Positions 1 through 64,000 are shown, numbered from the stretch's first letter. The stretch: DNA of 64,000 bases from Gammaproteobacteria bacterium (GCA_030949385.1 JAUZSP010000010.1:62001-126000); one strand, 5' to 3'. The notes: generated from the letters alone by a model not told the origin. Numbers and translations: made by a program.

Positions 1-50
1 ATAAGCCAGAGCAGAGCGATAAAGTACAGCAGGGGTTTGGCGTTGTTCAT
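1..50 (-). CDS. 5' fragment of a small membrane protein (runs off the left edge)
   Basis: An ATG at 48-50 on the minus strand overlaps the TGA stop of the upstream DUF188 gene (ATGA), an arrangement typical of translational coupling. The frame is open to the window edge and gives only 16 residues, [16 protein letters not shown], a short polar start followed by a hydrophobic stretch. This looks like the beginning of a signal anchor or membrane segment. The fragment is too short to assign a family. Confidence 0.4.
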
Positions 51-508
51 GAGGGTTTTTTCGGGACGTGTTTGGCTAAAAACCGATCCAAAGCATTGGC
101 AAAGGTTTGACGATCCGTGTGGTTGAGGGTGGGTGGCCCACCGCTGACCAGACCGGCACCGCGCATCTCTTCCATAAAATCACGCATATTGAGCCGTTGG
201 CGAATGTTCTCGATGGTGTAGAGCTGGCCGCGCGGGTTGAGCGCCGTGCCGTTATTTTCGATCACTTCGGCGGCCAGTGGAATGTCGGCGGTGATGACCA
301 GATCGCCCGCTTGCATCTCTTGCACGATGCGATTGTCCGCGACGTCGATGCCTGCTGAAACCTGAATGCTGCGAATCAACCGCGAAGGTGGGGTGCGGAT
401 GTATTGGTTGGCAACCAAAATCGTCGCCACTTGCTTGCGCTCGGCGGCACGAAACAAGATCTCTTTGATTACATTGGGACAGGCATCGGCATCAACCCAG
501 ATCTGCAT
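47..508 (-). CDS. yaiI: DUF188 / YaiI-YqxD family protein
   Basis: The 153-residue product matches the length and start of the YaiI/YqxD (UPF0178, DUF188) family: it opens with [11 protein letters not shown], where the DADACP acidic-cysteine motif is the family hallmark. The fold is related to PIN-like nucleases, but the cellular role is not established. Further family-like features are the stretch around [11 protein letters not shown] (residues ~67-77) and an NPRG motif near residue 90. Its stop overlaps the start of the next minus-strand gene at the window edge, so the two are probably cotranscribed. The SulP transporter gene is divergent, about 100 bp away. Confidence 0.88.
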
Positions 509-606
509 GGCGTTTCTCCATTAAACGTGCGCGGGATGATAACTCAAATCTTAAGGCCACTCTGTTACAATCGCCGCCTTTTGTCGATTTTGTGTAAGGA
601 AGAGTT

Positions 607-2163
607 ATGTTTCAACTGACGTGTCCGGGAAAGGGGTGTGTGCGTAACGATCTGCTGTCGGGTTTGACCGTGGCGTTGGCGCTGGTGCCGGAGGCGGTGG
701 CCTTTGCTTTTGTGGCTGGAGTTGAACCGCTGGTAGGGTTGTATGCGGCCTTTATGGTTGGACTGATTACCGCTGTGATCGGTGGCCGTCCTGGGATGAT
801 TTCCGGTGCTACCGGTGCTTTGGCGGTGGTGATGGTGGCGTTGGTGGCGCAGCACGGAGTGGAGTATCTGTTTGCTACCGTGGTGTTGATGGGGGTGATT
901 CAGGTCTTGGCTGGAGTGCTGCGGCTGGGTAAATTTATTCGCTTGGTGCCTTATCCGGTGATGCTCGGGTTTGTGAATGGGCTGGCGATTGTGATCTTTT
1001 TGGCGCAGTTGCAGCAGTTTCAGGTGGCCGATGAGAACGGTGTATTGAATTGGATGACCGGTTCCAGCCTCTGGATTATGTTGGGATTGGTGGCGCTGAC
1101 GATGGCAATCATTCACTTTTTGCCGCGTTTGACCAAAATCATCCCTTCTTCTTTGGCCGCCATTGTGGTGGTGACGGCCTTGGTCTTGGCTCTGGATCTG
1201 GATGCCCGCTCGGTGCAGGATGTGTTGCGCGACATGAGCGGCGATCCTTTGGCCTCCATTGCCGGTGGTTTCCCTGCCTTTCATATTCCCAGTGTGCCGT
1301 TTACTTGGGAGACGTTGCAGATCATCTTCCCTTACGCGATTATTTTGGCTGCCATCGGCTTGATCGAATCGCTGCTGACCTTAACCCTGATTGATGAGCT
1401 AACCGACACCCGTGGTCGTGGCAATAAAGAGTGTGTCGGCCAAGGCGTAGCCAACACGGTAACGGGCTTTTTTGGTGGCATGGGCGGCTGTGCCATGATC
1501 GGTCAGTCAATGATCAACATTAAATCCGGTGGTTTGGGTCGTCTGTCGGGCATTTCGGCAGCGTTGTTTCTGCTGGCCTTTATCCTTTTTGCTTCGGGGC
1601 TGATTGAGATGATTCCCGTGGCGGCTCTGGTTGGGGTGATGTTCATTGTCGTTATTGGCACCTTTGAGTGGACCAGTTTTCGCCTCTTTGGTCGCGTTCC
1701 GGCGGCGGATCTGCTGGTCAGTGTGATGGTGGCGGCAGTGACGGTCTGGACTGATTTGGCTGTTGCGGTGGTGGTAGGGGTGATCGTTTCGGCCTTAGTG
1801 TTCGCATGGCAACACGCCAAACAGATGAGCGCCAAGAGTTTTATTAACTCCGAAGGCAGCAAGGTCTATGAGTTGAATGGGCCGCTGTTTTTCGGTTCAG
1901 TACACGCTTTTAATGAGCTGTTTGACCCGAAAAATGACCCCGATGATGTGGTGGTGGATTTTTATGATTCACGGGTGGCGGATCACTCCGGTCTAGAGGC
2001 GATTGATGCCTTGGCAGAGCGTTATATTCGAGCGGGTAAAACTTTGCATTTAAAACATCTTAGCCCTGAGTGCCGTGATCTGCTTAAGCGGGCGGGGGAT
2101 TTGGTGGAGGTGAATGTGATCGAAGATCCGCTTTATCATGTGGCGGATGACCGTATTGCTTAG
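607..2163 (+). CDS. SulP family inorganic anion transporter with STAS domain
   Basis: This 518-residue inner-membrane protein has the SulP (SLC26-like) layout. A membrane core of about 10-14 segments covers residues ~15-400 and includes the early [17 protein letters not shown] helix and the [19 protein letters not shown] region near residue 280. A cytoplasmic STAS domain follows from about residue 418 and contains [13 protein letters not shown]. SulP proteins carry sulfate, bicarbonate or other anions; the substrate cannot be read from sequence. An AAGGA ribosome site precedes the ATG. The short N-terminus, which enters the first helix within about 15 residues, is typical of the bacterial subgroup often annotated as a sulfate permease. 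The last 80 bp overlap the convergent znuB-like gene. Confidence 0.9.
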
Positions 2164-2941
2164 AGCGTTTTGATGGTATGCGCGTGAGTTTTGGTGGTGC
2201 AATAAAACGTATGGCGAGTGCTACCACAGCGATCATCCAGACAATCACCGCTCCGCTGGGTAGATTCAGAAGAGCAGAGAGCAGTAGACCCAACCCATAG
2301 CCCAATGCACCGATCAGATAACCGATAAACAGCGCTTTTTTCGGTGGATAAACCAGACTGCCCAAAGCAGGAATAATCAAACTGGAAAAGACCAGATAGA
2401 CTCCCACCAATTGCACTGAGCTGGTGACCGCCACAGCAAACAGAAAATAGAAACCAGAGCGAGAGATCCATGTTTGACAGCGATACCAAATGATCAGCGT
2501 AATGGCCGTTACCAGCGCCAGAGGCCAGAGCTGTGGCCAATCAATCCATAAAATTTGCCCTATCAACAGCTCTTTGAGAGATTCGCTGCCGTGTGGGTTG
2601 TCTGCCAAAAGTAAAATGCTGGCCGTTGCTGCCAGAATAAAAACCACCCCGATCAGCGCTTCTTGGTTTTTTTTCCAGCGCCGTTCCATCCAGCTTAACA
2701 AGGCCGCTCCTAATAAGGCGCTGCTTACGGCCAACAGCTGTACCTCCCAACCGTGCAGCTGCCAATCAAACCGAGTGGCCGCAATTAATCCCAGTCCGGC
2801 AATTTGTGCGATGGCAAGGTCAATAAAAATAATGCCTCGTTTTAAGACCTCTTGACCCATTGGCACATGGGTCATCAATACCAGTAGACCGGCAAAAAAA
2901 GCGGGGCCTAGAATACTAAAATCCATTCCCTCTAAGCTCAT
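2084..2941 (-). CDS. znuB: Metal (Zn/Mn-type) ABC transporter permease, ZnuB-like
   Basis: A 285-residue polytopic membrane protein of the ABC-3 (ZnuB/MntB) family. Recognisable features are the N-terminal [22 protein letters not shown] segment and the [17 protein letters not shown] motif near residue 35, equivalent to the FIGDALSHA-type region; later the [18 protein letters not shown] region resembles the permease coupling segment. It would form the membrane channel for a metal ion delivered by the periplasmic protein encoded just upstream (ATGA overlap). No ATP-binding subunit gene lies beside it, which is unusual. The C-terminal ~30 residues are basic and proline-rich and are encoded antisense to the end of the sulP gene, so this tail may be a late extension. 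An internal ATG at 2926 is an alternative start. Confidence 0.85.
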
Positions 2942-3843
2942 GATTTAGCAGCCAATAAAAGGTTGATAACACGCTCATACCATTGGCTTAAGGTCTCACC
3001 ATCGGCAACGCTAAAAGGGATTGCCACTGTTGGTGTGTTGGTTTTTTCGGCTAGCCAGTGTGTGGCTTTATTCCCTTGATAATCAGCATAAATGATAAAG
3101 TCTGCTGGTTTTTTTTTCATCGCAGCCAGTACCTGAGAGAGGTGGACGCTGCTGGGAGGAATGCCTGGTCTGGGTTCTAAGGTGGCCAGTTGAGTTAATC
3201 CCAGCCACTGTTCCAGATAGATCCAGCTTTGATGCTGAACCACAATGGATGTGCCTCGCAGTGGTTTTGTTTTACGTTCCCACTGTTTTATGGAGGATGT
3301 CCAGTGTTGTAAAAAGTGCTGTAAGTTTTTTTTATATTGATTTTGATGGCTCGGGTCAATGGCACTCAGACGTTCTGCCAGTGCTTGGGCAACCTGAGCA
3401 ATACGGTGCGGGTCAAACTGAATATGAGGGTTGCCTGCGGCATGAACATCGCCCATACGTCGATCCAGAGCGACTGGTTTACCCAGCAGCTCAACCTGCT
3501 CCGTTGCCATAAAGTAGCCTGCTTTTCCTAGCTGAATACGGGCATTGGACGATTTACGCAGCAGCAGGGGGAGCCAACCTATTTCCAATTCAGCACCGGT
3601 ACAGACGAGCAGGTCGGCACGTCGTATTTTGGCGATCAGGCTGGGTCTGGCTTGGATGTGATGTGGGTCTTGTTTCGCAGTTGTTGCTGTGACAATGTGC
3701 AGTTGCTCGCCCCCCAGCTCTTTCGCCAGTGCGGCCCATTCCGGTTCACAGGCAAACAGGTTTACCTTGGCCAACACCGTATGGGAATAGGAAAATAGGC
3801 TTATCACGGCACTGAATAAAATAATATGTTGTCGAATATTCAT
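2938..3843 (-). CDS. znuA: Metal ABC transporter substrate-binding protein, ZnuA-like
   Basis: A 301-residue periplasmic protein with an N-terminal signal peptide (about residues 1-25, ending ...SHTVLA). It belongs to the cluster A-I metal-binding proteins (ZnuA/TroA). Likely metal ligands are the histidines in DPHHIQARPS (~60), in GDVHAAGNPHIQFDP (~130-140), and in VVQHQSWIYLEQWLG (~205), plus the acidic D in IIYADYQGN (~250). The histidine-rich loop of E. coli ZnuA is absent; only the short GDVHAAGNPH stretch remains. The stop overlaps the permease start, and the porin gene lies 11 bp upstream, so the genes form one operon. Zinc is the most likely ligand, manganese less so. Confidence 0.88.
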   Translation of the reverse strand: MNIRQHIILFSAVISLFSYSHTVLAKVNLFACEPEWAALAKELGGEQLHIVTATTAKQDPHHIQARPSLIAKIRRADLLVCTGAELEIGWLPLLLRKSSNARIQLGKAGYFMATEQVELLGKPVALDRRMGDVHAAGNPHIQFDPHRIAQVAQALAERLSAIDPSHQNQYKKNLQHFLQHWTSSIKQWERKTKPLRGTSIVVQHQSWIYLEQWLGLTQLATLEPRPGIPPSSVHLSQVLAAMKKKPADFIIYADYQGNKATHWLAEKTNTPTVAIPFSVADGETLSQWYERVINLLLAAKS

Positions 3844-3854
3844 TTCTTTGATCC

Positions 3855-5036
3855 TTAGTATGCGTGTGCGCTGTGACTGCCTAAGCTGACGCTGTAATCC
3901 AAAAAGAGCCGGTTGTCAGGCTCACTGCGCGAATCATCGCGGCTGTATTGCAAGCGAATGCGACTGAATTCACTTGCTTGCCAAGAGGATACGAGGCTGT
4001 AACTGTGAGGTGTATTGATGTCGTCAATGATGCCTTCACGCTTTAAAAAGAGGTCATCAGAACCTTGGTTATTTTGGCTTAAATGATCGTAACGCAGCCC
4101 AATACTCCACTGCGGCATAAATTGATAAATGCCTTCAATATAGCCGCCTCGTTGTGTGCCGTGATAGCTTGAGCTGCTCAGATCGGAGGTCAATTGTCCC
4201 GATTCACGCCGCTCAAAATATTCAAATTGCAGTTTAACGTTTTGATTGATCGGGTTGCCGTTGGGTGCCCATTTATAGACAAAATCAACACTGCTGATTT
4301 CACTTGTTCCGCTAAACGATAACTCGGAGAGTAAACCAGAGGCGAGGCGATCCGTTACCTCTTGGCTACGCCAATAATTAAGCCCGATTTGCCAACTTTG
4401 TGAAATATCCCAGTCATCGCCTACGGTGTAAAACAACGTCCAGGCTCCCGCTCCTTGGTGAACGCCAGCAGAGGGGAAATGTGTGCCACTGAGTGCCTCA
4501 ACGCCCAGTTGCATAAACCGGTCGGTAGGCAGTAGCGCACTCAGTTGTAGGCCATCGACCTGCAATTGATTGCCAAACAGTGCCTGATAAATCAGCGGTG
4601 CATCGCTAAAGTCCCACCTATGAGCGTGTTGTTCATTTAGATAGCCTAAAGCAGAAAAAAAGCGTCCCATTTTTAAAGTCACGCCATCGCTTAAATCGAG
4701 GCTCTGCACAAAGGCTTCTTCCACTGAGGCACCGGATGCGTTGGGATCACCTTCGAACGCCAGTGTGGTTTGGGCAAAAAAATGTGAATCAATGTTGGCG
4801 CTGAGCGTCATTTCTGACTCACCTAAAGTAATGCCTTGGCTGCGTAACCCAGCGTCGGAATTCAATAAAAAAGGGGCCAGTCGTTCGCTCTCTGGGTTTG
4901 TGCTGTAGTGAGCGTATTGGCCATTTAAGATCAAGCTGATCGCAGGGTTGAAGCTGTTTGTGTTTGTTGAAGCATCGACAATAACGGGGGTTAACGTTGC
5001 AGCACACAGTACTGCGAGCAACAGTGATTTACTCAC
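3855..5036 (-). CDS. Outer-membrane beta-barrel (porin-like) protein linked to metal uptake
   Basis: A 393-residue exported protein with a signal peptide (residues ~1-22, ending VDA-S). The mature part has many short alternating beta strands, such as GVTLKMGRFFSALGYLNEQ and FQYFERRESGQL-like segments, resembling phosphate-selective porin O/P-like barrels. It has no TonB box or plug domain that I can see, so it should act as a passive channel rather than a TonB receptor. Its place directly upstream of znuA, 11 bp apart, suggests that it lets zinc or a zinc complex cross the outer membrane. The exact family name is uncertain; the barrel nature is well supported. Confidence 0.7.
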   Translation of the reverse strand: MSKSLLLAVLCAATLTPVIVDASTNTNSFNPAISLILNGQYAHYSTNPESERLAPFLLNSDAGLRSQGITLGESEMTLSANIDSHFFAQTTLAFEGDPNASGASVEEAFVQSLDLSDGVTLKMGRFFSALGYLNEQHAHRWDFSDAPLIYQALFGNQLQVDGLQLSALLPTDRFMQLGVEALSGTHFPSAGVHQGAGAWTLFYTVGDDWDISQSWQIGLNYWRSQEVTDRLASGLLSELSFSGTSEISSVDFVYKWAPNGNPINQNVKLQFEYFERRESGQLTSDLSSSSYHGTQRGGYIEGIYQFMPQWSIGLRYDHLSQNNQGSDDLFLKREGIIDDINTPHSYSLVSSWQASEFSRIRLQYSRDDSRSEPDNRLFLDYSVSLGSHSAHAY

Positions 5037-5081
5037 AATTGTTCTCCTGTAATAAAAAATAGAGGGGTTTTTTAGAGAGGT

Positions 5082-5402
5082 TTACAGAAAAACAGGTGGA
5101 GCGCGTGCCAGAAAAGTGGGGTGTAGAGGGGAAGACCATAACGTGATGATCTTCGCTGGGGCTTGTATAGCAGCAAGGTGCTGTGGAGCAGGGCTGCACA
5201 GATTAAAGGTGCCACTATTTGGCTGTTCTGCTTGGATAAAGAGGGCGCAGGTTTCGCTGGGGGTATGGAAAGCGTGTTTAACGGAATGGTCGAGCAGCGT
5301 AAACTGTGAAACCAGCAGCACAACGGATAAAAGAGAGAGGCGTAGGTATGGACTCTGCCAGATGCAGAGAGCCGAAATTGCTTTTTTCCGTTCCAAAGTC
5401 AT
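5082..5402 (-). CDS. Small exported/membrane protein at the head of the metal-uptake operon
   Basis: A 106-residue protein with a hydrophobic segment at about residues 22-37 (LSLLSVVLLVSQFTLL), followed by a DHSVKHAFH stretch and two cysteines. Similar short proteins with a hydrophobic N-terminus and a His/Cys patch (DUF2946-like) are, as I recall, common at the head of bacterial copper or zinc uptake clusters; this is a family-level resemblance, not a firm match. It lies 45 bp upstream of the porin gene on the same strand. A role in metal sensing or handling at the membrane is inference. The opposite strand has a longer open frame here, but it lacks any recognisable features. Confidence 0.5.
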   Translation of the reverse strand: MTLERKKAISALCIWQSPYLRLSLLSVVLLVSQFTLLDHSVKHAFHTPSETCALFIQAEQPNSGTFNLCSPAPQHLAAIQAPAKIITLWSSPLHPTFLARAPPVFL

Positions 5403-5491
5403 ACGTTGTCGTTGGTCGCTAGTCAGACTTACATTAAACTCGCAGCGGGGGAGTATACTGATTAATCGAAGGCAATGGGCTGGTTATTTAT

Positions 5492-5944
5492 TTATTCTGC
5501 TGGGTCGTCATGCTGTTTACGCCAACTGCTGGCAATGCTCTGAATGCACATCTGCAAGCCTTCCTTGTTGTAGGTGCTCTCCAGTTGTGTGTGTTTCATA
5601 CGTTTTTTCAGTGCTTCCCACTGAAGTTCTTGGTATTTTTTATCGCATTGGGCTTTGGCATTTTCAAACAGGTAGTCGATGTCCGTTCTCGCCCACTGGT
5701 AATAATTGTCGTAACTCATAGCACTGAGGACAAAACGTGTGCTGAGCTGTTGTTCGCATTTTTGTTGCAGGCAGTGCATCACGTCATCGACCTTTTGCTC
5801 CAGTGGAGAGTCGAAGCGTTTAGTCGGCTGAGGAGCGGGTTCAGTTATTTTGATTTCTTTGCTGGCCAAGGTGCCACAGGCGCTGATGCTAACCATCAGA
5901 GGCAGGAGAAATAAGAGTTTATAGCGGCTGGCTGTTGTTTGCAT
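5492..5944 (-). CDS. Hypothetical lipoprotein
   Basis: A 150-residue protein with a type II signal peptide: a positive start, a hydrophobic LLFLLPLMVS core, and lipobox SISAC, with Cys at about residue 23. The mature part is polar and mostly helical, with several cysteines (CLQQKC near 60, then AQC and MC) that could form disulfides. No known domain is recognised. It is followed by the metal operon on the same strand 90 bp away and is divergent from the L,D-transpeptidase gene. An outer-membrane-anchored lipoprotein facing the periplasm is the only supported statement. Confidence 0.65.
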   Translation of the reverse strand: MQTTASRYKLLFLLPLMVSISACGTLASKEIKITEPAPQPTKRFDSPLEQKVDDVMHCLQQKCEQQLSTRFVLSAMSYDNYYQWARTDIDYLFENAKAQCDKKYQELQWEALKKRMKHTQLESTYNKEGLQMCIQSIASSWRKQHDDPAE

Positions 5945-6064
5945 TTATCATTACAAATTGAGGCAAGAATCGCTTCAGGATACGATAAAATAACGGCCTT
6001 TCACAGCAAACAGGGTATAAAGTTGCTTTGAAGGGCTAAAATATGTTGGATAAGGCGGTAATTC

Positions 6065-7009
6065 ATGATCTTTTCTCGGTTGTCTATTTATACTTTAGTT
6101 GCTCTTGGTGCGCTGTTAATGAGTCTGTCGGCTCGGGCTGAACAGTTGATTTTGCCCCCCTTGGGGACGGACTTGGTGGGCAGTTTGCGCGAGGTGGTGG
6201 CGCAACAAAATGAGTCACTGTCGGATATTGCGCGCCGTTTTGATCTGGGCCACAACGAAATTGATCATGCCAATCCTAATGTGGATCATTGGTTGCCAAA
6301 GGCGGGTACGGAGGTGTTGTTGCCAACCCGTTATATTTTGCCTGCGGCTCCGCGTCGGGGTTTGGTGCTGAATTTGCCGGAGATGCGGGTCTATTATTAC
6401 CCCAAATCCAGCGCCAGTGACGAGACCGCCAAATTGATTACTTATCCAGTCAGCATTGGCCGCATGGATTGGAAAACCCCAATGGGCTTTACCCGCATTG
6501 TGAAAAAGGTTAAAGATCCCGCGTGGTACCCACCAGCCTCGATTAAAAAAGAGGCGTTGGAGAAGGGTGAGCCACTGCCCGATGTGGTGCCAGCAGGGCC
6601 GGATAACCCTCTTGGTCAGCACTCACTGCGTTTGAGTATGAGCGGTTATCTGATGCACGGCACCAATAAACCTTATGGGGTTGGGATGCGGGTTAGCCAC
6701 GGCTGTTTGCGTTTTTACCCAGAAGACATTGCTGAGTTGTTTGATTTGGTGAGTGTGAATACCAGGGTCAATATCATTAATCAACCGGTTAAGGCGGGTT
6801 GGTTTATGGGCATGTTGTATCTGGAAGTACATCCACCTTTGGATGAGGATGAGCATATTGAACAGACCTTGCGGCATGCGGCTATGGAGGCGATTAATCA
6901 AGCGAGGTTGGGATACGAAGATCTGGGTTTGGTGAGTGGTCGAGCGGTAAAACGAGCAGTAACAGAACGGCGGGGTATCCCAGTGCCAATTCTTAAACAG
7001 CCGCTGTGA
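6065..7009 (+). CDS. L,D-transpeptidase (ErfK/YbiS/YcfS/YnhG family)
   Basis: A 314-residue periplasmic enzyme with a signal peptide (residues 1-25, ending ARA-E). A LysM-like peptidoglycan-binding stretch follows at ~40-90 (NESLSDIARRFDLGHNEIDHANP), then a YkuD catalytic domain at ~95-240 with the HGTNKPYGVGMRVSHGCLRF motif, where the SHGC cysteine is the nucleophile. This family makes 3-3 peptidoglycan cross-links or attaches Braun-type lipoprotein to peptidoglycan. The convergent neighbour is exactly such a lipoprotein with a C-terminal lysine, so lipoprotein anchoring is a reasonable role here. A 70-residue C-terminal extension after the catalytic domain is typical of YbiS/YcfS proteins. 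Confidence 0.92.
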   Translation: MIFSRLSIYTLVALGALLMSLSARAEQLILPPLGTDLVGSLREVVAQQNESLSDIARRFDLGHNEIDHANPNVDHWLPKAGTEVLLPTRYILPAAPRRGLVLNLPEMRVYYYPKSSASDETAKLITYPVSIGRMDWKTPMGFTRIVKKVKDPAWYPPASIKKEALEKGEPLPDVVPAGPDNPLGQHSLRLSMSGYLMHGTNKPYGVGMRVSHGCLRFYPEDIAELFDLVSVNTRVNIINQPVKAGWFMGMLYLEVHPPLDEDEHIEQTLRHAAMEAINQARLGYEDLGLVSGRAVKRAVTERRGIPVPILKQPL

Positions 7010-7034
7010 TAAAAAATCCGCCGTCCTTGGCGGC
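7010..7034 (-). terminator. Rho-independent terminator of the lipoprotein gene
   Basis: Read on the minus strand, the arms GCCGCC and GGCGG (7018-7034) form a short GC-rich hairpin followed at once by ATTTTTTA. It lies 9 bp past the stop of the small lipoprotein gene. Read on the plus strand there is no T-run after the hairpin, so it serves the minus strand and also separates the lipoprotein from the convergent transpeptidase gene. Confidence 0.8.
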
Positions 7035-7042
7035 AAGATGAC

Positions 7043-7354
7043 TTACTTCATCATCGAACCTTTGAAGGCACTGTTAACGCGCGCGTTGGCATCGTTAGCG
7101 GTGGCTTGTGCTTCGCTGGCCATGGTTTTGGCGTCTTCAGAGTTGGTCCAAGCGTCTTTTGCAAGGCGTTTGGCTTCGTCTGCTTCACGGCGAGCAACTT
7201 CAGCGTTGCTGGCAGCGTCGTTAGCGGTTTTAGAAACGGTCGCCATTTCATCTTGCAGGCCAGAGAGGCTATCGCCATCGGAACCGCAAGCGCTTAAGCC
7301 CAGGGTGAGGACAACAGCGGCGGCGATGGACATAGAACGAGTGACAGCTTTCAT
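7043..7354 (-). CDS. Alanine-zipper outer-membrane lipoprotein (Lpp/OprI type)
   Basis: A 103-residue protein with a lipoprotein signal (lipobox LGLSAC, Cys ~23) and a mature part that is a continuous helix with repeated alanines (NDAASNAEVARREADEA and following). This resembles the alanine-zipper trimeric coiled coils of OprI/Lpp. It ends in SMMK; a C-terminal lysine is the residue that L,D-transpeptidases attach to meso-diaminopimelate in Braun's lipoprotein. Such proteins tether the outer membrane to peptidoglycan. A good terminator follows, and the leader between 7355 and 7470 is AT-rich, as expected for an abundant short message. Length is somewhat above E. coli Lpp (78) and OprI (83). 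Confidence 0.82.
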   Translation of the reverse strand: MKAVTRSMSIAAAVVLTLGLSACGSDGDSLSGLQDEMATVSKTANDAASNAEVARREADEAKRLAKDAWTNSEDAKTMASEAQATANDANARVNSAFKGSMMK

Positions 7355-7469
7355 AACGTTTTTCTCCGTAATACTAGGATATTTTTGTTTAGTCCAAAAA
7401 AAGCGTTAAAACGTAATTTTTTGGATCAGGGCAATCTTGCCAGAGCTGATCTTAGCAGGCAATGCTTTT

Positions 7470-8213
7470 CTATCCGCCACAGACAGAGCAGTTGGGGTCT
7501 TTGCGCAGCTTCATGGTGCGCCACTCCATGTTTAAGGCATCGAGAATCAGTAAGCGCGCGTTGAGTTCGGTGCCGATGTTCATTAAGACTTTTATCGCTT
7601 CCAGTGCCTGAATGCTGCCAATAATGCCAACCAACGGTGCTAACACGCCGTTGTCACTACAGGTTTGAGCTTCTTCTTCTGTGTCAGAATAGAGGCAGCG
7701 ATAACAGGGGCTGTTATCCAGATCGTTGCGAAATACAGAGACTTGTCCCTCCATACGAATGGCAGCCCCTGAAATCAGCGGTGTTTTTTGGGTTACACAC
7801 GCTTGGTTAATGGCAAAACGGCTGCTGAAATTGTCTGTGGCATCAATGACCAGATCGCTGCGGGCGATGAACTCCAGAAGTTGTTTTTCGTTGGGGCAGA
7901 TTGAGACGGTCTGAATTTGGATCAGTGGATTGAGTTGTTGGCAGCTCTCTTTGGCGGATTGTACTTTGTCTTTGCCAATGTCTTCTGTGCTGTGAATGAT
8001 TTGGCGTTGCAGATTGCTCAGTTCCACATGGTCAAAATCCACCAAGGTGAGTTTACCAACCCCCGCGGCAGCCAAATAGAGGGCAATAGGTGCGCCCAGA
8101 CCACCTAGCCCAAATAGGAGAACGTGGCTGTCGAGAAGTCGTTGCTGGCCTTCAATGCCTACTTGGGGCAGCATAATATGACGGCTGTAACGCAGCAGTT
8201 GATTGTCGTTCAT
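7470..8213 (-). CDS. moeB: MoeB/ThiF-type adenylyltransferase
   Basis: A 247-residue E1-like enzyme: the Rossmann ATP motif GLGGLGAPIALYLAAAGVG at ~35-53, the DFDHVELSNLQRQ motif at ~60-72, and two CxxC zinc pairs (CYRC near 165 and CSVC at the C-terminus). The family adenylates the C-terminal Gly-Gly of MoaD (molybdopterin synthase) or ThiS. There is no rhodanese domain, so it is the bacterial MoeB/ThiF type. It sits last in the hemA-prfA-prmC-hyp-moeB run, 2 bp after the preceding gene, an order common in gammaproteobacteria where this gene is named moeB. ThiF or another sulfur-carrier partner cannot be excluded because no carrier gene is nearby. Confidence 0.9.
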   Translation of the reverse strand: MNDNQLLRYSRHIMLPQVGIEGQQRLLDSHVLLFGLGGLGAPIALYLAAAGVGKLTLVDFDHVELSNLQRQIIHSTEDIGKDKVQSAKESCQQLNPLIQIQTVSICPNEKQLLEFIARSDLVIDATDNFSSRFAINQACVTQKTPLISGAAIRMEGQVSVFRNDLDNSPCYRCLYSDTEEEAQTCSDNGVLAPLVGIIGSIQALEAIKVLMNIGTELNARLLILDALNMEWRTMKLRKDPNCSVCGG

Positions 8214-8215
8214 GG

Positions 8216-8611
8216 TTAGAGATAACGTCGCCAGTATCCTGGTCGGTTGTCTCGGCAGCCGTGTTCACTCTGGTGATAACGGCGAATAAAGACGTTTTGG
8301 GTGCTGTTTTTTTCTTCGTCGAGATAGCGATTGTGGATCTCGGTCTCTTCGCTGTAGTGATAGAGTGAGCGGCGCAAATTGGCCAGCAGTGTGTTGTCTA
8401 GATGGTAGCCTTGCTTTTCCAGAAGGGTTTCGATCTGCAACAGCGAGGTTTCACGAAGGCTGTAACTGATCTGCAGGTGGAGACCGTCTTCAAGCGGGGT
8501 GACGTCTAAGACACCGTCGAGATCGGAGAGCAGCAGTGCCGCGTTTTGGGCTTGCTGGTGGTCGGGGTGCAGTTGGCAAAAGCCGATTTCACGGTGTTTT
8601 ATCAGTGGCAT
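8216..8611 (-). CDS. Conserved hypothetical protein between prmC and moeB
   Basis: I take the ATG at 8611 (MPLIKHREIGF), which begins 17 bp after the prmC stop; an upstream ATG at 8650 would overlap prmC by 23 bp. The 131-residue product has an N-terminal segment (~1-75) whose pattern of beta-alpha-beta elements around LSDLDGVLDVTPLEDGLHLQ resembles a small ferredoxin-like (heavy-metal-associated-like) fold, but without a CxxC metal motif. The C-terminal part is rich in His, Tyr and Arg. It lies 2 bp before moeB and so is certainly cotranscribed. I recognise no function; a link to metal or cofactor handling is only suggested by its neighbour. Confidence 0.7.
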   Translation of the reverse strand: MPLIKHREIGFCQLHPDHQQAQNAALLLSDLDGVLDVTPLEDGLHLQISYSLRETSLLQIETLLEKQGYHLDNTLLANLRRSLYHYSEETEIHNRYLDEEKNSTQNVFIRRYHQSEHGCRDNRPGYWRRYL

Positions 8612-8627
8612 AACAGGTCTCCAAGGC

Positions 8628-9422
8628 CTAACTTGGCAGGGTGCTCTCATCTGAGTGGCAACGTTTAAAGGCTAGAGTAACACGTTCATTTGCCCCTAGA
8701 TCAGATCGCGTTTGCAAATCTTGAAAGTGATTCTTTCTCAGCAAGTTACGCACCTCTTTCCCTTGTTGATGGCCGTGTTCCAACAGCAGCCGTCCATTTT
8801 TGCTTAAAAAGGCGGCGGTGTGTTGGATGATGGTGTTTAGATCCGCGAATCCGTGGTCTGCACTGACCAGTGCTTTTTTGGGTTCAAAACGCAGATCACC
8901 TTGTTGCAGGTGAGGGTCGTCAGGATCAATGTAAGGTGGGTTGGAGAGAATTAATTCAAATTGTTGCTGCGGAATATGGCTGAACCAGTCGCTGCGCAGG
9001 AAGGCGATGTTGTTGCAGGACAGTTTTTTGGCATTTTCCATTGCCACGGTTAAGGCCGCCTGAGAAAGGTCGGTGGCGATGATGTGCAAATCAGGGCGTT
9101 CGCTGGCCAGTGCCAGAGAGAGCGCGCCACTGCCAGTGCCCAGTTCCAAAACGTGTGCTTGTGTGGGCAAATTTTCCAGAGCAATTTCAACCAGAAGTTC
9201 ACTGTCGGGGCGAGGAATCAGGGTGTCGGCAGTGATTTTGATGGGCAGCGACCAAAATTCGCGCTCTCCAGTAAGGTGGGCAATGGGCTGGCCTTTTAGT
9301 CGCTGTTGCAGCAGGGTGTTAAAGGTGTCTTGTTCTGCATCAGAGAGGGGTCTGTCGGGCCAGGTAAAGAGGTGGCTGCGTGGTTTTTGCAGCACAAAGC
9401 TCAATAAGACGTCAGCATCCAA
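8628..9422 (-). CDS. prmC: Peptide chain release factor N5-glutamine methyltransferase PrmC (HemK)
   Basis: The protein methylates the glutamine of the GGQ motif in release factors RF1/RF2. It shows the SAM-binding VLELGTGSGALSLALA motif (~92-107), the catalytic NPPYID motif (~160), and the LTGEREFW segment (~50). The first conventional start is TTG at 9422, but the conserved family residues SDSPRLDA straddle it, so the true N-terminus lies upstream. The frame is open back to the prfA stop codon (TAA at 9507-9509) with no ATG, GTG or TTG. A CTG at 9455, 5 nt after AAGG, is the best alternative. A 9-base A run (9475-9483 region, minus strand) may hide an indel. Immediate neighbour prfA encodes its substrate. 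Confidence 0.9.
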   Translation of the reverse strand: MDADVLLSFVLQKPRSHLFTWPDRPLSDAEQDTFNTLLQQRLKGQPIAHLTGEREFWSLPIKITADTLIPRPDSELLVEIALENLPTQAHVLELGTGSGALSLALASERPDLHIIATDLSQAALTVAMENAKKLSCNNIAFLRSDWFSHIPQQQFELILSNPPYIDPDDPHLQQGDLRFEPKKALVSADHGFADLNTIIQHTAAFLSKNGRLLLEHGHQQGKEVRNLLRKNHFQDLQTRSDLGANERVTLAFKRCHSDESTLPS

Positions 9423-9506
9423 ACGTGGGCTGTCGCTGCTGTTTTTTAACAGCAGCGTTGCCTTTTTAAGCTGTTTTTTTTTATCGAAAACACGGTGTTT
9501 TAATGC

Positions 9507-10595
9507 TTAAAAACCACCGCTGAGGGCAGCCAGTTGATCGGCTTGATGTTCACTCAGCAGAGGCTCAATGAGCTGATCCAGTGAACCTGCCAAAATTTCA
9601 TCCAGTTTGTAAAGGGTGAGGTTGATGCGATGATCGGTGATCCGCCCTTGTGGGTAGTTGTAGGTGCGAATGCGTTCGGAGCGGTCGCCGCTGCCCACCT
9701 GTAGGCGGCGCGACTCGCTCTGTTCGGCGGCCTGTTTGTCGCGCTGTTCGCCGACGATGCGCGATTGCAGCAGAGACATGGCGCGGGCGCGGTTTTTGTG
9801 TTGTGAGCGTTCGTCTTGACACTCCACCACGATGCCCGTGGGCAGATGAGTAAGACGAATGGCGGAGTCGGTTTTGTTGATGTGCTGTCCGCCAGCACCG
9901 GAAGCGCGAAAGGTGTCTACGCGCAGATCACTGGGGTTAATGGTGATCTCTTCGATGGCGTCCAGCTCCGGTAAAATGGCGACGGTGGCGGCTGAGGTGT
10001 GTACTCGACCTTGTGATTCGGTCTCGGGTACCCGCTGCACGCGGTGCGCTCCTGATTCAAATTTAAGTCGTGAATAGGCACCGGTGCCTATGATGCGCGC
10101 GATGATCTCTTTGTAACCGCCGTGTTCACCTTCGCGTTCGCTGAGGATTTCAATTTGCCAGCGATGATTTTCGGCGTAACGGCTGTACATGCGAAACAGA
10201 TTACCGGCAAACAGCGCCGCTTCGTCGCCGCCGGTTCCGGCGCGAATTTCCAAAAAGACGTTGCTCTGATCGTGTGGGTCGGTGGGCAGCAGCAGTTTTT
10301 GCAGTTCGACTTCCAGTTCGGTCAACTGCGCTTTGACCGTTTTGATTTCATCGCTGGCCATGTCGCGCAGTTCGGCATCTTCTTCAGCCAGCATTTCGTT
10401 GGCGTTGGTTAACTCGTCTTGCGCGTGTTGATAGGCGGTGTAGTTTTGCGTTACCGGCTCCAGCTGGGCGTATTCCATCGACAGAGTGCGAAAGCGATTT
10501 TGATCGCCGAGTACTTCTGGCTCAGAGAGCAGAATACCGATCTCTTCATGGCGGGCGGCGAGCTGTTCCAGCTTGTTTAAAATTGAGGCTTTCAT
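9507..10595 (-). CDS. prfA: Peptide chain release factor 1 (RF1)
   Basis: At 362 residues this is the usual RF1 length. It carries the GGQ peptidyl-tRNA hydrolysis motif ([14 protein letters not shown], ~230) and the domain 2 stretch containing the codon-recognition region before it, and it terminates translation at UAA and UAG. Its ATG overlaps the hemA stop (ATGA at 10592-10595), as in many proteobacteria, coupling the two genes. Its own stop is UAA, immediately followed in the same frame by the prmC reading frame. All domains are intact. Confidence 0.97.
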
Positions 10596-11857
10596 TGTTT
10601 TAAGTCGTTGAGATTAAAGAGTTCACGCGCTGCGATGATCAGCTCACGCTGGCCGTTTTGCCCCGCTTCGCGCAGTTGTTCGCTGGGGGTGTGCAGCAGC
10701 TTGTTGGTCAAGGTGTGGGCAAGGTAGTCGAGCACTTCCGTGGCTGGCCGCCCTTGCGCAAGGCGTTTTTGCGCCTGATCCAATACCTCTTGCTGTGTTT
10801 TTTGTGCCTGTTGCCGATAGGATTTGATCGTGTCCACTGCATCCAGTGAGCGTAGCCAAGCCATAAACCGTTCGACGTGGACTTCGATCATCTCTTCTGC
10901 TTGGGCGGCGGCTTCGCGGCGTGATTGCAAATTTTCTTCGATTACTTCTTCTAGATCATCGACGCTGTAGAGATAAACGTCGTCCAGCTCGCTCACTTGG
11001 GATTCAATGTCTCGCGGTACGGCGATGTCCACCATGAACATGGGGCGATGTTTGCGCACCTTGAGGGCGTGTTCCACCGCACCTTTGCCCAAAATAGGCA
11101 GTGGGCTGGCGGTGGAAGAGATCAAAATATCCGCTTGCGGTAAGACGTTAGGAATATCATTAAGGCTAATGGCGTTGGCACCGTCAAACTCATCAGCCAA
11201 ATTACGAGCCCGCTTAACGGTGCGGTTGGCGATGGTGATGTGGCCGATGTTGTTGGCGTGCAGGTGGCGTACGGCCAATTCGATGGTTTCGCCTGCGCCG
11301 ATCATCAGTGCCGACAGTGGTTTTAAATCGCCGAAAATCTGTTTGGCCAAGCTGACCGCAGCAAAGGCAACCGAGACGGGACTGGAGCCGATGGCGGTGT
11401 CGGTACGCACCTGTTTAGCGACGCTGAAGGCGTGTTGGAAGAGTTTGTTCAGTTGTTGATTGAGGCTGCCAAATTGGCTGGCGCTTTGGTAGGCGGTTTT
11501 GATCTGGCCGAGGATTTGCGGTTCACCTAAGACCAGTGAATCGAGGCCGCTGGAGACGCGCAGCAGGTGTCTGATGGCCTCTCGGTCTTGGTGCTGAAAC
11601 AGGTAGGAGGTGATCTGCTCGGCGTCAATATTGTGGTATTGATGGAACCAATTGATCACCGCTTGTGACGAATCACCGTTAAGACAGCAGTAGAGTTCGG
11701 TGCGATTGCAGGTGGAGACAATGGCTGCTTCGCGCACGCCCTGCACCTGTTTCAGACTGTTGAGCGCCTGTTGGAGTGTGTCGGGCGCAAAAGCGACGCG
11801 CTCCCGAATTTCCAGTGGCGCTGTTTTATGATTTAGACCCAGAGCAAGCAGTGACAT
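10592..11857 (-). CDS. hemA: Glutamyl-tRNA reductase
   Basis: The first enzyme of the C5 tetrapyrrole pathway, which reduces glutamyl-tRNA to glutamate-1-semialdehyde with NADPH. I choose the ATG at 11857 ([19 protein letters not shown]), which matches the family N-terminus, over an upstream ATG at 11884 that would add nine atypical residues. The catalytic cysteine lies in [10 protein letters not shown] (~50). The NADP-binding region follows at ~180-200 ([16 protein letters not shown]), and a helical dimerisation tail closes the 421-residue protein. It heads the hemA-prfA-prmC-hyp-moeB run and is divergent from the TPR lipoprotein gene across 158 bp that must hold both promoters. Confidence 0.96.
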
Positions 11858-12015
11858 GGCAAGTGGAGCTGTCCAAAAGCGCAAAATTCTGCGCTATCGG
11901 GCAGGGGATTACAAGCGCTGATCCATTGTGTGATTCGCTTGCATCTTTTTTGGCTGAAAAATCGGGTATAGTCGAGAATATCAAGGTGGCCTTAATTAAG
12001 GTTAGAGGATTATCT

Positions 12016-13797
12016 ATGTGCAAAAGGTTATTGCTGGTTTGTTTGTTGGGGTTGAGCGGTGCAGCTTGTAGTGGCGTTCCTAGTGTGTCTCCATCGTCTT
12101 CACCGCAGACGGCCTCTGGCGTGTCGGCGCAGGATCTGGAAAATCGAAAGGATCGTCGGCGCGAACGGGCTTTAAAGGCACCTATTCCTTTTAGTTCGGC
12201 TGATGATCCCGAGTTGATCTATCGCGTGTTGGTGGCTGAGTTGGCGGGTCGGCGGGGCAATATGTCCTTGGCTTTGCAGCAATATTTGATCGCTGCGGAG
12301 TCCTCTAACGACGTGCGTTTGGCGCGTCGTGCGACGCGAATTGCGCTGTTTGGCCACGCTTGGCCGCAGGCTTCGCAAGGCGCAGCGCGGTGGTTGGAGT
12401 TGGATCCTGATGGATTGGAAGTGCATCGGATTCTGGCGGTGGTGCAACTGAAACAGGGCAAGACGGAGCAGGCGTTACGGGCGTTTAAAAAGATGATCGC
12501 TCTGAGTTCAACGGACAGCGTTGCTCAGCAGCAGGTGCTCTCTTTGGTTGCCGCTATTTTATTGCAAGAGAAAAAGCCTACGGTGGCCTTGCCGATTGTG
12601 ACTGAGTTATTAAAGCGCCATCAGGAGAGTGCGGTGTTGCACTTTACTCGGGCGCGTTTTGAACTGCGAAATAAAGATCAAGAGGCGGCTTTGGCCTCTT
12701 TGGATAAGGCGCTGTTGTTGGAACCCAGTGATGCTGAGGCGCTGTTGTTGCGCGCCAAATTGTTATTGAACATGGGGCGCGCTGAACAGGCCATTGCTGG
12801 TGTGTCGGATGCCATTGAGAAGAGCCCTGAAAATCGCTCCCTGCGTTTGGGTTACGCACGTCTGTTGGTGAAGGCGCGTCAATACGAGCGTGCCTCAGTG
12901 CAGTTAAAAGCTCTGTTTGAGCGTTATGCCGATCAAGAAAACGTGGTGTTTGCTTTGGGTCTATTGGCGGTGGAGTCACGTCGTTACGATGAGGCGGCTG
13001 AATATTTCATTCAGTTATTGACTTTGGGTCAGCGTACCGATGAGGCAAATTATTATTTAGGCCGCATTGCTGACAGTCGTCGTGATTATGAGAACGCGCT
13101 GGGGTACTACCAAAACGTAAAAGAGGGCGAGGATCGGCTTGACGCGCAGGTGCGGATGGCGGAGATGCTGGCTAAGTTGGGTCAAACAGAAGCCGCACGT
13201 TTGCATTTAAAACGTCTGCGTTTGATGCACACGGAAGCGTCGTATGCGGTGCGGTTTTATCTTACCGAAGGGGAAATATTGCGTGCGGCAGGTGAGCATG
13301 GACAAGCTTTGACGTTGTTTGATGAGGCGTTGCAAGCTCAGCCAAAAAATGTGGATTTGCTTTATGCGCGGGCGTTGGTGGCGGAAAAATTGCAGAAATT
13401 TGAGCGTTTTGAAACGGATCTTAAACAGCTCTTGACGCTGGAGCCAGAGAACGCCCACGGTCTGAATGCCTTGGGTTATTTTTTAATCGAACAGACAGGG
13501 CGATTACAGGAAGCAGGTGATTATATTCGCCGAGCGTTTGTTTTGAGTCCTGGTGATCCTGCGGTGATCGACAGTTTGGGGTGGTGGCACTACCGTTCCG
13601 GTGATCGGGGCAAGGCCTTAGAATTGCTCAGTCGAGCGCATAAGTTATTGGAAGACCCCGAGATTGCGGCTCATTTGGGTGAGGTGTTGTGGGTCAGCGG
13701 TGATAAGCAGCGCGCCAATACGGTTTGGAATCACGCGTTAAAAAGTGCCCCTGACGATGACATTCTTAAAGAAGCGATGCAGCGTCTTAAACCGTGA
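12016..13797 (+). CDS. TPR-repeat lipoprotein
   Basis: A start at ATG 12016 gives a 593-residue product with a clear type II signal peptide (MCKRLLLVCLLGLSGAAC, lipobox LSGAAC-Cys18); the frame extends further upstream but only through sequence overlapping hemA. The mature protein is built of about a dozen tetratricopeptide repeats from ~100 to 580. It corresponds in position to the TPR protein found between hemA and lolB in Pseudomonas. Its exact role is not known; as an outer-membrane or periplasm-facing TPR scaffold it may bind envelope proteins. The last codons overlap the lolB start (GTGA), which indicates translational coupling with the lipoprotein-sorting gene. Confidence 0.88.
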   Translation: MCKRLLLVCLLGLSGAACSGVPSVSPSSSPQTASGVSAQDLENRKDRRRERALKAPIPFSSADDPELIYRVLVAELAGRRGNMSLALQQYLIAAESSNDVRLARRATRIALFGHAWPQASQGAARWLELDPDGLEVHRILAVVQLKQGKTEQALRAFKKMIALSSTDSVAQQQVLSLVAAILLQEKKPTVALPIVTELLKRHQESAVLHFTRARFELRNKDQEAALASLDKALLLEPSDAEALLLRAKLLLNMGRAEQAIAGVSDAIEKSPENRSLRLGYARLLVKARQYERASVQLKALFERYADQENVVFALGLLAVESRRYDEAAEYFIQLLTLGQRTDEANYYLGRIADSRRDYENALGYYQNVKEGEDRLDAQVRMAEMLAKLGQTEAARLHLKRLRLMHTEASYAVRFYLTEGEILRAAGEHGQALTLFDEALQAQPKNVDLLYARALVAEKLQKFERFETDLKQLLTLEPENAHGLNALGYFLIEQTGRLQEAGDYIRRAFVLSPGDPAVIDSLGWWHYRSGDRGKALELLSRAHKLLEDPEIAAHLGEVLWVSGDKQRANTVWNHALKSAPDDDILKEAMQRLKP

Positions 13798-14420
13798 GAG
13801 CTGTTCTGCTGCTGATCTTACTGCTCAGCGGTTGTTCCATTGTTCCTAAAGCACCTCCGGTAGAAGACGTTGATGCGGCGTGGGCTGAACATCAGCGGCG
13901 GTTGTCGGCCATTCAACGTTGGCAAATGCAGGGTAAGTTGGCTTTGCGCAGTGAGCAGCAGAGTGGCAGCGCCCAGCTGTGGTGGCGACAAAACCGTCAG
14001 CAGTTTGATCTGCGTTTAACACCGCCTTTTGGGGTGGGTAAACTGCGCATTCGTGGCAACGAGTCGTCCGTGGTGCTCTACCCTGCTTCGGGAAAATTGC
14101 TGCGTGCGGATAATGCCGAAGTTTTATTACAGCAAGTTGTGGGGTGGTCTCTGCCATTGCAAAGTTTGCGTTACTGGGTGCTGGGTCTGCCTGCTGAGGC
14201 AACAGAGATCCAATTGAATGATCAGGGGCGTTTGCAATCGCTTGTTTATCAAGGCTGGCAAGTGAGTTTTGTCGCTTATCAGTTATTTGAAGCGATGATC
14301 TTGCCGAGTGAGCTTGTGTTGCGTTATCAGACTTTGGAGTTGCGCCTCGCCATCCATGAGTGGCTTTTGAATCCAAAACGAGTTGTATCGTCGTCTCGCT
14401 TGCGTCCGCCAAGCGATTGA
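13794..14420 (+). CDS. lolB: Outer-membrane lipoprotein insertion protein LolB
   Basis: LolB receives lipoproteins from the LolA carrier and inserts them into the inner leaflet of the outer membrane. The 208-residue protein starts at a GTG overlapping the TPR gene stop and has a lipobox LLSGC at residue 14. The LolB fold follows, with the strand pattern RWQMQGKLALRSE, then SAQLWWRQNRQQFDLRLTPP and the GVGKLRIRG strand; the lengths and order agree with the family. Between hemA-TPR and ispE is its usual place in Pseudomonas-like genomes. Confidence 0.92.
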   Translation: MRAVLLLILLLSGCSIVPKAPPVEDVDAAWAEHQRRLSAIQRWQMQGKLALRSEQQSGSAQLWWRQNRQQFDLRLTPPFGVGKLRIRGNESSVVLYPASGKLLRADNAEVLLQQVVGWSLPLQSLRYWVLGLPAEATEIQLNDQGRLQSLVYQGWQVSFVAYQLFEAMILPSELVLRYQTLELRLAIHEWLLNPKRVVSSSRLRPPSD

Positions 14421-14451
14421 GTTTTTCCTTTGAAGCTTTGTTGAGATTGGA

Positions 14452-15312
14452 ATGATGTTGTCAAAATCCTGGCCTGCACCAGCAAAATTAAATCTTTTTC
14501 TTCATATTACGGGCTTGCGAGAGGATGGATATCATCAATTGCAGACTCTGTTTCAGTTTTTAGATTATGCGGATAGCTTGGATTTTAGCTTGCGTGATGA
14601 TGGTCAAATTGTCCGTCTTACGGATTTTCCTGGAGTGGCGGAAGAGGATGATTTGGTGATTCGGGCGGCAAAATTGTTGGCGCGACAAAGTGAAAGATCC
14701 TTGGGAGTGGGCATTACACTGAATAAGATTTTGCCTATGGGCGGTGGTTTGGGCGGCGGCAGCTCCGATGCGGCGACCACGTTGGTGGCCTTGAACTGGC
14801 TTTGGGGGTTGGCTCTGAGTGACGATCAATTGGCTGAGTTGGGGCTGCAATTGGGTGCTGATGTACCGGTTTTTGTGCGTGGTTTAGCTGCTTGGGCGGA
14901 AGGTGTGGGCGAGCAATTAACCCCAGTGGAGATAGCTCAGCCGTGGTATCTGGTTGTTGTGCCGGATTGTCAAGTTTCCACCGCAGAAATTTTTTCAAAT
15001 TCGCAATTGACAAAGGACTGTTCTGCCATCAGAATACGCGCCTTTCTTGCAGGCCAAACAACGAATGTTTGCCAACCTGTGGTGAAGGCGCTCTACCCAA
15101 GAGTGGCAGAAGCGCTGGATTGGTTATCCGATCACAGCGTGGCACGATTGACCGGAACCGGCGCTTGTGTCTTTGCTGCTTTTGAGAATAGAGAGCAAGC
15201 GGAGCGGATTTTTTCTCTCCTGCCAAGTGGATGGTCGGGTTTTGTAGCCAAGGGCTGCAATTCTTCTCCTCTGCTTCGGCGGTTAAGGACAGAAAAAACG
15301 CTTCGCAGATAA
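14452..15312 (+). CDS. ispE: 4-diphosphocytidyl-2-C-methyl-D-erythritol kinase
   Basis: A GHMP-family kinase of the non-mevalonate isoprenoid pathway that phosphorylates CDP-methylerythritol with ATP. At 286 residues it has the usual length. The N-terminal PAPAKLNLFLHITGLREDGYH motif is diagnostic, the ATP-binding PMGGGLGGGSSDAA glycine loop lies at ~95-110, and the C-terminal LTGTGACVFA motif at ~235. Two ATG codons (14452, 14455) are possible starts and differ by one residue. It lies between lolB and tRNA-Gln/prs, the conserved order. Confidence 0.96.
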   Translation: MMLSKSWPAPAKLNLFLHITGLREDGYHQLQTLFQFLDYADSLDFSLRDDGQIVRLTDFPGVAEEDDLVIRAAKLLARQSERSLGVGITLNKILPMGGGLGGGSSDAATTLVALNWLWGLALSDDQLAELGLQLGADVPVFVRGLAAWAEGVGEQLTPVEIAQPWYLVVVPDCQVSTAEIFSNSQLTKDCSAIRIRAFLAGQTTNVCQPVVKALYPRVAEALDWLSDHSVARLTGTGACVFAAFENREQAERIFSLLPSGWSGFVAKGCNSSPLLRRLRTEKTLRR

Positions 15313-15318
15313 ATTTAT

Positions 15319-15393
15319 TGGGTCGTCGCCAAGCGGTAAGGCCCTGGGTTTTGATCCCAGTATGCGCAGGTTCGAATCCTGCCGACCCAGCCA
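15319..15393 (+). tRNA. tRNA-Gln (anticodon TTG)
   Basis: The 75-nt sequence folds as a cloverleaf: acceptor TGGGTCG pairs with CGACCCA, the anticodon stem CTGGG/CCCAG encloses the loop TTTTGAT with anticodon TTG, the T arm is GCAGG-TTCGAAT-CCTGC, and CCA is encoded. Its place between ispE and prs matches the Pseudomonas-type order. Confidence 0.97.
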
Positions 15394-15419
15394 TTTTTCA
15401 GTAGTTAGAGTAACCAATC

Positions 15420-16373
15420 GTGGCCGATAGTCCGATGATGGTCTTTGCCGGTAATGCAAATCCTGCCTTGGCTCAGCAGATCGTGAATAACCTTAATATG
15501 TCACTCGGTAAAGCTCATGTTGGAGCGTTTAGCGACGGCGAAATCACCGTAGAAATTCTTGAAAACGTCCGTGGTCGAGATGTCTTTCTGCTGCAACCCA
15601 CCTGTTCGCCTACCAATCATAACTTGATGGAGTTATTGGTGATGATTGACGCGTTGCGTCGTGCGTCTGCCAATCGGATTACGGCGGTGATTCCCTATTT
15701 TGGTTATTCTCGTCAGGATCGACGAGTGCGCTCACAGCGAGTGCCGATCACCGCCAAAGTGGTGGCGAATATGCTCACCAGTGTGGGTGTGGATCGGGTC
15801 TTAACCGTTGATCTGCATGCGGATCAGATTCAGGGATTTTTTGATATTCCGGTAGACAATGTGTACGCCTCCCCCTTGTTGTTGGGCGATATTTGGCGAC
15901 AAAAATACGAAGACTTGATTGTGGTTTCGCCCGATGTGGGCGGTGTGGTGCGAGCGAGAGCCGTTGCCAAGCGCCTTGATGATGCCGATTTGGCGATTAT
16001 TGATAAACGTCGCCCGAAAGCGAATGTGGCTAAGGTGATGCACATCATCGGTGAAGTGGAAGGCAGATGTTGTGTCTTGGTGGATGATTTGGTTGATACG
16101 GCAGGTACTTTAGTACAAGCGGCCAAAGCCTTAAAAGAGCGGGGCGCGAAGAAAGTGGTAGCTTACGCTACTCATCCCGTATTATCAGGCCCTGCTTTGG
16201 ATAATTTGGCCAGCTCGGAACTGGATGAATTGGTGGTCTCTGACACCATTCCCTTGACCGAGTTGGCGATGAAGTGCAGCAAAATTCGTCAAGTGTCGGT
16301 GGCAGGCATGTTGGCGGAAACCATTCGCCGGATTCATATGGAAGAGTCTGTTAGCTCACTTTATATGGATTGA
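15420..16373 (+). CDS. prs: Ribose-phosphate pyrophosphokinase (PRPP synthetase)
   Basis: Makes PRPP from ribose-5-phosphate and ATP for nucleotide, histidine and tryptophan synthesis. The 317-residue protein starts at GTG and opens with the family pattern [15 protein letters not shown]. It carries FSDGEI near 40, the ATP-binding SRQDRR region (~100), the [12 protein letters not shown] motif (~130), and the PRPP-binding loop [13 protein letters not shown] (~220). It is 27 bp after tRNA-Gln. A hairpin and a T-rich stretch follow before rplY. Confidence 0.97.
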
Positions 16374-16392
16374 GCTGAAATGTTTTTTTATT

Positions 16393-16443
16393 CCCCTTGG
16401 TCGCAAAGGGGATCTTATAATGCCGCCTTTGAGCGGTATTTTT
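16393..16443 (+). promoter_or_regulatory. Hairpins and a TATAAT box between prs and rplY
   Basis: A hairpin with arms CCCCTT (16393-16398) and AAGGGG (16106-equivalent, 16106 read as 16406-16411) is followed by a perfect TATAAT at 16416-16421, then a weak second hairpin CCGC/GCGG (16423-16436) with a T5 run at 16439-16443. The rplY ribosome site AGGAG starts about 10 nt later. The first hairpin could end prs transcripts and the TATAAT could drive rplY, although I see no good -35 element at the right distance. Confidence 0.35.
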
Positions 16444-16464
16444 GTTCTTTTAGGAGTAACACAA

Positions 16465-17106
16465 ATGAGTATTTCTTTCACGGTAGAAGCTGAATTGCGT
16501 CAGGATGTGGGGAAAGGTGCGAGCCGCCGCTTACGTCATGCCGGTAAAGTACCTGCGATTGTCTATGGTGGCAGTGAAGAGCCGGTCTCTTTGAGTTTGT
16601 CACACAATGAAATTTCAAAAAGCTTGAGTAATGAAGCTTTTTATTCACATATTTTGACTTTGAATGTTGCAGGTAAATCAGAGAGCGTCGTGTTGCGTGA
16701 TCTGCAACGCCACCCCTTTAAACCCACCATTTTGCATGCGGATTTTCAGCGCGTCAGTGCCAATGAAATCATGCACGCCCATGTGCCACTGCATTTTATT
16801 AATGAAGATGTTTGTGTGGGGGTTAAAGCCGGTGGTGCCGTCAATCATGTGTCCGTTGAGGTGGAAGTCTCTTGTCTGCCAGCCAATCTGCCTGAGTTTA
16901 TCAATATAGATTTGAGCAATATTGGGATGGGCGAGTCGGTACATTTGTCTGAAATTGCGCTGCCTAAAGGGGTTGAGCTGGTTGCATTGAGCCACGGTGA
17001 CGGTCATGACAGCGCTGTTGTCGCAGTACACGCGCCACGGGTTGCGAAAGATGTAGATGCAGCTGATGCAGCTGATGATGCTGCTGAAGAACCCGCAGCT
17101 GAGTAA
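16465..17106 (+). CDS. rplY: 50S ribosomal protein L25 (Ctc form)
   Basis: L25 binds 5S rRNA in the large subunit. The ATG at 16465 with AGGAG just upstream gives 213 residues; an earlier ATG at 16420 lies in the leader. Residues ~1-95 are the L25 core (VEAELRQDVGKGASRRLR, then KVPAIVYGG), and ~100-190 are the C-terminal TL5/Ctc domain found in the longer form of the family. The tail after ~195 is a run of Asp and Ala (DAADAADDAAEEPAAE), common in this family. It is followed by pth after 10 bp, so they are likely cotranscribed. Confidence 0.95.
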   Translation: MSISFTVEAELRQDVGKGASRRLRHAGKVPAIVYGGSEEPVSLSLSHNEISKSLSNEAFYSHILTLNVAGKSESVVLRDLQRHPFKPTILHADFQRVSANEIMHAHVPLHFINEDVCVGVKAGGAVNHVSVEVEVSCLPANLPEFINIDLSNIGMGESVHLSEIALPKGVELVALSHGDGHDSAVVAVHAPRVAKDVDAADAADDAAEEPAAE

Positions 17107-17116
17107 GGTTTAAACG

Positions 17117-17701
17117 ATGCCGATTCAGGCGCAGTTTGAGCTTATTGTGGGGCTGGGTAATCCTGGCTCCAAGTACCATGAAACCCGCCATAACGCGGGT
17201 TTTTGGTATTTGGATGCTTTGGCTGCCGAGTACTCCGCGACATTTTTATCAGACACAAAATTTCAGGGTGAGGTGGCAAAAATAAACCACCGTGGGCGTG
17301 ATGTGCGCTTGTTAAAACCGACCACCTTTATGAATCGCAGTGGCCAGTCTATTGCGGCCATTGCACGCTATTTTAAAATTCCGGTTGAACGTATTTTAGT
17401 GGTTCACGACGAGTTGGATCTGCCTGTGGGTGCGATGCGTCTGAAAAAAGGCGGTGGTCATGGTGGCCATAACGGTTTGCGCGATACGATTAACCAGTTA
17501 GGTAAAGAATTTTGGCGTTTGCGACTGGGGATTGATCACCCAGGACATCGTGACAAAGTAGTGGATTACGTTTTGGATCGTCCCACACGGGAACAAGCGC
17601 GGTTATTGGATGAAGTGATAGTGGATTTATTAAGGGAGACAGCGTTGATGTTGGACGGTGAGCTGAATAAAGCCATGAATACGCTGCATCGTAAGGTGTA
17701 A
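17117..17701 (+). CDS. pth: Peptidyl-tRNA hydrolase
   Basis: Releases peptides from tRNAs that drop off ribosomes. The 194-residue protein has the signature GLGNPGSKYHETRHNAGFW near the N-terminus, with the catalytic His in TRHNAG, plus FMNRSGQS (~75) and the HDELDLPVG motif with its Asp/His (~100), then GGHGGHNGLRD (~115). It sits between rplY and ychF, the standard order, with no sign of disruption. Confidence 0.97.
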   Translation: MPIQAQFELIVGLGNPGSKYHETRHNAGFWYLDALAAEYSATFLSDTKFQGEVAKINHRGRDVRLLKPTTFMNRSGQSIAAIARYFKIPVERILVVHDELDLPVGAMRLKKGGGHGGHNGLRDTINQLGKEFWRLRLGIDHPGHRDKVVDYVLDRPTREQARLLDEVIVDLLRETALMLDGELNKAMNTLHRKV

Positions 17702-17735
17702 GTTAAATTTTTGTATTTTATAGGTGTGATAACTG

Positions 17736-18827
17736 ATGGGTTTTAAGTGCGGTATTGTGGGTATGCCCAATGTGGGTAAATCAACCCTGTTTAATGCGTT
17801 GACACGCGCTGAGATCGCAGCGGAAAACTATCCGTTTTGCACCATTGAGCCGAATGTGGGTGTGGTGCCGATGCCCGATCCACGCTTAGCTGCTTTAGCC
17901 GAGATTGTTAATCCTGAGCGAATTTTACCGACCACGATGGAGTTTGTGGACATTGCCGGTTTAGTTGAAGGGGCGTCTAAAGGTGAGGGTTTGGGCAATC
18001 AATTTTTGGCCCACATTCGTGAGACCGACGCCATTGCCCATGTGGTGCGCTGTTTTGAAGATGACGATGTGATTCACGTCAGTGGCCGTGTAGAGCCGTT
18101 GGCAGACATTGATGTGATTCACACGGAATTAATTTTAGCCGACATGGAGACGGTGGAAAAGGCGCTGTTGCGGGTGGCCAAAATGAGCAAATCGGGCAAT
18201 AAAGAGGCTCTGGCTCAAAAAGGTTTTTTGCAAGGTCTATTGACCCATATGGATCAAGGTCTACCCGCACGCTCCTTGCAAGCGACGGATGTGCAGAAAA
18301 GTTATTTGTCTGATTTGCACCTGCTGAGCATCAAACCGACCATGTACATTGCCAATGTCGATGAGTCTGGTTTTGCAGAGAATGCCTTGTTGAATCAAGT
18401 TAAAGCCCATGCCGCTACGGAAGGTGCGGGTGTGGTGGCGGTGTGTGCTTCAATGGAAGCAGAAATTGCCTTGTTAGAGGACGATGATAAAGCGGAGTTT
18501 TTAGCTGACATGGGTCTGCAAGAGGCCGGTTTGGATCGGGTGATTCGTGAAGGTTATCAATTGCTGGGTTTACAGACCTATTTTACCGCTGGGGTAAAAG
18601 AGGTGCGTGCTTGGACGATTGAACAAGGTGATACCGCACCACAGGCAGCGGGTAAGATTCATACGGATTTTGAGAAAGGTTTTATCCGTGCAGAGGTCAT
18701 TGCCTACGATGATTTTATTGCAGGTAAAGGTGAGCAGGGTGCTAAAGATGCGGGTAAATGGCGGCTTGAAGGTAAGGAATATGTGATGCAAGAGGGCGAT
18801 GTGGTTCACTTTCGTTTTAATGTTTGA
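17736..18827 (+). CDS. ychF: Ribosome-associated GTPase/ATPase YchF (OLA1 family)
   Basis: A 363-residue P-loop protein that binds ribosomes and prefers ATP to GTP in studied members. It has the Walker A motif [12 protein letters not shown] at the N-terminus, the [11 protein letters not shown] switch I region (~30-40), the [20 protein letters not shown] switch II (~70), an altered G4 (NVDE near 205) that explains ATP preference, and a C-terminal TGS domain ending [17 protein letters not shown]. The gene follows pth by 34 bp and is followed by tRNA-Met. Confidence 0.97.
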
Positions 18828-18892
18828 TTGCTTGCAGATAATGCTTGACGAAGGCGGGGTGATGTTGCAAAATCGCGCCTGCTTTGAAATAT

Positions 18893-18969
18893 GGCTATGT
18901 AGCTCAGTTGGTTAGAGCACAGCATTCATAATGCTGGGGTCGGTGGTTCAAGTCCACCCATAGCCACCA
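18893..18969 (+). tRNA. tRNA-Met (anticodon CAT, elongator type)
   Basis: A 77-nt cloverleaf with acceptor GGCTATG/CATAGCC, anticodon stem CAGCA/TGCTG enclosing TTCATAA (anticodon CAT), T arm with GGTTCAAGTCC, and encoded CCA. The paired G1-C72 and the overall likeness to E. coli elongator tRNA-Met argue against initiator tRNA. A CAT tRNA-Ile modified to lysidine is less likely from the acceptor sequence. Confidence 0.95.
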
Positions 18970-19006
18970 TATTTCCCCTTCTGTTTTTTCTTTCTAGTTC
19001 GCTTTT

Positions 19007-19828
19007 TTATTCCGTTTTTCTGTCACTCCATTGACGTTGTTTTACCCCTCGATACTCAATACGTTCACAGCGTATGGGGAAAAAATGCCCCTCTGGTTTT
19101 TCGCTGGCTTCAATAAAACAGGGATAGATGCCGGCAGAAAATCCCAGCCCCATAAAATAATAACCTTCCTTTGTAGTCAATCCTTGGTCAGTAAGTAGGC
19201 TGGCTATGATTGCTGCAATATTCATAAAATTGCGTGAATGTTTTTTTAGCAGCATGGCTTCTATTTTGAAAGCCAGCTGAAGGTAGTCACCACCTGCTAG
19301 ATTGAGTGCGGTTGCTTTTGCTAGCAGTGGTTTGATACGTTCATCTTGAATGGGGATGGGGCGTCCATAACCGGAAATGTTTTTATACTTTTTCAATTCA
19401 TATTGAATAATTTTTTCTAAGCTGAGACCGGTTTTTTTCTTTTTCATACTTCGTTGGAGAAAATCCATGCAGCGGAGTTCTGCTTTCCAGCCGTATACGA
19501 CAGCCTCAGAGACTGCATTGGATGCAGAAATGGCTAAGGAAGCCGTGCTGCGTGCCGTGCCTGCCAGCGCGGCCACACGATTATTCCAAAGGCGCGGGTC
19601 GGGGTAACTGGTGCTGATGACCCAAAGGGCGTTAAAAAGCTCAATCTGTTGTTTGGAAAATTCTCGACCCGTGATGCCAAGCAACAGCAATTCAATCCAA
19701 GAGTGATCTTGCAGTTCGTGAAAAAGGTCTTTGCCACGATAGACTACACGTTGTTCAGCACCAAACCAGCCACCCATTTGGGTTTTCCAGAGTTTCTCAG
19801 CGCTGAGCAGATCATTTTGTTTATTCAC
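19007..19828 (-). CDS. Citrate-synthase-like protein, second copy (no visible catalytic triad)
   Basis: I take the GTG at 19828 (VNKQNDLLSAEKLW), which overlaps the stop of the preceding gene by 8 bp; longer frames run inside that gene. The 273-residue product resembles the short citrate-synthase/citryl-CoA-lyase fold: RGKDLFHELQDHSWIELLLLG at ~30-50, the GTARSTASLA helix at ~90, then SGYGRPIPIQDERI near 160, which aligns with the GFGHPVY region. By eye the three citrate-synthase catalytic residues are missing: no His in the HGGA position, Arg for His in GFGH, and Ala for Asp in NID. Lysine-rich segments (KKKKTG) are atypical. It probably partners the neighbouring paralogue. Function unknown. 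Confidence 0.7.
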   Translation of the reverse strand: MNKQNDLLSAEKLWKTQMGGWFGAEQRVVYRGKDLFHELQDHSWIELLLLGITGREFSKQQIELFNALWVISTSYPDPRLWNNRVAALAGTARSTASLAISASNAVSEAVVYGWKAELRCMDFLQRSMKKKKTGLSLEKIIQYELKKYKNISGYGRPIPIQDERIKPLLAKATALNLAGGDYLQLAFKIEAMLLKKHSRNFMNIAAIIASLLTDQGLTTKEGYYFMGLGFSAGIYPCFIEASEKPEGHFFPIRCERIEYRGVKQRQWSDRKTE

Positions 19829-20645
19829 TGAACGAACCGGGGTCGTTTTCAACCTGTAAGCCATCGGCAAAGAAAGGGTAATGGATCCAGCCCCGTGGCA
19901 TCTGTTCCAGCGCGTGTGCCGCCGCCCCTGGCAGACGCAGCAATAAATAGAGCATTTCGCTTTGCTGGGGCGTGAAGCCCAAATCGTAAAAGGCGGTCGC
20001 TGCAACACCCAGCATGGAGAGTGGGTTGTGTGCGACTTGTTCAAAGGCTTGGCGGTTTTTTTGCAGCCAAGAGAGTGCGCCTTCACCTTCCGTGGAGTGT
20101 GTGCAGCACTGTCGCAGCGCCTGTAAAACGGGGCTGGCGCAGGAGATACCATGAGGGTCAAAACCAGGAAAGTGTTCCATCTCAGGCCAAATATCGGCGC
20201 GTTCATTGTCGTTGAGAGAGTCAAACCAGCTTTGCCAAGCTTTGAGGTCTAAGCCGCACTGCTGCCAGCCTTGCAGTGCCAGCGCTAATTCATGCGCACC
20301 GCCATTTTGTCCTGCGCCAACGGCCAGTGCGGCAATTAAACAAGAAGCGCTGGTGGATTGACCCACGCCACCGTTCATGGCCGCTCGCACACTCAGATCT
20401 CTCGGGCCTGGGTTGGCTAAAATCAGTGCGACATCTTCGAGCAGGTTGGCTTGCCAAGGCAGAGGTGCTTGGCGTTGAAACAGCAGAAAAAGATACTCTG
20501 CCCAACGGGCGTTGCCGAGCAGGTCGCCATAAACATCGTAACCGGCGCAGTGACAGGTTTTGGCGGCAAAGGGGTTGTCAGCTTCGGCTTCTTCTTGCCA
20601 AATGCGGCTGCGAATGGTTTCGATTTTGGTGCGTTTGGCCATCAT
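19821..20645 (-). CDS. Citrate-synthase-like protein, first copy (catalytic residues altered)
   Basis: A 274-residue protein with the short citrate-synthase/citryl-CoA-lyase architecture: CAGYDVYGDLLGNARWAEYLF at ~32-52, the NGGVGQSTSASCLIAALAVG helices at ~90-110, and the PGFDPHG loop near 160, then an AFYDLGFTPQQSEMLYLL segment at ~215 and the closing AHALEQMPRGW. The family motif HGGANE reads NGGAHE, GFGH reads GFDP, and the third catalytic Asp appears replaced by Leu, so ordinary citrate chemistry is doubtful. Its ATG overlaps the stop of the ThDP enzyme gene (ATGA at 20642-20645) and its own end overlaps the paralogue, so all three form a tightly coupled operon. Role unknown. Confidence 0.75.
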   Translation of the reverse strand: MMAKRTKIETIRSRIWQEEAEADNPFAAKTCHCAGYDVYGDLLGNARWAEYLFLLFQRQAPLPWQANLLEDVALILANPGPRDLSVRAAMNGGVGQSTSASCLIAALAVGAGQNGGAHELALALQGWQQCGLDLKAWQSWFDSLNDNERADIWPEMEHFPGFDPHGISCASPVLQALRQCCTHSTEGEGALSWLQKNRQAFEQVAHNPLSMLGVAATAFYDLGFTPQQSEMLYLLLRLPGAAAHALEQMPRGWIHYPFFADGLQVENDPGSFSE

Positions 20646-22391
20646 TGACCGCCTAAGACTTTGACTCTGGCACCCATTGGCGGAACTTCTTCTGGGTCAA
20701 TATAGACATCAATGAGTGTCGGGCCTGGGTGGTTGCAGATGGCGTTAAAATCCAGCGTTAATAGGTCATTGGGTTGCTGAATACGGACGTTCTGTATCCC
20801 CATCGCCTGTGCCATTGCGGCGTAATCAATCTGAGGCAGTGCATGGCCGATGGACTCTGCTTTGCTCAAACATTGGCCGTGTTTTACCATTCCTAGAGAG
20901 GAATCATTGAGAATGATAAAAATAACAGAGAGATTTTCTTGCGCGGCGACGGTGATCTCTTGGCCTGACATAAGCCAACTGCCATCGCCTGTGACGCAGA
21001 CCACCGCTTGGTTTTTACTGCCGATAGCGGTGCCGACCGCAGCACCAATAGCCCAGCCCATCGAGGCAAATTCCAACGCGCCACGAAACAGCGGTTTGTC
21101 GCCGTCTCGTGCGGTTAAACGCCGCTCTGGGGGGTGAAAATAGTGAATGGCCCAAGCGATGCTGTTGCCAGAATCGGCAAGAAACAGCGTGCCTGAGGGC
21201 AGTAACTTGCCTAGAGTTTGCATTAACCATTGAGGTTTTATACAGGTCTCTGGATTGGATTCTAATGTGAATTTGTCATTTTTAATCTGTTGTTGGTAGG
21301 GGGAGTATTTGTTTTTCTTGGATGTTTGCGCTGATGTTTGCTGTTTTTGGGCGTGGCTCAGCAGTTCTGTGCAGATTTTTTTCAGGTTGCCGCAGAGTTG
21401 CATTTTTGCCATTGGTGAACGGGTGAGATTGGTCGCGACCTGTTCTACATGCAGCAGTCGATTGTTCAGCAGGGCGTTATCCCAGCCGTTGCTGGCCCAT
21501 TCACCCAAGCCGGTACCGATGGCCATAATGGCATCAATGTGCTTCTCTTTTAGAATGTCGAGGGCGCTTTGATGACCGGCAAAACCGAGTACGCCACAAA
21601 ATTTTGGGTGATCGTGATTGATCAGACCTTTTGCGTGAGGGGTGGCAATCAGCCAAGCACCTAAGGTTTCTGCCAATTGGCAGAGAGGTTCAATGGCGGC
21701 TTCGGCGTCACTGCCCACCACAAAAACCAGCCCCTGCGCCTTGTTTAAGTGCTGCGCTAATTGTTCGACTTGTTCTAAATCCACGGCAAAATTGGTTTTG
21801 CTCAGTTGCGCTACGTCGTATTGAGGGGCTTTGAAGGGGGCGGGGGCGCGCAGAATGTCTAAGGGCAGGGTGAGGTGAACGGGGCCTGGGGGTGATTGGA
21901 AGGCGGTCATAATGGCGGTGATCAGTTTGCGTTCAAATTGATCAATGTGTGAGATTAAGCTGTTGTAGCGTGTGCAGGACTGAAACATGCTGACGGTGTC
22001 GATGCCACTGCAAGAGGATTCTTGCAGTGCGCCTTTGCCAAAATTGCTCAGCGTTGTTTGGCCGGTTAAGACCAGCATCGGGATTTGGTTTTCGTAAGCA
22101 GAGGCCACACCGGTAAGCAAATTGGTGGCACCAGGGCCGGTGGTGGCGCAGCAGACACCCAGTTTTCCGGTTTGGCGAAAATAACCATCGGCCATAAAAG
22201 CCGCACCGGTTTCGTGACGTGCAACCACGGCTCTGATGCCGCCAGTGCGTTGGCTGCGAGCCAGTGCATTAAAAAGGGGTTCAATGCCGCCACCTGGCAC
22301 ACCAAAAATGGAATCAATTGAAAGTTGGTTAAGGTAGGCCAAGAGTAGGTCGCCAACTTCAAACAGGGGATTGCACTCTTTTTTTAGACAT
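20642..22391 (-). CDS. ThDP-dependent enzyme of the acetolactate-synthase superfamily
   Basis: About 582 residues in the three-domain ThDP fold. The N-terminal PYR domain has FGVPGGGIEPLFNALARS and the catalytic glutamate in ARHETGAAFMADGY; a central nucleotide-binding-like domain follows (~200-330). The C-terminal PP domain has the GDG...ND cofactor motif (GDGSWLMSGQEITVA to ILND). Decarboxylase/carboligase chemistry on a 2-oxo acid is expected; it is not obviously IlvB because no small subunit gene is nearby. The best start is ATG 22391 after AGGAAATTT, but a 7-base A run (22379-22385 in plus coordinates) puts it out of frame by one base. The uninterrupted frame instead reaches 22501 through implausible sequence. 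First gene of an operon with the two citrate-synthase-like genes. Confidence 0.82.
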
Positions 22392-22674
22392 AAATTTCCT
22401 GATTTGTTGCGATGACGTAATATTGTGTTGCCAGATAAAAAGTTATTTATGTTACGAATGAACGGATTGTCCAGTATAGCGCACTGCTTCTTGTAAACCA
22501 AAATAGGCTTCTTAACGGTTATGAAACTGGCTTATAAATGACAGATATTGTGAGATTTATCTATGGGATTGCGATCCAGTTCACAAAAGCGCTGTCAAAA
22601 TCAGTAATTTGTTGGCCAGCCTTATCATGCTTGGTTCACACTTTTATACATATTGAAGGGACTAGGAGGTCTCT

Positions 22675-23490
22675 ATGCGCAACGATCCACCTTTAATTGA
22701 GCAGCGAGTGCGGCATACGGTGCGTTTGATGCTCAATCGACCAGAGCAATACAATGCCTTGAATACGGTACTAATTCAGCGTTTACGCGAAGCGCTGTGG
22801 CGTTTGGCAGCTGATGATACGGTGCGTCAAATCGTAATTGCTGCCAACGGCCATAAATTTTGTGTTGGCAGTGATGTGGAGGAGATGCAGAAGTTACTTG
22901 ATGCCGGTGAGGATAAGGTCGAAGACCTGTTGCAGCTGGGGCAGCTGTTGCGCGAGTTGGATCGTTTTCCTAAGCCGGTGGTGGGGTTGGTGCAGGGGGA
23001 AGTGTACGGCAGTGGTGTGGGTTTGCTGGCCTGTTGTGATGTGGTGTTTGCCACGGAAAAAGCTCGATTTTGTCTCCCCGAGGTGCGTTTAGGGTACGTT
23101 GCAGCCCTCATCAGCCCTTATATTTTGGCTGCGATGGGCAGCCGAGCTGCGGGGCGTTATATGTTGACCGGCGAGCATTTTAGCGCCGCTGAAGCAAAAC
23201 GCTTGGGGTTGGTGCATGAGGTTTACCCACGCAGCCAATTGGCCTTAGAAGCGAATAAACTATTGAAAAAATTGCAAGCTACGGCTCTGCACGCCCAGTT
23301 AGAGACCAAAGCCATGTTGGCTCGGCAGCAGCAGACGCCGGTTGATAAAGAGGCTTTATTGGAGAGTGTGCAGTTGGTGGCGCGTTTACGCTGCTCGGAT
23401 GAGGGGCGTGAGGGGATTCATGCGTTTGCTGAGGGGAGGCGTCCCAGCTGGCGACCGGCTCCGCAAGAGGAGTTGGCTGATGATCTGTGA
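22675..23490 (+). CDS. Enoyl-CoA hydratase/isomerase family protein, methylglutaconyl-CoA-hydratase-like
   Basis: A 271-residue crotonase-fold protein preceded by a strong AGGAGG ribosome site. The oxyanion-hole strands are present (ANGHKFCVGSDVEEM at ~60 and GEVYGSGVGLLACCDVV at ~105-120). Of the two classical hydratase glutamates, the first position is Gly (GSGVGLLA) and the second is kept (LPEVRLG). This pattern and the LISPYILAAMGSRAAGRYMLTG stretch resemble methylglutaconyl-CoA hydratases (LiuC/GnyH) of leucine breakdown, but no other leucine genes are present. It is divergent from the ThDP/citrate-synthase-like operon with 173 bp between, so a shared acyl-CoA pathway is possible. Confidence 0.85.
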   Translation: MRNDPPLIEQRVRHTVRLMLNRPEQYNALNTVLIQRLREALWRLAADDTVRQIVIAANGHKFCVGSDVEEMQKLLDAGEDKVEDLLQLGQLLRELDRFPKPVVGLVQGEVYGSGVGLLACCDVVFATEKARFCLPEVRLGYVAALISPYILAAMGSRAAGRYMLTGEHFSAAEAKRLGLVHEVYPRSQLALEANKLLKKLQATALHAQLETKAMLARQQQTPVDKEALLESVQLVARLRCSDEGREGIHAFAEGRRPSWRPAPQEELADDL

Positions 23491-23570
23491 GTAGTGCAGT
23501 ACTCTTTTTTCTTGGATCAGGTAAAATGGCGCTCAATTTTTGTGGTTTATGCGATTTTTAGGAGTTGAGT

Positions 23571-23939
23571 GTGAAGATTATTCGTTGGGTATTGGGTCGG
23601 ATTATTTTGTTATTGAATTTTATTTTCTCGCCAAAAAAAGCCAAACATGATGCACAACAACAGGCGCGTTTGGATGCCGAATGTGCAAGTTTAGCCTTGT
23701 ATCAATTTGAAGCGTGTCCGTTTTGTGTCAAGGTGCGCCGTGCGGTGCGTCGCTTGGGTTTAAACATTGAGATTCGGGATACGCGCAAGGAGGGGCGTTA
23801 TCGTGATGAATTACTGCAAGAGGGTGGTGAGATCAAGGTGCCCTGTTTACGGATTAGCGAGGAGGACGGTTCGGTGCGCTGGATGTACGAATCCAGCGAC
23901 ATTATTGCCTATCTTCAGCAGCGTTTTGCAGCGGCTTGA
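23571..23939 (+). CDS. Membrane-anchored glutaredoxin-like protein
   Basis: The GTG at 23571 has AGGAG six bases upstream; a TTG at 23565 has no room for a ribosome site. The 122-residue protein begins with one hydrophobic helix (about 6-22, VLGRIILLLNFIF) and continues as a glutaredoxin domain: the CPFC redox motif near residue 51, the cis-Pro region KVPCLRI near 90, and YESSDIIAYLQQRF at the end. It would reduce disulfides or bind Fe-S clusters at the cytoplasmic face of the membrane. The following gene starts 3 bp after its stop. Confidence 0.85.
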   Translation: MKIIRWVLGRIILLLNFIFSPKKAKHDAQQQARLDAECASLALYQFEACPFCVKVRRAVRRLGLNIEIRDTRKEGRYRDELLQEGGEIKVPCLRISEEDGSVRWMYESSDIIAYLQQRFAAA

Positions 23940-23942
23940 AGG

Positions 23943-24326
23943 GTGAATCTGCTCTCTGTGGTGGAATCACCTAATCATCCTAATTTTTCAGCACTGTACG
24001 CCCGTTTTGGTTTTGCTGAGTTAAAAGTGGCCTCGCAACGCACGGCGATGAAGGTGGTGAAAAAAACACCACCCGACTGGCTGGTGGTGGAGTTTTTTTA
24101 CGGTTACGCGAATAATTACGCAGGCATCAATATGTGTAATTTAGATGTGCTGTTTTATGCGTTGCAGCGTTACGCACCCAACAGCAAAGTGGTCATTTTG
24201 GTGCAAAAATCCGAACGTCAGTACGTCGATAAATTGAGCCGTATCTTTCCGATTCACGGGGTTCTTTGCCAGCCGGTGGCCGAAGCGGAGATGCAGGAAT
24301 TACTGAAAAATTCGGGATTGAGCTGA
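23943..24326 (+). CDS. Conserved hypothetical protein
   Basis: A 127-residue soluble protein starting at GTG 23943, 3 bp after the glutaredoxin gene, and likely cotranscribed. It has alternating helices and strands (PDWLVVEFFYGYANNYAG, then SKVVILVQKSERQYV and IHGVLCQPVAEAEM), reminiscent of a receiver-like or TIM-barrel fragment but without the phospho-acceptor Asp cluster. I do not recognise a family. A redox-linked role is only suggested by its neighbours, glutaredoxin and cytochrome b561. Confidence 0.6.
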   Translation: MNLLSVVESPNHPNFSALYARFGFAELKVASQRTAMKVVKKTPPDWLVVEFFYGYANNYAGINMCNLDVLFYALQRYAPNSKVVILVQKSERQYVDKLSRIFPIHGVLCQPVAEAEMQELLKNSGLS

Positions 24327-24409
24327 GGCGTTAAGTTTCTGTTTAGATGGGTGTGTTATAACTCTATTTTGATTTATTTCTGGTTTTTTAACGTCTTAAG
24401 GTGATCGTG

Positions 24410-24952
24410 ATGAGCGAAGTAGAAAGAATTAAAGGCTATGGTCTGACGGCGCGGGTACTGCATTGGGGCATGGCCATTTTGATTGTGGCGCTGTTTTTGG
24501 TCGCCTGGAATATGGAAGATCTGCCTAAGGACAGCGATGAACGCAGAGACATGTTTGCTCTGCACCGTGCATTGGGTGTCTTTGCTGGGTTGTTGATTTT
24601 ACTGCGTCTGCTTTGGGTGAGTCTCAGTGTGGATTATTTGTTGCCCGCACAGGGGCCAAAATGGCAAGCTTTGGCGGCTAAATTGGGGCATTGGGGGCTT
24701 TATGCTTTGCTGCTTTCCATGCCGTTGACGGGTATTTTGGGTTCGATTTACGGTGGTCATTCGATTGATGTGTTTGGTCTGTTTACCCTTCCTCGCCAGC
24801 CTGACAGTGATTTTATTGCCGGTTACACCGATCTTGCTCACTATTTAGGTCAATACGCTTTGATGGCTTTGGTGGGGATGCATGTGTTGGCGGCCTTGCT
24901 GCATCAGTTTGTGCAAAAAGACGGTACCTTGACTCGCATGATCAAAGGCTAG
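24410..24952 (+). CDS. Cytochrome b561 family membrane protein
   Basis: The ATG at 24410 (MSEVERIKGYG) gives a 180-residue four-helix membrane protein. Histidines in RVLHWGMAILIV (helix 1), in ALHRALGVFAG (helix 2), and later in HYLGQ and GMHVLAALLHQF (helix 4) are in the places that bind two b-type hemes in bacterial cytochrome b561. Such proteins move electrons between the quinone pool and acceptors such as superoxide or periplasmic redox proteins. It closes the plus-strand run and ends at a shared hairpin with the convergent lpdA. Confidence 0.88.
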   Translation: MSEVERIKGYGLTARVLHWGMAILIVALFLVAWNMEDLPKDSDERRDMFALHRALGVFAGLLILLRLLWVSLSVDYLLPAQGPKWQALAAKLGHWGLYALLLSMPLTGILGSIYGGHSIDVFGLFTLPRQPDSDFIAGYTDLAHYLGQYALMALVGMHVLAALLHQFVQKDGTLTRMIKG

Positions 24953-24967
24953 GGTAGATCAAAGGAT

Positions 24968-24991
24968 AAGGGCGGAAGATTTTCCGCCCTT
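24968..24991. terminator. Bidirectional terminator-like hairpin between cytochrome b561 and lpdA
   Basis: Perfect 10-bp arms AAGGGCGGAA (24968-24977) and TTCCGCCCTT (24982-24991) enclose a 4-base loop. It lies 15 bp past the cytochrome b561 stop and 22 bp past the lpdA stop, the place expected for a convergent pair. There is no strong T-run beyond A/T pairs at the stem base on either strand, so intrinsic termination may be incomplete. Confidence 0.6.
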
Positions 24992-25013
24992 GGTATCTAC
25001 GGCCTTGTGTGAA

Positions 25014-26765
25014 TTATTTTTTCTTACGTGGAATGTAGAGGTCGGTGATGGTGCCCTCGGCCATTTCAGCGGCGAAATTGATCGTCTCTGACAAGGTCGG
25101 GTGGGCGTGAACCGTCAGCGCGATGTCCTCCACGTCTGCGCCCATCTCCAGTGCCAAGACCGCTTCGGCGAGTAATTCTCCGGCGTTGGTACCAACAATG
25201 CCTGCGCCTAAAATGCGCTTGGTCTCTTTATCAAACAGCAGTTTGGTCAGGCCTTCGTTGCGGCCAATACTCAAAGAACGTCCGCTGGCCGCCCAAGGGA
25301 ACGCGCCTTTTTCGTATTCAATCCCCTGCTTTTTGGCTTCCGTTTCCGTCAACCCCATCCACGCTACTTCAGGGTCGGTGTAGGCCACCGAGGGAATGGT
25401 CAAGGCATCGAAGTGGGATTTCATGCCGCTGATCACTTCAGCGGCCACTTTGCCTTCGTGGGTGGCTTTGTGTGCCAGCATCGGTTGGCCAACAATATCC
25501 CCGATGGCAAAAATATGCGCCACGTTGGTGCGCTGTTGTGAATCAACGGCGATAAAACCGCGTTCATCCACCGCCACTCCGGCGTTTTTAGCGCCGATGT
25601 TATGCCCGTTGGGCACTCGACCCACGGCCACCAACACTTTGTCAAAGGTATCGGAGTCGGGGGCTTTTTTGCCTTCAAAACGGACCTTGAGGCCTGTCTC
25701 TTGTGCTTCAATTGCAGTTACACGGGTGTTGAGGTAGATGTTTTCGTAGCGTTTTTTAATGCGTTTTTCCAGCGGGCGTACCAGATCACGGTCACAACCA
25801 GGGATCAAACCGGGTGACAGCTCCACTACCGTTACTTTGGAGCCAAGAGCATCATAAACCGTGGCCATCTCCAGACCAATAATACCGCCACCGACCACCA
25901 GCAAGCGTTCAGGAATGCCGTCCAGTTCCAGTGCGCCAGTGGAGTCGATTAGGCGCGGATCGTCGTTGGGAAAAACGGGGATCTGAGTGGCTTCGGAACC
26001 GGCGGCAATGATCAGCTGATCAAAACCGATGATTTTAGTCCCCTCGTCGTTCTCCACTTGGATCTGATTGGGGTTGAGAAGGGTGCCAAGGCCGTGAACC
26101 ACGCTCACTTTGCGTTGCTTAGCCAAGACTTTCAGGCCGCCGGTGAGCTGCTTGATGATCTTGTTTTTCCAGCCAACTAAGGTGGTCAGGTTGATTTTGG
26201 GTTGACCAAAGGTGATGCCGTGTGAGGCCATCTCATCGGCTTCGGTGATGATGTGGGCGGTGTGCAGCAGCGCCTTGGAGGGAATGCAGCCGACGTTCAA
26301 ACAGACTCCGCCCAAATTGGGGTAACGTTCGATGAGGAGGGTTGTTTTACCCAGATCGGCAGCACGGAAGGCGGCGGTGTAACCGCCAGGGCCGGAGCCG
26401 AGCACCACCACTTCGGCGTGCAGATCGCTGTCGCTGCTGGGGTTAGCCGCAGTGGGGGCGCTGGTTGTGGTTGTTTCGGCAGCCGCTGGTGCAGCTTCTT
26501 TCTCAGGAGCCTTTGCAGCAGTGCTCGCCAGCTCCAAGGTCAGCACCGCATCGCCTTCGCTGAGGCTGTCGCCAAGGGCGATGTTAATCTCTTTCACCAC
26601 TCCCGATTCAGGTGAGGGAATTTCCATACTGGCCTTGTCGCTCTCCAATGTCACCAAAGAGTCTTCGGCAACAACAGAGTCGCCCACGGCGACTAAAATT
26701 TCGATTACTTCAACGCCAGCAAAATCGCCGATGTCGGGTACAGTGACGGTAGTCAATTTGCTCAT
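25014..26765 (-). CDS. lpdA: Dihydrolipoyl dehydrogenase (E3) with N-terminal lipoyl domain
   Basis: Third gene of the pyruvate dehydrogenase operon. Residues ~1-80 form a lipoyl domain with the lipoylated lysine in ESDKASME. A linker rich in Ala and Thr (~82-112) follows, then the flavoprotein disulfide reductase core: FAD motif [20 protein letters not shown] (~120), the redox-active disulfide [13 protein letters not shown] (~152-164), the NAD motif (~290), and the C-terminal HAHPTLSE His-Glu pair. The 583-residue length fits the lipoyl-bearing E3 known in Neisseria, Ralstonia and several gammaproteobacteria. It reoxidises dihydrolipoamide of E2 with NAD. Intact frame, unlike its two neighbours. 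Confidence 0.95.
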
Positions 26766-26780
26766 AAATAAAATCCTCAG

Positions 26781-28102
26781 TTAAAGCAGCAGGCGGCGCA
26801 TGTCGGCCAACACACGGCTTAAATAGCTGGTGAAACGTGCGCCATCGGCACCGTCGATGACGCGGTGATCGTAGGAGAGTGACAGCGGCAGCATCAGGCG
26901 AGCAGCAAATTCACCATCGGGTTGATAGATTGGTTTCATCGCGGAGCGGAAACGCCCAAAATGGCCACTTCCGGCGCATTGACGATGGGGGTGAAGGCGC
27001 TGCCACCGAGACCACCCAAGCTGGAGATGGTGAAACAGCCGCCTTGCATATCCTTGGGGCCGAGTTTTTTGTCGCGGGCTTTGATGCTGATGGCGGTCAG
27101 CTCTTGTGCCAGCTCCACTAAGCTTTTTTGATCCACGTCGCGCACCACCGGCACCACCAAACCGTCGGGAGTCGCGACGGCAATGCCGATGTGATAGTAC
27201 TTTTTCAGGATCAAGTTTTCGCCGCTGGCATCCAGTGAGGCGTTGAAACGGGGGAACTGTTTTAGGGCGGAGACCACCGCCTTCATCAAAAAGGCGAGCA
27301 GGGTGATTTTGATCCCTCGATCTTTGTATTCGCCCACCAACTGTTTGCGAAACGCCTCCAGATCGGTGATGTCCGCGTCATCAAATTGGGTCACATGTGG
27401 GATCGTGACCCAGTTGCGGTGCAGCACTTGGCCGGTGATTTTGTTGATTTTGCTCAAGGGCAGATTTTCAACTTCGCCGAACTTGCTGTAGTCGATGTTG
27501 GGCATGGCGGCCACGGCCAGACCGCTGCCACTGGCAGCAGCAGGTGCGCCAGACCCAGAGCCGCTCAGCGCGGCTTTGATAAAGCCCTGCACGTCGCTTT
27601 TTAGGATACGGCCTTTGCGGCCACTGCCACCGATGCGGCTGATGTCGGCACCCAGTTCACGGGCAAAACGGCGTACCGCTGGGCTGGCGTGAGCGGAGTT
27701 GCCGCTGGTGGGCGCAGCTGCCACAGGCGCAGCTACTGGCGTGGGTGCCACTGTCACAGGTGTTGGAACCGCTGCTTTGGGCGCTTCAGGAGCGGGGGTT
27801 GGTTTGGCGGTTGCAGCGGCGGGTGCGGCCTTTGTGGGCGCGGCTTCGGTGGCGCTTGAATCAGCCGCGTGCAGCCACATCACCAGATCGCCTTCGGAGA
27901 TGGTGTCACCGATATTGACCTTGATTTTACCCACCACGCCGTTGGCGGGCGCGGGAATTTCCATGGTGGCTTTGTCGCTCTCCAGAGTGACCAGAGAATC
28001 TTCGGCGCTGACCGTGTCGCCGCTGGCGACCAGTATTTCGATCACCTCAACAGCGGCAAAATCACCGATGTCGGGTACTAAAACTTTTTCTTCGTTAGCC
28101 AT
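26781..28102 (-). pseudogene. aceF: Dihydrolipoamide acetyltransferase (E2), apparent single-base frame break
   Basis: E2 carries acetyl groups between E1 and CoA. The first frame (28102 to 26936) holds one lipoyl domain (ESDKATME), an Ala/Pro-rich linker, the E3/E1-binding domain ASPAVRRFARELGADISR, and most of the catalytic domain. It stops right after VAILGVSAPR. The expected remainder, opening with MKPIYQPDGEFAARLMLPL and including the catalytic DHRVIDG, is encoded one frame over at 26939-26781. One missing base near 26940-26952, most simply a C in TTTCCGC, would restore GVSRSAMKP and a 440-residue protein. An essential-looking gene, intact on both sides of the break, argues for a sequence error rather than true decay. 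Confidence 0.9.
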
Positions 28103-28113
28103 GTTTCTGCTCC

Positions 28114-30776
28114 CTAGACCGTGATTGGGTTGGGTTTGTTGATGTCGATGCCGTATTTTTTGATCGCTTCGCTGACTTTGCTGGCGGCGATTTCTTTGCG
28201 ATCCGCCAAGCTTTTCAGGGCAGCAACGGCGATGTAGTGGCGATTGACTTCAAAGAAGGTGCGCAGTTTTTCGCGGCTGTCGGAGCGGCCAAAGCCATCG
28301 GTGCCGAGCACTTTGTAGTCACTGGGAACATACGCGCGAATCTGATCGACGTAGGCGCGGATGTAATCGGTGGCCACCACTACTGGCCCTTCGCTGCCAG
28401 ACAAACATTCTTCGACGTAGCTGATGCGGGCTTTTTTCTTCGGGTTGAGCATGTTGTAACGCTCTACATCGTGGCCGTTGCGCGCCAGTTCGTTGAAGCT
28501 GGTGACGCTCCAGACATCGGCGCTGACCCCGAAGTCATTTTGCAGCAGTTCGGCGGCGGCGATGGCTTCGCGCAAAATGGTGCCACTGCCCATCAGTTGT
28601 ACTTTGGGGCCTTTGTTGGGATTCTGTTGCAGGCGGTACATGCCTTTGAGGATGCCCTCTTCAACGCCCTCTGGCAGCGGCGGTTGCTGGTAGTTTTCGT
28701 TCATGGCGGTGATGTAGAAGAAGACATTTTCTTGTTTCTCTACCATGCGCTGCATGCCGTTGTGAATGATAATCGCCATTTCGTACGCAAAGGTGGGGTC
28801 GTAGGCGACGCAGTTGGGGATGGTGTTGGCCACCAACAGACCGTGACCGTCTTGATGTTGCAGCCCTTCTCCATTGAGGGTGGTGCGTCCTGCCGTTGCG
28901 CCGATGAGGAACCCCCGTGCCTGCATGTCACCGGCAGCCCAAGCGAGATCTCCGATGCGCTGGAAGCCGAACATGGAGTAGTAAATGTAGAAGGGAATCA
29001 TGTTGACGCCGTGGTTGCTGTAGGCGGTGGCCGCTGCAATCCAAGAGGACATGGAACCGGCTTCGTTGATGCCCTCTTCGAGGATCTGACCGGATTTGTC
29101 TTCTTTGTAGTACATCAACTGATCACGATCTTGTGGTTCGTAGAGTTGACCGACGGAGGAGTAGATGCCGAGCTGGCGGAACATGCCTTCCATGCCGAAG
29201 GTACGTGCTTCATCGGGGACGATGGGGACGATGTTTTTGCCGACTTTTTTGTCGCGGGTCAGGGCGGTCAAGATGCGCACAAAGGCCATCGTGGTGGACA
29301 TTTCCCGTTCGCCGCTGCCTTTGAGCATCGCCGAGAAGGCCTCCAGTGGGGGAACTTCCAGCGGCGCGGCCAGATGTTGGCGCGAGGGCAGATAACCGCC
29401 GAGGGCTTTGCGACGCGCTTGCAGGTACTGCATCTCTTCGCTGTCGGCGGGCGGTTTGAGGTAGTCGGCGTTGGTGGCTTGTTCGTCGCTCAAGGGCAGG
29501 CGGAACCGATTGCGGAAGGCGAGCAGGTCGTCGTTGTCGAGTTTTTTCTTCGAGTGGCTGATGTTCTGCCCTTCGGCGGATTCACCCATGCCGTAGCCTT
29601 TGACCGTTTTGGCCAAAATAACCGTGGGCTGGCCTTTGTGGGCGACGGCTTCGGCGTAGGCGGCGTAGACTTTGTGTGGGTCGTGACCGCCGCGATTGAG
29701 GTGCCAAATGTCGTCATCGGAGAGGTGGGATACCAGCTCTTTCAGTTCGGGGTATTTGCCAAAGAAGTGTTCACGGGTGTACGCACCGCCTTTGGCTTTG
29801 TAGTTTTGGTACTCGCCATCGACGCACTCTTCCATGCGTTGGCGCAGCAGGCCGGTTTTGTCTTTGGCCAGCAAGGGATCCCAATAGGAACCCCAGACCA
29901 CTTTGATCACATTCCAGCCCGCGCCTCGGAAGACCGCTTCCAGTTCTTGAATGATTTTGCCGTTGCCGCGCACCGGTCCATCAAGGCGTTGCAGGTTGCA
30001 GTTGACCACAAAGGTGAGGTTGTCGAGTTTTTCCCGCCCGGCCAGCGAGATGGCACCGAGGGATTCCGGCTCGTCGGTTTCACCGTCACCCAAGAACGCC
30101 CAGACGCGCCGAGGTTCGGTGTTGGCCAGTTTGCGGTGCTGCATGTATTTCATGAAGCGCGCTTGGTAGATGGCCATAATGGGGCCCCAGTCCCATGCTG
30201 ACGGTGGGAAACTGCCAAAAGTCGGGCATCAACCACGGATGTGGATAGGAGGAGAGGCCAATGTCTTTGCCTTCCGATTCTTGACGGAAGTGGTTGAGCT
30301 GATCTTCGCTCAAGCGGCCTTCGAGAAAGGCGCGAGCGTAGATACCAGGCGAGGAGTGGCCTTGCAAAAAGAGCAAATCACCGCCGTGTTCGGGGGTTTG
30401 GGCGTGAAAAAAAGTGGTTAAACCCCACATCGTAGAGGGTGGCTGAGGAGGCAAAACTGGCGATGTGGCCACCCAGGTCGGGGTTATGACGGTTGGCACG
30501 CACCACCATTGCCAAGGCGTTCCAGCGAATGTAGGAGCGCAAGCGGCGTTCCAGCTCTTGATTGCCGGAGCTGCGTTTTTCCAAATGGGTCGGAATGGTG
30601 TTGAGGTAGGCGGTGTTGGCACTGAAGGGCAGGTGCGCACCCGAACGGCGCGCCTGATCGATTAATTTCCCGAGTAGGTAGTGGGCGCGTTCAGGTCCTT
30701 CAGCATCAATGACCGCTTCCAGGGCTTCGAGCCACTCTTGAGTCTCTTGGGGATCAATGTCGGGTAGTGTAGTCAT
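28114..30776 (-). pseudogene. aceE: Pyruvate dehydrogenase E1 component, two apparent frame breaks
   Basis: Homodimeric-type ThDP-dependent E1, which decarboxylates pyruvate and acetylates E2 lipoate. Three frames together give about 886 residues, the standard AceE length. The N-terminal part (30776-30378) breaks at a 7-base A run (plus strand 30407-30413), where six would continue into [11 protein letters not shown]. The second part breaks at GGGGCCCC (30181-30188), where one C fewer gives [14 protein letters not shown]. The long third part carries the ThDP motif region [12 protein letters not shown] and the rest of the enzyme. Both breaks are single-base insertions in homopolymers. The gene starts the operon aceE-aceF-lpdA, 11 bp before aceF. 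Confidence 0.9.
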
Positions 30777-31052
30777 AGTGTCCTCACGCCAAAGTGACGA
30801 GTGATTTTATGTGGTGGCAGAAGCCGTGTTTACGGATTGGCTCGACCTTAAAAAAAGGGAGTCATTATGCCTGAACTGGGTGATGCTTAGAAGCCTGTGA
30901 ATGATTCGCTGGGGTTGGAAGTGGTTTTTTATCTTTGGCCGGAAGGGTTGGCTGGGTGCGTTGTGAAGAATTTAAGGTTAGAATGAGCCAATAAAATGTT
31001 AGGTCAGCGATTCGAATAACAATAATAACGAAATGCTGCGTATTGAATGTAA

Positions 31053-31064
31053 GGGGGGGGGGGG
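31053..31064 (+). repeat. Poly-G tract (12 G) overlapping the TonB receptor's ribosome site
   Basis: Twelve consecutive G bases end 5 bp before the ATG at 31070, and the last Gs plus AG form the apparent Shine-Dalgarno sequence (GGGGAG). A TTG-started frame (31043) reads through the tract in phase with the receptor. Tracts of this length slip during replication and act as switches in phase-variable surface genes of several pathogens. Here changes in length would alter ribosome-site spacing or the phase of the leader frame. Confidence 0.8.
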
Positions 31065-31069
31065 AGTTG

Positions 31070-33154
31070 ATGTTGGGTTACGTGCCATTGCTGTTTTTTG
31101 TGAGCCTTTTAAGTGCTGCGGTGCAGGCTGTGGAGTACAGCCGTGAGGAGCAAGATTTGCTCTTGCTTTACGGTGATGAAGAGATGATCACCATTGCTAC
31201 GGGTGAGCAGCAACCGCTTTCAAAAGCACCGGCGGTGGCCAATGTGATCACCGCTAAGCAGATTAGAAGGATGGGGGCGACGGATCTGGATGAGATTTTG
31301 GAGAGTGTGCCTGGGCTGCATGTCTCTCGCAGTAGCAGGTACAACCCACTTTATTTGTTTCGTGGCATTGCTTCCAGTTTCAACGCCGAAGTATTGATGT
31401 TGATCAACGGCGTGCCGATCAACACCTTGTTTGTCGGTGATCGGCATCAAGTCTGGGGTGGCATGCCGGTGCAGGCGATTGCTCGGGTTGAGGTGATCCG
31501 GGGGCCGGGTGCGGCGATTTACGGTGCCGATGCCTTTGCGGGGGTGATTAACGTCATTACTAAAAACGCGGCGGACATTAACGGCACCGAAGTGGGTTTG
31601 CGTTACGGCAGTTTTGCTAGCCAAGAGGTCTGGTTGCTGCACGGCAGTGAGTGGGCGGGTTGGCAGTGGGCCTTTGCACTGGAGGGCAGTCGAACGGATG
31701 GGGCTAAAAGCATCATTGAACAGGATGCACAGAGCGGTCTGGATCAGCTTTTGGGCAGTCAGGCTTCCCTAGCACCTGGGGCGGTGAGTTTGCAGCGAGA
31801 CAGCCTTGATCTGCGTCTGGAATTGGGGCGTGGCAATTTTGTGGCGCGCTTGGGTTTGCAGCGTCGTACGAATTTGGGTGTGGGTGTGGGGGTGGCATCG
31901 GCATTGGATCCTAATGGTCGTCTGGGCAGTGATCGTTGGAATCTGGATCTGAATTATCACAACGCCAATTTGGCTGAAGATTGGGATATCAGCTCGCAAT
32001 TGAGTTTTTATGACACGTCGCAAGTGGTTGAGCAGGATTTGCATCTTTTCCCAGCGGGCAGTCTTGGTTTTCAGGAGGGTATTATTGGCAACCCTGAAGT
32101 GTTTGAGCGGCATTTTCGCGGGAGTGTTTCGGCTGCTTATGCCGGTTTTTTTGGTCACCGAATTCGTTTGGGTTTCGGTTATACGGTAAGCGATCTTTAT
32201 CGGGTTAATGAGACAAAAAACTTTACCTTCGCTGCGGGCTCTCCTCTGCCGATGCCTCTGGGTGGGGTGCAGGATGTTTCGGACAGTGATGCGGTTTTTT
32301 TGACGGAAGGGAAACGTAAAAATGCTCATATTTTTCTGCAAGACATCTGGAAACTGGCCAACGATTGGGAGTTGACCGCTGGTGTGAGGCTGGATGATTA
32401 CAGTGATTTTGGTCAGAGCGTTAACCCACGCTTGGCTCTGGTTTGGTCGATGGGACAAAATTCAACTCTGAAGTTGTTGCACGGTCAGGCGTTTCGAGCA
32501 CCTTCTTTTTTGGAGACTCAGGGGCGTAACAACCCCGTCGCCTTGGGTAATGTGGATTTGAAACCCGAAACGATTCAGACGACGGAGCTGGCGTTTGAGT
32601 ACTACCCACAAGAACGTCTGCGTTTGAGTACCAGCCTGTTTCGTTATGTCTGGCAAGACATCATTCGTTTTGAAGCGGTGGATGCCAGCGGTTCGGACCC
32701 TTCAAGGCAGGCACAAAACAGCGGCAGTCAGAGTGGTGCGGGTCTGGAATTTGAGATTGATTGGCGCGTGAACGCGGATCTTCATTTGATGATGAACTCC
32801 GCTTACCAATATTCGCATGATGAACGCAGCGGTCAGTCTGCTGCCAACGCCCCCAATCATCAGCTTTATCTGCAGGCCAATTGGCAATTCCAGCCTGCTT
32901 GGAGTTTAAACTCACGTTTGAACTTGGTGATGTCGAGAGCCAGAGAGGCGGGGGATCTGCGTGCTGAGGTTGCTGATTACAGCACTCTGGATGTGAGTGT
33001 GCGGCGGCGTTCGGTCGTTGCAGGTTGGGCGGTTGCTGTGGGGGTGCGTAATCTGTCGGATACGGATCGTCGCGAGCCGTCAGGAGTAGAAATTCCAAAT
33101 GATCTGCCTCTACCAGGGCGAAATGCCTTTGCTGAGTTGAGTTACACCTTTTAG
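31070..33154 (+). CDS. TonB-dependent outer-membrane receptor
   Basis: A start at ATG 31070 (MLGYVPLLFF) gives 694 residues with a signal peptide to about residue 19 (AVQA-V). A short N-terminal segment precedes the plug domain (~45-165: APAVANVITAKQIRRMG, ESVPGLHVSRS, RGPGAAIYGADAFAGVINVIT), followed by a 22-stranded barrel ending in the aromatic AFAELSYTF. These are the standard plug and barrel marks of TonB receptors. The substrate is unknown; the class resembles receptors for siderophores, vitamin B12 or other ligands. The next genes, a periplasmic binding protein and a huge hybrid kinase, suggest a sensing role rather than simple uptake. No TonB/ExbBD genes are nearby. Confidence 0.9.
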   Translation: MLGYVPLLFFVSLLSAAVQAVEYSREEQDLLLLYGDEEMITIATGEQQPLSKAPAVANVITAKQIRRMGATDLDEILESVPGLHVSRSSRYNPLYLFRGIASSFNAEVLMLINGVPINTLFVGDRHQVWGGMPVQAIARVEVIRGPGAAIYGADAFAGVINVITKNAADINGTEVGLRYGSFASQEVWLLHGSEWAGWQWAFALEGSRTDGAKSIIEQDAQSGLDQLLGSQASLAPGAVSLQRDSLDLRLELGRGNFVARLGLQRRTNLGVGVGVASALDPNGRLGSDRWNLDLNYHNANLAEDWDISSQLSFYDTSQVVEQDLHLFPAGSLGFQEGIIGNPEVFERHFRGSVSAAYAGFFGHRIRLGFGYTVSDLYRVNETKNFTFAAGSPLPMPLGGVQDVSDSDAVFLTEGKRKNAHIFLQDIWKLANDWELTAGVRLDDYSDFGQSVNPRLALVWSMGQNSTLKLLHGQAFRAPSFLETQGRNNPVALGNVDLKPETIQTTELAFEYYPQERLRLSTSLFRYVWQDIIRFEAVDASGSDPSRQAQNSGSQSGAGLEFEIDWRVNADLHLMMNSAYQYSHDERSGQSAANAPNHQLYLQANWQFQPAWSLNSRLNLVMSRAREAGDLRAEVADYSTLDVSVRRRSVVAGWAVAVGVRNLSDTDRREPSGVEIPNDLPLPGRNAFAELSYTF

Positions 33155-33216
33155 GCTGAGTTGAAATTTGATTTTATGGATATAGGTTATTTCAAACAGG
33201 CTGTTATCATCGACTT

Positions 33217-34170
33217 TTGGGGCGATTGGTGTTGATTGCGCTGCGGAAGGTGGTGTACGGAGTGGGATTTTTAATTCTTGCTCTTATGCCGTTGCAACCT
33301 GTGTTGGCGCAGCAGCCTGTGGCGGTGGTGTATCCGCAGGTGGATGGGCGGTTTCAATTCATTTTTGCCGAGATGTTAAAGGGCATTGAGTCCGTTATGG
33401 GTGAGCCGGTACGCGGTTATGTGTTGCCTGCTGACTATCAATTGGACGACTTGGATCGCTGGTTGGATCAAGAAGAGATTGAGGTGGTTATTGCCTTGGG
33501 TGGCTCCAGCTCCCGAGCGTTGGCGCAGCTGAAGGGGCTGGTGAACGTAGTTTATGGGGGAACCGATCTCTCCGTGAGTCGGGCGGGCAATACGGGGATT
33601 AGCTTGATGCCGGATCCCAAGCTGTTATTTGAGCGCTTGCTCTCTTTGGTTCCCGAAATAGAGACGGTCACGGTCATTTACAGCATGGAAAACAACGCCT
33701 GTTTAATTGAAAAAGCGCAGCAAGAAGCGCGTGACAGGGGGCTGATTCTGGAGGCGATTCCCGCAGAGAATATGAAAGAGGCGGCGGGTTATTATCGCCG
33801 TTGGTTGAAACAGCTGGACGCTAAAAAAGACGCACTCTGGCTGCCGATGGATCGGGTCACGGTGGATCAAAGTCGGCATTTTTCCAATCTATTGAGCCAA
33901 GCGTGGGAGCGAGAATTTGTGATTTTTTCCAGTACGTCGGTACACGCGAAACGAGGTGCGCTTTTTTCTCTCTATGCGGATAATAACGCCTTGGGGCAAA
34001 GTTTGGCGCGGATGGCGCGACGTCAATTGCAGTCTGAGGGCGATGAGGGCATTCGCCCTTTGTTAGAAGTGAAGTCTGCCCTTAATCGACGTACCGCAGA
34101 TCATCTTGGTTTACGTTTGGTGCCACGCCAAATTCGATCTTTTGATCTCTTATTTCCTCGACGTTATTAG
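33217..34170 (+). CDS. Periplasmic ABC-type substrate-binding-like protein
   Basis: A 317-residue exported protein, TTG start, signal peptide to about residue 31 (PVLA-Q). The mature sequence follows the ABC substrate-binding (PF04392-like) pattern: AVVYPQVDGRFQFIFAEMLKGIE, then EVVIALGGSSSRALAQL, VVYGGTDLSVSRAGNTGISL and ALWLPMDRVTVDQ. No permease or ATPase accompanies it; instead it stands between a TonB receptor and a membrane histidine kinase. In such settings these proteins may present a ligand to the kinase sensor domain. That is inference; direct transport with distant components remains possible. Confidence 0.75.
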   Translation: MGRLVLIALRKVVYGVGFLILALMPLQPVLAQQPVAVVYPQVDGRFQFIFAEMLKGIESVMGEPVRGYVLPADYQLDDLDRWLDQEEIEVVIALGGSSSRALAQLKGLVNVVYGGTDLSVSRAGNTGISLMPDPKLLFERLLSLVPEIETVTVIYSMENNACLIEKAQQEARDRGLILEAIPAENMKEAAGYYRRWLKQLDAKKDALWLPMDRVTVDQSRHFSNLLSQAWEREFVIFSSTSVHAKRGALFSLYADNNALGQSLARMARRQLQSEGDEGIRPLLEVKSALNRRTADHLGLRLVPRQIRSFDLLFPRRY

Positions 34171-34191
34171 CCCATAATCTGAGCAATTGGT

Positions 34192-37100
34192 ATGCACTTT
34201 ACGCACATTTCACGTTGGGGTTTTAAACAGCAGCTTATCTTGGCGTTTACGTTGGGCATTTTCTGTTTGGCGTTGATCTCTTCTTTGACCATTTCTGCTT
34301 ATTCCAGTGACGGCTTGCGTCAGCAAGCTCTTGAACAGGGTTTGAAGGTAACGGAATCCTTTGCCCGTCAGAGTGCGTTGGCTCTGCTCTATGAGAGTGC
34401 AGAAAACGCCAAAGAGGCAGGACGGTTGGCGCTCTCTTTTCCCGATGTGGTTTCCGTTAGCATTTTTCAACCGAACCATAAGGTGCTCTTCTCTGCAGGG
34501 GTGAAGGTGGCGGATTTGCAGCAGGATGGAGATGGCGCAAAACTGTGGCTCTTGTTGGGTCGTTTGGAAGGTGAGACCGATCAGGCATGGCATTTTTTCG
34601 CGCCCGTGTTCAGCGATAATATTAGCGACGATTCCCCTTTTAGTGTGCAGGCGGCGGATCCCGATTTGATCGGTTATACCCGTTTGGTGATGAGCAAAGC
34701 CTCGCTTAATCGGGTGCTTGATGAGGTCTTTAAAGTCAATCTCTACATTTCCCTGTTGCTGGCGGCGCTGCTGTTGTCGGTTTTATTGGCCATTACCACA
34801 CGGGTAACCAAACCGTTGATGGAGCTGGCGGGTGCGATGAAACGGGCGCAGTTGGGGGAGAAAAAGGTGCGTTCTTCGGTCAATGGGCCGCAGGACATCA
34901 TGCTCATGGAGGAGGCTTTCAATACCATGATGGATGTCTTGGAGACCCGTGAATTGGAGTTGCAAAAAGCCCGTGATACGGCGCTGAAATCGGCGCGTCT
35001 CAAAGGCGAATTTGCCACTAATGTGAGCCACGATTTACGTACGCCGCTGAACGGGGTGTTGGGTATGTTGGAGTTGCTAAATTCAATGGGTTTGACTCCC
35101 AAACAGCAAGAGTATGTGGAAGTGGCTTTGGGTTCGGGGCGGGCGTTGTTGTCTCTGATTGAGGACATTCTTGATTTTTCCCGCATTGAGGCAGGCCGCC
35201 TGAAAAGCAACAACGAAGATTTTAATCTGCGTGAAGTGCAAAAAGACGTGGTGGGTCTGTTGGCCGGTCAGGCTCAGCGCAAGGGCTTGGATATCAGTTA
35301 CCTGATTGAATCCAATGTGCCGACCCGACTGTTTGGTGATGCAGGGCGTTTGCGGCAGATTTTAATGAACTTGCTGGGGAATGGAATTAAATTTACCGAG
35401 CACGGTGAAGTGACGGTTTTGGTGTCCGTTGTGTCTCATAAAGAACAGCGTTATTTGCTGCGTTTTGAGGTGAAAGACAGCGGTATTGGGGTCTCTAAGG
35501 AGGCACAGGGACGTATTTTTGAGCCCTTTTCACAGGCGGATGGTTCTACTACTCGGCGTTATGGGGGTACGGGCTTGGGGTTGGCCATCTGTCGTCAGCT
35601 GGTGGAGTTATTGGGTGGCGAGCTTGGGGTGGAGAGCCGAGTGGGCAGAGGCAGTCGTTTTTGGTTTAGCTTGCCAATGGATGCGGTGGATAAACAAGAG
35701 GAGGAGTACAGCAGTACCTTGGCGGGTGAGAAAATTTTGGTGGTGGATGACAGCGAAGTCAGTCGTCAATTTTTGCAGCAGACCTTGGAGCGTTGGGGCA
35801 TTCAGCAGCACGGGGTCTCTTGTGGTCATGAGGCACTGAAAGCGCTCAAAGTCGCTGCTGCGATAGAGAAACCGTATCACGTGGTGATGGTGGATCAGGA
35901 GATGCCGCACATGGACGGTGCCAGCTTGAGTCACTCCATCAAAGCCGATCCGAAGTTAAGTGATACTTCGGTGATTATGATGATTCGGCGTTGGCAGGTG
36001 GGGCATGAGACCATTCAGCTGGTGGATGCGGCGGGTTACATTGAGACCCCGATTGAGGAGTCGGCGTTGCACGATGCCATTTTCAATGTGCTGCGGCCAC
36101 CGCAATTGCTGCTGAAACCGTTAAAGACCGCTTCAGTTCGTAGCACGGTCAATTTTGCTAAATCGGTGCTGGTGGTGGAAGACAATCGCGCCAATCAGCA
36201 GGTGGCTTTGGGCATGTTGCAGCGATTGGGTTGTTCGGTAGTATTGGCCGGTAACGGTCTGCAGGCGATTGAACAGCTGGCAGAACACCATTTCGATGCG
36301 CTGCTGATGGATTGTCACATGCCGGAGTTAGACGGTTATGAAGCGACTTTGCGCATTCGGGCTGCTGAGCAGTCAGATCGTCTGCCGATTATTGCCATGA
36401 CCGCCAATGTTGGGGAAGCCGAGGTAAAACGCTGTTATGAGGTGGGGATGGACGATTACCTTAGCAAACCTCTCAATCTACAGACTTTAAAACAGAGTTT
36501 AGCGCGTTGGTTTACGGATCATAACGATGTCACCTCCGAGTCTGTCCAGCCTTTGGTATTGAGTGTTAAGGGTGGCGTTGCCTCTGCTTCCTTGGACCAT
36601 GCTTTTTTGGATGAACTGCGTGACAGCGTTGGCGGTTCATTTTCTATGTTGTTGACGGTGTTTCTTGAGGACACGCCGATCTATTTGCAGGCGTTGCGTA
36701 ATGCGATTGCCGATCAAAATACGCTTGAGGTGGCCAACGTTGCTCACAGTGTGAAGGGCAGCGCGCGCAATTTGGGTGCGAAACCGATGGCTGAGTTTGC
36801 GGCCTCTCTGGAGATTTTAGGGCGCGAGCAGCAACTGGGAAATGCTGCTGAGTTACAACGCAAGTTAGAAACAGAGTACCACTTGGTTAAAGTGGAGCTG
36901 GAGTCGCTCTCTGAGGTCGAAACGGAGTTTGAGAGTGTGTCAGAGGTTGGGGATTCCTTCTCGGTGCTGGTGGTGGATGATGATCGTGGTATTCGTTTGG
37001 CACTGCGAACCGTGTTGGTGGGAGACGGTTATCAGGTTAAAGAGGCCAGTAACGGTCAGCAGGCGTTGGCGCTGTGTGAGCGTCAGCTGCCTGATTTGGT

Positions 37101-38631
37101 GTTAATGGATGCCTTGATGCCGGTGATGGGCGGGTTTGAAGCGTGCCGACGTATTCGTCGTTTGCCAGCGGCTGAGAATTTGCCGGTGTTGATTATCACA
37201 GCTCTGGATGATGAACACTCCATTGATAATGCCTTTGCTGCTGGAGCGACGGATTTTATTCCCAAACCGTTGCACTTTGCGGTGTTAAGACAGCGGGTCG
37301 TACGATTGTTAACCGCCAGTCGGGCAGAAAAACACGTACATCAATTGGCCTATCACGACACGTTAACGGGGTTGCCAAATCGAGCTCTGTTTATGGAGCG
37401 TATTCAAGAGCTGTTGGAGCATGGTGAAGAGAAGCGACGCTTTGCGGTGCTGTTTTTGGATCTGGATCGCTTTAAAAGCGTGAATGACACTTTGGGACAC
37501 GATGTGGGGGATTTGTTGCTGCAAGCGGTGGCGGAACGGCTGCTGCATTGTGTGCGCAGTGGCGATATGGTGGCACGTTTGGGCGGTGATGAGTTCACCA
37601 TTATTTTGGATAACATCGCTGAATTGGAACCGGTTGCCAAGGTGGCAGCAAAAATTTGTGAGGCGATTTCAAAGCCCTTTACGTTTACGGAACAGCCGGT
37701 GTATATCGGTACCAGCGTCGGTGTTGCCATTTATCCTGAGGATGGTAAAAACAGCATAGACCTGCTTAAACACGCCGATACGGCGATGTTTCGGGCTAAA
37801 GAGAAGGGCGGAGAGTTTCAATTTTATGAGCCGGGCATGGGAGCCATGATCAGTCAGCGGTTGAAATTGGAGCAGGATCTGCGCGGTGCTTTGGAACGAG
37901 GTGAATTTGTGCTTTATTACCAGCCGCAACGCAGTTTGAAGAGCGGTCGGATGGGGAGCATGGAAGCGTTGCTGCGCTGGCAGCATCCGAGCCGTGGTTT
38001 GATCTCTCCAGCGGAGTTTATTCCTTATTTAGAAGAGAGTGGTCTGATTGTCACGCTGGGAGAGTGGGTGTTGGATAACGCCTGTCAGCAAGCGCGTATT
38101 TGGTTGGATGAGGGTTATCAGGCGATTCGTATGGCGGTTAATCTTTCAGCTAAACAGTTGGATGAGGTGGCTCTGCTGGGGATCGTGAATAGCTGCTTGC
38201 AGAAAAATCGCCTTTCTGCTGATGCGCTTGAGTTGGAGATTACCGAAAGTGCGATGATGAAAGAGCCAGAAAATGTCATTACTACCTTGAGGGCACTGAA
38301 AAAAATGGGGGTGCAGTTGACCATTGACGATTTTGGTATTGGTTATTCCTCTTTGAGTTATCTCAAACGTTTTCCCGTTGACTGTTTGAAAGTGGATCGT
38401 ACTTTTGTTGAGGGGGTGATGACCGAGCAGACCGATGCTGAAATTCTGCGTGGCATTATCGCTTTGGCGCACGGTTTGGGTTTGAACGTGACCGCCGAAG
38501 GGGTGGAGTCTGCACAGCAAGAGCAATTTTTGCGGGAGTGTGGCTGCGATCAAATTCAGGGTTATTTTTTCAGTCGTCCTCTGCCCGCAACGGACATCGA
38601 GAGTCAGTTTTTGCAAAGAAATCCGGGGTAA
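34192..38631 (+). CDS. Giant hybrid histidine kinase with three receivers, Hpt, GGDEF and EAL domains
   Basis: A 1479-residue inner-membrane protein. Order: TM1 (~15-40), periplasmic sensor (~40-180), TM2 (~184-207), HAMP (~208-260), HisKA with SHDLRTPLNG (His ~280), HATPase (~390-510), receiver 1 (~513-635; DDS, MVDQEMP, but TP in place of the usual KP), receiver 2 (~656-775; complete), Hpt (~803-890; AHSVKGSARNLG, His ~850), receiver 3 (~923-1040; complete), GGDEF (~1050-1210; RSGD inhibitory site and RLGGDEF both present), EAL (~1236-1479; EALLRW, LELEITES, DDFGIGYSSL, LKVDR present). All phosphorelay steps and both c-di-GMP synthesis and breakdown are in one chain. It follows the TonB receptor and the binding protein, and likely senses what they bring. 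Confidence 0.9.
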   Translation: MHFTHISRWGFKQQLILAFTLGIFCLALISSLTISAYSSDGLRQQALEQGLKVTESFARQSALALLYESAENAKEAGRLALSFPDVVSVSIFQPNHKVLFSAGVKVADLQQDGDGAKLWLLLGRLEGETDQAWHFFAPVFSDNISDDSPFSVQAADPDLIGYTRLVMSKASLNRVLDEVFKVNLYISLLLAALLLSVLLAITTRVTKPLMELAGAMKRAQLGEKKVRSSVNGPQDIMLMEEAFNTMMDVLETRELELQKARDTALKSARLKGEFATNVSHDLRTPLNGVLGMLELLNSMGLTPKQQEYVEVALGSGRALLSLIEDILDFSRIEAGRLKSNNEDFNLREVQKDVVGLLAGQAQRKGLDISYLIESNVPTRLFGDAGRLRQILMNLLGNGIKFTEHGEVTVLVSVVSHKEQRYLLRFEVKDSGIGVSKEAQGRIFEPFSQADGSTTRRYGGTGLGLAICRQLVELLGGELGVESRVGRGSRFWFSLPMDAVDKQEEEYSSTLAGEKILVVDDSEVSRQFLQQTLERWGIQQHGVSCGHEALKALKVAAAIEKPYHVVMVDQEMPHMDGASLSHSIKADPKLSDTSVIMMIRRWQVGHETIQLVDAAGYIETPIEESALHDAIFNVLRPPQLLLKPLKTASVRSTVNFAKSVLVVEDNRANQQVALGMLQRLGCSVVLAGNGLQAIEQLAEHHFDALLMDCHMPELDGYEATLRIRAAEQSDRLPIIAMTANVGEAEVKRCYEVGMDDYLSKPLNLQTLKQSLARWFTDHNDVTSESVQPLVLSVKGGVASASLDHAFLDELRDSVGGSFSMLLTVFLEDTPIYLQALRNAIADQNTLEVANVAHSVKGSARNLGAKPMAEFAASLEILGREQQLGNAAELQRKLETEYHLVKVELESLSEVETEFESVSEVGDSFSVLVVDDDRGIRLALRTVLVGDGYQVKEASNGQQALALCERQLPDLVLMDALMPVMGGFEACRRIRRLPAAENLPVLIITALDDEHSIDNAFAAGATDFIPKPLHFAVLRQRVVRLLTASRAEKHVHQLAYHDTLTGLPNRALFMERIQELLEHGEEKRRFAVLFLDLDRFKSVNDTLGHDVGDLLLQAVAERLLHCVRSGDMVARLGGDEFTIILDNIAELEPVAKVAAKICEAISKPFTFTEQPVYIGTSVGVAIYPEDGKNSIDLLKHADTAMFRAKEKGGEFQFYEPGMGAMISQRLKLEQDLRGALERGEFVLYYQPQRSLKSGRMGSMEALLRWQHPSRGLISPAEFIPYLEESGLIVTLGEWVLDNACQQARIWLDEGYQAIRMAVNLSAKQLDEVALLGIVNSCLQKNRLSADALELEITESAMMKEPENVITTLRALKKMGVQLTIDDFGIGYSSLSYLKRFPVDCLKVDRTFVEGVMTEQTDAEILRGIIALAHGLGLNVTAEGVESAQQEQFLRECGCDQIQGYFFSRPLPATDIESQFLQRNPG

Positions 38632-39141
38632 TCAGCTCTCAGGTGGATCTCCATCGGGTTTGGGTTTGGACTTTTTACGTCGTCGCCAGCGGGTTTCAAC
38701 CGCATTAATTTCAGCTAAAAATTTCTCGTAGGGTAAGTTATCCAGCTCTTGGAACTGGGTTATGGCCTGTTCCAGCAGAGTAAAAATATCCTCTATGATT
38801 CCTTCGTTTTTCTCATTTTGCAGCACATTTCGTAGACCACGCAAACCGCCTGTTTGTACCTTGATCTCTTTTGAGTGCGGCAGTGGTCCTTCGATTTGGC
38901 TCAGTTGCAAAGTGAAACGGGCGTTGTGGCGCAGTAGTTTGAGCAGTTGCTGACAGCGTGGCTGAGCGCTGGCTGATTGGCAGCTAAGACCACTGCGATC
39001 CGCAATGCGAAACTGCTGAGCATGGCGGCATTGACTGTGACGCGCCAGCTGCGTTTTTTCAAACGGACAAGGCCGATAGCTGAGGGCGTGGTAGGCTTTT
39101 TTTAAATTCAGGTTCGTCCATAAAAAGACTACTTTTCCCAC
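38632..39141 (-). CDS. Conserved hypothetical protein with four N-terminal cysteines
   Basis: A 169-residue protein. The N-terminal half has cysteines at about 25, 38, 54 and 62 (YRPCPFEKTQLARHSQC, then GLSCQSASAQPRCQQLL), spaced as in a zinc or Fe-S site; the second half is helical with a strongly basic end (RWRRRKKSKPKPDGD). The pattern resembles an unnamed proteobacterial family, but I give no function. The start overlaps the end of the next minus-strand gene by 13 bp, so the two are probably cotranscribed. It is convergent with the giant kinase gene, with stops adjacent. Confidence 0.6.
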   Translation of the reverse strand: MGKVVFLWTNLNLKKAYHALSYRPCPFEKTQLARHSQCRHAQQFRIADRSGLSCQSASAQPRCQQLLKLLRHNARFTLQLSQIEGPLPHSKEIKVQTGGLRGLRNVLQNEKNEGIIEDIFTLLEQAITQFQELDNLPYEKFLAEINAVETRWRRRKKSKPKPDGDPPES

Positions 39142-39368
39142 TCTTGCAAAATGGGCGCTTCGCGTTTTTCCATGAGCTGTTCTTCTGCTTGCAGGGCGTT
39201 GGCGGCAAAGACCACTTGATAACTTTGGCGACTGTCGCTGGCCAATTTTTTACGTTGCTCTTTAAGGTGATTTTTGGCTTCGCGGTAGTTTTCAAAGGTC
39301 GCTTCTAACTTAAGCTGCTTTAAAATATCGGTAGGGCCTGGGGTAACTTGGTAGACATAGTAGGGCAT
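39129..39368 (-). CDS. Small conserved hypothetical protein
   Basis: From ATG 39368 the product is 79 residues (MPYYVYQVTPGP...), a mixed strand-helix protein with a central coiled-coil-like charged helix (YREAKNHLKEQRKKLASD). A longer frame starts at 39473 but its extra 35 residues look like non-coding translation. The YYVYQV opening and the length match small uncharacterised proteobacterial proteins. It precedes and overlaps the four-cysteine gene. No function is assigned. Confidence 0.6.
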   Translation of the reverse strand: MPYYVYQVTPGPTDILKQLKLEATFENYREAKNHLKEQRKKLASDSRQSYQVVFAANALQAEEQLMEKREAPILQEWEK

Positions 39369-39578
39369 GTTTATTCTCGATTTATAAAGGTGAGTAACCG
39401 TTGTGGTGGAAGTATACCCGCAACGAGGCCTCTGACAAAGTGGCTGAAAGAGGCGTTGCATGAGACGCCCCATCTGCTTTTTTCAGGCTTTGGTAAGATT
39501 GTTGCTGGTGTGGTGAGACAGACATTCTGGAAACTTCCATAATGCGCCTAGATTTTTTTTGATGGGGGTTTTAGGCCA

Positions 39579-40358
39579 ATGGAAATAAGAAGAACGAATT
39601 TATATCGCTGTCTCCTCTGGGCGGTTGTTTTAGCCGTTTCAGCGTGCAGTGAATACGATCTCAGTCAAGATCAGACCCTGCCATCGCTGCTGAGTACAAC
39701 GGCCAGCAACGATGCGATTGTGCTGCAATTTGATGAAATCATTGAGGCGTCGAGTTTGAGTTATCAGACCTTTACGCTGCACGATGATAGGCAGCGTGAT
39801 CTGACCAGAAATGGGCAGTTTTATTTGTTTGATGAGTTTATTGAGCTGCGCGCACCGCACTTGCTGCAAAGTGGAAAAAGTTATCAAGTGACGCTGTCCG
39901 GTTTGACCGATAGGGCAGCCAACCCTTTGCCAAAAGTGGTGGTCAGTGTAACGCCAGAGGCAGCGGTGGTTAACAGTGTGGTGGTGCTTGATCAGCGTGC
40001 GCCATCGTTGCTTTCGCACATACCTGAGGCGGATGCGAGTGCGGTTGAGTTAAGCCAGTCGCTGGTGCTTAATTTTAGTGAAGCGATGAGCTGTGCTAGC
40101 TTGCAAGGGGCTTTGACTCTGTCGGGCGTTGATACTGAATTAACGTCTTGCCAAGGGAGGCGAGTGGTTTATAGGCCGCTTGAACCGTTGCAAAGGGAGG
40201 CTCGTTACGAGGCGGTGTTGCTGGGAGCAACGGATTTGGCTGGTAATCTATTGCCGTTTGCCAACTGGAGTTTTTCCACCGAAGGTTCGTTTGTGTCTGA
40301 GAGGGATGCCGACGTTGATGAAGAGTGTGATGAGCTGTGTGAAGAGGAGGATCGTTAG
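39579..40358 (+). CDS. Lipoprotein with two Ig-like (Big_5/SbsA type) domains
   Basis: A 259-residue exported protein: lipobox LAVSAC (Cys ~24), Ig-like domain 1 (~32-130: LQFDEIIEASSLSY, GKSYQVTLSGLTDRAANPL) and domain 2 (~140-240: LVLNFSEAMSCASLQ, RYEAVLLGATDLAGNLLPF), then an acidic tail with two Cys (DEECDELCEEEDR). The same two domains open the next gene, so the two are paralogues. A pair of Cys (MSCA...TSCQ) is conserved between them and may form a disulfide. Probably a cell-surface or outer-membrane adhesin or stalk; no enzyme domain is present. Confidence 0.75.
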   Translation: MEIRRTNLYRCLLWAVVLAVSACSEYDLSQDQTLPSLLSTTASNDAIVLQFDEIIEASSLSYQTFTLHDDRQRDLTRNGQFYLFDEFIELRAPHLLQSGKSYQVTLSGLTDRAANPLPKVVVSVTPEAAVVNSVVVLDQRAPSLLSHIPEADASAVELSQSLVLNFSEAMSCASLQGALTLSGVDTELTSCQGRRVVYRPLEPLQREARYEAVLLGATDLAGNLLPFANWSFSTEGSFVSERDADVDEECDELCEEEDR

Positions 40359-40468
40359 CGGTACTGTGTGAGGTTGTGAGGGAGATCAAGCTTTAGACGT
40401 TGGGTGGGTTTTTATAGTCGAGAGTGTGAACTGGGCAATAAAAAGGGAAAGGTGGACGGGTATTCTGG

Positions 40469-40491
40469 TATCTTAAGTATTTGTTAAGATA
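40469..40491. promoter_or_regulatory. Perfect dyad TATCTTAA-N7-TTAAGATA upstream of the phosphatase lipoprotein gene
   Basis: Eight-base perfect inverted repeats TATCTTAA (40469-40476) and TTAAGATA (40484-40491) are separated by seven bases, 58 bp upstream of the ATG at 40549. There is no T-run, so this is unlikely to be a terminator for the preceding gene. A dimeric regulator site is plausible; it does not resemble a Pho box. Confidence 0.35.
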
Positions 40492-40548
40492 TGTGTCGTG
40501 AGATTTACGTTTGTTTTGCGGTCGGCGTGGCACTTAAGGAGTGGGATG

Positions 40549-43500
40549 ATGAGCATAGATTGGAAAGATAATTCTGGAATGCTGTCGAAAGGGTGTCGTC
40601 TGCTGAGTTGGTTGCCCCTGTTATTGATTGTCGGTTGTGGCTCCTCGAATCCTCCAGCGACGGGGAATGCGGATAAAACAGCACCCAAAGTACTGGCCAT
40701 TAAGGCGGATTTGCAGAAGATTGAGGTTCAATTTGATGAGCCGATCAGTGCCGCTTCCCTCAGTTCGTTGTCATTTTCCGTGTTGGATGGCGGTGGTGAG
40801 TCGATTGCCAATAATGGTGAGTTTCGCATTGTTGATAACCGTATTTTCTTTTTGACCGGCCAAGATTTTGTTGTGGGTCAGAATTACAACGTGACGTTGT
40901 CTGGTTTGAGCGATCAAGCGGGTAATACGATTATCCCTGTGACGTTGACGGTGACCCCCAGTGTGGATACCAGCGTTACGGGAGGGGTCGATAATTTGGT
41001 GCCGGTAGTGACCTCGCGTACGCCGGGGATTAATGCCAGTGGTATTGCGGTTGATCAGATTGTTAGTGTTAGTTTTAGTGAGCCAATGGATTGCAGTACG
41101 CTTGAAAATACGTTTACGATTTTTGGTTTGCACGGCGGTCAAGTGGTGTGTACGGGCAATAGCGCAGTCTACCAGCCACCGAGTTCGTTGCAGGCGAACA
41201 CACGTTATACCGTCGCCTTGGTTGACGCTGCTGATCCAGCCGGTAATAAAATCAACAACATCAGTTGGAGTTTCACGACTGCGGCAGCGGGGTGGTTCTA
41301 CGGGGGGTGGAAACGGTGGCTCTGGAGGTGGCGGGACTGTGGGTTCTGGAAACGGTGGCGGCTCCACCGGTGGTGGCACAGCACCTCCGGTCAGACCGGC
41401 AGATCCAACCACGCCAGGCGTAGGAACGGGACGCAGTTATTACGTTGCGACCAACGGCAATAATGCAGCCGATGGCAGTTTGGCCAATCCGCTGTTAACC
41501 CTCAAAGAAGCCGTGAGTCGGGTTGCTCCAGGAGATGTCATTGAGATTCGAGCAGGCAGTTATGCGGGGGTGAGAATAGATCCGATTCATGCTGGGCTGG
41601 CCAATGCTTGGATTACCATGCGTCCCTATCAAAATGAGCACGTTGTACTTGATGGCGGTCGCTCAGAGACCATTTATTTTTGGCTGAAAACAGGTACGAC
41701 TGCCACTCCTATGTACTGGCGAATTGAGGGCTTGGAGATTATTGGTGGTGGTACTTACGCGGTACAGATTGAAAACCCCAATGTGGTGTTGATTAATAAC
41801 GATCTGCACAGCGCGCCCAATGACATCATTAAGGTGAATAACAAAGCCGATAACGTGGTGATCGCGAATAATAAAATTCATGATAATTTAGGTTGGGCGA
41901 CTTTGGCAGCACAAAACCCACCCAATTCTCAGACTGTTAATCCGCGTCCGGCCAACGCTCAAGGGGTTGATTGTGTCGGGGTGAAAAATCTCTGGGTGGT
42001 GAACAATCACGTTTACAATATTCCCTCCATTGGCATTTATTGCAAAGGCAATGCGCGTAACGCTCTGATTGAAAATAACTTGGTAGAAAATGTGTATGCA
42101 GAAGGCATTATGCTCGGTCAGCAGACCGATGCCATTCTTCTGACCGATGGTTCTTATGAAACCTACGATGGTGTGATTCGTAACAATGTCATTATGAATA
42201 CGCAAGAGTCTTGTTTGGCGACCTCTTCCTCACGGGATGTAAAGATCTATAACAACACCTGTTATAACGCCGCCAGCAACCGCCATGCGGCCATTCATAT
42301 TTCGAATCAATCGGAGATTAGTGAGTCAGACGTTTGGTATTAATATCAATATTTTTAATAATATTATTATTGGTACCGGCGCTCGTTCGGTGCTTAAGAT
42401 TGATTACCGTTCTTTGGTCACGGATGCAGAGCTGCACATGGACAATAATCTTTATTGGAATGTGGACGGTTCTTCTCCTACATTAATTTGGAAAGACAAG
42501 CTGGGAGATACAGCGGTTTCTTTTAGTGAATGGGTGGCGCGCAGCGGTGTGGATCAAAACAGTCTGGCCACAGATCCTCTGTTTGTTAATGTCAGCGGCG
42601 GTGATTATCGTTTGAGTGATAACAGCCCTGCTTTGGATGTGGGCGCTGATTTAAGCACAGATGTACCGAAAGATTTTGCCAATACGCCGCGTCCGCAAGG
42701 CAGTGGTTGGGACATCGGTGCATTTGAAAGCAGTGTGGGTTTGACCGTCAGCAGCGGTGGCACAACCGGTACGGGTGGCGGCGCTGCCGGTGGTGGCGGC
42801 AGCGTGGTGGCGGACATCAGTGGTTTGGCTACCGAGATGCCGACCGCTGCGGGTAAACCTATTTTGCGTCGTTACCCCTATATTCAAGGCTTTACTTCGG
42901 ATCATTTGAAGGTGATCTGGGGTACCGAGAATCCGGGTAAAGCGACCATTACTTATCGAAAATTAAGTGACAGCAATTTTCAGACGGTGATTGCAGTATC
43001 CACTTCTAATAGTCGCAGCTATTTTTATCAAAAAGCGGATTTAATCGGTTTGCAGGCAGACACCCAATACGTTTATAACTTGTATCATAATGATGTTTTA
43101 TTGGTTAAAGAGATGACCTTTAAAACCCTGCCCGATACCAATGCCAATGGAGTGAGCTTTTTGGTTATTGGTGACAGCGGTACTCGTTACAGCCAACCGC
43201 GTGGGGTGCGTGATCAGATGTCACGTAAAGACAGCACCGGTAATTTTTATTACCCGCATGACTTTATTGTGGGGGTAGGTGATCTGGCTTACAGCAGCAC
43301 GGGTTTTATTGATGGAGTGTTACAAAAATTGGATGACGGCACGCCAGAGACCTTTGATTTTAATTTCTTTGATCTGATGAGCGGCAAAGCCAATGTGGCA
43401 TCGCTTAATCCGGCGGAGGTCTCGATTCTCTCGCGACGGCCTTTTTTTGGTACTTTGGGAAATCATGAGTACGGTAATAATGCCAGCAATATTCCGACGG

Positions 43501-44261
43501 GATTTACCGAATCATTTGAGTTCCCCGTAATGATGGGCATTCCGCCAGAAGACGCAGAGCATTATTACAGCTTTGATGTTGGGAACGCCCATTTCATTAT
43601 GTTGGATACGGAAAAATTTGTTCCCAGAGACCCAGCGGTGTTGCGTTTACCGGCGATGTTGGCTTGGTTGGAAGCGGATTTACAGGCGAGTACGAAGCCG
43701 TGGAAAATGGCCTTTTTTCATCACTCTATTTTCTCTTCGGGTAAACACGGTTACGCCGCTGATAAACGCGAGAACGTCGATATGAGAAAAAAACTCTCCA
43801 CCTTATTTCAGCAGTACGGAGTGAAATTGGTGCTGTTTGGCCATGAACATGCCTCGCAACGCAGCGTGCCACTGAAAGTGGATGGCGCAACAGGGCGCAT
43901 CGTGCGTAACGCCGACGGGTCGATTGATCAAACGAATGGGGTGACCTACGTTTTGAGCGGCCATGGCGGTAAAGATCACCATCAGCGTGAGACCAGCCCG
44001 ACGATTCCGAATACGCCAGAGTGGGATAAGCAGGTGAGAGAGTCTGGGGTGGGGCATGATTTTACCGCCACCAATGTACAGACCGGCGAACCGGTGTTGT
44101 TTGATGATCCACGACGCAATCAAGTCAGTGGCCAGACGGATCAGCCGGAGTTTCCGTTGGATCGCTGGGGATTTGTGCATGTGGTGGTGGAGGGCAATAC
44201 GGTGCGGGTGGGCAGCTACAACCGCAGCGGTGATATTTTGGATGAATTTACTTTGAATTGA
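40549..44261 (+). pseudogene. Giant lipoprotein: Ig-like, beta-helix and purple-acid-phosphatase domains, two apparent frame breaks
   Basis: Start ATG 40549 with AAGGAG; lipobox IVGC (Cys codon 40636). Two Ig-like domains (40675-41285), a glycine-rich linker, a right-handed parallel beta-helix (41436-42750; repeated turns such as NNDLHSAPNDIIKVNNKAD), a second glycine linker (42752-42820), a fibronectin-III-like domain (42858-43140) and a metallophosphoesterase (43159-44200). The last has GDSG, GDLAY, GNHEYG, FFHHSIF and GHEH, the purple acid phosphatase set including the GDxxY tyrosine. Breaks: GGGG at 41289-41292 (three G would continue) and TTT at 42333-42335 (two T would continue). Repaired, it is about 1236 residues. 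Probably a surface-anchored phosphatase or nuclease. Confidence 0.85.
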
Positions 44262-44299
44262 TTTCTTGAAAGAGAGCAGGGTGCATATGGAATGCGCCC

Positions 44300-45649
44300 C
44301 TAGCGCACGCTTTCAATTTTGCTGATGACGTTTCCTGCTGCAAATTGGGTCTCAATCTGATCACCTACGTTCAGGTTTTGGCTGTGGCTGATGATCTTTT
44401 GATCGGTCAAACGACGGCTGATGCTGTAACCCCTTCCTAAGGTGGCCAGTGGGCTGACGGCCTGTAGGGTTCGACTTAGAGCGGACAATTTGAGTCGTTG
44501 CTGTTGCAGTTGTTTTTCTTGCGTGTTTTCAAGGCGTTGCTGTAGTTGACTTAATAGGGTGTGCTGTTGTTGCAGTTTTTTGTGGGGTGAGTGATTGCTG
44601 AGGCGTTCACTGAGTTGAAATAGGTGTGTTTTGTGTTGTTGCAATTGTCGGTTTATGTGTCGGTTTAGGCGGGCTTCGAGCTGATCCAGTTGTTGTGTTT
44701 GGCGTTGAATCTGTTGCTGAGGGTGTTGAAGTAGCAGGCGTTTTTGCAGCGTGTTGAGCCGATTTTTGGCGTGTTGTTGTTGCTGTTTTAGCAGCTGAAT
44801 AAGGCGTTGCTGCTGGTTTTGAATCTGTTGTTGGAGTTCCTTTTGATCTGGAGTGGCCAGTTCAGCAGCAGCGGAAGGGGTGGGTGCGCGCAGATCGGCA
44901 ACAAAATCGCTGATGGTAAAGTCAATTTCATGACCAATACCGCTGATGATTGGCAGGGAGCAGTCAAAAATAGCTTGGGCAACGATCTCTTCATTAAACG
45001 GCCACAGGTCTTCCAAACTGCCACCTCCACGCACCAACAACAGCAGATCACATTCGGCGCGTTGCTGAGCCAGTTGCAGTGCGCTGACGATTTCGGCGGC
45101 GGCCTTTTGGCCTTGCACCGCACAGGGGTAGATGATCACCGGTAGGCTGGGGTAGCGGCGCTGCAAAACGTGCAGCACGTCGTGCAGCGCCGCCCCTTTG
45201 CTGGAGGTGATGACCCCCAATTGTTTGGGAAACGCGGGCAGGCTTTGTTTCTGTTCTGGCGCAAACAATCCTTCGGCTTGCAGAGCGGTTTTTAGTGCTT
45301 CAAATTTGCGTTGCAGCAGGCCGCTGCCAACCTCTTCCAGTTGATCAACAATAAATTGGTAATCACCCCGAGGTTCGTAAAGGCTTATTTTGCCTCGTGC
45401 CAGCACCTGTAGGCCGTTTTTTGGCGTACAGCTTAGGTAGCGACTGCGACCCTTAAACAGCGCGCAGCGGATCTGAGCCTTGCTGTCTTTAAGAGTGAAA
45501 TAACAGTGGCCAGAGGCAGCGCGGAGGAAATTTGAGATCTCTCCCTCGACCCAAATTTGGCTAAAATGGTTTTCCAGCAGTTCACGGCTTTGGCGATTGA
45601 GCTGGGTGATGCTCAGTGGTCGAGAGGGAATGGTTCTGGTGTTGAGCAT
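44300..45649 (-). CDS. xseA: Exodeoxyribonuclease VII large subunit
   Basis: Degrades single-stranded DNA to oligonucleotides together with XseB. The 449-residue protein has an N-terminal OB fold (SQIWVEGEISNFLRAASGHCYF at ~30-52) and a catalytic domain at ~120-300 containing the VITSSKGAALHDVL, RGGGSLEDLWPFNEE and SGIGHEIDFTISD motifs. A very long glutamine-rich coiled coil (~270-400) follows, as in family members. It is convergent with the phosphatase gene. The Gln-rich stretch is notably repetitive (QQQRLIQLLKQQQQH) but within family variation. Confidence 0.96.
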   Translation of the reverse strand: MLNTRTIPSRPLSITQLNRQSRELLENHFSQIWVEGEISNFLRAASGHCYFTLKDSKAQIRCALFKGRSRYLSCTPKNGLQVLARGKISLYEPRGDYQFIVDQLEEVGSGLLQRKFEALKTALQAEGLFAPEQKQSLPAFPKQLGVITSSKGAALHDVLHVLQRRYPSLPVIIYPCAVQGQKAAAEIVSALQLAQQRAECDLLLLVRGGGSLEDLWPFNEEIVAQAIFDCSLPIISGIGHEIDFTISDFVADLRAPTPSAAAELATPDQKELQQQIQNQQQRLIQLLKQQQQHAKNRLNTLQKRLLLQHPQQQIQRQTQQLDQLEARLNRHINRQLQQHKTHLFQLSERLSNHSPHKKLQQQHTLLSQLQQRLENTQEKQLQQQRLKLSALSRTLQAVSPLATLGRGYSISRRLTDQKIISHSQNLNVGDQIETQFAAGNVISKIESVR

Positions 45650-45750
45650 GATTTTGGGATTACGGCATGAGTGGTTTTCGATAGATCAGGATCATAACGA
45701 GTTTGTTGAGAGGGGGGAAGGCGAGTGATGGGTTTAGTTGCCCGTTGTGC

Positions 45751-47472
45751 CTAAGCCAGCGTGGTCTGTTTTCGCTTTTCATGCAGTAGCCGCGCAAATT
45801 TTTGCGCTTCAATGGGAGGGCTAAAGAGATACCCTTGGCTTTGAGCACAGCCGTGTGCTTGCAAAAAACTGAGCTGGGCGCGGTTTTCGACCCCTTCGGC
45901 AATGACCTGTAAGCCCAAATTTTGTGCCATCTGAATGATGGCGGCAATGACGACATTTGTGGGTTTGTGGGTGGTAACCCCCTGTAAAAAACGTCGGTCT
46001 ATTTTAACGCTGTTGAGTTGATTGCTCATTAGGCAGCTCAGAGAGGTGTCGCCATAACCAAAATCATCAATGCAGAGGCCGACTCCCATGGCACGAATGC
46101 TGTCGAGGCTCTCTTTTTCTGTGCTGCTGGGGTGGGTGAAAATACGGCTGCTGATCTCCAGTTCCAGAAATTGGGCGGCCAACTGACTTTCATTGAGTGC
46201 GTCTTGAATCCATTGCAGTGTATCGGGACCACGCAGCTGTTGTGGGGAGAGATTGACCGTAATGCGTAGGTTTTCTGCACCCGCATCGTGCCATGTTTTG
46301 CATTGCAAACAGGCGTTACGCAAGACCCATTTACCGACGGATACGATCAACCCTGTCTTTTCTAAAATGGGGATAAATTCCAGTGGTGGGATCAGTTCTT
46401 GATGGCCGTTACGTCGCCATCTTAGCAGGGCTTCGGCTCCTAAAATGGCACCTGTCTGAGTTTCTATGATCGGTTGATAGTGGAGTTGCAGTTCGTTCTG
46501 TTTCAGTGCGCGGTGCAGTTCGTGTTCGGTTTGTAGACGGTGGCGTTCATTGGGGGTGAGGTCATCGCTGTAAATTTGGTAGTTGTTGCGGCCTCGGTTT
46601 TTGGCGCGGTACATGGCGATGTCGGCGTTTTTTATTAGCTCTTCGGCGCTGTTGCCTGCCGTTGGGTAGGTGGCAACGCCGATGCTGGAACTGACGGCGA
46701 CTTGTTGACCGTTGAGGGTAAAGGGCGCAGACATCGCTTGCAGAATTTTTTGTGCCACAATTCCGGCATTGGAGATGGCGGCAATGCCTTCGACAATGAC
46801 GGTAAATTCATCACCGCCCAAGCGCGCGGCAAAATCCCCTTCTCGAATGACGTTTTTAATCCGTTGCGCCACGTTGCGCAGCAGTTCATCTCCAGCATCG
46901 TGACCCAGGGTGTCATTGATCATTTTAAAACGATCTAAATCAATAAAGAGCAAACCGAGCAGAGACTCTTTACGACGACTGCGTGCCAGAGCTTGACGTA
47001 AATTATCATCAAACAGGGCGCGATTGGCTAAACCGGTGAGGGAGTCGTAGTGGGCCAGATAGGTGAGGCGAGATTCGGCACTTTTGCGCTCGATGGCGTA
47101 ACGAATGGTTTTATCCAGAAAACGGGCGTCGTTTTCACCTTTAATTAGAAAATCTTGTGCGCCTATTTTGACCGCTTCTTGCACGGCGCTGGGGTCTTGA
47201 TTGCCCGTCATGACAATGATCGGTGTATGTGGTGCGATGTCGATGATGGCCGTTACGGTCTCCATGCCTTGGCTGTCGGGCAGGGAGAGATCCAATAAAA
47301 CAATGTCGGCTTGATAACCTGCTTCAAATTGCTGCTGAGCTTCTTTGAGACGTGTCACATGCTGTACTGAAAAGTTTTGACCTTCAATGTGTTGTAACAT
47401 GTATTGCAGTAAAAAAGCATCGGCGGGGTTGTCTTCAATCAGCAATAATTGGATGTCAGCAGTAGAGGTCAT
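45751..47472 (-). CDS. Response regulator with GGDEF and EAL domains
   Basis: A 573-residue cytoplasmic protein: receiver domain (~8-125; IEDN, LLDLSLPD with phospho-Asp ~58, and KG in place of the usual KP), GGDEF (~140-300; REGD inhibitory site and RLGGDEF) and EAL (~320-565; EALLRWR, LELEISSR, CIDDFGYGD, EGVENR). Most residues for both diguanylate cyclase and phosphodiesterase activity are visible; the usual DDFGTGYSS reads DDFGYGDTS. It is the last gene of a minus-strand run with a CheC-like and a CheY-like protein, so its receiver is likely phosphorylated by a shared kinase. Confidence 0.9.
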   Translation of the reverse strand: MTSTADIQLLLIEDNPADAFLLQYMLQHIEGQNFSVQHVTRLKEAQQQFEAGYQADIVLLDLSLPDSQGMETVTAIIDIAPHTPIIVMTGNQDPSAVQEAVKIGAQDFLIKGENDARFLDKTIRYAIERKSAESRLTYLAHYDSLTGLANRALFDDNLRQALARSRRKESLLGLLFIDLDRFKMINDTLGHDAGDELLRNVAQRIKNVIREGDFAARLGGDEFTVIVEGIAAISNAGIVAQKILQAMSAPFTLNGQQVAVSSSIGVATYPTAGNSAEELIKNADIAMYRAKNRGRNNYQIYSDDLTPNERHRLQTEHELHRALKQNELQLHYQPIIETQTGAILGAEALLRWRRNGHQELIPPLEFIPILEKTGLIVSVGKWVLRNACLQCKTWHDAGAENLRITVNLSPQQLRGPDTLQWIQDALNESQLAAQFLELEISSRIFTHPSSTEKESLDSIRAMGVGLCIDDFGYGDTSLSCLMSNQLNSVKIDRRFLQGVTTHKPTNVVIAAIIQMAQNLGLQVIAEGVENRAQLSFLQAHGCAQSQGYLFSPPIEAQKFARLLHEKRKQTTLA

Positions 47473-47484
47473 AATCAGTTCGCT

Positions 47485-48102
47485 TTAGACGAGATTGAGA
47501 AGGTGATCGAGGTCGGTTTTTAGAGCCTGGAGTGCTTCGTGATTCATAATAATGCTGATGTAGAAGCTCTGTTTTTTCTTGGCCAGCGTAAGTGACATGC
47601 ACAAAACCAGCGCGGTTCCTGTTTTGTAGTGAAAGGTTGTTGTGCTCTCATTTAACAAGGTGTAAACAGCCCCTTTTTTAAACTGTTTTTTTCCCATTTT
47701 GATCGGGTCTGGAAAGAGGCTTTGCAGACTTTTTAGAGTGGTGGAGAGTATCAAAGTGCCGATGTGGGTTAACACTTCGGCTTCTTGTTGTCGTCGTTCT
47801 TGCTCTGTGTGTGGAGGCAACAAAATTTCAATGATCTCTAGGCTGTCTTGTGGTGTCAGTGCCAACAGCGCATCTCCCCAAATGGGGCCTGAAAACGTTT
47901 GTGTTACCAGACAGGCTTCCGATCCTGTCATTTGTTCAAGCACCGTGGCAGCTTCTTGCAAGGTGTAGAAGCTGATGTTGGGGATGGAGAGCAGAACTTC
48001 TTGTTGTACCTGTTCGCTAAAGGTGGCGGCGGCTTGGCCAAGACCAATATTAAGCAGTTCGCCGATGGCATCTTGCTGCATCTCATTTAGATTATGGTTC
48101 AT
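47485..48102 (-). CDS. CheC-like phosphatase
   Basis: A 205-residue CheC/CheX-family protein that would dephosphorylate CheY-type regulators. The first active-site motif is good (DAIGELLNIGLGQAAATFSE, with the conserved E and N, residues ~11-30). The second, expected about 100 residues later, reads EVLTHIGTLILSTTLKSLQ and lacks the usual Asn, so only one active half is likely. It lies between a CheY-like gene (15 bp upstream) and a REC-GGDEF-EAL gene (12 bp downstream), its probable targets. No cheA or cheW is in the window. Confidence 0.82.
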   Translation of the reverse strand: MNHNLNEMQQDAIGELLNIGLGQAAATFSEQVQQEVLLSIPNISFYTLQEAATVLEQMTGSEACLVTQTFSGPIWGDALLALTPQDSLEIIEILLPPHTEQERRQQEAEVLTHIGTLILSTTLKSLQSLFPDPIKMGKKQFKKGAVYTLLNESTTTFHYKTGTALVLCMSLTLAKKKQSFYISIIMNHEALQALKTDLDHLLNLV

Positions 48103-48117
48103 TTTTATGGGCTTAAT

Positions 48118-48471
48118 TTAGGAGACGTAGCCGACGATTTTTTCTTCCGTGATCGGTTTACTGACAAATGAGATACCCAGCTTACTGGCGCGTTGTTGTA
48201 CGCTTTTTTGCACGTTGGCGGTTAACAGACACATGTTGGCCTGTGGGAATTGGTCTTTTAATTGTTCAGCCAGTTCCATGCCGTCGATGCCCGGCATATT
48301 GAGATCGATGGTCATCCAGTCAATTTGCTCACCGTTGACTTTTTGCAGTGCCTCTTCCCCTGAACCTGCTTCAATGATTTTCCACTCGGGGTGGGCAACA
48401 TGAACAAAATTTTTCACCATCATGCGAGTTAAGCGGCTGTCGTCTACCACCAACATGGTTTGTACTGTCAT
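48118..48471 (-). CDS. Single-domain CheY-like response regulator
   Basis: A 117-residue receiver with all key residues: DD near 10, phospho-Asp in TIDLNMPGIDG (~57), the conserved LLTAN threonine (~84), and SKPI lysine (~106). It lacks an output domain and must act by protein contact. It is the first gene of the minus-strand run with the CheC-like protein and the c-di-GMP enzyme, which would reset and relay its signal. The divergent gene encodes a histidine kinase, a candidate phosphodonor. Confidence 0.9.
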   Translation of the reverse strand: MTVQTMLVVDDSRLTRMMVKNFVHVAHPEWKIIEAGSGEEALQKVNGEQIDWMTIDLNMPGIDGMELAEQLKDQFPQANMCLLTANVQKSVQQRASKLGISFVSKPITEEKIVGYVS

Positions 48472-48628
48472 CGGTAATGCCCTTTATTGTGTGGTTGGAT
48501 TGTGAATCACCTGTTACTTGGCTCTATCGGTCTGAACTAGAAATACTTAAAGGTTTATTTTGCTCGGTGATTTTTTTGTGGCCTGCTTTAAGTTCGTACC
48601 GAGATAACCGATAAGTAGGATAGGCAAT

Positions 48629-49417
48629 ATGTTTTTATCCCTATTAATTGATGCGAGGGTGTTTATGCAGACGTTAGCAGTGCAGGACATTGAAGTTGAA
48701 AGTCTGAAAGCGATAAATCGGGATTTGCTTCGCTCCAATGCAGAGTTGGAGCAGTTTGCTTACATTGCTTCCCATGATCTGCAAGAGCCACTCCGTACCG
48801 TGACCAGTTTTTTACAGCTGTTACAGAGCAACTGCGGTAATGAGCTGAGTAGCGAGGGCAAGCAGTACATCGATTTTGCGGTACAGGGCAGCAATCGCAT
48901 GAAGATGTTGGTTAATGGTCTGTTGGAGTTTTCACGTCTGAGCAGTCAAGAAAAAGAGCTGAATGAGGTGGGCAGTGGCGCGGTGTTGTTGGCGGTGTTG
49001 GAGAATTTGGAATTGTCGATTGGTGACAGTGGGGCTTTGATTGAATACGGGCAATTGCCGATGGTGATGGCGGACAGTCACCAATTGCAGTTGCTGTTGC
49101 AAAATTTGATTTCAAATTCGATTAAGTACCGTTGCGAAGGAGATCTGAAAATTCGCCTTAATGCAGAGTGGCTGGAGGGTTTTTGGCGGTTTTCTGTGAC
49201 GGATAACGGCATTGGCATGGAGCCGCAACATTTTGATCGGATTTTTAAAATATTTCAGCGCTTGCACGCGCAAGGTGAATATTCTGGGGTTGGTATTGGA
49301 CTTGCGATGTGTAAAAAAATTGTTGAACGCCATGGCGGAAAAATATGGGTGAAGTCTGATGTGGGTGTGGGTGCAACGTTCTATTTTACTTTAAAAGGTC
49401 TGCCGCATGATGAATAA
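48629..49417 (+). CDS. Cytoplasmic histidine kinase without sensor domain
   Basis: 262 residues from ATG 48629; ATG 48665 (MQTLAVQDIEVESL) is an equally good start. A coiled-coil lead-in (~15-45) precedes HisKA with FAYIASHDLQEPLRT (His ~50) and HATPase_c with NLISNSIKY, DNGIGM, and GVGIGLAMCKKIVERHGG. The form resembles the transmitter part of phytochrome-type kinases and lacks any PAS, GAF or membrane sensor, so the input must come through another protein. Its end overlaps the following response regulator by 11 bp, which indicates a cognate pair. Confidence 0.9.
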   Translation: MFLSLLIDARVFMQTLAVQDIEVESLKAINRDLLRSNAELEQFAYIASHDLQEPLRTVTSFLQLLQSNCGNELSSEGKQYIDFAVQGSNRMKMLVNGLLEFSRLSSQEKELNEVGSGAVLLAVLENLELSIGDSGALIEYGQLPMVMADSHQLQLLLQNLISNSIKYRCEGDLKIRLNAEWLEGFWRFSVTDNGIGMEPQHFDRIFKIFQRLHAQGEYSGVGIGLAMCKKIVERHGGKIWVKSDVGVGATFYFTLKGLPHDE

Positions 49418-49865
49418 ACAACTTGAAAAAAGTTCGATGGATGTGTTGCTGGTGGAGGATGATATGGCGCATCAAATGTTGACCAAAAAAGCCTTTATGA
49501 GTGTTGGTTTGCCGTGTCGCATTAGCATTGCCAATAACGGCGAAGAAGCGATGGCCTTTTTATACAAAGAAGCACCATTTTTTGACGTTAAGCGGCCGGA
49601 TCTTATTTTATTGGACCTGAATATGCCCAAGATGGACGGTCATGAAGTGTTGAAGGAGGTAAAAAATAACCCTGATTTAGCACAAATACCGGTGGTGGTG
49701 TTGAGTACTTCGAATAACCCCATTGACGTGCAAGCCTGTTACGCAGAACACGCCAACTCTTTTTTGCAAAAACATGTGGATATGGAGTGTTTTATCAGAG
49801 CGGTGGATGTGTTAAAGCAGTACTGGTTTGAACAGGTGCTGTTACCCGAAGAGCTGGACCATTAA
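49407..49865 (+). CDS. Rcp1-type response regulator
   Basis: A 152-residue single-domain receiver: VEDD near 17, LLDLNMPKMDGHEV with the phospho-Asp near 70, the LSTSNNP segment with a serine/threonine (~100), and an aspect-like ...FLQKHVD where the lysine sits (~120). The longer form with an insert before the phospho-Asp (YKEAPFFDVKRPD) is typical of Rcp1 partners of phytochrome-like kinases. It overlaps the kinase gene by 11 bp. Output is unknown; no DNA-binding domain. Confidence 0.9.
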   Translation: MMNKQLEKSSMDVLLVEDDMAHQMLTKKAFMSVGLPCRISIANNGEEAMAFLYKEAPFFDVKRPDLILLDLNMPKMDGHEVLKEVKNNPDLAQIPVVVLSTSNNPIDVQACYAEHANSFLQKHVDMECFIRAVDVLKQYWFEQVLLPEELDH

Positions 49866-49869
49866 AATT

Positions 49870-49946
49870 TGGCGCCCCGAGCAGGATTCGAACCTGCGAC
49901 TTCTCCCTTAGGAGGGGAGCGCTCTATCCAGCTGAGCTACCGAGGC
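49870..49946 (-). tRNA. tRNA-Arg (anticodon CCT)
   Basis: Read on the minus strand, the 77-nt cloverleaf has acceptor GCCTCGG pairing with TCGGGGC (two G-U pairs), D arm GCTCAGCTGGATAGAGC, anticodon stem CTCCC/GGGAG enclosing CTCCTAA (anticodon CCT), T arm GCAGG-TTCGAAT-CCTGC, discriminator G and an encoded CCA. It is antisense-oriented to the flanking regulator gene. tRNA-Arg genes often host integrative elements; I see no repeated attachment sequence here. Confidence 0.95.
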
Positions 49947-49968
49947 GTGCGCTGCATTTTAATCCCCC

Positions 49969-51537
49969 TTAATCCATAAACGCAAGTTGCAGAACGTAGC
50001 CTTCTTGATTGTCGATGTTGATGATCTGATCTGCTTCGTCGGGTTGCAGCGCTTGGTATTTTTTTATCTGCTGTTGTAATACCTGAAGATCCGCTTCTGA
50101 AGCGTCATTGCCCTTTTCTTGACGCGCCTTGATGCGTTGTTTTAACAGCGTTTCATCGGCGTGAATGTCGAGAAGAACAAAGGCGATGCTGTTATCGTGT
50201 GCCAATTGTTTAAACCCAGCGCGTTGGGCTGGATCCAGCAGCGTGGCGTCAATCAGCGGCGAGAAGCCGCTGGTTAAAACCAGCTCACTCAGATCTTGCA
50301 GGTGTTGGTAGGTTTTTGTTGTTGCTTCAGAGCTGTAAAGGTCGTCATTGAGGCTGCTGTTTGAGTTTTGGTGTGTCTCCAGACCGAACAGGCGTTTGCG
50401 TTCCAGATCGGAGCGCAGACGAATAAAACCGTACTGTTCTACTGCCTGTTGGCTGAGGTGACTTTTGCCGCTGCCAGAGAGGCCGTGGGTGGCGCAGAGA
50501 TGGGGTTTTTTAGCGCTGGTGTAGGTTTCGGCCAGATCGGTGTAACTGCGATACTGTGCCATGGCTTGCTGTTGTTCTGTGTCGCTTAGACCCTCTTGTG
50601 CAAGGCGAAAGCTGGCGATTTTAGCCCGTACCAAAGCCCGGTAAACCTGATAAAAACGCAGCAGTTGTAACCCTTGATAATCGCCACTCTGTTCCAGATA
50701 GGCGTTCAAAAACCGACGTGCTAATTTTGGCGCTTTGCGGTCGTCCAGATCCATAATCAAAAAAGCAATTTCGCTGATGACGTCAATCCAACGAAAAGAT
50801 TCATTAAATTCAATGCCGTCAAAGAGGCTGATTTTGTCATCTTGAAGGGTCATGTTGCCCAGATGCATGTCACCGTGACACTCACGGATAAAGCCCTTCA
50901 ATTTGCGTTCTTGTAGCAGGGGTTTGAGTTGCTGGTAGTGCTGTTGGCTCCACTGTTCAAGGCGTTTTAGCTGAGCCACCGCGTCAGGTTCTTTGATCAG
51001 TGGATAGAGTTGATCAAAGTTTTGCTGCATCGGAGCAAAGACCTCTTCGGCGGTGCCTAAGGTTGAGCTTTCGTCTGCAATCGCCACCTGCTGATGAAAG
51101 CGCTGCACGTCGGTGGCGAGGGCATCCATCTGTGAACCGTTGAGGTTGCCTTTTGCCAGCTGTTTATCGAGCAGGTCCTGCTGGGAAAACTGCCTCATTT
51201 TTACCGCGTATTCGATGATCTCTCCCTCAGAACCAAAATGTGGCGCGTCAATGCTGCCGCGCAGGGCAACCACATCAAGGTAGAGGTCGGGTGCCAAACG
51301 GCGATTGAGACGCAGCTCTTCTTCACAAAAATGGCGGCGTTGTTCCAGTGAGGTGAAGTCGAGGAAACCAAAGTTGACCGGTTTTTTGATCTTGTAGGCA
51401 AACTCACCGCAGAGAATCACGGTGGAGATGTGGGTTTCGATGCGTTCCAGTTGTTTGACACTGTGCGGAAAATTATTTTCAGAGGAACAGAGATTTTGGA
51501 TCAAGGTTTGCTGTTGTGAATAAAGAGCGGTGCTCAT
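49969..51537 (-). CDS. Fused aminoglycoside-phosphotransferase-like kinase and P-loop ATPase
   Basis: A 522-residue two-domain cytoplasmic protein. Residues ~30-330 resemble the aminoglycoside/choline kinase fold, with a CHGDMHLGNM catalytic loop (His/Asp, ~220) and a later LFDGIEFN metal motif (~240). From ~345 comes a P-loop kinase-like domain with Walker A THGLSGSGKSHL (~352-363) and a tail rich in charged residues. This fusion is a known family of uncertain substrate, not an antibiotic-resistance enzyme by itself. It lies beside tRNA-Arg and is divergent from the stator genes. Confidence 0.85.
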   Translation of the reverse strand: MSTALYSQQQTLIQNLCSSENNFPHSVKQLERIETHISTVILCGEFAYKIKKPVNFGFLDFTSLEQRRHFCEEELRLNRRLAPDLYLDVVALRGSIDAPHFGSEGEIIEYAVKMRQFSQQDLLDKQLAKGNLNGSQMDALATDVQRFHQQVAIADESSTLGTAEEVFAPMQQNFDQLYPLIKEPDAVAQLKRLEQWSQQHYQQLKPLLQERKLKGFIRECHGDMHLGNMTLQDDKISLFDGIEFNESFRWIDVISEIAFLIMDLDDRKAPKLARRFLNAYLEQSGDYQGLQLLRFYQVYRALVRAKIASFRLAQEGLSDTEQQQAMAQYRSYTDLAETYTSAKKPHLCATHGLSGSGKSHLSQQAVEQYGFIRLRSDLERKRLFGLETHQNSNSSLNDDLYSSEATTKTYQHLQDLSELVLTSGFSPLIDATLLDPAQRAGFKQLAHDNSIAFVLLDIHADETLLKQRIKARQEKGNDASEADLQVLQQQIKKYQALQPDEADQIINIDNQEGYVLQLAFMD

Positions 51538-51631
51538 ACGGTTTCGATTCCTATCAAGTCAGTGGTTTGGCGCAGGATAGAACAATTGCTGCTGGGATTC
51601 TATTTTTATAACGGTTGTAGGGAGTGCAGAG

Positions 51632-52393
51632 ATGGATTTAGCCACGTTATTGGGCGTGTTGGCGGTGACGGGGGTGATCGTAGGGTCGATTCTGCTCGGT
51701 GGCGATGCGATGGTGTTTATTAATGTACCGTCGTTGATCATTGTGTTTGGTGGCACGATTGCGGTGGTGTTGACCCGCGTCACCTTGGGGCAGTTTTTAA
51801 GCTCTTTTGGCATTGCGTTGAAAGCGTTTTTGTATAAAAGCACCGCCCCTGAAGATCTAATCACTGAAGCCGTTGAACTGGCCAACATTGCTCGTAAAGA
51901 GGGTATTTTGGCGCTGGAGGAGCGAGAGATTAACCACCCTTTTTTGAAAAAAGGCATTGGTCTCTGCATTGACGGTCATCCGCCTGAGATGGTGAACCGG
52001 ATGTTGGCTAAGGACATTAATTTGACCATCGAACGTCATGATATCGGTGTCAGCATGTTTAAGTCCACGGGCGATGCGGCTCCGGCAATGGGCATGATTG
52101 GTACTTTGATTGGTCTGGTGCAGATGTTGTCGAATATGTCTGATCCCAAGTCCATCGGTCCAGCGATGGCGGTGGCACTGTTAACGACGTTGTACGGCGC
52201 GGTGATTGCCACCGCCTTTGCCTTGCCGATTGCGGAGAAATTAAAACTCAGAAGCAACGAAGAGAAGCTCAATAAAGCCTTGATCATTGAATCCATCTCT
52301 GGCGTACAGGAGGGGGTTAATCCAAGAGTGTTGGAGCAGTTATTGATGAACTTCTTACCCGAGAGCAAACGGGTCTCATCAAGTGATGACTGA
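51632..52393 (+). CDS. pomA: Flagellar motor stator protein PomA/MotA
   Basis: A 253-residue four-helix membrane protein of the MotA/TolQ group. It opens with MDLATLLGVLAVTGVIVGSILLGG, a PomA-like first helix, and has the large cytoplasmic loop (~55-150) with an EGILALEERE segment carrying charged residues that meet the rotor. Helices 3 and 4 follow, with GDAAPAMGMIGTLIGLVQ (~150-167) and ALLTTLYGAVIATAFALPIAEK (~185-206). With the next gene it forms the ion channel that turns the flagellum; the PomA-like sequence suggests Na+ rather than H+, which is an inference. No other flagellar genes are in the window. Confidence 0.92.
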   Translation: MDLATLLGVLAVTGVIVGSILLGGDAMVFINVPSLIIVFGGTIAVVLTRVTLGQFLSSFGIALKAFLYKSTAPEDLITEAVELANIARKEGILALEEREINHPFLKKGIGLCIDGHPPEMVNRMLAKDINLTIERHDIGVSMFKSTGDAAPAMGMIGTLIGLVQMLSNMSDPKSIGPAMAVALLTTLYGAVIATAFALPIAEKLKLRSNEEKLNKALIIESISGVQEGVNPRVLEQLLMNFLPESKRVSSSDD

Positions 52394-52409
52394 ATTTTTG
52401 GGATGAAGC

Positions 52410-53264
52410 ATGGACGATGAAGCCGTATGTGAGTGTGAAGAGGGCATACCCGGCTGGGTCATGACCTTTGCCGACTTGATGTCACTGCTGATGTGCTTTT
52501 TTGTGTTGTTGCTGTCGTTTTCTGAAATGGACGTGCAAAAGTACAAGCAAGTTGCGGGTTCAATGAAATTTGCTTTTGGGGTGCAGCGCGAGATTAAAGC
52601 CAAGGAGATCCCAAAAGGCACCAGTGTGGTGGCACAGGAGTTCAGTCCTGGTAAACCGGTACCGACTCCGTTGATTCAAATTCGGCAGATGACTACGGAA
52701 GAGTATAAACAGAATTTGGACTTTACCGACTCTGATGCCAAAGGCGCTGCACAGGATATGCAAGAGGCGATCAAACGGGCAAAAAAGCGAGCGGAAAAGT
52801 TGAAAAAAAGTTTGGCCAGAGAAATAAAGTTAGGTTTGTTAGAGGTGCTGACAGAGCGTGAAAAGGTGATTTTACGCATTCGTGAGCGTGGTTCGTTTTC
52901 TTCGGGTAAGGCGGCCTTAAAGCCCAGCTTTATTCCTGTTTTAAATCGCATTGGTCACTCTTTGAAAAAGAGTGATGGTCAAATTATTGTGGCAGGGCAT
53001 ACGGATAATCTGCCCATTTCAACTCGGCAATTTTCATCAAATTGGGTTTTGTCGGCCAGCCGTGCTGCCAGTGTGGTGCATTTCTTAACCCAGCATGCAA
53101 AATTGAATTCGAAACGTTTTGAAATTCGAGCGCACGCGGATGTGGTGCCACTGGCGACCAACTCGATTCGAGCAGGACGGGCTAAAAACCGTCGTATAGA
53201 GATTATTTTAGTGGAAGAAATCATGCAACAGAAGCCATCAAAAAACCGTGTAGTGAGGAGGTAG
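52410..53264 (+). CDS. pomB: Flagellar motor stator protein PomB/MotB
   Basis: A 284-residue protein with a single membrane helix that carries the ion-binding Asp (GWVMTFADLMSLLMCFFVLL, Asp ~24). A plug/linker region follows (~45-150), and then an OmpA-like peptidoglycan-binding domain (~150-275) with VAGHTDNLPIS and NWVLSASRAASVV. It anchors the stator to peptidoglycan. The linker holds an unusually charged helical segment (EAIKRAKKRAEKLKKSLAR). It starts 17 bp after pomA and is followed 3 bp later by a PilZ gene. Confidence 0.93.
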   Translation: MDDEAVCECEEGIPGWVMTFADLMSLLMCFFVLLLSFSEMDVQKYKQVAGSMKFAFGVQREIKAKEIPKGTSVVAQEFSPGKPVPTPLIQIRQMTTEEYKQNLDFTDSDAKGAAQDMQEAIKRAKKRAEKLKKSLAREIKLGLLEVLTEREKVILRIRERGSFSSGKAALKPSFIPVLNRIGHSLKKSDGQIIVAGHTDNLPISTRQFSSNWVLSASRAASVVHFLTQHAKLNSKRFEIRAHADVVPLATNSIRAGRAKNRRIEIILVEEIMQQKPSKNRVVRR

Positions 53265-53266
53265 GA

Positions 53267-53857
53267 GTGTCTAATCCAGCAGAGAGGCGGCGTTATTTTC
53301 GGATAGATGATCAGCTGTCGTTGCAGTGTCGATCTATCGAGGATGAGGCCGTTGATAGTTTTGCTTATCAGCGGGATATGTTTAGTATCTATAGTACCTT
53401 TTTGGGTAAAAATGAGAAAAAATTACCGCTCTTTAAGGTAATTGAAAAGAAGTATTCTGATGTGGCTGAGTATTTACAGTTTATGGATGAAAAGATTAAC
53501 TCTTTAGCCAAATTGTTTGTTTCTAAAGAGGCGATGTTGCCGGATGTACCGACGCATAATGTCAATTTGAGCGCCCAAGGAATGCGGTTTTTTTCTCAGG
53601 AAGATTACCAAAAGGGGGGGCTGATTGAGATGCGGGTAAAACTGTTTCCATCAAGAATATTTATGATGTTGTACGCGCGCGTTGTCTCTTGCATTGTGTG
53701 CAGTGACGGTTTGGAGCAAGGCAATCAGTTTTTGGTGTCGGTGGATTATGAGTACATTCACGACGAAGATCGAGAGGCGATTATCAAGCATACGCACAAA
53801 AAACAGTTGCGTGATCTGCACAATAAAAAGCGCGATGAGACGATGAGTTTTGGTTAA
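53267..53857 (+). CDS. PilZ domain c-di-GMP effector
   Basis: A 196-residue cytoplasmic protein. Its c-di-GMP binding motifs are RRRYFR near the N-terminus (RxxxR) and NLSAQG (~residue 101, matching the [D/N]xSxxG motif), with about 85 residues between them, a longer insert than in the minimal PilZ fold. It starts at GTG 53267, 3 bp after pomB, so it should be cotranslated with the stator. PilZ proteins encoded with stators are expected to slow or reset the motor when c-di-GMP rises; that is inference from context, well in line with known brake proteins. Confidence 0.85.
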   Translation: MSNPAERRRYFRIDDQLSLQCRSIEDEAVDSFAYQRDMFSIYSTFLGKNEKKLPLFKVIEKKYSDVAEYLQFMDEKINSLAKLFVSKEAMLPDVPTHNVNLSAQGMRFFSQEDYQKGGLIEMRVKLFPSRIFMMLYARVVSCIVCSDGLEQGNQFLVSVDYEYIHDEDREAIIKHTHKKQLRDLHNKKRDETMSFG

Positions 53858-53930
53858 CGTATCGGCTGCATTGTCTGTTTTGGTAGGACGGCATCCAGTC
53901 GGAAGCCGTCTTTGTTTTCTAACAACACAT

Positions 53931-54281
53931 TTAGGAAACTTCTAAATGCGAGGCTTTTTCCATGATTTCCCGTTTTAAGAGCGAACGGGTGGGTTCGTCA
54001 ATGCTCGACCATGCCTTGGCAATGTCGATTGCTTCTTTATCCAGTGTGGGTGCGTCTTCTTGACCGAACATCAGCCAGGAAGGGGTGACACTCAAAGCAT
54101 CGGATAAACTTTGGATCTTACGCGGGCGTAAGCTCTTGCCGTTTTCGATTTTTTGGATGACGGCCTGAGTTGTGCCTGCTTTCGCTGCCAACTGTTCCTG
54201 AGTCCAATGTTTGGCCTTACGGCTGTGTCTCAGACGATCACCTAATGTGGTTGGTCCACCTTGATACGTTGCATTTGCCAT
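53931..54281 (-). CDS. XRE family transcriptional regulator
   Basis: From ATG 54281 (MANATYQGGPTTLGDRLRHSRK) the product is 116 residues; an ATG at 54320 would add 13 residues. The HTH motif (~24-75) is clear: HWTQEQLAAKAGTTQAVIQKIENGKS. The C-terminal part (~80-116) is short and has a conserved LKREIMEKASHLE-like end, as in small chromosomal Cro/CI-like regulators. It faces a long AT-rich gap, so it may regulate itself. Not linked to a toxin gene that I can see. Confidence 0.9.
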   Translation of the reverse strand: MANATYQGGPTTLGDRLRHSRKAKHWTQEQLAAKAGTTQAVIQKIENGKSLRPRKIQSLSDALSVTPSWLMFGQEDAPTLDKEAIDIAKAWSSIDEPTRSLLKREIMEKASHLEVS

Positions 54282-54983
54282 GTTTAATTGTCCTATGTTT
54301 TCCACTGTTTGTTGACACAAGTGTGCTGTTGTAATTAACGGCTAAGGCGTAACCTTCTTGACAATTTTATTACCACTGCCTTGGTATTCCATGACGTATA
54401 TCCCTGACCTTTTTTATTTTTTGGTCAATTCAAAACAGTTTCAGTTTGAATTTATCAGTCATTGTCTAGCTGGAAAAAACAGATCCAGAGGTTACTTTAA
54501 AAGCCCTATTACCGTTTAACAAACACATCATCCAATTCCAACAACCTAACGTTGCCTGCTTAGACTGCTACTGGAACCTACAGTTCCGAAAGCCCTTCTT
54601 GAGAAAATAATTCTTTATAGAAGCAAGCTAAAGATTTTCCTTTGGAACTGCCTCTTCGTGTTCTGCGACTTTCGGTAGTTATTTTGACACATTGAATTAC
54701 TGAATGGCTAATAAAAAGTGTTTTTTGTTTGAAATGAGCTGTTGTTGGTTGTTTTTTGTACAAAAAAGGGGTTGTTTCGCCATTAAATTGACGATCAACG
54801 GTATGAGATAGAGAGTAATAGGATTTTTGTGTGTAGGTATTTAGGTAAACACACGATTGTTGGTAAAGCATAAAGTACTCAATATGTCACAATTGTCATA
54901 TCATATTGGTGTTTCTTGGGGTGTCATAGGGAAGTGATACTGCTTCAATTAAGAGGATTATAATTCTTTTTTTATTTGGGTGA
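54282..54983. other. AT-rich intergenic stretch with a doubtful 97-codon frame (54578-54871, minus)
   Basis: About 700 bp with no convincing gene. An ACAC-AA-GTGT dyad (54315-54324) near the XRE gene could be an operator, and a TGACC...GGTCA dyad with a T/A-rich centre lies near 54390-54412. The minus frame at 54578-54871 ends ...RRGSSKGKSLACFYKELF and lacks any recognised domain; its upper half is low-complexity in base content. It may be a degenerate remnant of a longer gene. The region could also hold the truD promoter (54900-54980). Confidence 0.5.
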
Positions 54984-54986
54984 GTG

Positions 54987-56039
54987 ATGAAAATGAGTGT
55001 ATTGGAGAGTAAAACTGAAATGAAAGAGTGGGCAAGATTGTTAGATAAACCGATGCAGAAAGCGGTTTTGCGTTGCCAGCCAGCGGATTTTCAGGTGGAT
55101 GAGGTATTGGGCTTTGAACCCAGTGGTGAAGGTGAACATTGGTTTTTACAGCTGGAAAAAACCGCCTTGAACAGCGATGAGGTGGCGAAAAGAGTGGCTG
55201 ATTTAGCTCAAGTCAAACTCATGGACGTGGGTTACTCGGGTTTAAAAGATCGAAATGCCATTACTCGTCAGTGGTTCAGTGTCTATTTGCCTGGGAAAAG
55301 TGCGCCAGATTGGCAGAGTTTGAACAGCGAAAATGTTTCTGTCCTACAGGTAACGCAACATTCGAAAAAATTGCGTCGTGGGGTGCATAAAGCGAATCGT
55401 TTTGAGATTACCCTACGTGAATTTGAGGGCGATTTTAATGAATTAAAAAATCGACTCGGTTTTTTGCAAAAAAACGGGTTTGCTAATTATTTTGGTGAGC
55501 AGCGGTTTGGTCACGGTGGACGTAATATTGATCGAGCATTGGCTCTGTTTGAGCGGCGTTTACGAAAAGTCTCACGAGCGAAAAAATCAATCTATTTGTC
55601 AGCGGCGCGTTCATGGTTGTTCAATTGTGTGTTGTCAGAACGGATCAAGCAGGGACGTTGGGATCAGTTGCAGCAGGGCGATGTGGTGATGTTGCACGGT
55701 TCGCACAGCATTTTTGCCATTGAAACAGTGGACGAGTTATTACAGCAACGTTTGGCTGAGGGCGACATTCACCTCACAGGGCCGATGTGGGGTAAAGGCT
55801 GTTCTAAGCTGGGTGAAGAGGCGTACGCATGGGAGAAGGCGTGTATCGTCTCTGAGCCGCCTTTGACTGTGGGGCTGGAGGCCGCAGGGATGAAAATGGA
55901 GCGCCGACCGTTGCGGGTTTTTATTAAGGGTGTGGAGTTGATGGCGCTGGAAGCCGGTGTGGTGAGGTTGGCGTTTGAGTTGCCCACCGGCAGTTACGCC
56001 ACCAGTTTGCTGCGGGAGTTGCTGAATTATCGGCAGTGA
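54987..56039 (+). CDS. truD: tRNA pseudouridine synthase TruD
   Basis: Makes pseudouridine-13 in tRNA-Glu. The 350-residue protein has the conserved catalytic motif GYSGLKDRNAITRQWFSV (~83-100, with the Asp), the NYFGEQRFGHGGRNI region (~165-180), and a C-terminal LPTGSYATSLLRELLN motif. Three starts (GTG 54984, ATG 54987, ATG 54993) are close and differ by at most three residues. It stands alone between the XRE gap and rpfF; E. coli has truD with surE and pcm, so the neighbourhood differs. Confidence 0.95.
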   Translation: MKMSVLESKTEMKEWARLLDKPMQKAVLRCQPADFQVDEVLGFEPSGEGEHWFLQLEKTALNSDEVAKRVADLAQVKLMDVGYSGLKDRNAITRQWFSVYLPGKSAPDWQSLNSENVSVLQVTQHSKKLRRGVHKANRFEITLREFEGDFNELKNRLGFLQKNGFANYFGEQRFGHGGRNIDRALALFERRLRKVSRAKKSIYLSAARSWLFNCVLSERIKQGRWDQLQQGDVVMLHGSHSIFAIETVDELLQQRLAEGDIHLTGPMWGKGCSKLGEEAYAWEKACIVSEPPLTVGLEAAGMKMERRPLRVFIKGVELMALEAGVVRLAFELPTGSYATSLLRELLNYRQ

Positions 56040-56109
56040 TGTTTGGGTTGTCTGTCAGAATTGTCACCATAGTCTACTTGGTCTGACTTTTGCTCGGTAA
56101 GAAGCTAAT

Positions 56110-56123
56110 GCCGCTTGAGCGGC
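56110..56123 (+). promoter_or_regulatory. Hairpin in the rpfF leader
   Basis: GCCGC (56110-56114) and GCGGC (56119-56123) form a tight 5-bp stem with a TTGA loop about 33 bp before the rpfF ATG. It is not followed by a T-run. It could stabilise the leader or affect ribosome access; no known regulatory class matches. Confidence 0.25.
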
Positions 56124-56155
56124 GTAACCGTCAAAAATACAAGTAGGATTCTTCA

Positions 56156-57052
56156 ATGAATGCAGCAGTGAAAGCCCCTAAACTTCGTTTTAATCAAGCC
56201 ATTAATTTTGAATTAAGCGTGTATGAATACGCGCAGTTGGAGACCTTTTTTGACGAAAAGTATCAGACGTTTTGGTATTACATGAACGCCACTCCGAGAC
56301 CCTGTTTCACTCCGACGTTGTTGGCGGACATTAACAGTTTTTTTGGCAGCGTTAAGCAGGAGATAGAGAGTGAACACGGGCGTGATGTTGAATATTTAGT
56401 CTTGGCTTCAGAGTTTGATGGCACGTTTAATTTAGGCGGTGATTTGAATCTGTTTAAAACCTTGATTGAAAACCGAGACGCACAGCAATTGCAAAAATAC
56501 GCCGATGCGTGTGTGGATGTGTTGTATCAAAACGTCAACAGCTTGGACAGCAATATCACCACCATCTCTTTAGTGCAAGGGGATGCCTTGGGTGGTGGTT
56601 TTGAAGCCGCGCTCTCCAGTAATGTTTTGGTGGCGGAAAAAGGGGTGAAAATGGGGCTGCCCGAGGTGATGTTTAACCTCTTCCCTGGCATGGGTGCTTA
56701 CAGTTTTCTATCGCGTAAAATCGGCAATCTGGCGGCGGAAAAGATGATTTTGAGTGGCAAACTTTACCGTGCCGAAGAGCTGCATGAGATGGGTGTGGTG
56801 GATGTGTTGGCGGAAAAAGGCGAAGGTGAAAAAGCGGTGTACGCCTACATTAAACGTGAAAAACGCATGGCGAACAGTGTGCGGGCGATGCGCAAAGTGA
56901 AAAACTATTGCAACCCCGTCAGTTACGAAGAGCTGCGCAACATCACTAAAATTTGGGTGCAAGCGGCCTTGAATTTGAACAAAAAAGATCTGCGCATGAT
57001 GGCGCGTTTGGTTGCGCGTCAAAATGGCAAACAGCAAGAAGCCGCAGCGTAA
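56156..57052 (+). CDS. rpfF: DSF synthase RpfF (enoyl-CoA hydratase-like)
   Basis: 298 residues, matching the diffusible signal factor synthase of Xanthomonas and Burkholderia. The diagnostic N-terminal pattern is YEYAQLETFFDEKYQTFW followed by PRPCFTPTLLADI. The dehydratase/thioesterase glutamates are in GGGFEAALSSNVL (~145-155) and GLPEVMFNLFPGMGAYSF (~168-185), both kept. It makes cis-2-unsaturated fatty acid signals from acyl-ACP. The usual partners rpfC (sensor) and rpfG (HD-GYP) are not in the window. The next gene is an MFS carrier 52 bp downstream. Confidence 0.9.
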   Translation: MNAAVKAPKLRFNQAINFELSVYEYAQLETFFDEKYQTFWYYMNATPRPCFTPTLLADINSFFGSVKQEIESEHGRDVEYLVLASEFDGTFNLGGDLNLFKTLIENRDAQQLQKYADACVDVLYQNVNSLDSNITTISLVQGDALGGGFEAALSSNVLVAEKGVKMGLPEVMFNLFPGMGAYSFLSRKIGNLAAEKMILSGKLYRAEELHEMGVVDVLAEKGEGEKAVYAYIKREKRMANSVRAMRKVKNYCNPVSYEELRNITKIWVQAALNLNKKDLRMMARLVARQNGKQQEAAA

Positions 57053-57104
57053 CGGCTTAACTTCTCTGCTAAGCTGAACTCTTTTTACGGTGGGATGGGG
57101 TTGA

Positions 57105-58271
57105 GTGGCAGAGCATCGTTGGGTTTTACTGCTGGTTTCCACCTTTGCAGGTCTGACCTTCTCTTTTTGTTTGCAAACCGTCCCGCCGTTGATGCCGGTT
57201 TTGGTGATCGAGTTGCAGATCAGCTTTGCCCAAGCAGGTCTATTAATGGGCTTGTTTACCCTGCCTGCGTTGCTGGTGGCGCTGCCCAGTGGTCTGTTGT
57301 TGGATCGTTACGGTGCGCGGCGGGTGGCGGTGCTGGCAGCGGTTTTGCTGCTGCTGGGTAATCTGTTGGCGGCGCTGGTTGAGGGTTATTTGCCCTTGGC
57401 GCTGGGGCGTTTGATTGCGGGCAGTGGGGCGGCGGTATTGATCGTGGTGGCACCGCAGGTGGTGGCGGCGGCGTTTCGCCAACAGGGTTTGGGCTTGGCG
57501 ATGGGGTTGTTTAACGTCTCGGTGCCATTAGGCACCTTGTTGGCGTTGAACGGCCTTGTTTTACTGTTGCCTGAATGGGGCTGGCAAGGTGCCTTTTGGC
57601 TTGACCTGCTGTTGTCTGTGTTGCTGTTGCTGCTGGTACTGCGCTTTTATCCCACTCACTTATCTTCAGATCATGTTGCAAGCGCTTCTCTGTGGCAGGC
57701 GGTGCGGGGTGTGCCTGTCAGTCTCTGGTGGTTGAGTCTCTGTTTGGCGCTGTACGCGATGGGCGCGATGCAGTTTTTCAGTTTTGCCCCCGCGTTTTAT
57801 CAGTCTGAGGGTCTGGGGGAGGCTTCGGCTGGGCTGTTGGCCAGTGCGCCCATGTTGCCCTCACTGCTGCTGGCACCGCTGTTTGGCTGGCTCACGGATC
57901 GTTTTGGTTTTCGTTGGTTGTTTGTTTTGTTGGGCAGTGTGGGGGCGGCGTTGGTGTTGTTGATTTTGCCGTTGCACGATCTGGGTGGGTTATTTTATCC
58001 ATTGTTATTGGGGCTGTTTTTGGCGCTGATGGTGCCGACGATCTACAGTATGCCGCCGGAATTGTTGCCAGCGGAGTCTTTGGGTTTGGCTTACGGCTTG
58101 TTGAGCATGGCTTTTGGTGTGGGGGCGCTGTTGGGTGCGTTGACGGTGGGTTGGGCGCGTGATGGGAGTGGTGATTATCAGCTGGGGTTTCAGTGGATGG
58201 CCTTGGCCAGCGTGCTGGCAGCGGGGGCGATTTTGGGGGTCTTGAAGAGGGGTCGTGTTACGCCTGTGTGA
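57105..58271 (+). CDS. MFS transporter
   Basis: A 388-residue 12-helix carrier starting at GTG 57105. Helices begin at about 7-25 (LLLVSTFAGLTFSF), and the A-motif between helices 2 and 3 reads GLLLDRYGARR (~62-72). The closest likeness is to the small cyanate/NimT-type MFS group, but the substrate cannot be named. It follows rpfF on the same strand, 52 bp away, and ends 7 bp before the convergent SEC-C gene. Export of a lipid signal is possible but not shown. Confidence 0.85.
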   Translation: MAEHRWVLLLVSTFAGLTFSFCLQTVPPLMPVLVIELQISFAQAGLLMGLFTLPALLVALPSGLLLDRYGARRVAVLAAVLLLLGNLLAALVEGYLPLALGRLIAGSGAAVLIVVAPQVVAAAFRQQGLGLAMGLFNVSVPLGTLLALNGLVLLLPEWGWQGAFWLDLLLSVLLLLLVLRFYPTHLSSDHVASASLWQAVRGVPVSLWWLSLCLALYAMGAMQFFSFAPAFYQSEGLGEASAGLLASAPMLPSLLLAPLFGWLTDRFGFRWLFVLLGSVGAALVLLILPLHDLGGLFYPLLLGLFLALMVPTIYSMPPELLPAESLGLAYGLLSMAFGVGALLGALTVGWARDGSGDYQLGFQWMALASVLAAGAILGVLKRGRVTPV

Positions 58272-58277
58272 CTGGCG

Positions 58278-59234
58278 TTAGTGCAGGCCACAGCATTTTT
58301 TGTATTTCTTGCCGCTGCCACAAGGGCAGGGTTCGTTACGCCCTACTTTTTTTGTGGTGGGTGTCACGTTGTTGTTACGCCAGCCCATTGGCGTTGAGCG
58401 TTCTCCTGGGGTGACTTTTTTGTCGGCGATGGGAACCGATACTGCGGCGTATTCCATGCCTTTGTCGAGCACGTCAGTGTCTGGATATAACCACCAGGTT
58501 AGCTCTTTGATGGGCTCTTTAATATAACCATCGACCACTTTGTCTTTGTTTTTGATGGTTTCATTTAGATCATTTTTTAGGCAGATTTTGAGTGATTTGG
58601 CGTTGAGTACCATGGGGGCAATGAGCTGTTTACTGATCGCTTGCCGCAGCAGTTCTTCGAGTTCACGAGGGTGAAGGTCATAGGCGATTAAGGCGATGCT
58701 GTCCCAGACATAACCGGCGATGTGCTCCAGTTTTCCTTCCATCAACTCTTTCAGATAGGCGATGACCTCAGCCCGCTCCAGTTGACCTTCTTTCCATAAC
58801 ACCATAAATGCATCGAGTGCGCCGCTGCGTATCCACGGGTTTAGGCTGGCATTTTCGACCACGGATTTTATCGGTTGTAGATTGCCGTCGTAGACCGAGG
58901 CCAGAATGCGGCCTAATGCCTCGGTGAACACTTCACCGGTCAGGTTGACGATTTTGTCGCCAGGGTGGGAGATCAGTTTGATCACCAGCGGGTAGGCGGC
59001 TTGTTTTCGCAGATAGGCAAGAATAAAAATCGAGACAACATGGCGAATGTACTCTTGGCCGAGTATTTCGATTTGGTGCGGATGCTCTGCCAGCGTTGCT
59101 ATTTCATCGAGCAACATTGGTGTTAATTCGGTTTGTCGCTGTTCTACGGCGATGAAGACCTCTTCTGAAGGGGGCTGAGCAATGGATTTTAGCTGTTCGA
59201 ACAAGGCCGTGGCAGAGTGTGCATGATCGGTCAT
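58278..59234 (-). CDS. DUF1186-like protein with C-terminal SEC-C motif
   Basis: A 318-residue protein starting at ATG 59234 behind a strong AGGAGGAGA site. Residues ~30-250 are helical HEAT-like repeats that match the DUF1186 pattern. The C-terminus is a SEC-C zinc motif, [19 protein letters not shown] (~297-315), with the CxC...CC set. SEC-C motifs bind zinc and are found on SecA and many uncharacterised adaptor proteins. No function is known for DUF1186 itself. Convergent with the MFS gene. Confidence 0.88.
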
Positions 59235-59267
59235 TATTTCTCCTCCTGATGTGGGTTTTATTGTGTT

Positions 59268-60182
59268 TTAGCGGCGTTTTTTACGCGCCTCTTTTTTGGC
59301 TTTTTTCTTTTCAGCCTCTTTTTCCAGTCGGATGTGCAGTTCGATCAGCTCTTGTTCGACCATTTCGGGGCGTTCCAAACTGATGCGGCCTAAGGTGGCA
59401 TCACGGAATTCGGTCAGTAAAATCTTTGAAATTTTATTCAGGTTAACCAGACCGCCGCTGACCAGAGCGCCGCGCTGGCGACCGATGGTCTCTAAAAACT
59501 CCAGTTCACTCTCGGGTAGGGTGTCCAGTTGATAACGCCGTTTTAGATTGTCAGGATAATAGTTAAGCAGATATTCTGCGGCAAAAAAGCCCACGTCATC
59601 GTACTCCATTGCGGTGTCTTTAATCGCGCCACTGGTGGCCAAACGGTAGGCGCTTTGTTGGTTTTCTACTTTTGGCCAGAGAATGCCAGGGGTGTCGAAC
59701 AGCGTCACGCCGTTGTCGAGAATGATGCGTTGTTGGCGTTTGGTAACCGCCGGTTCGTTGCCTGTTTTGGCAATCAGGCGACCGGAGAGGGTGTTGATCA
59801 GGGTGGATTTGCCCACATTGGGGATGCCCATAATCATCGCATTGATGTTGCCTACGGAGCGTACCGGTACCATCTGCTTGATCAAATTGCTGAGGCTGCG
59901 GATCTGCTCCGGTTGCTCGCGGCTGACGGCTATGGCTTTGACCTGCTGTTGGGTTTCAAAATGGTCGATCCAGAGTTGAGTCACCTCAGGATCGGCCAGA
60001 TCGCTTTTGTTCAGCAATTTAATGGTGGGTTTGTCGGCGCTGAGACGGCCAATAACGGGGTTTTCACTGCTGTAGGGCAGCCGTGCGTCCACCACTTCGA
60101 TGATGACTTGCACTTTGTTGAGAATTTCTTTGATCTCTTTGGTGGCCTTGAACATGTGGCCGGGATACCAATTGATGCTCAT
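59268..60182 (-). CDS. ylqF: Ribosome biogenesis GTPase YlqF/RbgA
   Basis: A 304-residue circularly permuted GTPase, the family that helps late large-subunit assembly. The G motifs run in permuted order: G4 LLNKSDLADPE (~57), G1 [16 protein letters not shown] (~117), G3 DTPGILWPK (~163). The opening INWYPGHMFKATKEI is diagnostic. The C-terminal tail is highly basic (KEAEKKKAKKEARKKRR), probably for RNA binding. Its start overlaps the end of the J-domain gene (ATGA at 60179-60182). Confidence 0.93.
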   Translation of the reverse strand: MSINWYPGHMFKATKEIKEILNKVQVIIEVVDARLPYSSENPVIGRLSADKPTIKLLNKSDLADPEVTQLWIDHFETQQQVKAIAVSREQPEQIRSLSNLIKQMVPVRSVGNINAMIMGIPNVGKSTLINTLSGRLIAKTGNEPAVTKRQQRIILDNGVTLFDTPGILWPKVENQQSAYRLATSGAIKDTAMEYDDVGFFAAEYLLNYYPDNLKRRYQLDTLPESELEFLETIGRQRGALVSGGLVNLNKISKILLTEFRDATLGRISLERPEMVEQELIELHIRLEKEAEKKKAKKEARKKRR

Positions 60183-60940
60183 CGTTTTTTTGCCAGTAAA
60201 GTGCGTTTGGCTTGATTGATTTGGGCGGCCAAATAGTCGGAGCCGCCTCGGTCAGGGTGGACCTTTTGCATCAGTTTACGGTGTGCGCTGGTAATCTGTT
60301 TGCGATTAAGCGGTTCCGCTGGATCTAAGCCTAAAATCTCCAAGGCCTCTGCTTGACTCATGCCTGTTTTTGGGGGCGGTGCTGCGCTCGGTTCTTCTGT
60401 GTTTACTTTGCGCCCCCATTGTGGCCAGTTGTCACCAAAACGCTGCTGCAGATAGTTTTCCAGCAGCGATTGTGAGGTGCCGTCTGCTTGGCACTCTTGC
60501 CAAAAAATCTCCAGTTGCGGTTGGGTAAGCTCTCCCAAGGAAAACCCTTGGTAACGACCGCGTAAAACGTCACCTGACAGTGGGGTTTTTTGTTGATCCA
60601 GATCCAAGGTGAGAAACAGGCTGTTGGCGGTAAAGGCAACGCTGGGCGGTGGAACGGCAGATCGTCCGGGCTGGAATAGGTTTTTTAGCTGATGGAGCAG
60701 AGGGGCAAATTGCATCAGGCGCATCACTTTTTGGGCAAAGGGAATTATGGCGGCAACAACGGCAAACAGCCACGGCAGCCGCCCCGTAAGGGTGATGAGC
60801 AGCAGCAGAGACGCACCACCCCAGAGGAAAAATTTTCCATAGAGTTGTTGGCGTTGAGGTGCTGAGAGGCGGTTTAGGTGACGGAAAAACAGCACGATGC
60901 CAAACAGCAGCAGTAAAATCAACAGTAGGCGGCCAAACAT
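60179..60940 (-). CDS. Membrane protein with C-terminal J domain
   Basis: A 253-residue protein with N-terminal membrane segments (~1-20 and ~30-62) and a short C-terminal J domain (~195-253) with the HPD-bearing AHRKLMQKVHPDRGGSDYLA. The same layout occurs in TIM14/DjlA-like membrane co-chaperones of DnaK, but the order membrane-then-J is closest to uncharacterised DnaJ-like inner-membrane proteins. It would recruit DnaK to the membrane. It precedes and overlaps ylqF, so the two genes are coupled. Confidence 0.85.
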   Translation of the reverse strand: MFGRLLLILLLLFGIVLFFRHLNRLSAPQRQQLYGKFFLWGGASLLLLITLTGRLPWLFAVVAAIIPFAQKVMRLMQFAPLLHQLKNLFQPGRSAVPPPSVAFTANSLFLTLDLDQQKTPLSGDVLRGRYQGFSLGELTQPQLEIFWQECQADGTSQSLLENYLQQRFGDNWPQWGRKVNTEEPSAAPPPKTGMSQAEALEILGLDPAEPLNRKQITSAHRKLMQKVHPDRGGSDYLAAQINQAKRTLLAKKR

Positions 60941-61045
60941 ACCCGCTCCAGAGATGTATTCTAAGTCGGAGCAAGTATACGCAGCTCATCCATCACTACA
61001 AGGGAAGTTCTGTGCCAGAGTGTGGGTTTTGGTGCAGGTGGGTTG

Positions 61046-61078
61046 AACGCACCGACGGGGTGTTTAAATCGGTGCGTT
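61046..61078 (-). terminator. Hairpin after the epimerase gene
   Basis: Arms AACGCACCGA (61046-61055) and TCGGTGCGTT (61069-61078) form a perfect 10-bp stem with a 13-base loop, 14 bp beyond the epimerase stop on the minus strand. No T-run follows on the minus strand; on the plus strand a TTTTG follows. It likely slows or ends transcription between the epimerase and the J-domain gene. Confidence 0.5.
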
Positions 61079-61092
61079 TTGTTGCCGTGGCG

Positions 61093-62124
61093 TTATTTGC
61101 TCAGATCATCCACATACCAATCCATCGCTTCCAACATGCCCTCACCGATGCGGTGACTGGGTTGGTAACCCAATCGCTCTTGAGATTTGCTGATGTCTGC
61201 CAGCGAGTGACGCACGTCTCCGGCACGAAAATCACGGTAGGTGGGTTTGGCATCCTTTAGATGAGGAAAGCGTTCCACCAATAAGACACGAATGTTTTCG
61301 TACAGCTCGTTGAGGGTGGTGCGATCTCCCACGGCGACGTTGTAGACCTGATTGGCCGCTTCAGGGTGTTGTGAGGTGGCGGCGAGTAAGTTGGCCTGTA
61401 CGGTGTTGTCGATGTAACAGAAATCGCGGCTGGTTTCGCCGTCGCCGTTGATGAAAATTTCTTCGTTATTGATCATCGCATCGACCCATTTTGGGATAAC
61501 GGCGGCGTAAGCGCCGTCGGGGTCTTGGCGACGACCGAAAATATTAAAGTAGCGCAGGCCGATGGATTCCATGCCGTAGCAGCGGCCAAAGACGTTGGCG
61601 TACTGTTCGTTGACTACTTTGGTGACGGCGTAAGGTGAGAGAGGGTTGCCGATTTTGTCTTCCACTTTGGGCAAGCCCGGATGGTCGCCGTAGGTGGAGC
61701 TGGAGGCGGCGTAGACAAAGCGTTTTACGTTTGCGTCCCGTGCGGCGACCAACATATTGAGAAAGCCGCTGATGTTGTTGTTGTTGGTGGTAATGGGGTC
61801 TTCCAAGGAGCGGGGTACAGAGCCGAGCGCCGCTTGATGCAACACATAATCAACGCCGTCACAGGCATCACGGCACTGCTCTAAGGTGCAGATGTCGCCT
61901 TTTTTGAAGGTGAACCGTTGCCACTGAGCGGCGCTGACACTGGCCTTCACTTTATCCATGTTGTGCTGATGGCCGGTGGCAAAATTGTCTAAACCGACGA
62001 CGTTTTGATTTAATTTGAGCAGTGTTTCGAGCAAGTTGGAGCCGATAAAACCGGCTACACCGGTAATCAACCACGTGGAGGGTGTCTTGGTCAGATGTTG
62101 TTTGAGTGTTTCATAGGCGGTCAT
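61093..62124 (-). CDS. NAD-dependent UDP-N-acetylglucosamine 4-epimerase-like (WbpP/TviC type)
   Basis: A 343-residue short-chain dehydrogenase-type epimerase: NAD motif [18 protein letters not shown] (~21-38), catalytic triad Ser in [14 protein letters not shown] (~139-150) and Tyr-Lys in [12 protein letters not shown] (~165-176), and the [24 protein letters not shown] motif near 190. The sequence is close to WbpP/TviC, which interconverts UDP-GlcNAc/UDP-GlcNAcA epimers for O-antigen or capsule. No glycosyltransferases lie beside it in the window, so its pathway is unknown. Confidence 0.9.
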
Positions 62125-62225
62125 AAAGAATCACTTTTTTGTGGTGGGTTTAATTGTGGATTGATACTAGAGAGCGGCCTAGTCGAGGTCAATGCCGCCT
62201 CACATAGGCTGAGATGATATTAGGC

Positions 62226-64000
62226 TTAAATTTCAGATATTTTTTGGCTGTCTGTTTTCGTTGGGCGGGTGTGATTGGGCTGAATGTCTGGAATAAAGTG
62301 GCTGCGGATGAGGTCTGGGATTTTTGTGACTTCAACGGGACGGCTAAAATAGTAACCTTGCAGCAGGTCACAGCCAAAATTGATCAGCAGTTGAGACTGC
62401 TCTAGGGTTTCGACCCCTTCGGCTACGGTTTGACAGCCCATGGCGTGTGCCAGATCGACGATGGTGCCAAGCAAAACAATGCCCTCTTTGTCGTCGGGCA
62501 GGTCTTTGACAAAGGCGCGGTCGATTTTTAGGCAATCCACGGGCAGATTTTTCAGTGAGCTGAGAGAGGAGAAGCCGGTGCCAAAATCGTCAATGGCGAT
62601 TTTTACTCCGAGTTTTTTCAGGGCATCAATGGTTTCGATGACACTTTCTTTGGTTTGCAGTGCGCCTTCGGTGATCTCCAGCTCCAGCAGGTGAGCAGCT
62701 AAACCGCTCTGTTGCAGCGTTTCGGTGACCGTGTTGACCAGTGTGTTGTCGGCAAAATGAGACGGGGAGATATTGACCGCCATGCGAATGTCGCCCAAAC
62801 CCTCTTGTGACCACTGTTTGGCTTGTTGGCAAGCGGTTTCGAGTACCCATTCGCTAAAAACTTGAATCATGCCCATGCGTTCCAAGACCGGAATAAATTC
62901 ATTGGGTGGCACCAGACCACGGCTGGGATGCCGCCAGCGGGTCAGTGCTTCCACGGCCACCAAAGCACCGCTCTGAATGTCGATCTGAGGTTGGTAAAAG
63001 AGCTCAAATTCAGACTTGGCGAGTGCTTGGTGCAGCGCCTGTTCGAGAGAGAGTCGTTCTTCAGCCACGGTGGTCATCTGTGCGTCGTAGAAGGCAAAAC
63101 AGTGTTTACCGGCTTTTTTGGCGGCGTACATGGCGCTGTCGGCGGTTTTTAGCAGATTTTCTACCGTGTCGGCATCGTTGGGGTAAAAAGAGATGCCGAT
63201 GCTGGCTTTGGGGGTCAGGGTTCGCCCTGCCAGATCAAGTGGTTGACTGATGGCTTCTAGGCAGTTGTTGGCTACGCGGGCAACGCTGCTTTCGTCTTGG
63301 AGGTCGTTGAGCAGCAGACAAAACTCATCACCGCCCAGACGGGCAACAAAGTCGCTGTCACGCACGGCACTTTGTAGGCGTTGTGCAATGTGGGTCAGCA
63401 GCTGGTCTCCTGCGTTGTGCCCCATGCTGTCGTTGATGTCTTTGAATCCGTCCAGATCTAGAAACAGCAGGGAAAAGTGCTCTTGGTGACGATGGGCTCG
63501 TTTGATGGTCTCTTGCAGGTGTTGCAATAGATAGGTGCGGCTGGCTAAGCTTGTGAGGGTGTCGAAATAGGCTAATTTTCGCACCTGTTCTTCGTTTTTA
63601 CGCAGCGCTTTTTCCGTTTTACTGGCGCGTAAAATAAAGCGCAGTTGTTGCAGCAAGATGGGGGCGTTGACCGGTTTGGTGGTGAAACCGCTGGCACCGA
63701 CGGCAAAGGCGTGATTGATGGAGGTAACATCGTCTAGACCGGTGACCATCATCACCGGGACGCTGGCCAACGTCTTGATGGTTTTAAGTTGGCGACAGGT
63801 TTCATAGCCGTCCATCTTTTCCATCAGGGCATCAAGCAAAATCAGGTCTGGCGGGGTTTTCTGAGCTTTTTCCAGCGCTTCTTGACCGGATTGTGCTTGT
63901 TCGACGAAAAATCCTTCGTTGTGCAGCATCGCTTCTGTGGCGAGACGATAGAGAGGGTCGTCGTCCACCAACAAAATGCGTACTGCTGACTTTGTGGGCT
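62226..64000 (-). CDS. Response regulator with GGDEF and EAL domains (5' end beyond the window)
   Basis: The frame is open through the right edge of the window; upstream codons PTKSAVRILLVDDDPLY belong to the receiver start, so the listed ATG-like start inside is not real. Receiver (phospho-Asp in LILLDALMEKMDG), GGDEF with RDSD inhibitory site and RLGGDEF, and EAL with VEALTRWRHP, LELEITEG and DDFGTGFSSL. All key residues are present. The domain order equals that of the protein at 45751-47472, and the sequences are clearly paralogous. It probably tunes c-di-GMP in response to a kinase outside the window. Confidence 0.9.
   Translation of the reverse strand, partial: PTKSAVRILLVDDDPLYRLATEAMLHNEGFFVEQAQSGQEALEKAQKTPPDLILLDALMEKMDGYETCRQLKTIKTLASVPVMMVTGLDDVTSINHAFAVGASGFTTKPVNAPILLQQLRFILRASKTEKALRKNEEQVRKLAYFDTLTSLASRTYLLQHLQETIKRAHRHQEHFSLLFLDLDGFKDINDSMGHNAGDQLLTHIAQRLQSAVRDSDFVARLGGDEFCLLLNDLQDESSVARVANNCLEAISQPLDLAGRTLTPKASIGISFYPNDADTVENLLKTADSAMYAAKKAGKHCFAFYDAQMTTVAEERLSLEQALHQALAKSEFELFYQPQIDIQSGALVAVEALTRWRHPSRGLVPPNEFIPVLERMGMIQVFSEWVLETACQQAKQWSQEGLGDIRMAVNISPSHFADNTLVNTVTETLQQSGLAAHLLELEITEGALQTKESVIETIDALKKLGVKIAIDDFGTGFSSLSSLKNLPVDCLKIDRAFVKDLPDDKEGIVLLGTIVDLAHAMGCQTVAEGVETLEQSQLLINFGCDLLQGYYFSRPVEVTKIPDLIRSHFIPDIQPNHTRPTKTDSQKISEI

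Follow-up and report, generated by a model that had tools for sequence, protein, structure and literature searches.

What a ThDP-dependent carboligase and two divergent citrate-synthase-like proteins accomplish together is the question raised by three tightly packed genes in a 64,000-nt stretch of Gammaproteobacteria bacterium DNA (GCA_030949385.1 JAUZSP010000010.1:62001-126000; hereafter the window). The overlaps described in an earlier note on this DNA, which took the genes (TPP, CS1 and CS2; Table 1) to be made together, were both found, with CS1 starting within the ThDP stop codon (ATGA at 20642-20645) and the GTG start of CS2 at 19828 lying 8 bases within the 3' end of CS1. Pfam and NCBIfam agree with the note on one ThDP enzyme and two citrate-synthase-like proteins, the citrate-synthase-like matches being weak, and neither a small AHAS subunit nor a TCA gene was found beside the trio, also as reported there. 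The ThDP gene had been placed as far as 22391; this held for the ORF, which is present with AHAS-superfamily domains, but not for its start, because an A7 run at 22379-22385 puts ATG 22391 out of frame. The frame from that ATG as read is full of stops, and the open frame of the ThDP ORF runs from TTG 22501 to its end at 20642. In a sister genome the same run is A6 and the ThDP ORF is intact from the corresponding ATG (MSKKECNPLFEVGDLL...); the same reading of the run here would make TPP approximately 580 aa long from ATG 22391. This one-base homopolymer difference reflects a slip in the assembly or a genuine mutation. Elsewhere in the window, aceE (pyruvate dehydrogenase E1; 28114-30640) is read as two overlapping, frameshift-like ORFs of 687 and 184 aa, and an ALS-like gene of the genome (G000:C3:390673-392299) is likewise broken in two, which points to possible indel errors in the assembly. 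A tRNA-Met gene (18893-18969) lies directly past the 3' end of the trio; tRNA genes are common sites of gene-block insertion. A search of PLSDB for plasmid carriage returned no match to CS2.

Table 1. Positions of the trio and of the receptor cassette in the window.
Feature	Position	Strand	Basis
TPP (ThDP-dependent carboligase, AHAS superfamily)	20642..22391	-	PF02776/PF00205/PF02775; catalytic Glu and GDG; sister ORF intact
CS1 (citryl-CoA-lyase-fold protein, catalytic triad not intact)	19821..20645	-	ATG start; weak PF00285; AF2 model; 6hxp match
CS2 (second citryl-CoA-lyase-fold protein)	19007..19828	-	GTG start; PF00285 24 bits; AF2 model; invariant DER
TonB-dependent outer-membrane receptor	31043..33154	+	PF07715 and PF00593
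Orphan periplasmic substrate-binding protein (SBP), TrpX-like	33217..34170	+	PF04392; signal-like N-terminal segment
Membrane hybrid histidine kinase-receivers-Hpt-GGDEF-EAL, 1479 aa	34192..38631	+	Pfam domains; two TM segments

The operon was confirmed, and its conservation is strong. The earlier note proposed that conserved co-occurrence of the trio in unrelated lineages would support a system, and the three genes were found together in most of approximately 127 related loci, which come from Gamma- and Betaproteobacteria, relatives of Geobacter, and one bin each of Planctomycetota and Fibrobacteres. Of 369 gammaproteobacterial genomes, 47 matched a CS1 profile, with strong matches (at least 129 bits, a threshold that we set) in 41; more genomes in the phylum matched as well, and a TPP profile matched 48 of the same 369. 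A scan of named genomes yielded 80 loci, including Gallionella, Rhodocyclales, Geobacter/Pelotalea and the Planctomycetota and Fibrobacteres members, the last two being metagenome bins, which can be misassigned. HMM mapping of the approximately 127 loci gave the gene order TPP-CS1-CS2-TonB-SBP-HK/RR with local rearrangements, the trio being followed almost always by a TonB receptor, a PF04392 SBP and a membrane hybrid kinase and/or GGDEF-EAL regulator. Of these loci, 46 span at least 17 kb; among them, CS2 was present in 46, TPP in 45, TonB in 44, HK/RR in 41 and SBP in 39, and the genes of the trio typically overlap or are separated by a few bases (median gaps of 10 and 1 bp). At the level of genomes, CS1 (41) and SBP (43) were found together in 36 of 369 (Fisher p=1.8e-37, with phylogeny not corrected for). 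The linkage has exceptions: the Planctomycetota and Fibrobacteres loci carry the trio without TonB/SBP, and a few genomes have the SBP and kinase and no CS1, some of these contigs ending nearby and some having TPP on another contig. An SDR gene recurs in about nine loci. The divergent crotonase at 22675, which the earlier note had suggested as a partner in acyl-CoA chemistry, was dropped as a member of the system, being kept in the sister genome only and absent from the recurring neighbour families.

The receptor, SBP and hybrid kinase are the main context of the trio, which the earlier note had overlooked, and with this linkage the trio reads as part of a module for sensing or signalling rather than as a metabolic pathway. 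In the window the cassette (31.0-38.6 kb) lies 9 kb from the trio, with pdh and other genes between. Its TonB receptor is the sole related receptor found in the genome and, like the SBP, has a signal-like N-terminus. The single Pfam match of the SBP is PF04392, and no permease was found beside it in the window or as a conserved neighbour across the loci. The kinase combines HisKA, receiver, Hpt, GGDEF and EAL domains with a periplasmic part flanked by the two TM segments, and it scores 373 bits against the LuxQ equivalog model, below the cut-off of 1200. TPP, CS1 and CS2 have no TM or signal segment and are predicted to be cytoplasmic. At one locus (L204, G285:C181, 7459-18503), the SBP and kinase genes occur twice in opposite orientation, the copies agreeing in length and start, which reflects a fold-back of the assembly or a true inverted repeat.

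The enzyme that heads the operon has the three TPP domains PF02776, PF00205 and PF02775, and its best NCBIfam model is the AHAS large subunit (TIGR00118). Ordinary branched-chain or acetoin metabolism, carried out by a diverged AHAS and degenerate citrate synthases, would be one account of such a match; the score, however, is 304.6 bits against an equivalog cut-off of 538.35, whereas the genome has an ordinary AHAS elsewhere that scores 870 bits. Assignment to the ScyA-related subfamily failed similarly (NF035927, 270.3 bits against a cut-off of 1000). The best PDB matches are BbmA (8x3x/8xod, 1e-85) and CsmA (8x3z, 9e-77), both ahead of AHAS. The catalytic Glu was found in 101 of 102 TPP family members (the remaining one has a gap) and GDG in all 102. 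Residue comparison with AHAS, based on PDB alignments, placed a Gly in 102/102 members at the position of the AHAS acceptor-site Trp (Gln in AHAS I), with G542 invariant, and BbmA (G484) and CsmA likewise have Gly there. In AHAS this Trp/Gln is the key site for 2-ketobutyrate (PMC5727371). In addition, no regulatory small subunit was found in the neighbourhood of TPP in the window or among the recurring neighbour families. With the low score, the altered acceptor position and the separate AHAS, TPP was rejected as an ordinary AHAS, and together with the constant linkage to receptor genes these features make ordinary metabolism a highly improbable explanation of the locus. From the conserved motifs and the acceptor-site Gly we infer that TPP functions as a carboligase and has more room at its acceptor site.

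The two partner proteins appear to have kept a fold and lost a chemistry. PF00285 scores were 13.2 bits for CS1 and 24.1 bits for CS2, under the cut-off of 27, and both were far below the cut-offs of the NCBIfam PRK06224 models. According to AF2 models of high confidence (pLDDT 90.7 for CS1 and 91.0 for CS2), both have the citryl-CoA-lyase fold, matching 6hxp with Z 19.1, rmsd 4.9 and 237 aligned residues for CS1, and Z 22.6, rmsd 6.2 and 250 aligned for CS2. They are also related to one another (hhalign probability 96.6%), each family having its own separate conserved motifs. Read against ordinary relatives with an intact His/His/Asp triad, CS2 has Tyr or Phe in place of the first His in 42/42 members (Tyr in 41), Arg in place of the second in 42/42, and at the Asp position A, G, N, T, S or L, never Asp. 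In CS1, Asp is present in 0 of 38 members, the second His in one and the first His in 12, nearly all of them second-tier members. No member of either family has the full triad. Because the triad is not fully kept in either protein, classical citrate synthase or lyase chemistry is unlikely, and the condensation of a 2-oxo acid with an acyl-CoA by citrate-synthase chemistry, as suggested in the earlier note, is not borne out. The note had also allowed that either protein might prove to be an ordinary citryl-CoA lyase or PrpC; given the missed family cut-offs and the lost catalytic residues, neither is. Two ordinary citrate synthases are encoded elsewhere in the genome.

The loss of the triad admits two accounts of CS1-CS2, each compatible with signalling. 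CS1-CS2 could be an active heteromeric acyl-CoA enzyme with new catalytic residues (e.g., Tyr/Arg and DER of CS2 with His/Glu of CS1), in which case the earlier note's condensation would be right in outline. Consistent with this, invariant or near-invariant polar residues are kept in both proteins (Y112, R156, D162-E163-R164 and N203 in CS2; H158, H244 and E247 in CS1), and second-tier CS1 members retain the first His, but since the full triad occurs in no member and the second His of CS2 is Arg throughout, we regard this account as rather doubtful. The pair might instead be a purely non-catalytic regulator or scaffold of the ThDP enzyme that replaces the AHAS regulatory subunit, a role suggested by the loss of the triad in both proteins, by tight co-transcription and by a TPP-CS1 fusion in one genome (L015), but somewhat unlikely in light of the catalytic enzymes that take the place of the pair beside the cassette at other loci, which suggest a chemical step rather than scaffolding.

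These partner swaps are the most informative result of the analysis. In one genome (G132; L203, 7713-15294), TPP lies with a SAM methyltransferase, TonB receptor, SBP and kinase, and in another (G034; L213, 1-7865) with a 131-aa protein, a KAS III, TonB receptor, SBP and kinase; CS1 and CS2 are missing from both loci, the other enzymes lying between TPP and the receptor cassette in their place, and each of these clean swaps is a single locus in one genome. The KAS III has Cys110 and His/Asn and is apparently intact. The L213 cluster adjoins CheB/CheD-like chemotaxis genes. In two further genomes (G075 and G202), genes for a FIST-domain protein and a kinase lie beside TPP. A TPP subfamily with the motif FGVPGNAMEPL was seen at L214, L215 and L219 with a kinase or kinase-like gene nearby and CS1/CS2 absent from the same place; a FIST-domain protein lies near TPP at L214 and L215 (Pfam was run on L214). 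The sensory side varies as well: at L110 and L111 the trio stands beside a giant Ser/Thr-kinase-AAA-GAF-histidine kinase, not TonB/SBP (Pfam run on L110), L190 has the trio with a member of the same clustered giant-kinase family, L147 has a Ser/Thr kinase-TPR protein, and L094 has PAS/GAF hybrid kinases. To judge from these gene contents, the constant element is a ThDP enzyme, apparently active, beside a receptor or kinase, while the second enzyme varies.

Considering the linkage, gene order, domain content, ThDP motifs, altered acceptor pocket, triad loss and partner swaps, all of which are directly observed, we lean towards the reading, drawn by analogy, of a two-part signalling module, in which TPP-CS1-CS2 carries out the biosynthesis and the TonB receptor, SBP and hybrid kinase do the sensing. 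TPP would join an aldehyde unit derived from a 2-oxo acid to an acceptor that exceeds 2-ketobutyrate in size, and the product would be of the acyloin type. CS1 and CS2, probably as a heteromer (compare the TPP-CS1 fusion), would bind or pass on the acceptor or the product, or alternatively would finish the product by a reaction that does not use the classical triad. The product would then exit the cell, molecules from outside would return to the periplasm through the TonB receptor and bind the orphan SBP, and the loaded SBP, by analogy with LuxP-LuxQ, would switch the kinase, changing phosphorelay and c-di-GMP output.

Several observations count against the signalling model. In the window a distance of 9 kb, occupied by pdh and other genes, separates the two parts, the Planctomycetota and Fibrobacteres trios are without TonB/SBP, no exporter was found as a conserved neighbour across the mapped loci, and a few genomes have the SBP and kinase without CS1. 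Moreover, what a receptor encoded next to enzymes reports could just as well be a nutrient from the environment. In the main rival of the signalling model, an external compound would be both sensed and used, with the TonB receptor importing a 2-oxo- or hydroxy-carboxylate, the SBP and kinase reporting it, and the trio using it as a cytoplasmic substrate, perhaps by running in the lyase direction. TonB receptors usually serve the uptake of scarce nutrients, enzyme genes that neighbour a receptor and a kinase often belong to inducible catabolic operons, and the predicted cytoplasmic location of the trio would fit. On the other hand, the conserved neighbours of the trio include no inner-membrane permease, no transcription factor and no downstream catabolic enzyme, which weighs against use of the compound, the output of the window kinase is phosphorelay/c-di-GMP, and the TPP partner may be a biosynthetic-looking methyltransferase or KAS III. 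We therefore consider sensing and use of an external compound unlikely.

The signalling model can be extended beyond this locus. We put forward tentatively, as a possibility that may well need revision, that the trio and cassette represent a widespread, undescribed signalling class, in which a ThDP carboligase and a heteromeric, repurposed citrate-synthase-fold pair make a new signal that is received by the TonB receptor, SBP and hybrid kinase, each of the exchangeable second enzymes (CS pair, methyltransferase or KAS III) giving a dialect of its own. If this is true, many environmental proteobacteria, among them SAR92, Porticoccaceae, Gallionella, Colwellia, Marinobacter and relatives of Geobacter, share an unread chemical language. 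Its enzyme logic would be new, in that a ThDP carboligase is combined with a repurposed citrate-synthase fold, and its periplasmic receptor would be TonB-gated. Should self-sensing prove absent, the locus would still encode a metabolite-sensing system that is conserved and uncharacterised, with CS1-CS2 as an example of paired citrate-synthase relatives whose fold has persisted through long evolution while the catalytic residues were lost. Culturable carriers include Cognaticolwellia mytili KCTC 52417 (L177), which has the full set, and Marinobacter xestospongiae (L193), which has the trio plus TonB, so that the question of the ligand is directly testable in named strains.

The earlier note knew of no described pathway with this gene set, and a literature search, with subscription journals mostly outside its coverage, likewise found no description of a TPP-CS1-CS2 cluster. 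Among single enzymes, TPP resembles the AHAS large subunit in its three TPP domains, catalytic Glu and GDG...N motif, but differs in scoring far under the TIGR00118 cut-off, in having Gly for Trp/Gln, in being without a small subunit and in coexisting with a separate true AHAS. BbmA and CsmA share the Gly at the acceptor position, and CsmA also the PPMG.RVK C-terminus, a comparison of the proteins alone. ScyA couples two 2-oxo acids; the ScyA-related family belongs to the same ThDP superfamily as TPP, but no scytonemin genes were seen beside TPP. CS1 and CS2 share the fold of citryl-CoA lyase (6hxp) and citrate synthase, but form a conserved neighbouring pair in which the triad is not intact and the NCBIfam cut-offs are missed. 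Among whole systems, LuxS/LuxP-LuxQ (AI-2) and CqsA/CqsS resemble the proposed module in that a small-molecule synthase is coupled to a hybrid histidine kinase of the membrane and a phosphorelay. The products of CqsA are alpha-hydroxyketones, and LuxP is an orphan periplasmic binding protein encoded beside its kinase. The window shares the LuxPQ arrangement, in which the gene for a periplasmic binding protein adjoins that of a membrane hybrid kinase carrying phosphorelay domains, but its kinase falls below the LuxQ cut-off and its binding protein is PF04392, not LuxP-type. Unlike both systems, the present one would rely on a ThDP carboligase and a CS-fold pair for synthesis, includes a TonB receptor and has a GGDEF-EAL output. 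With synthase and receptor parts that match none of the systems compared, the trio and its cassette would be of the kind of chemical signalling or metabolite sensing.
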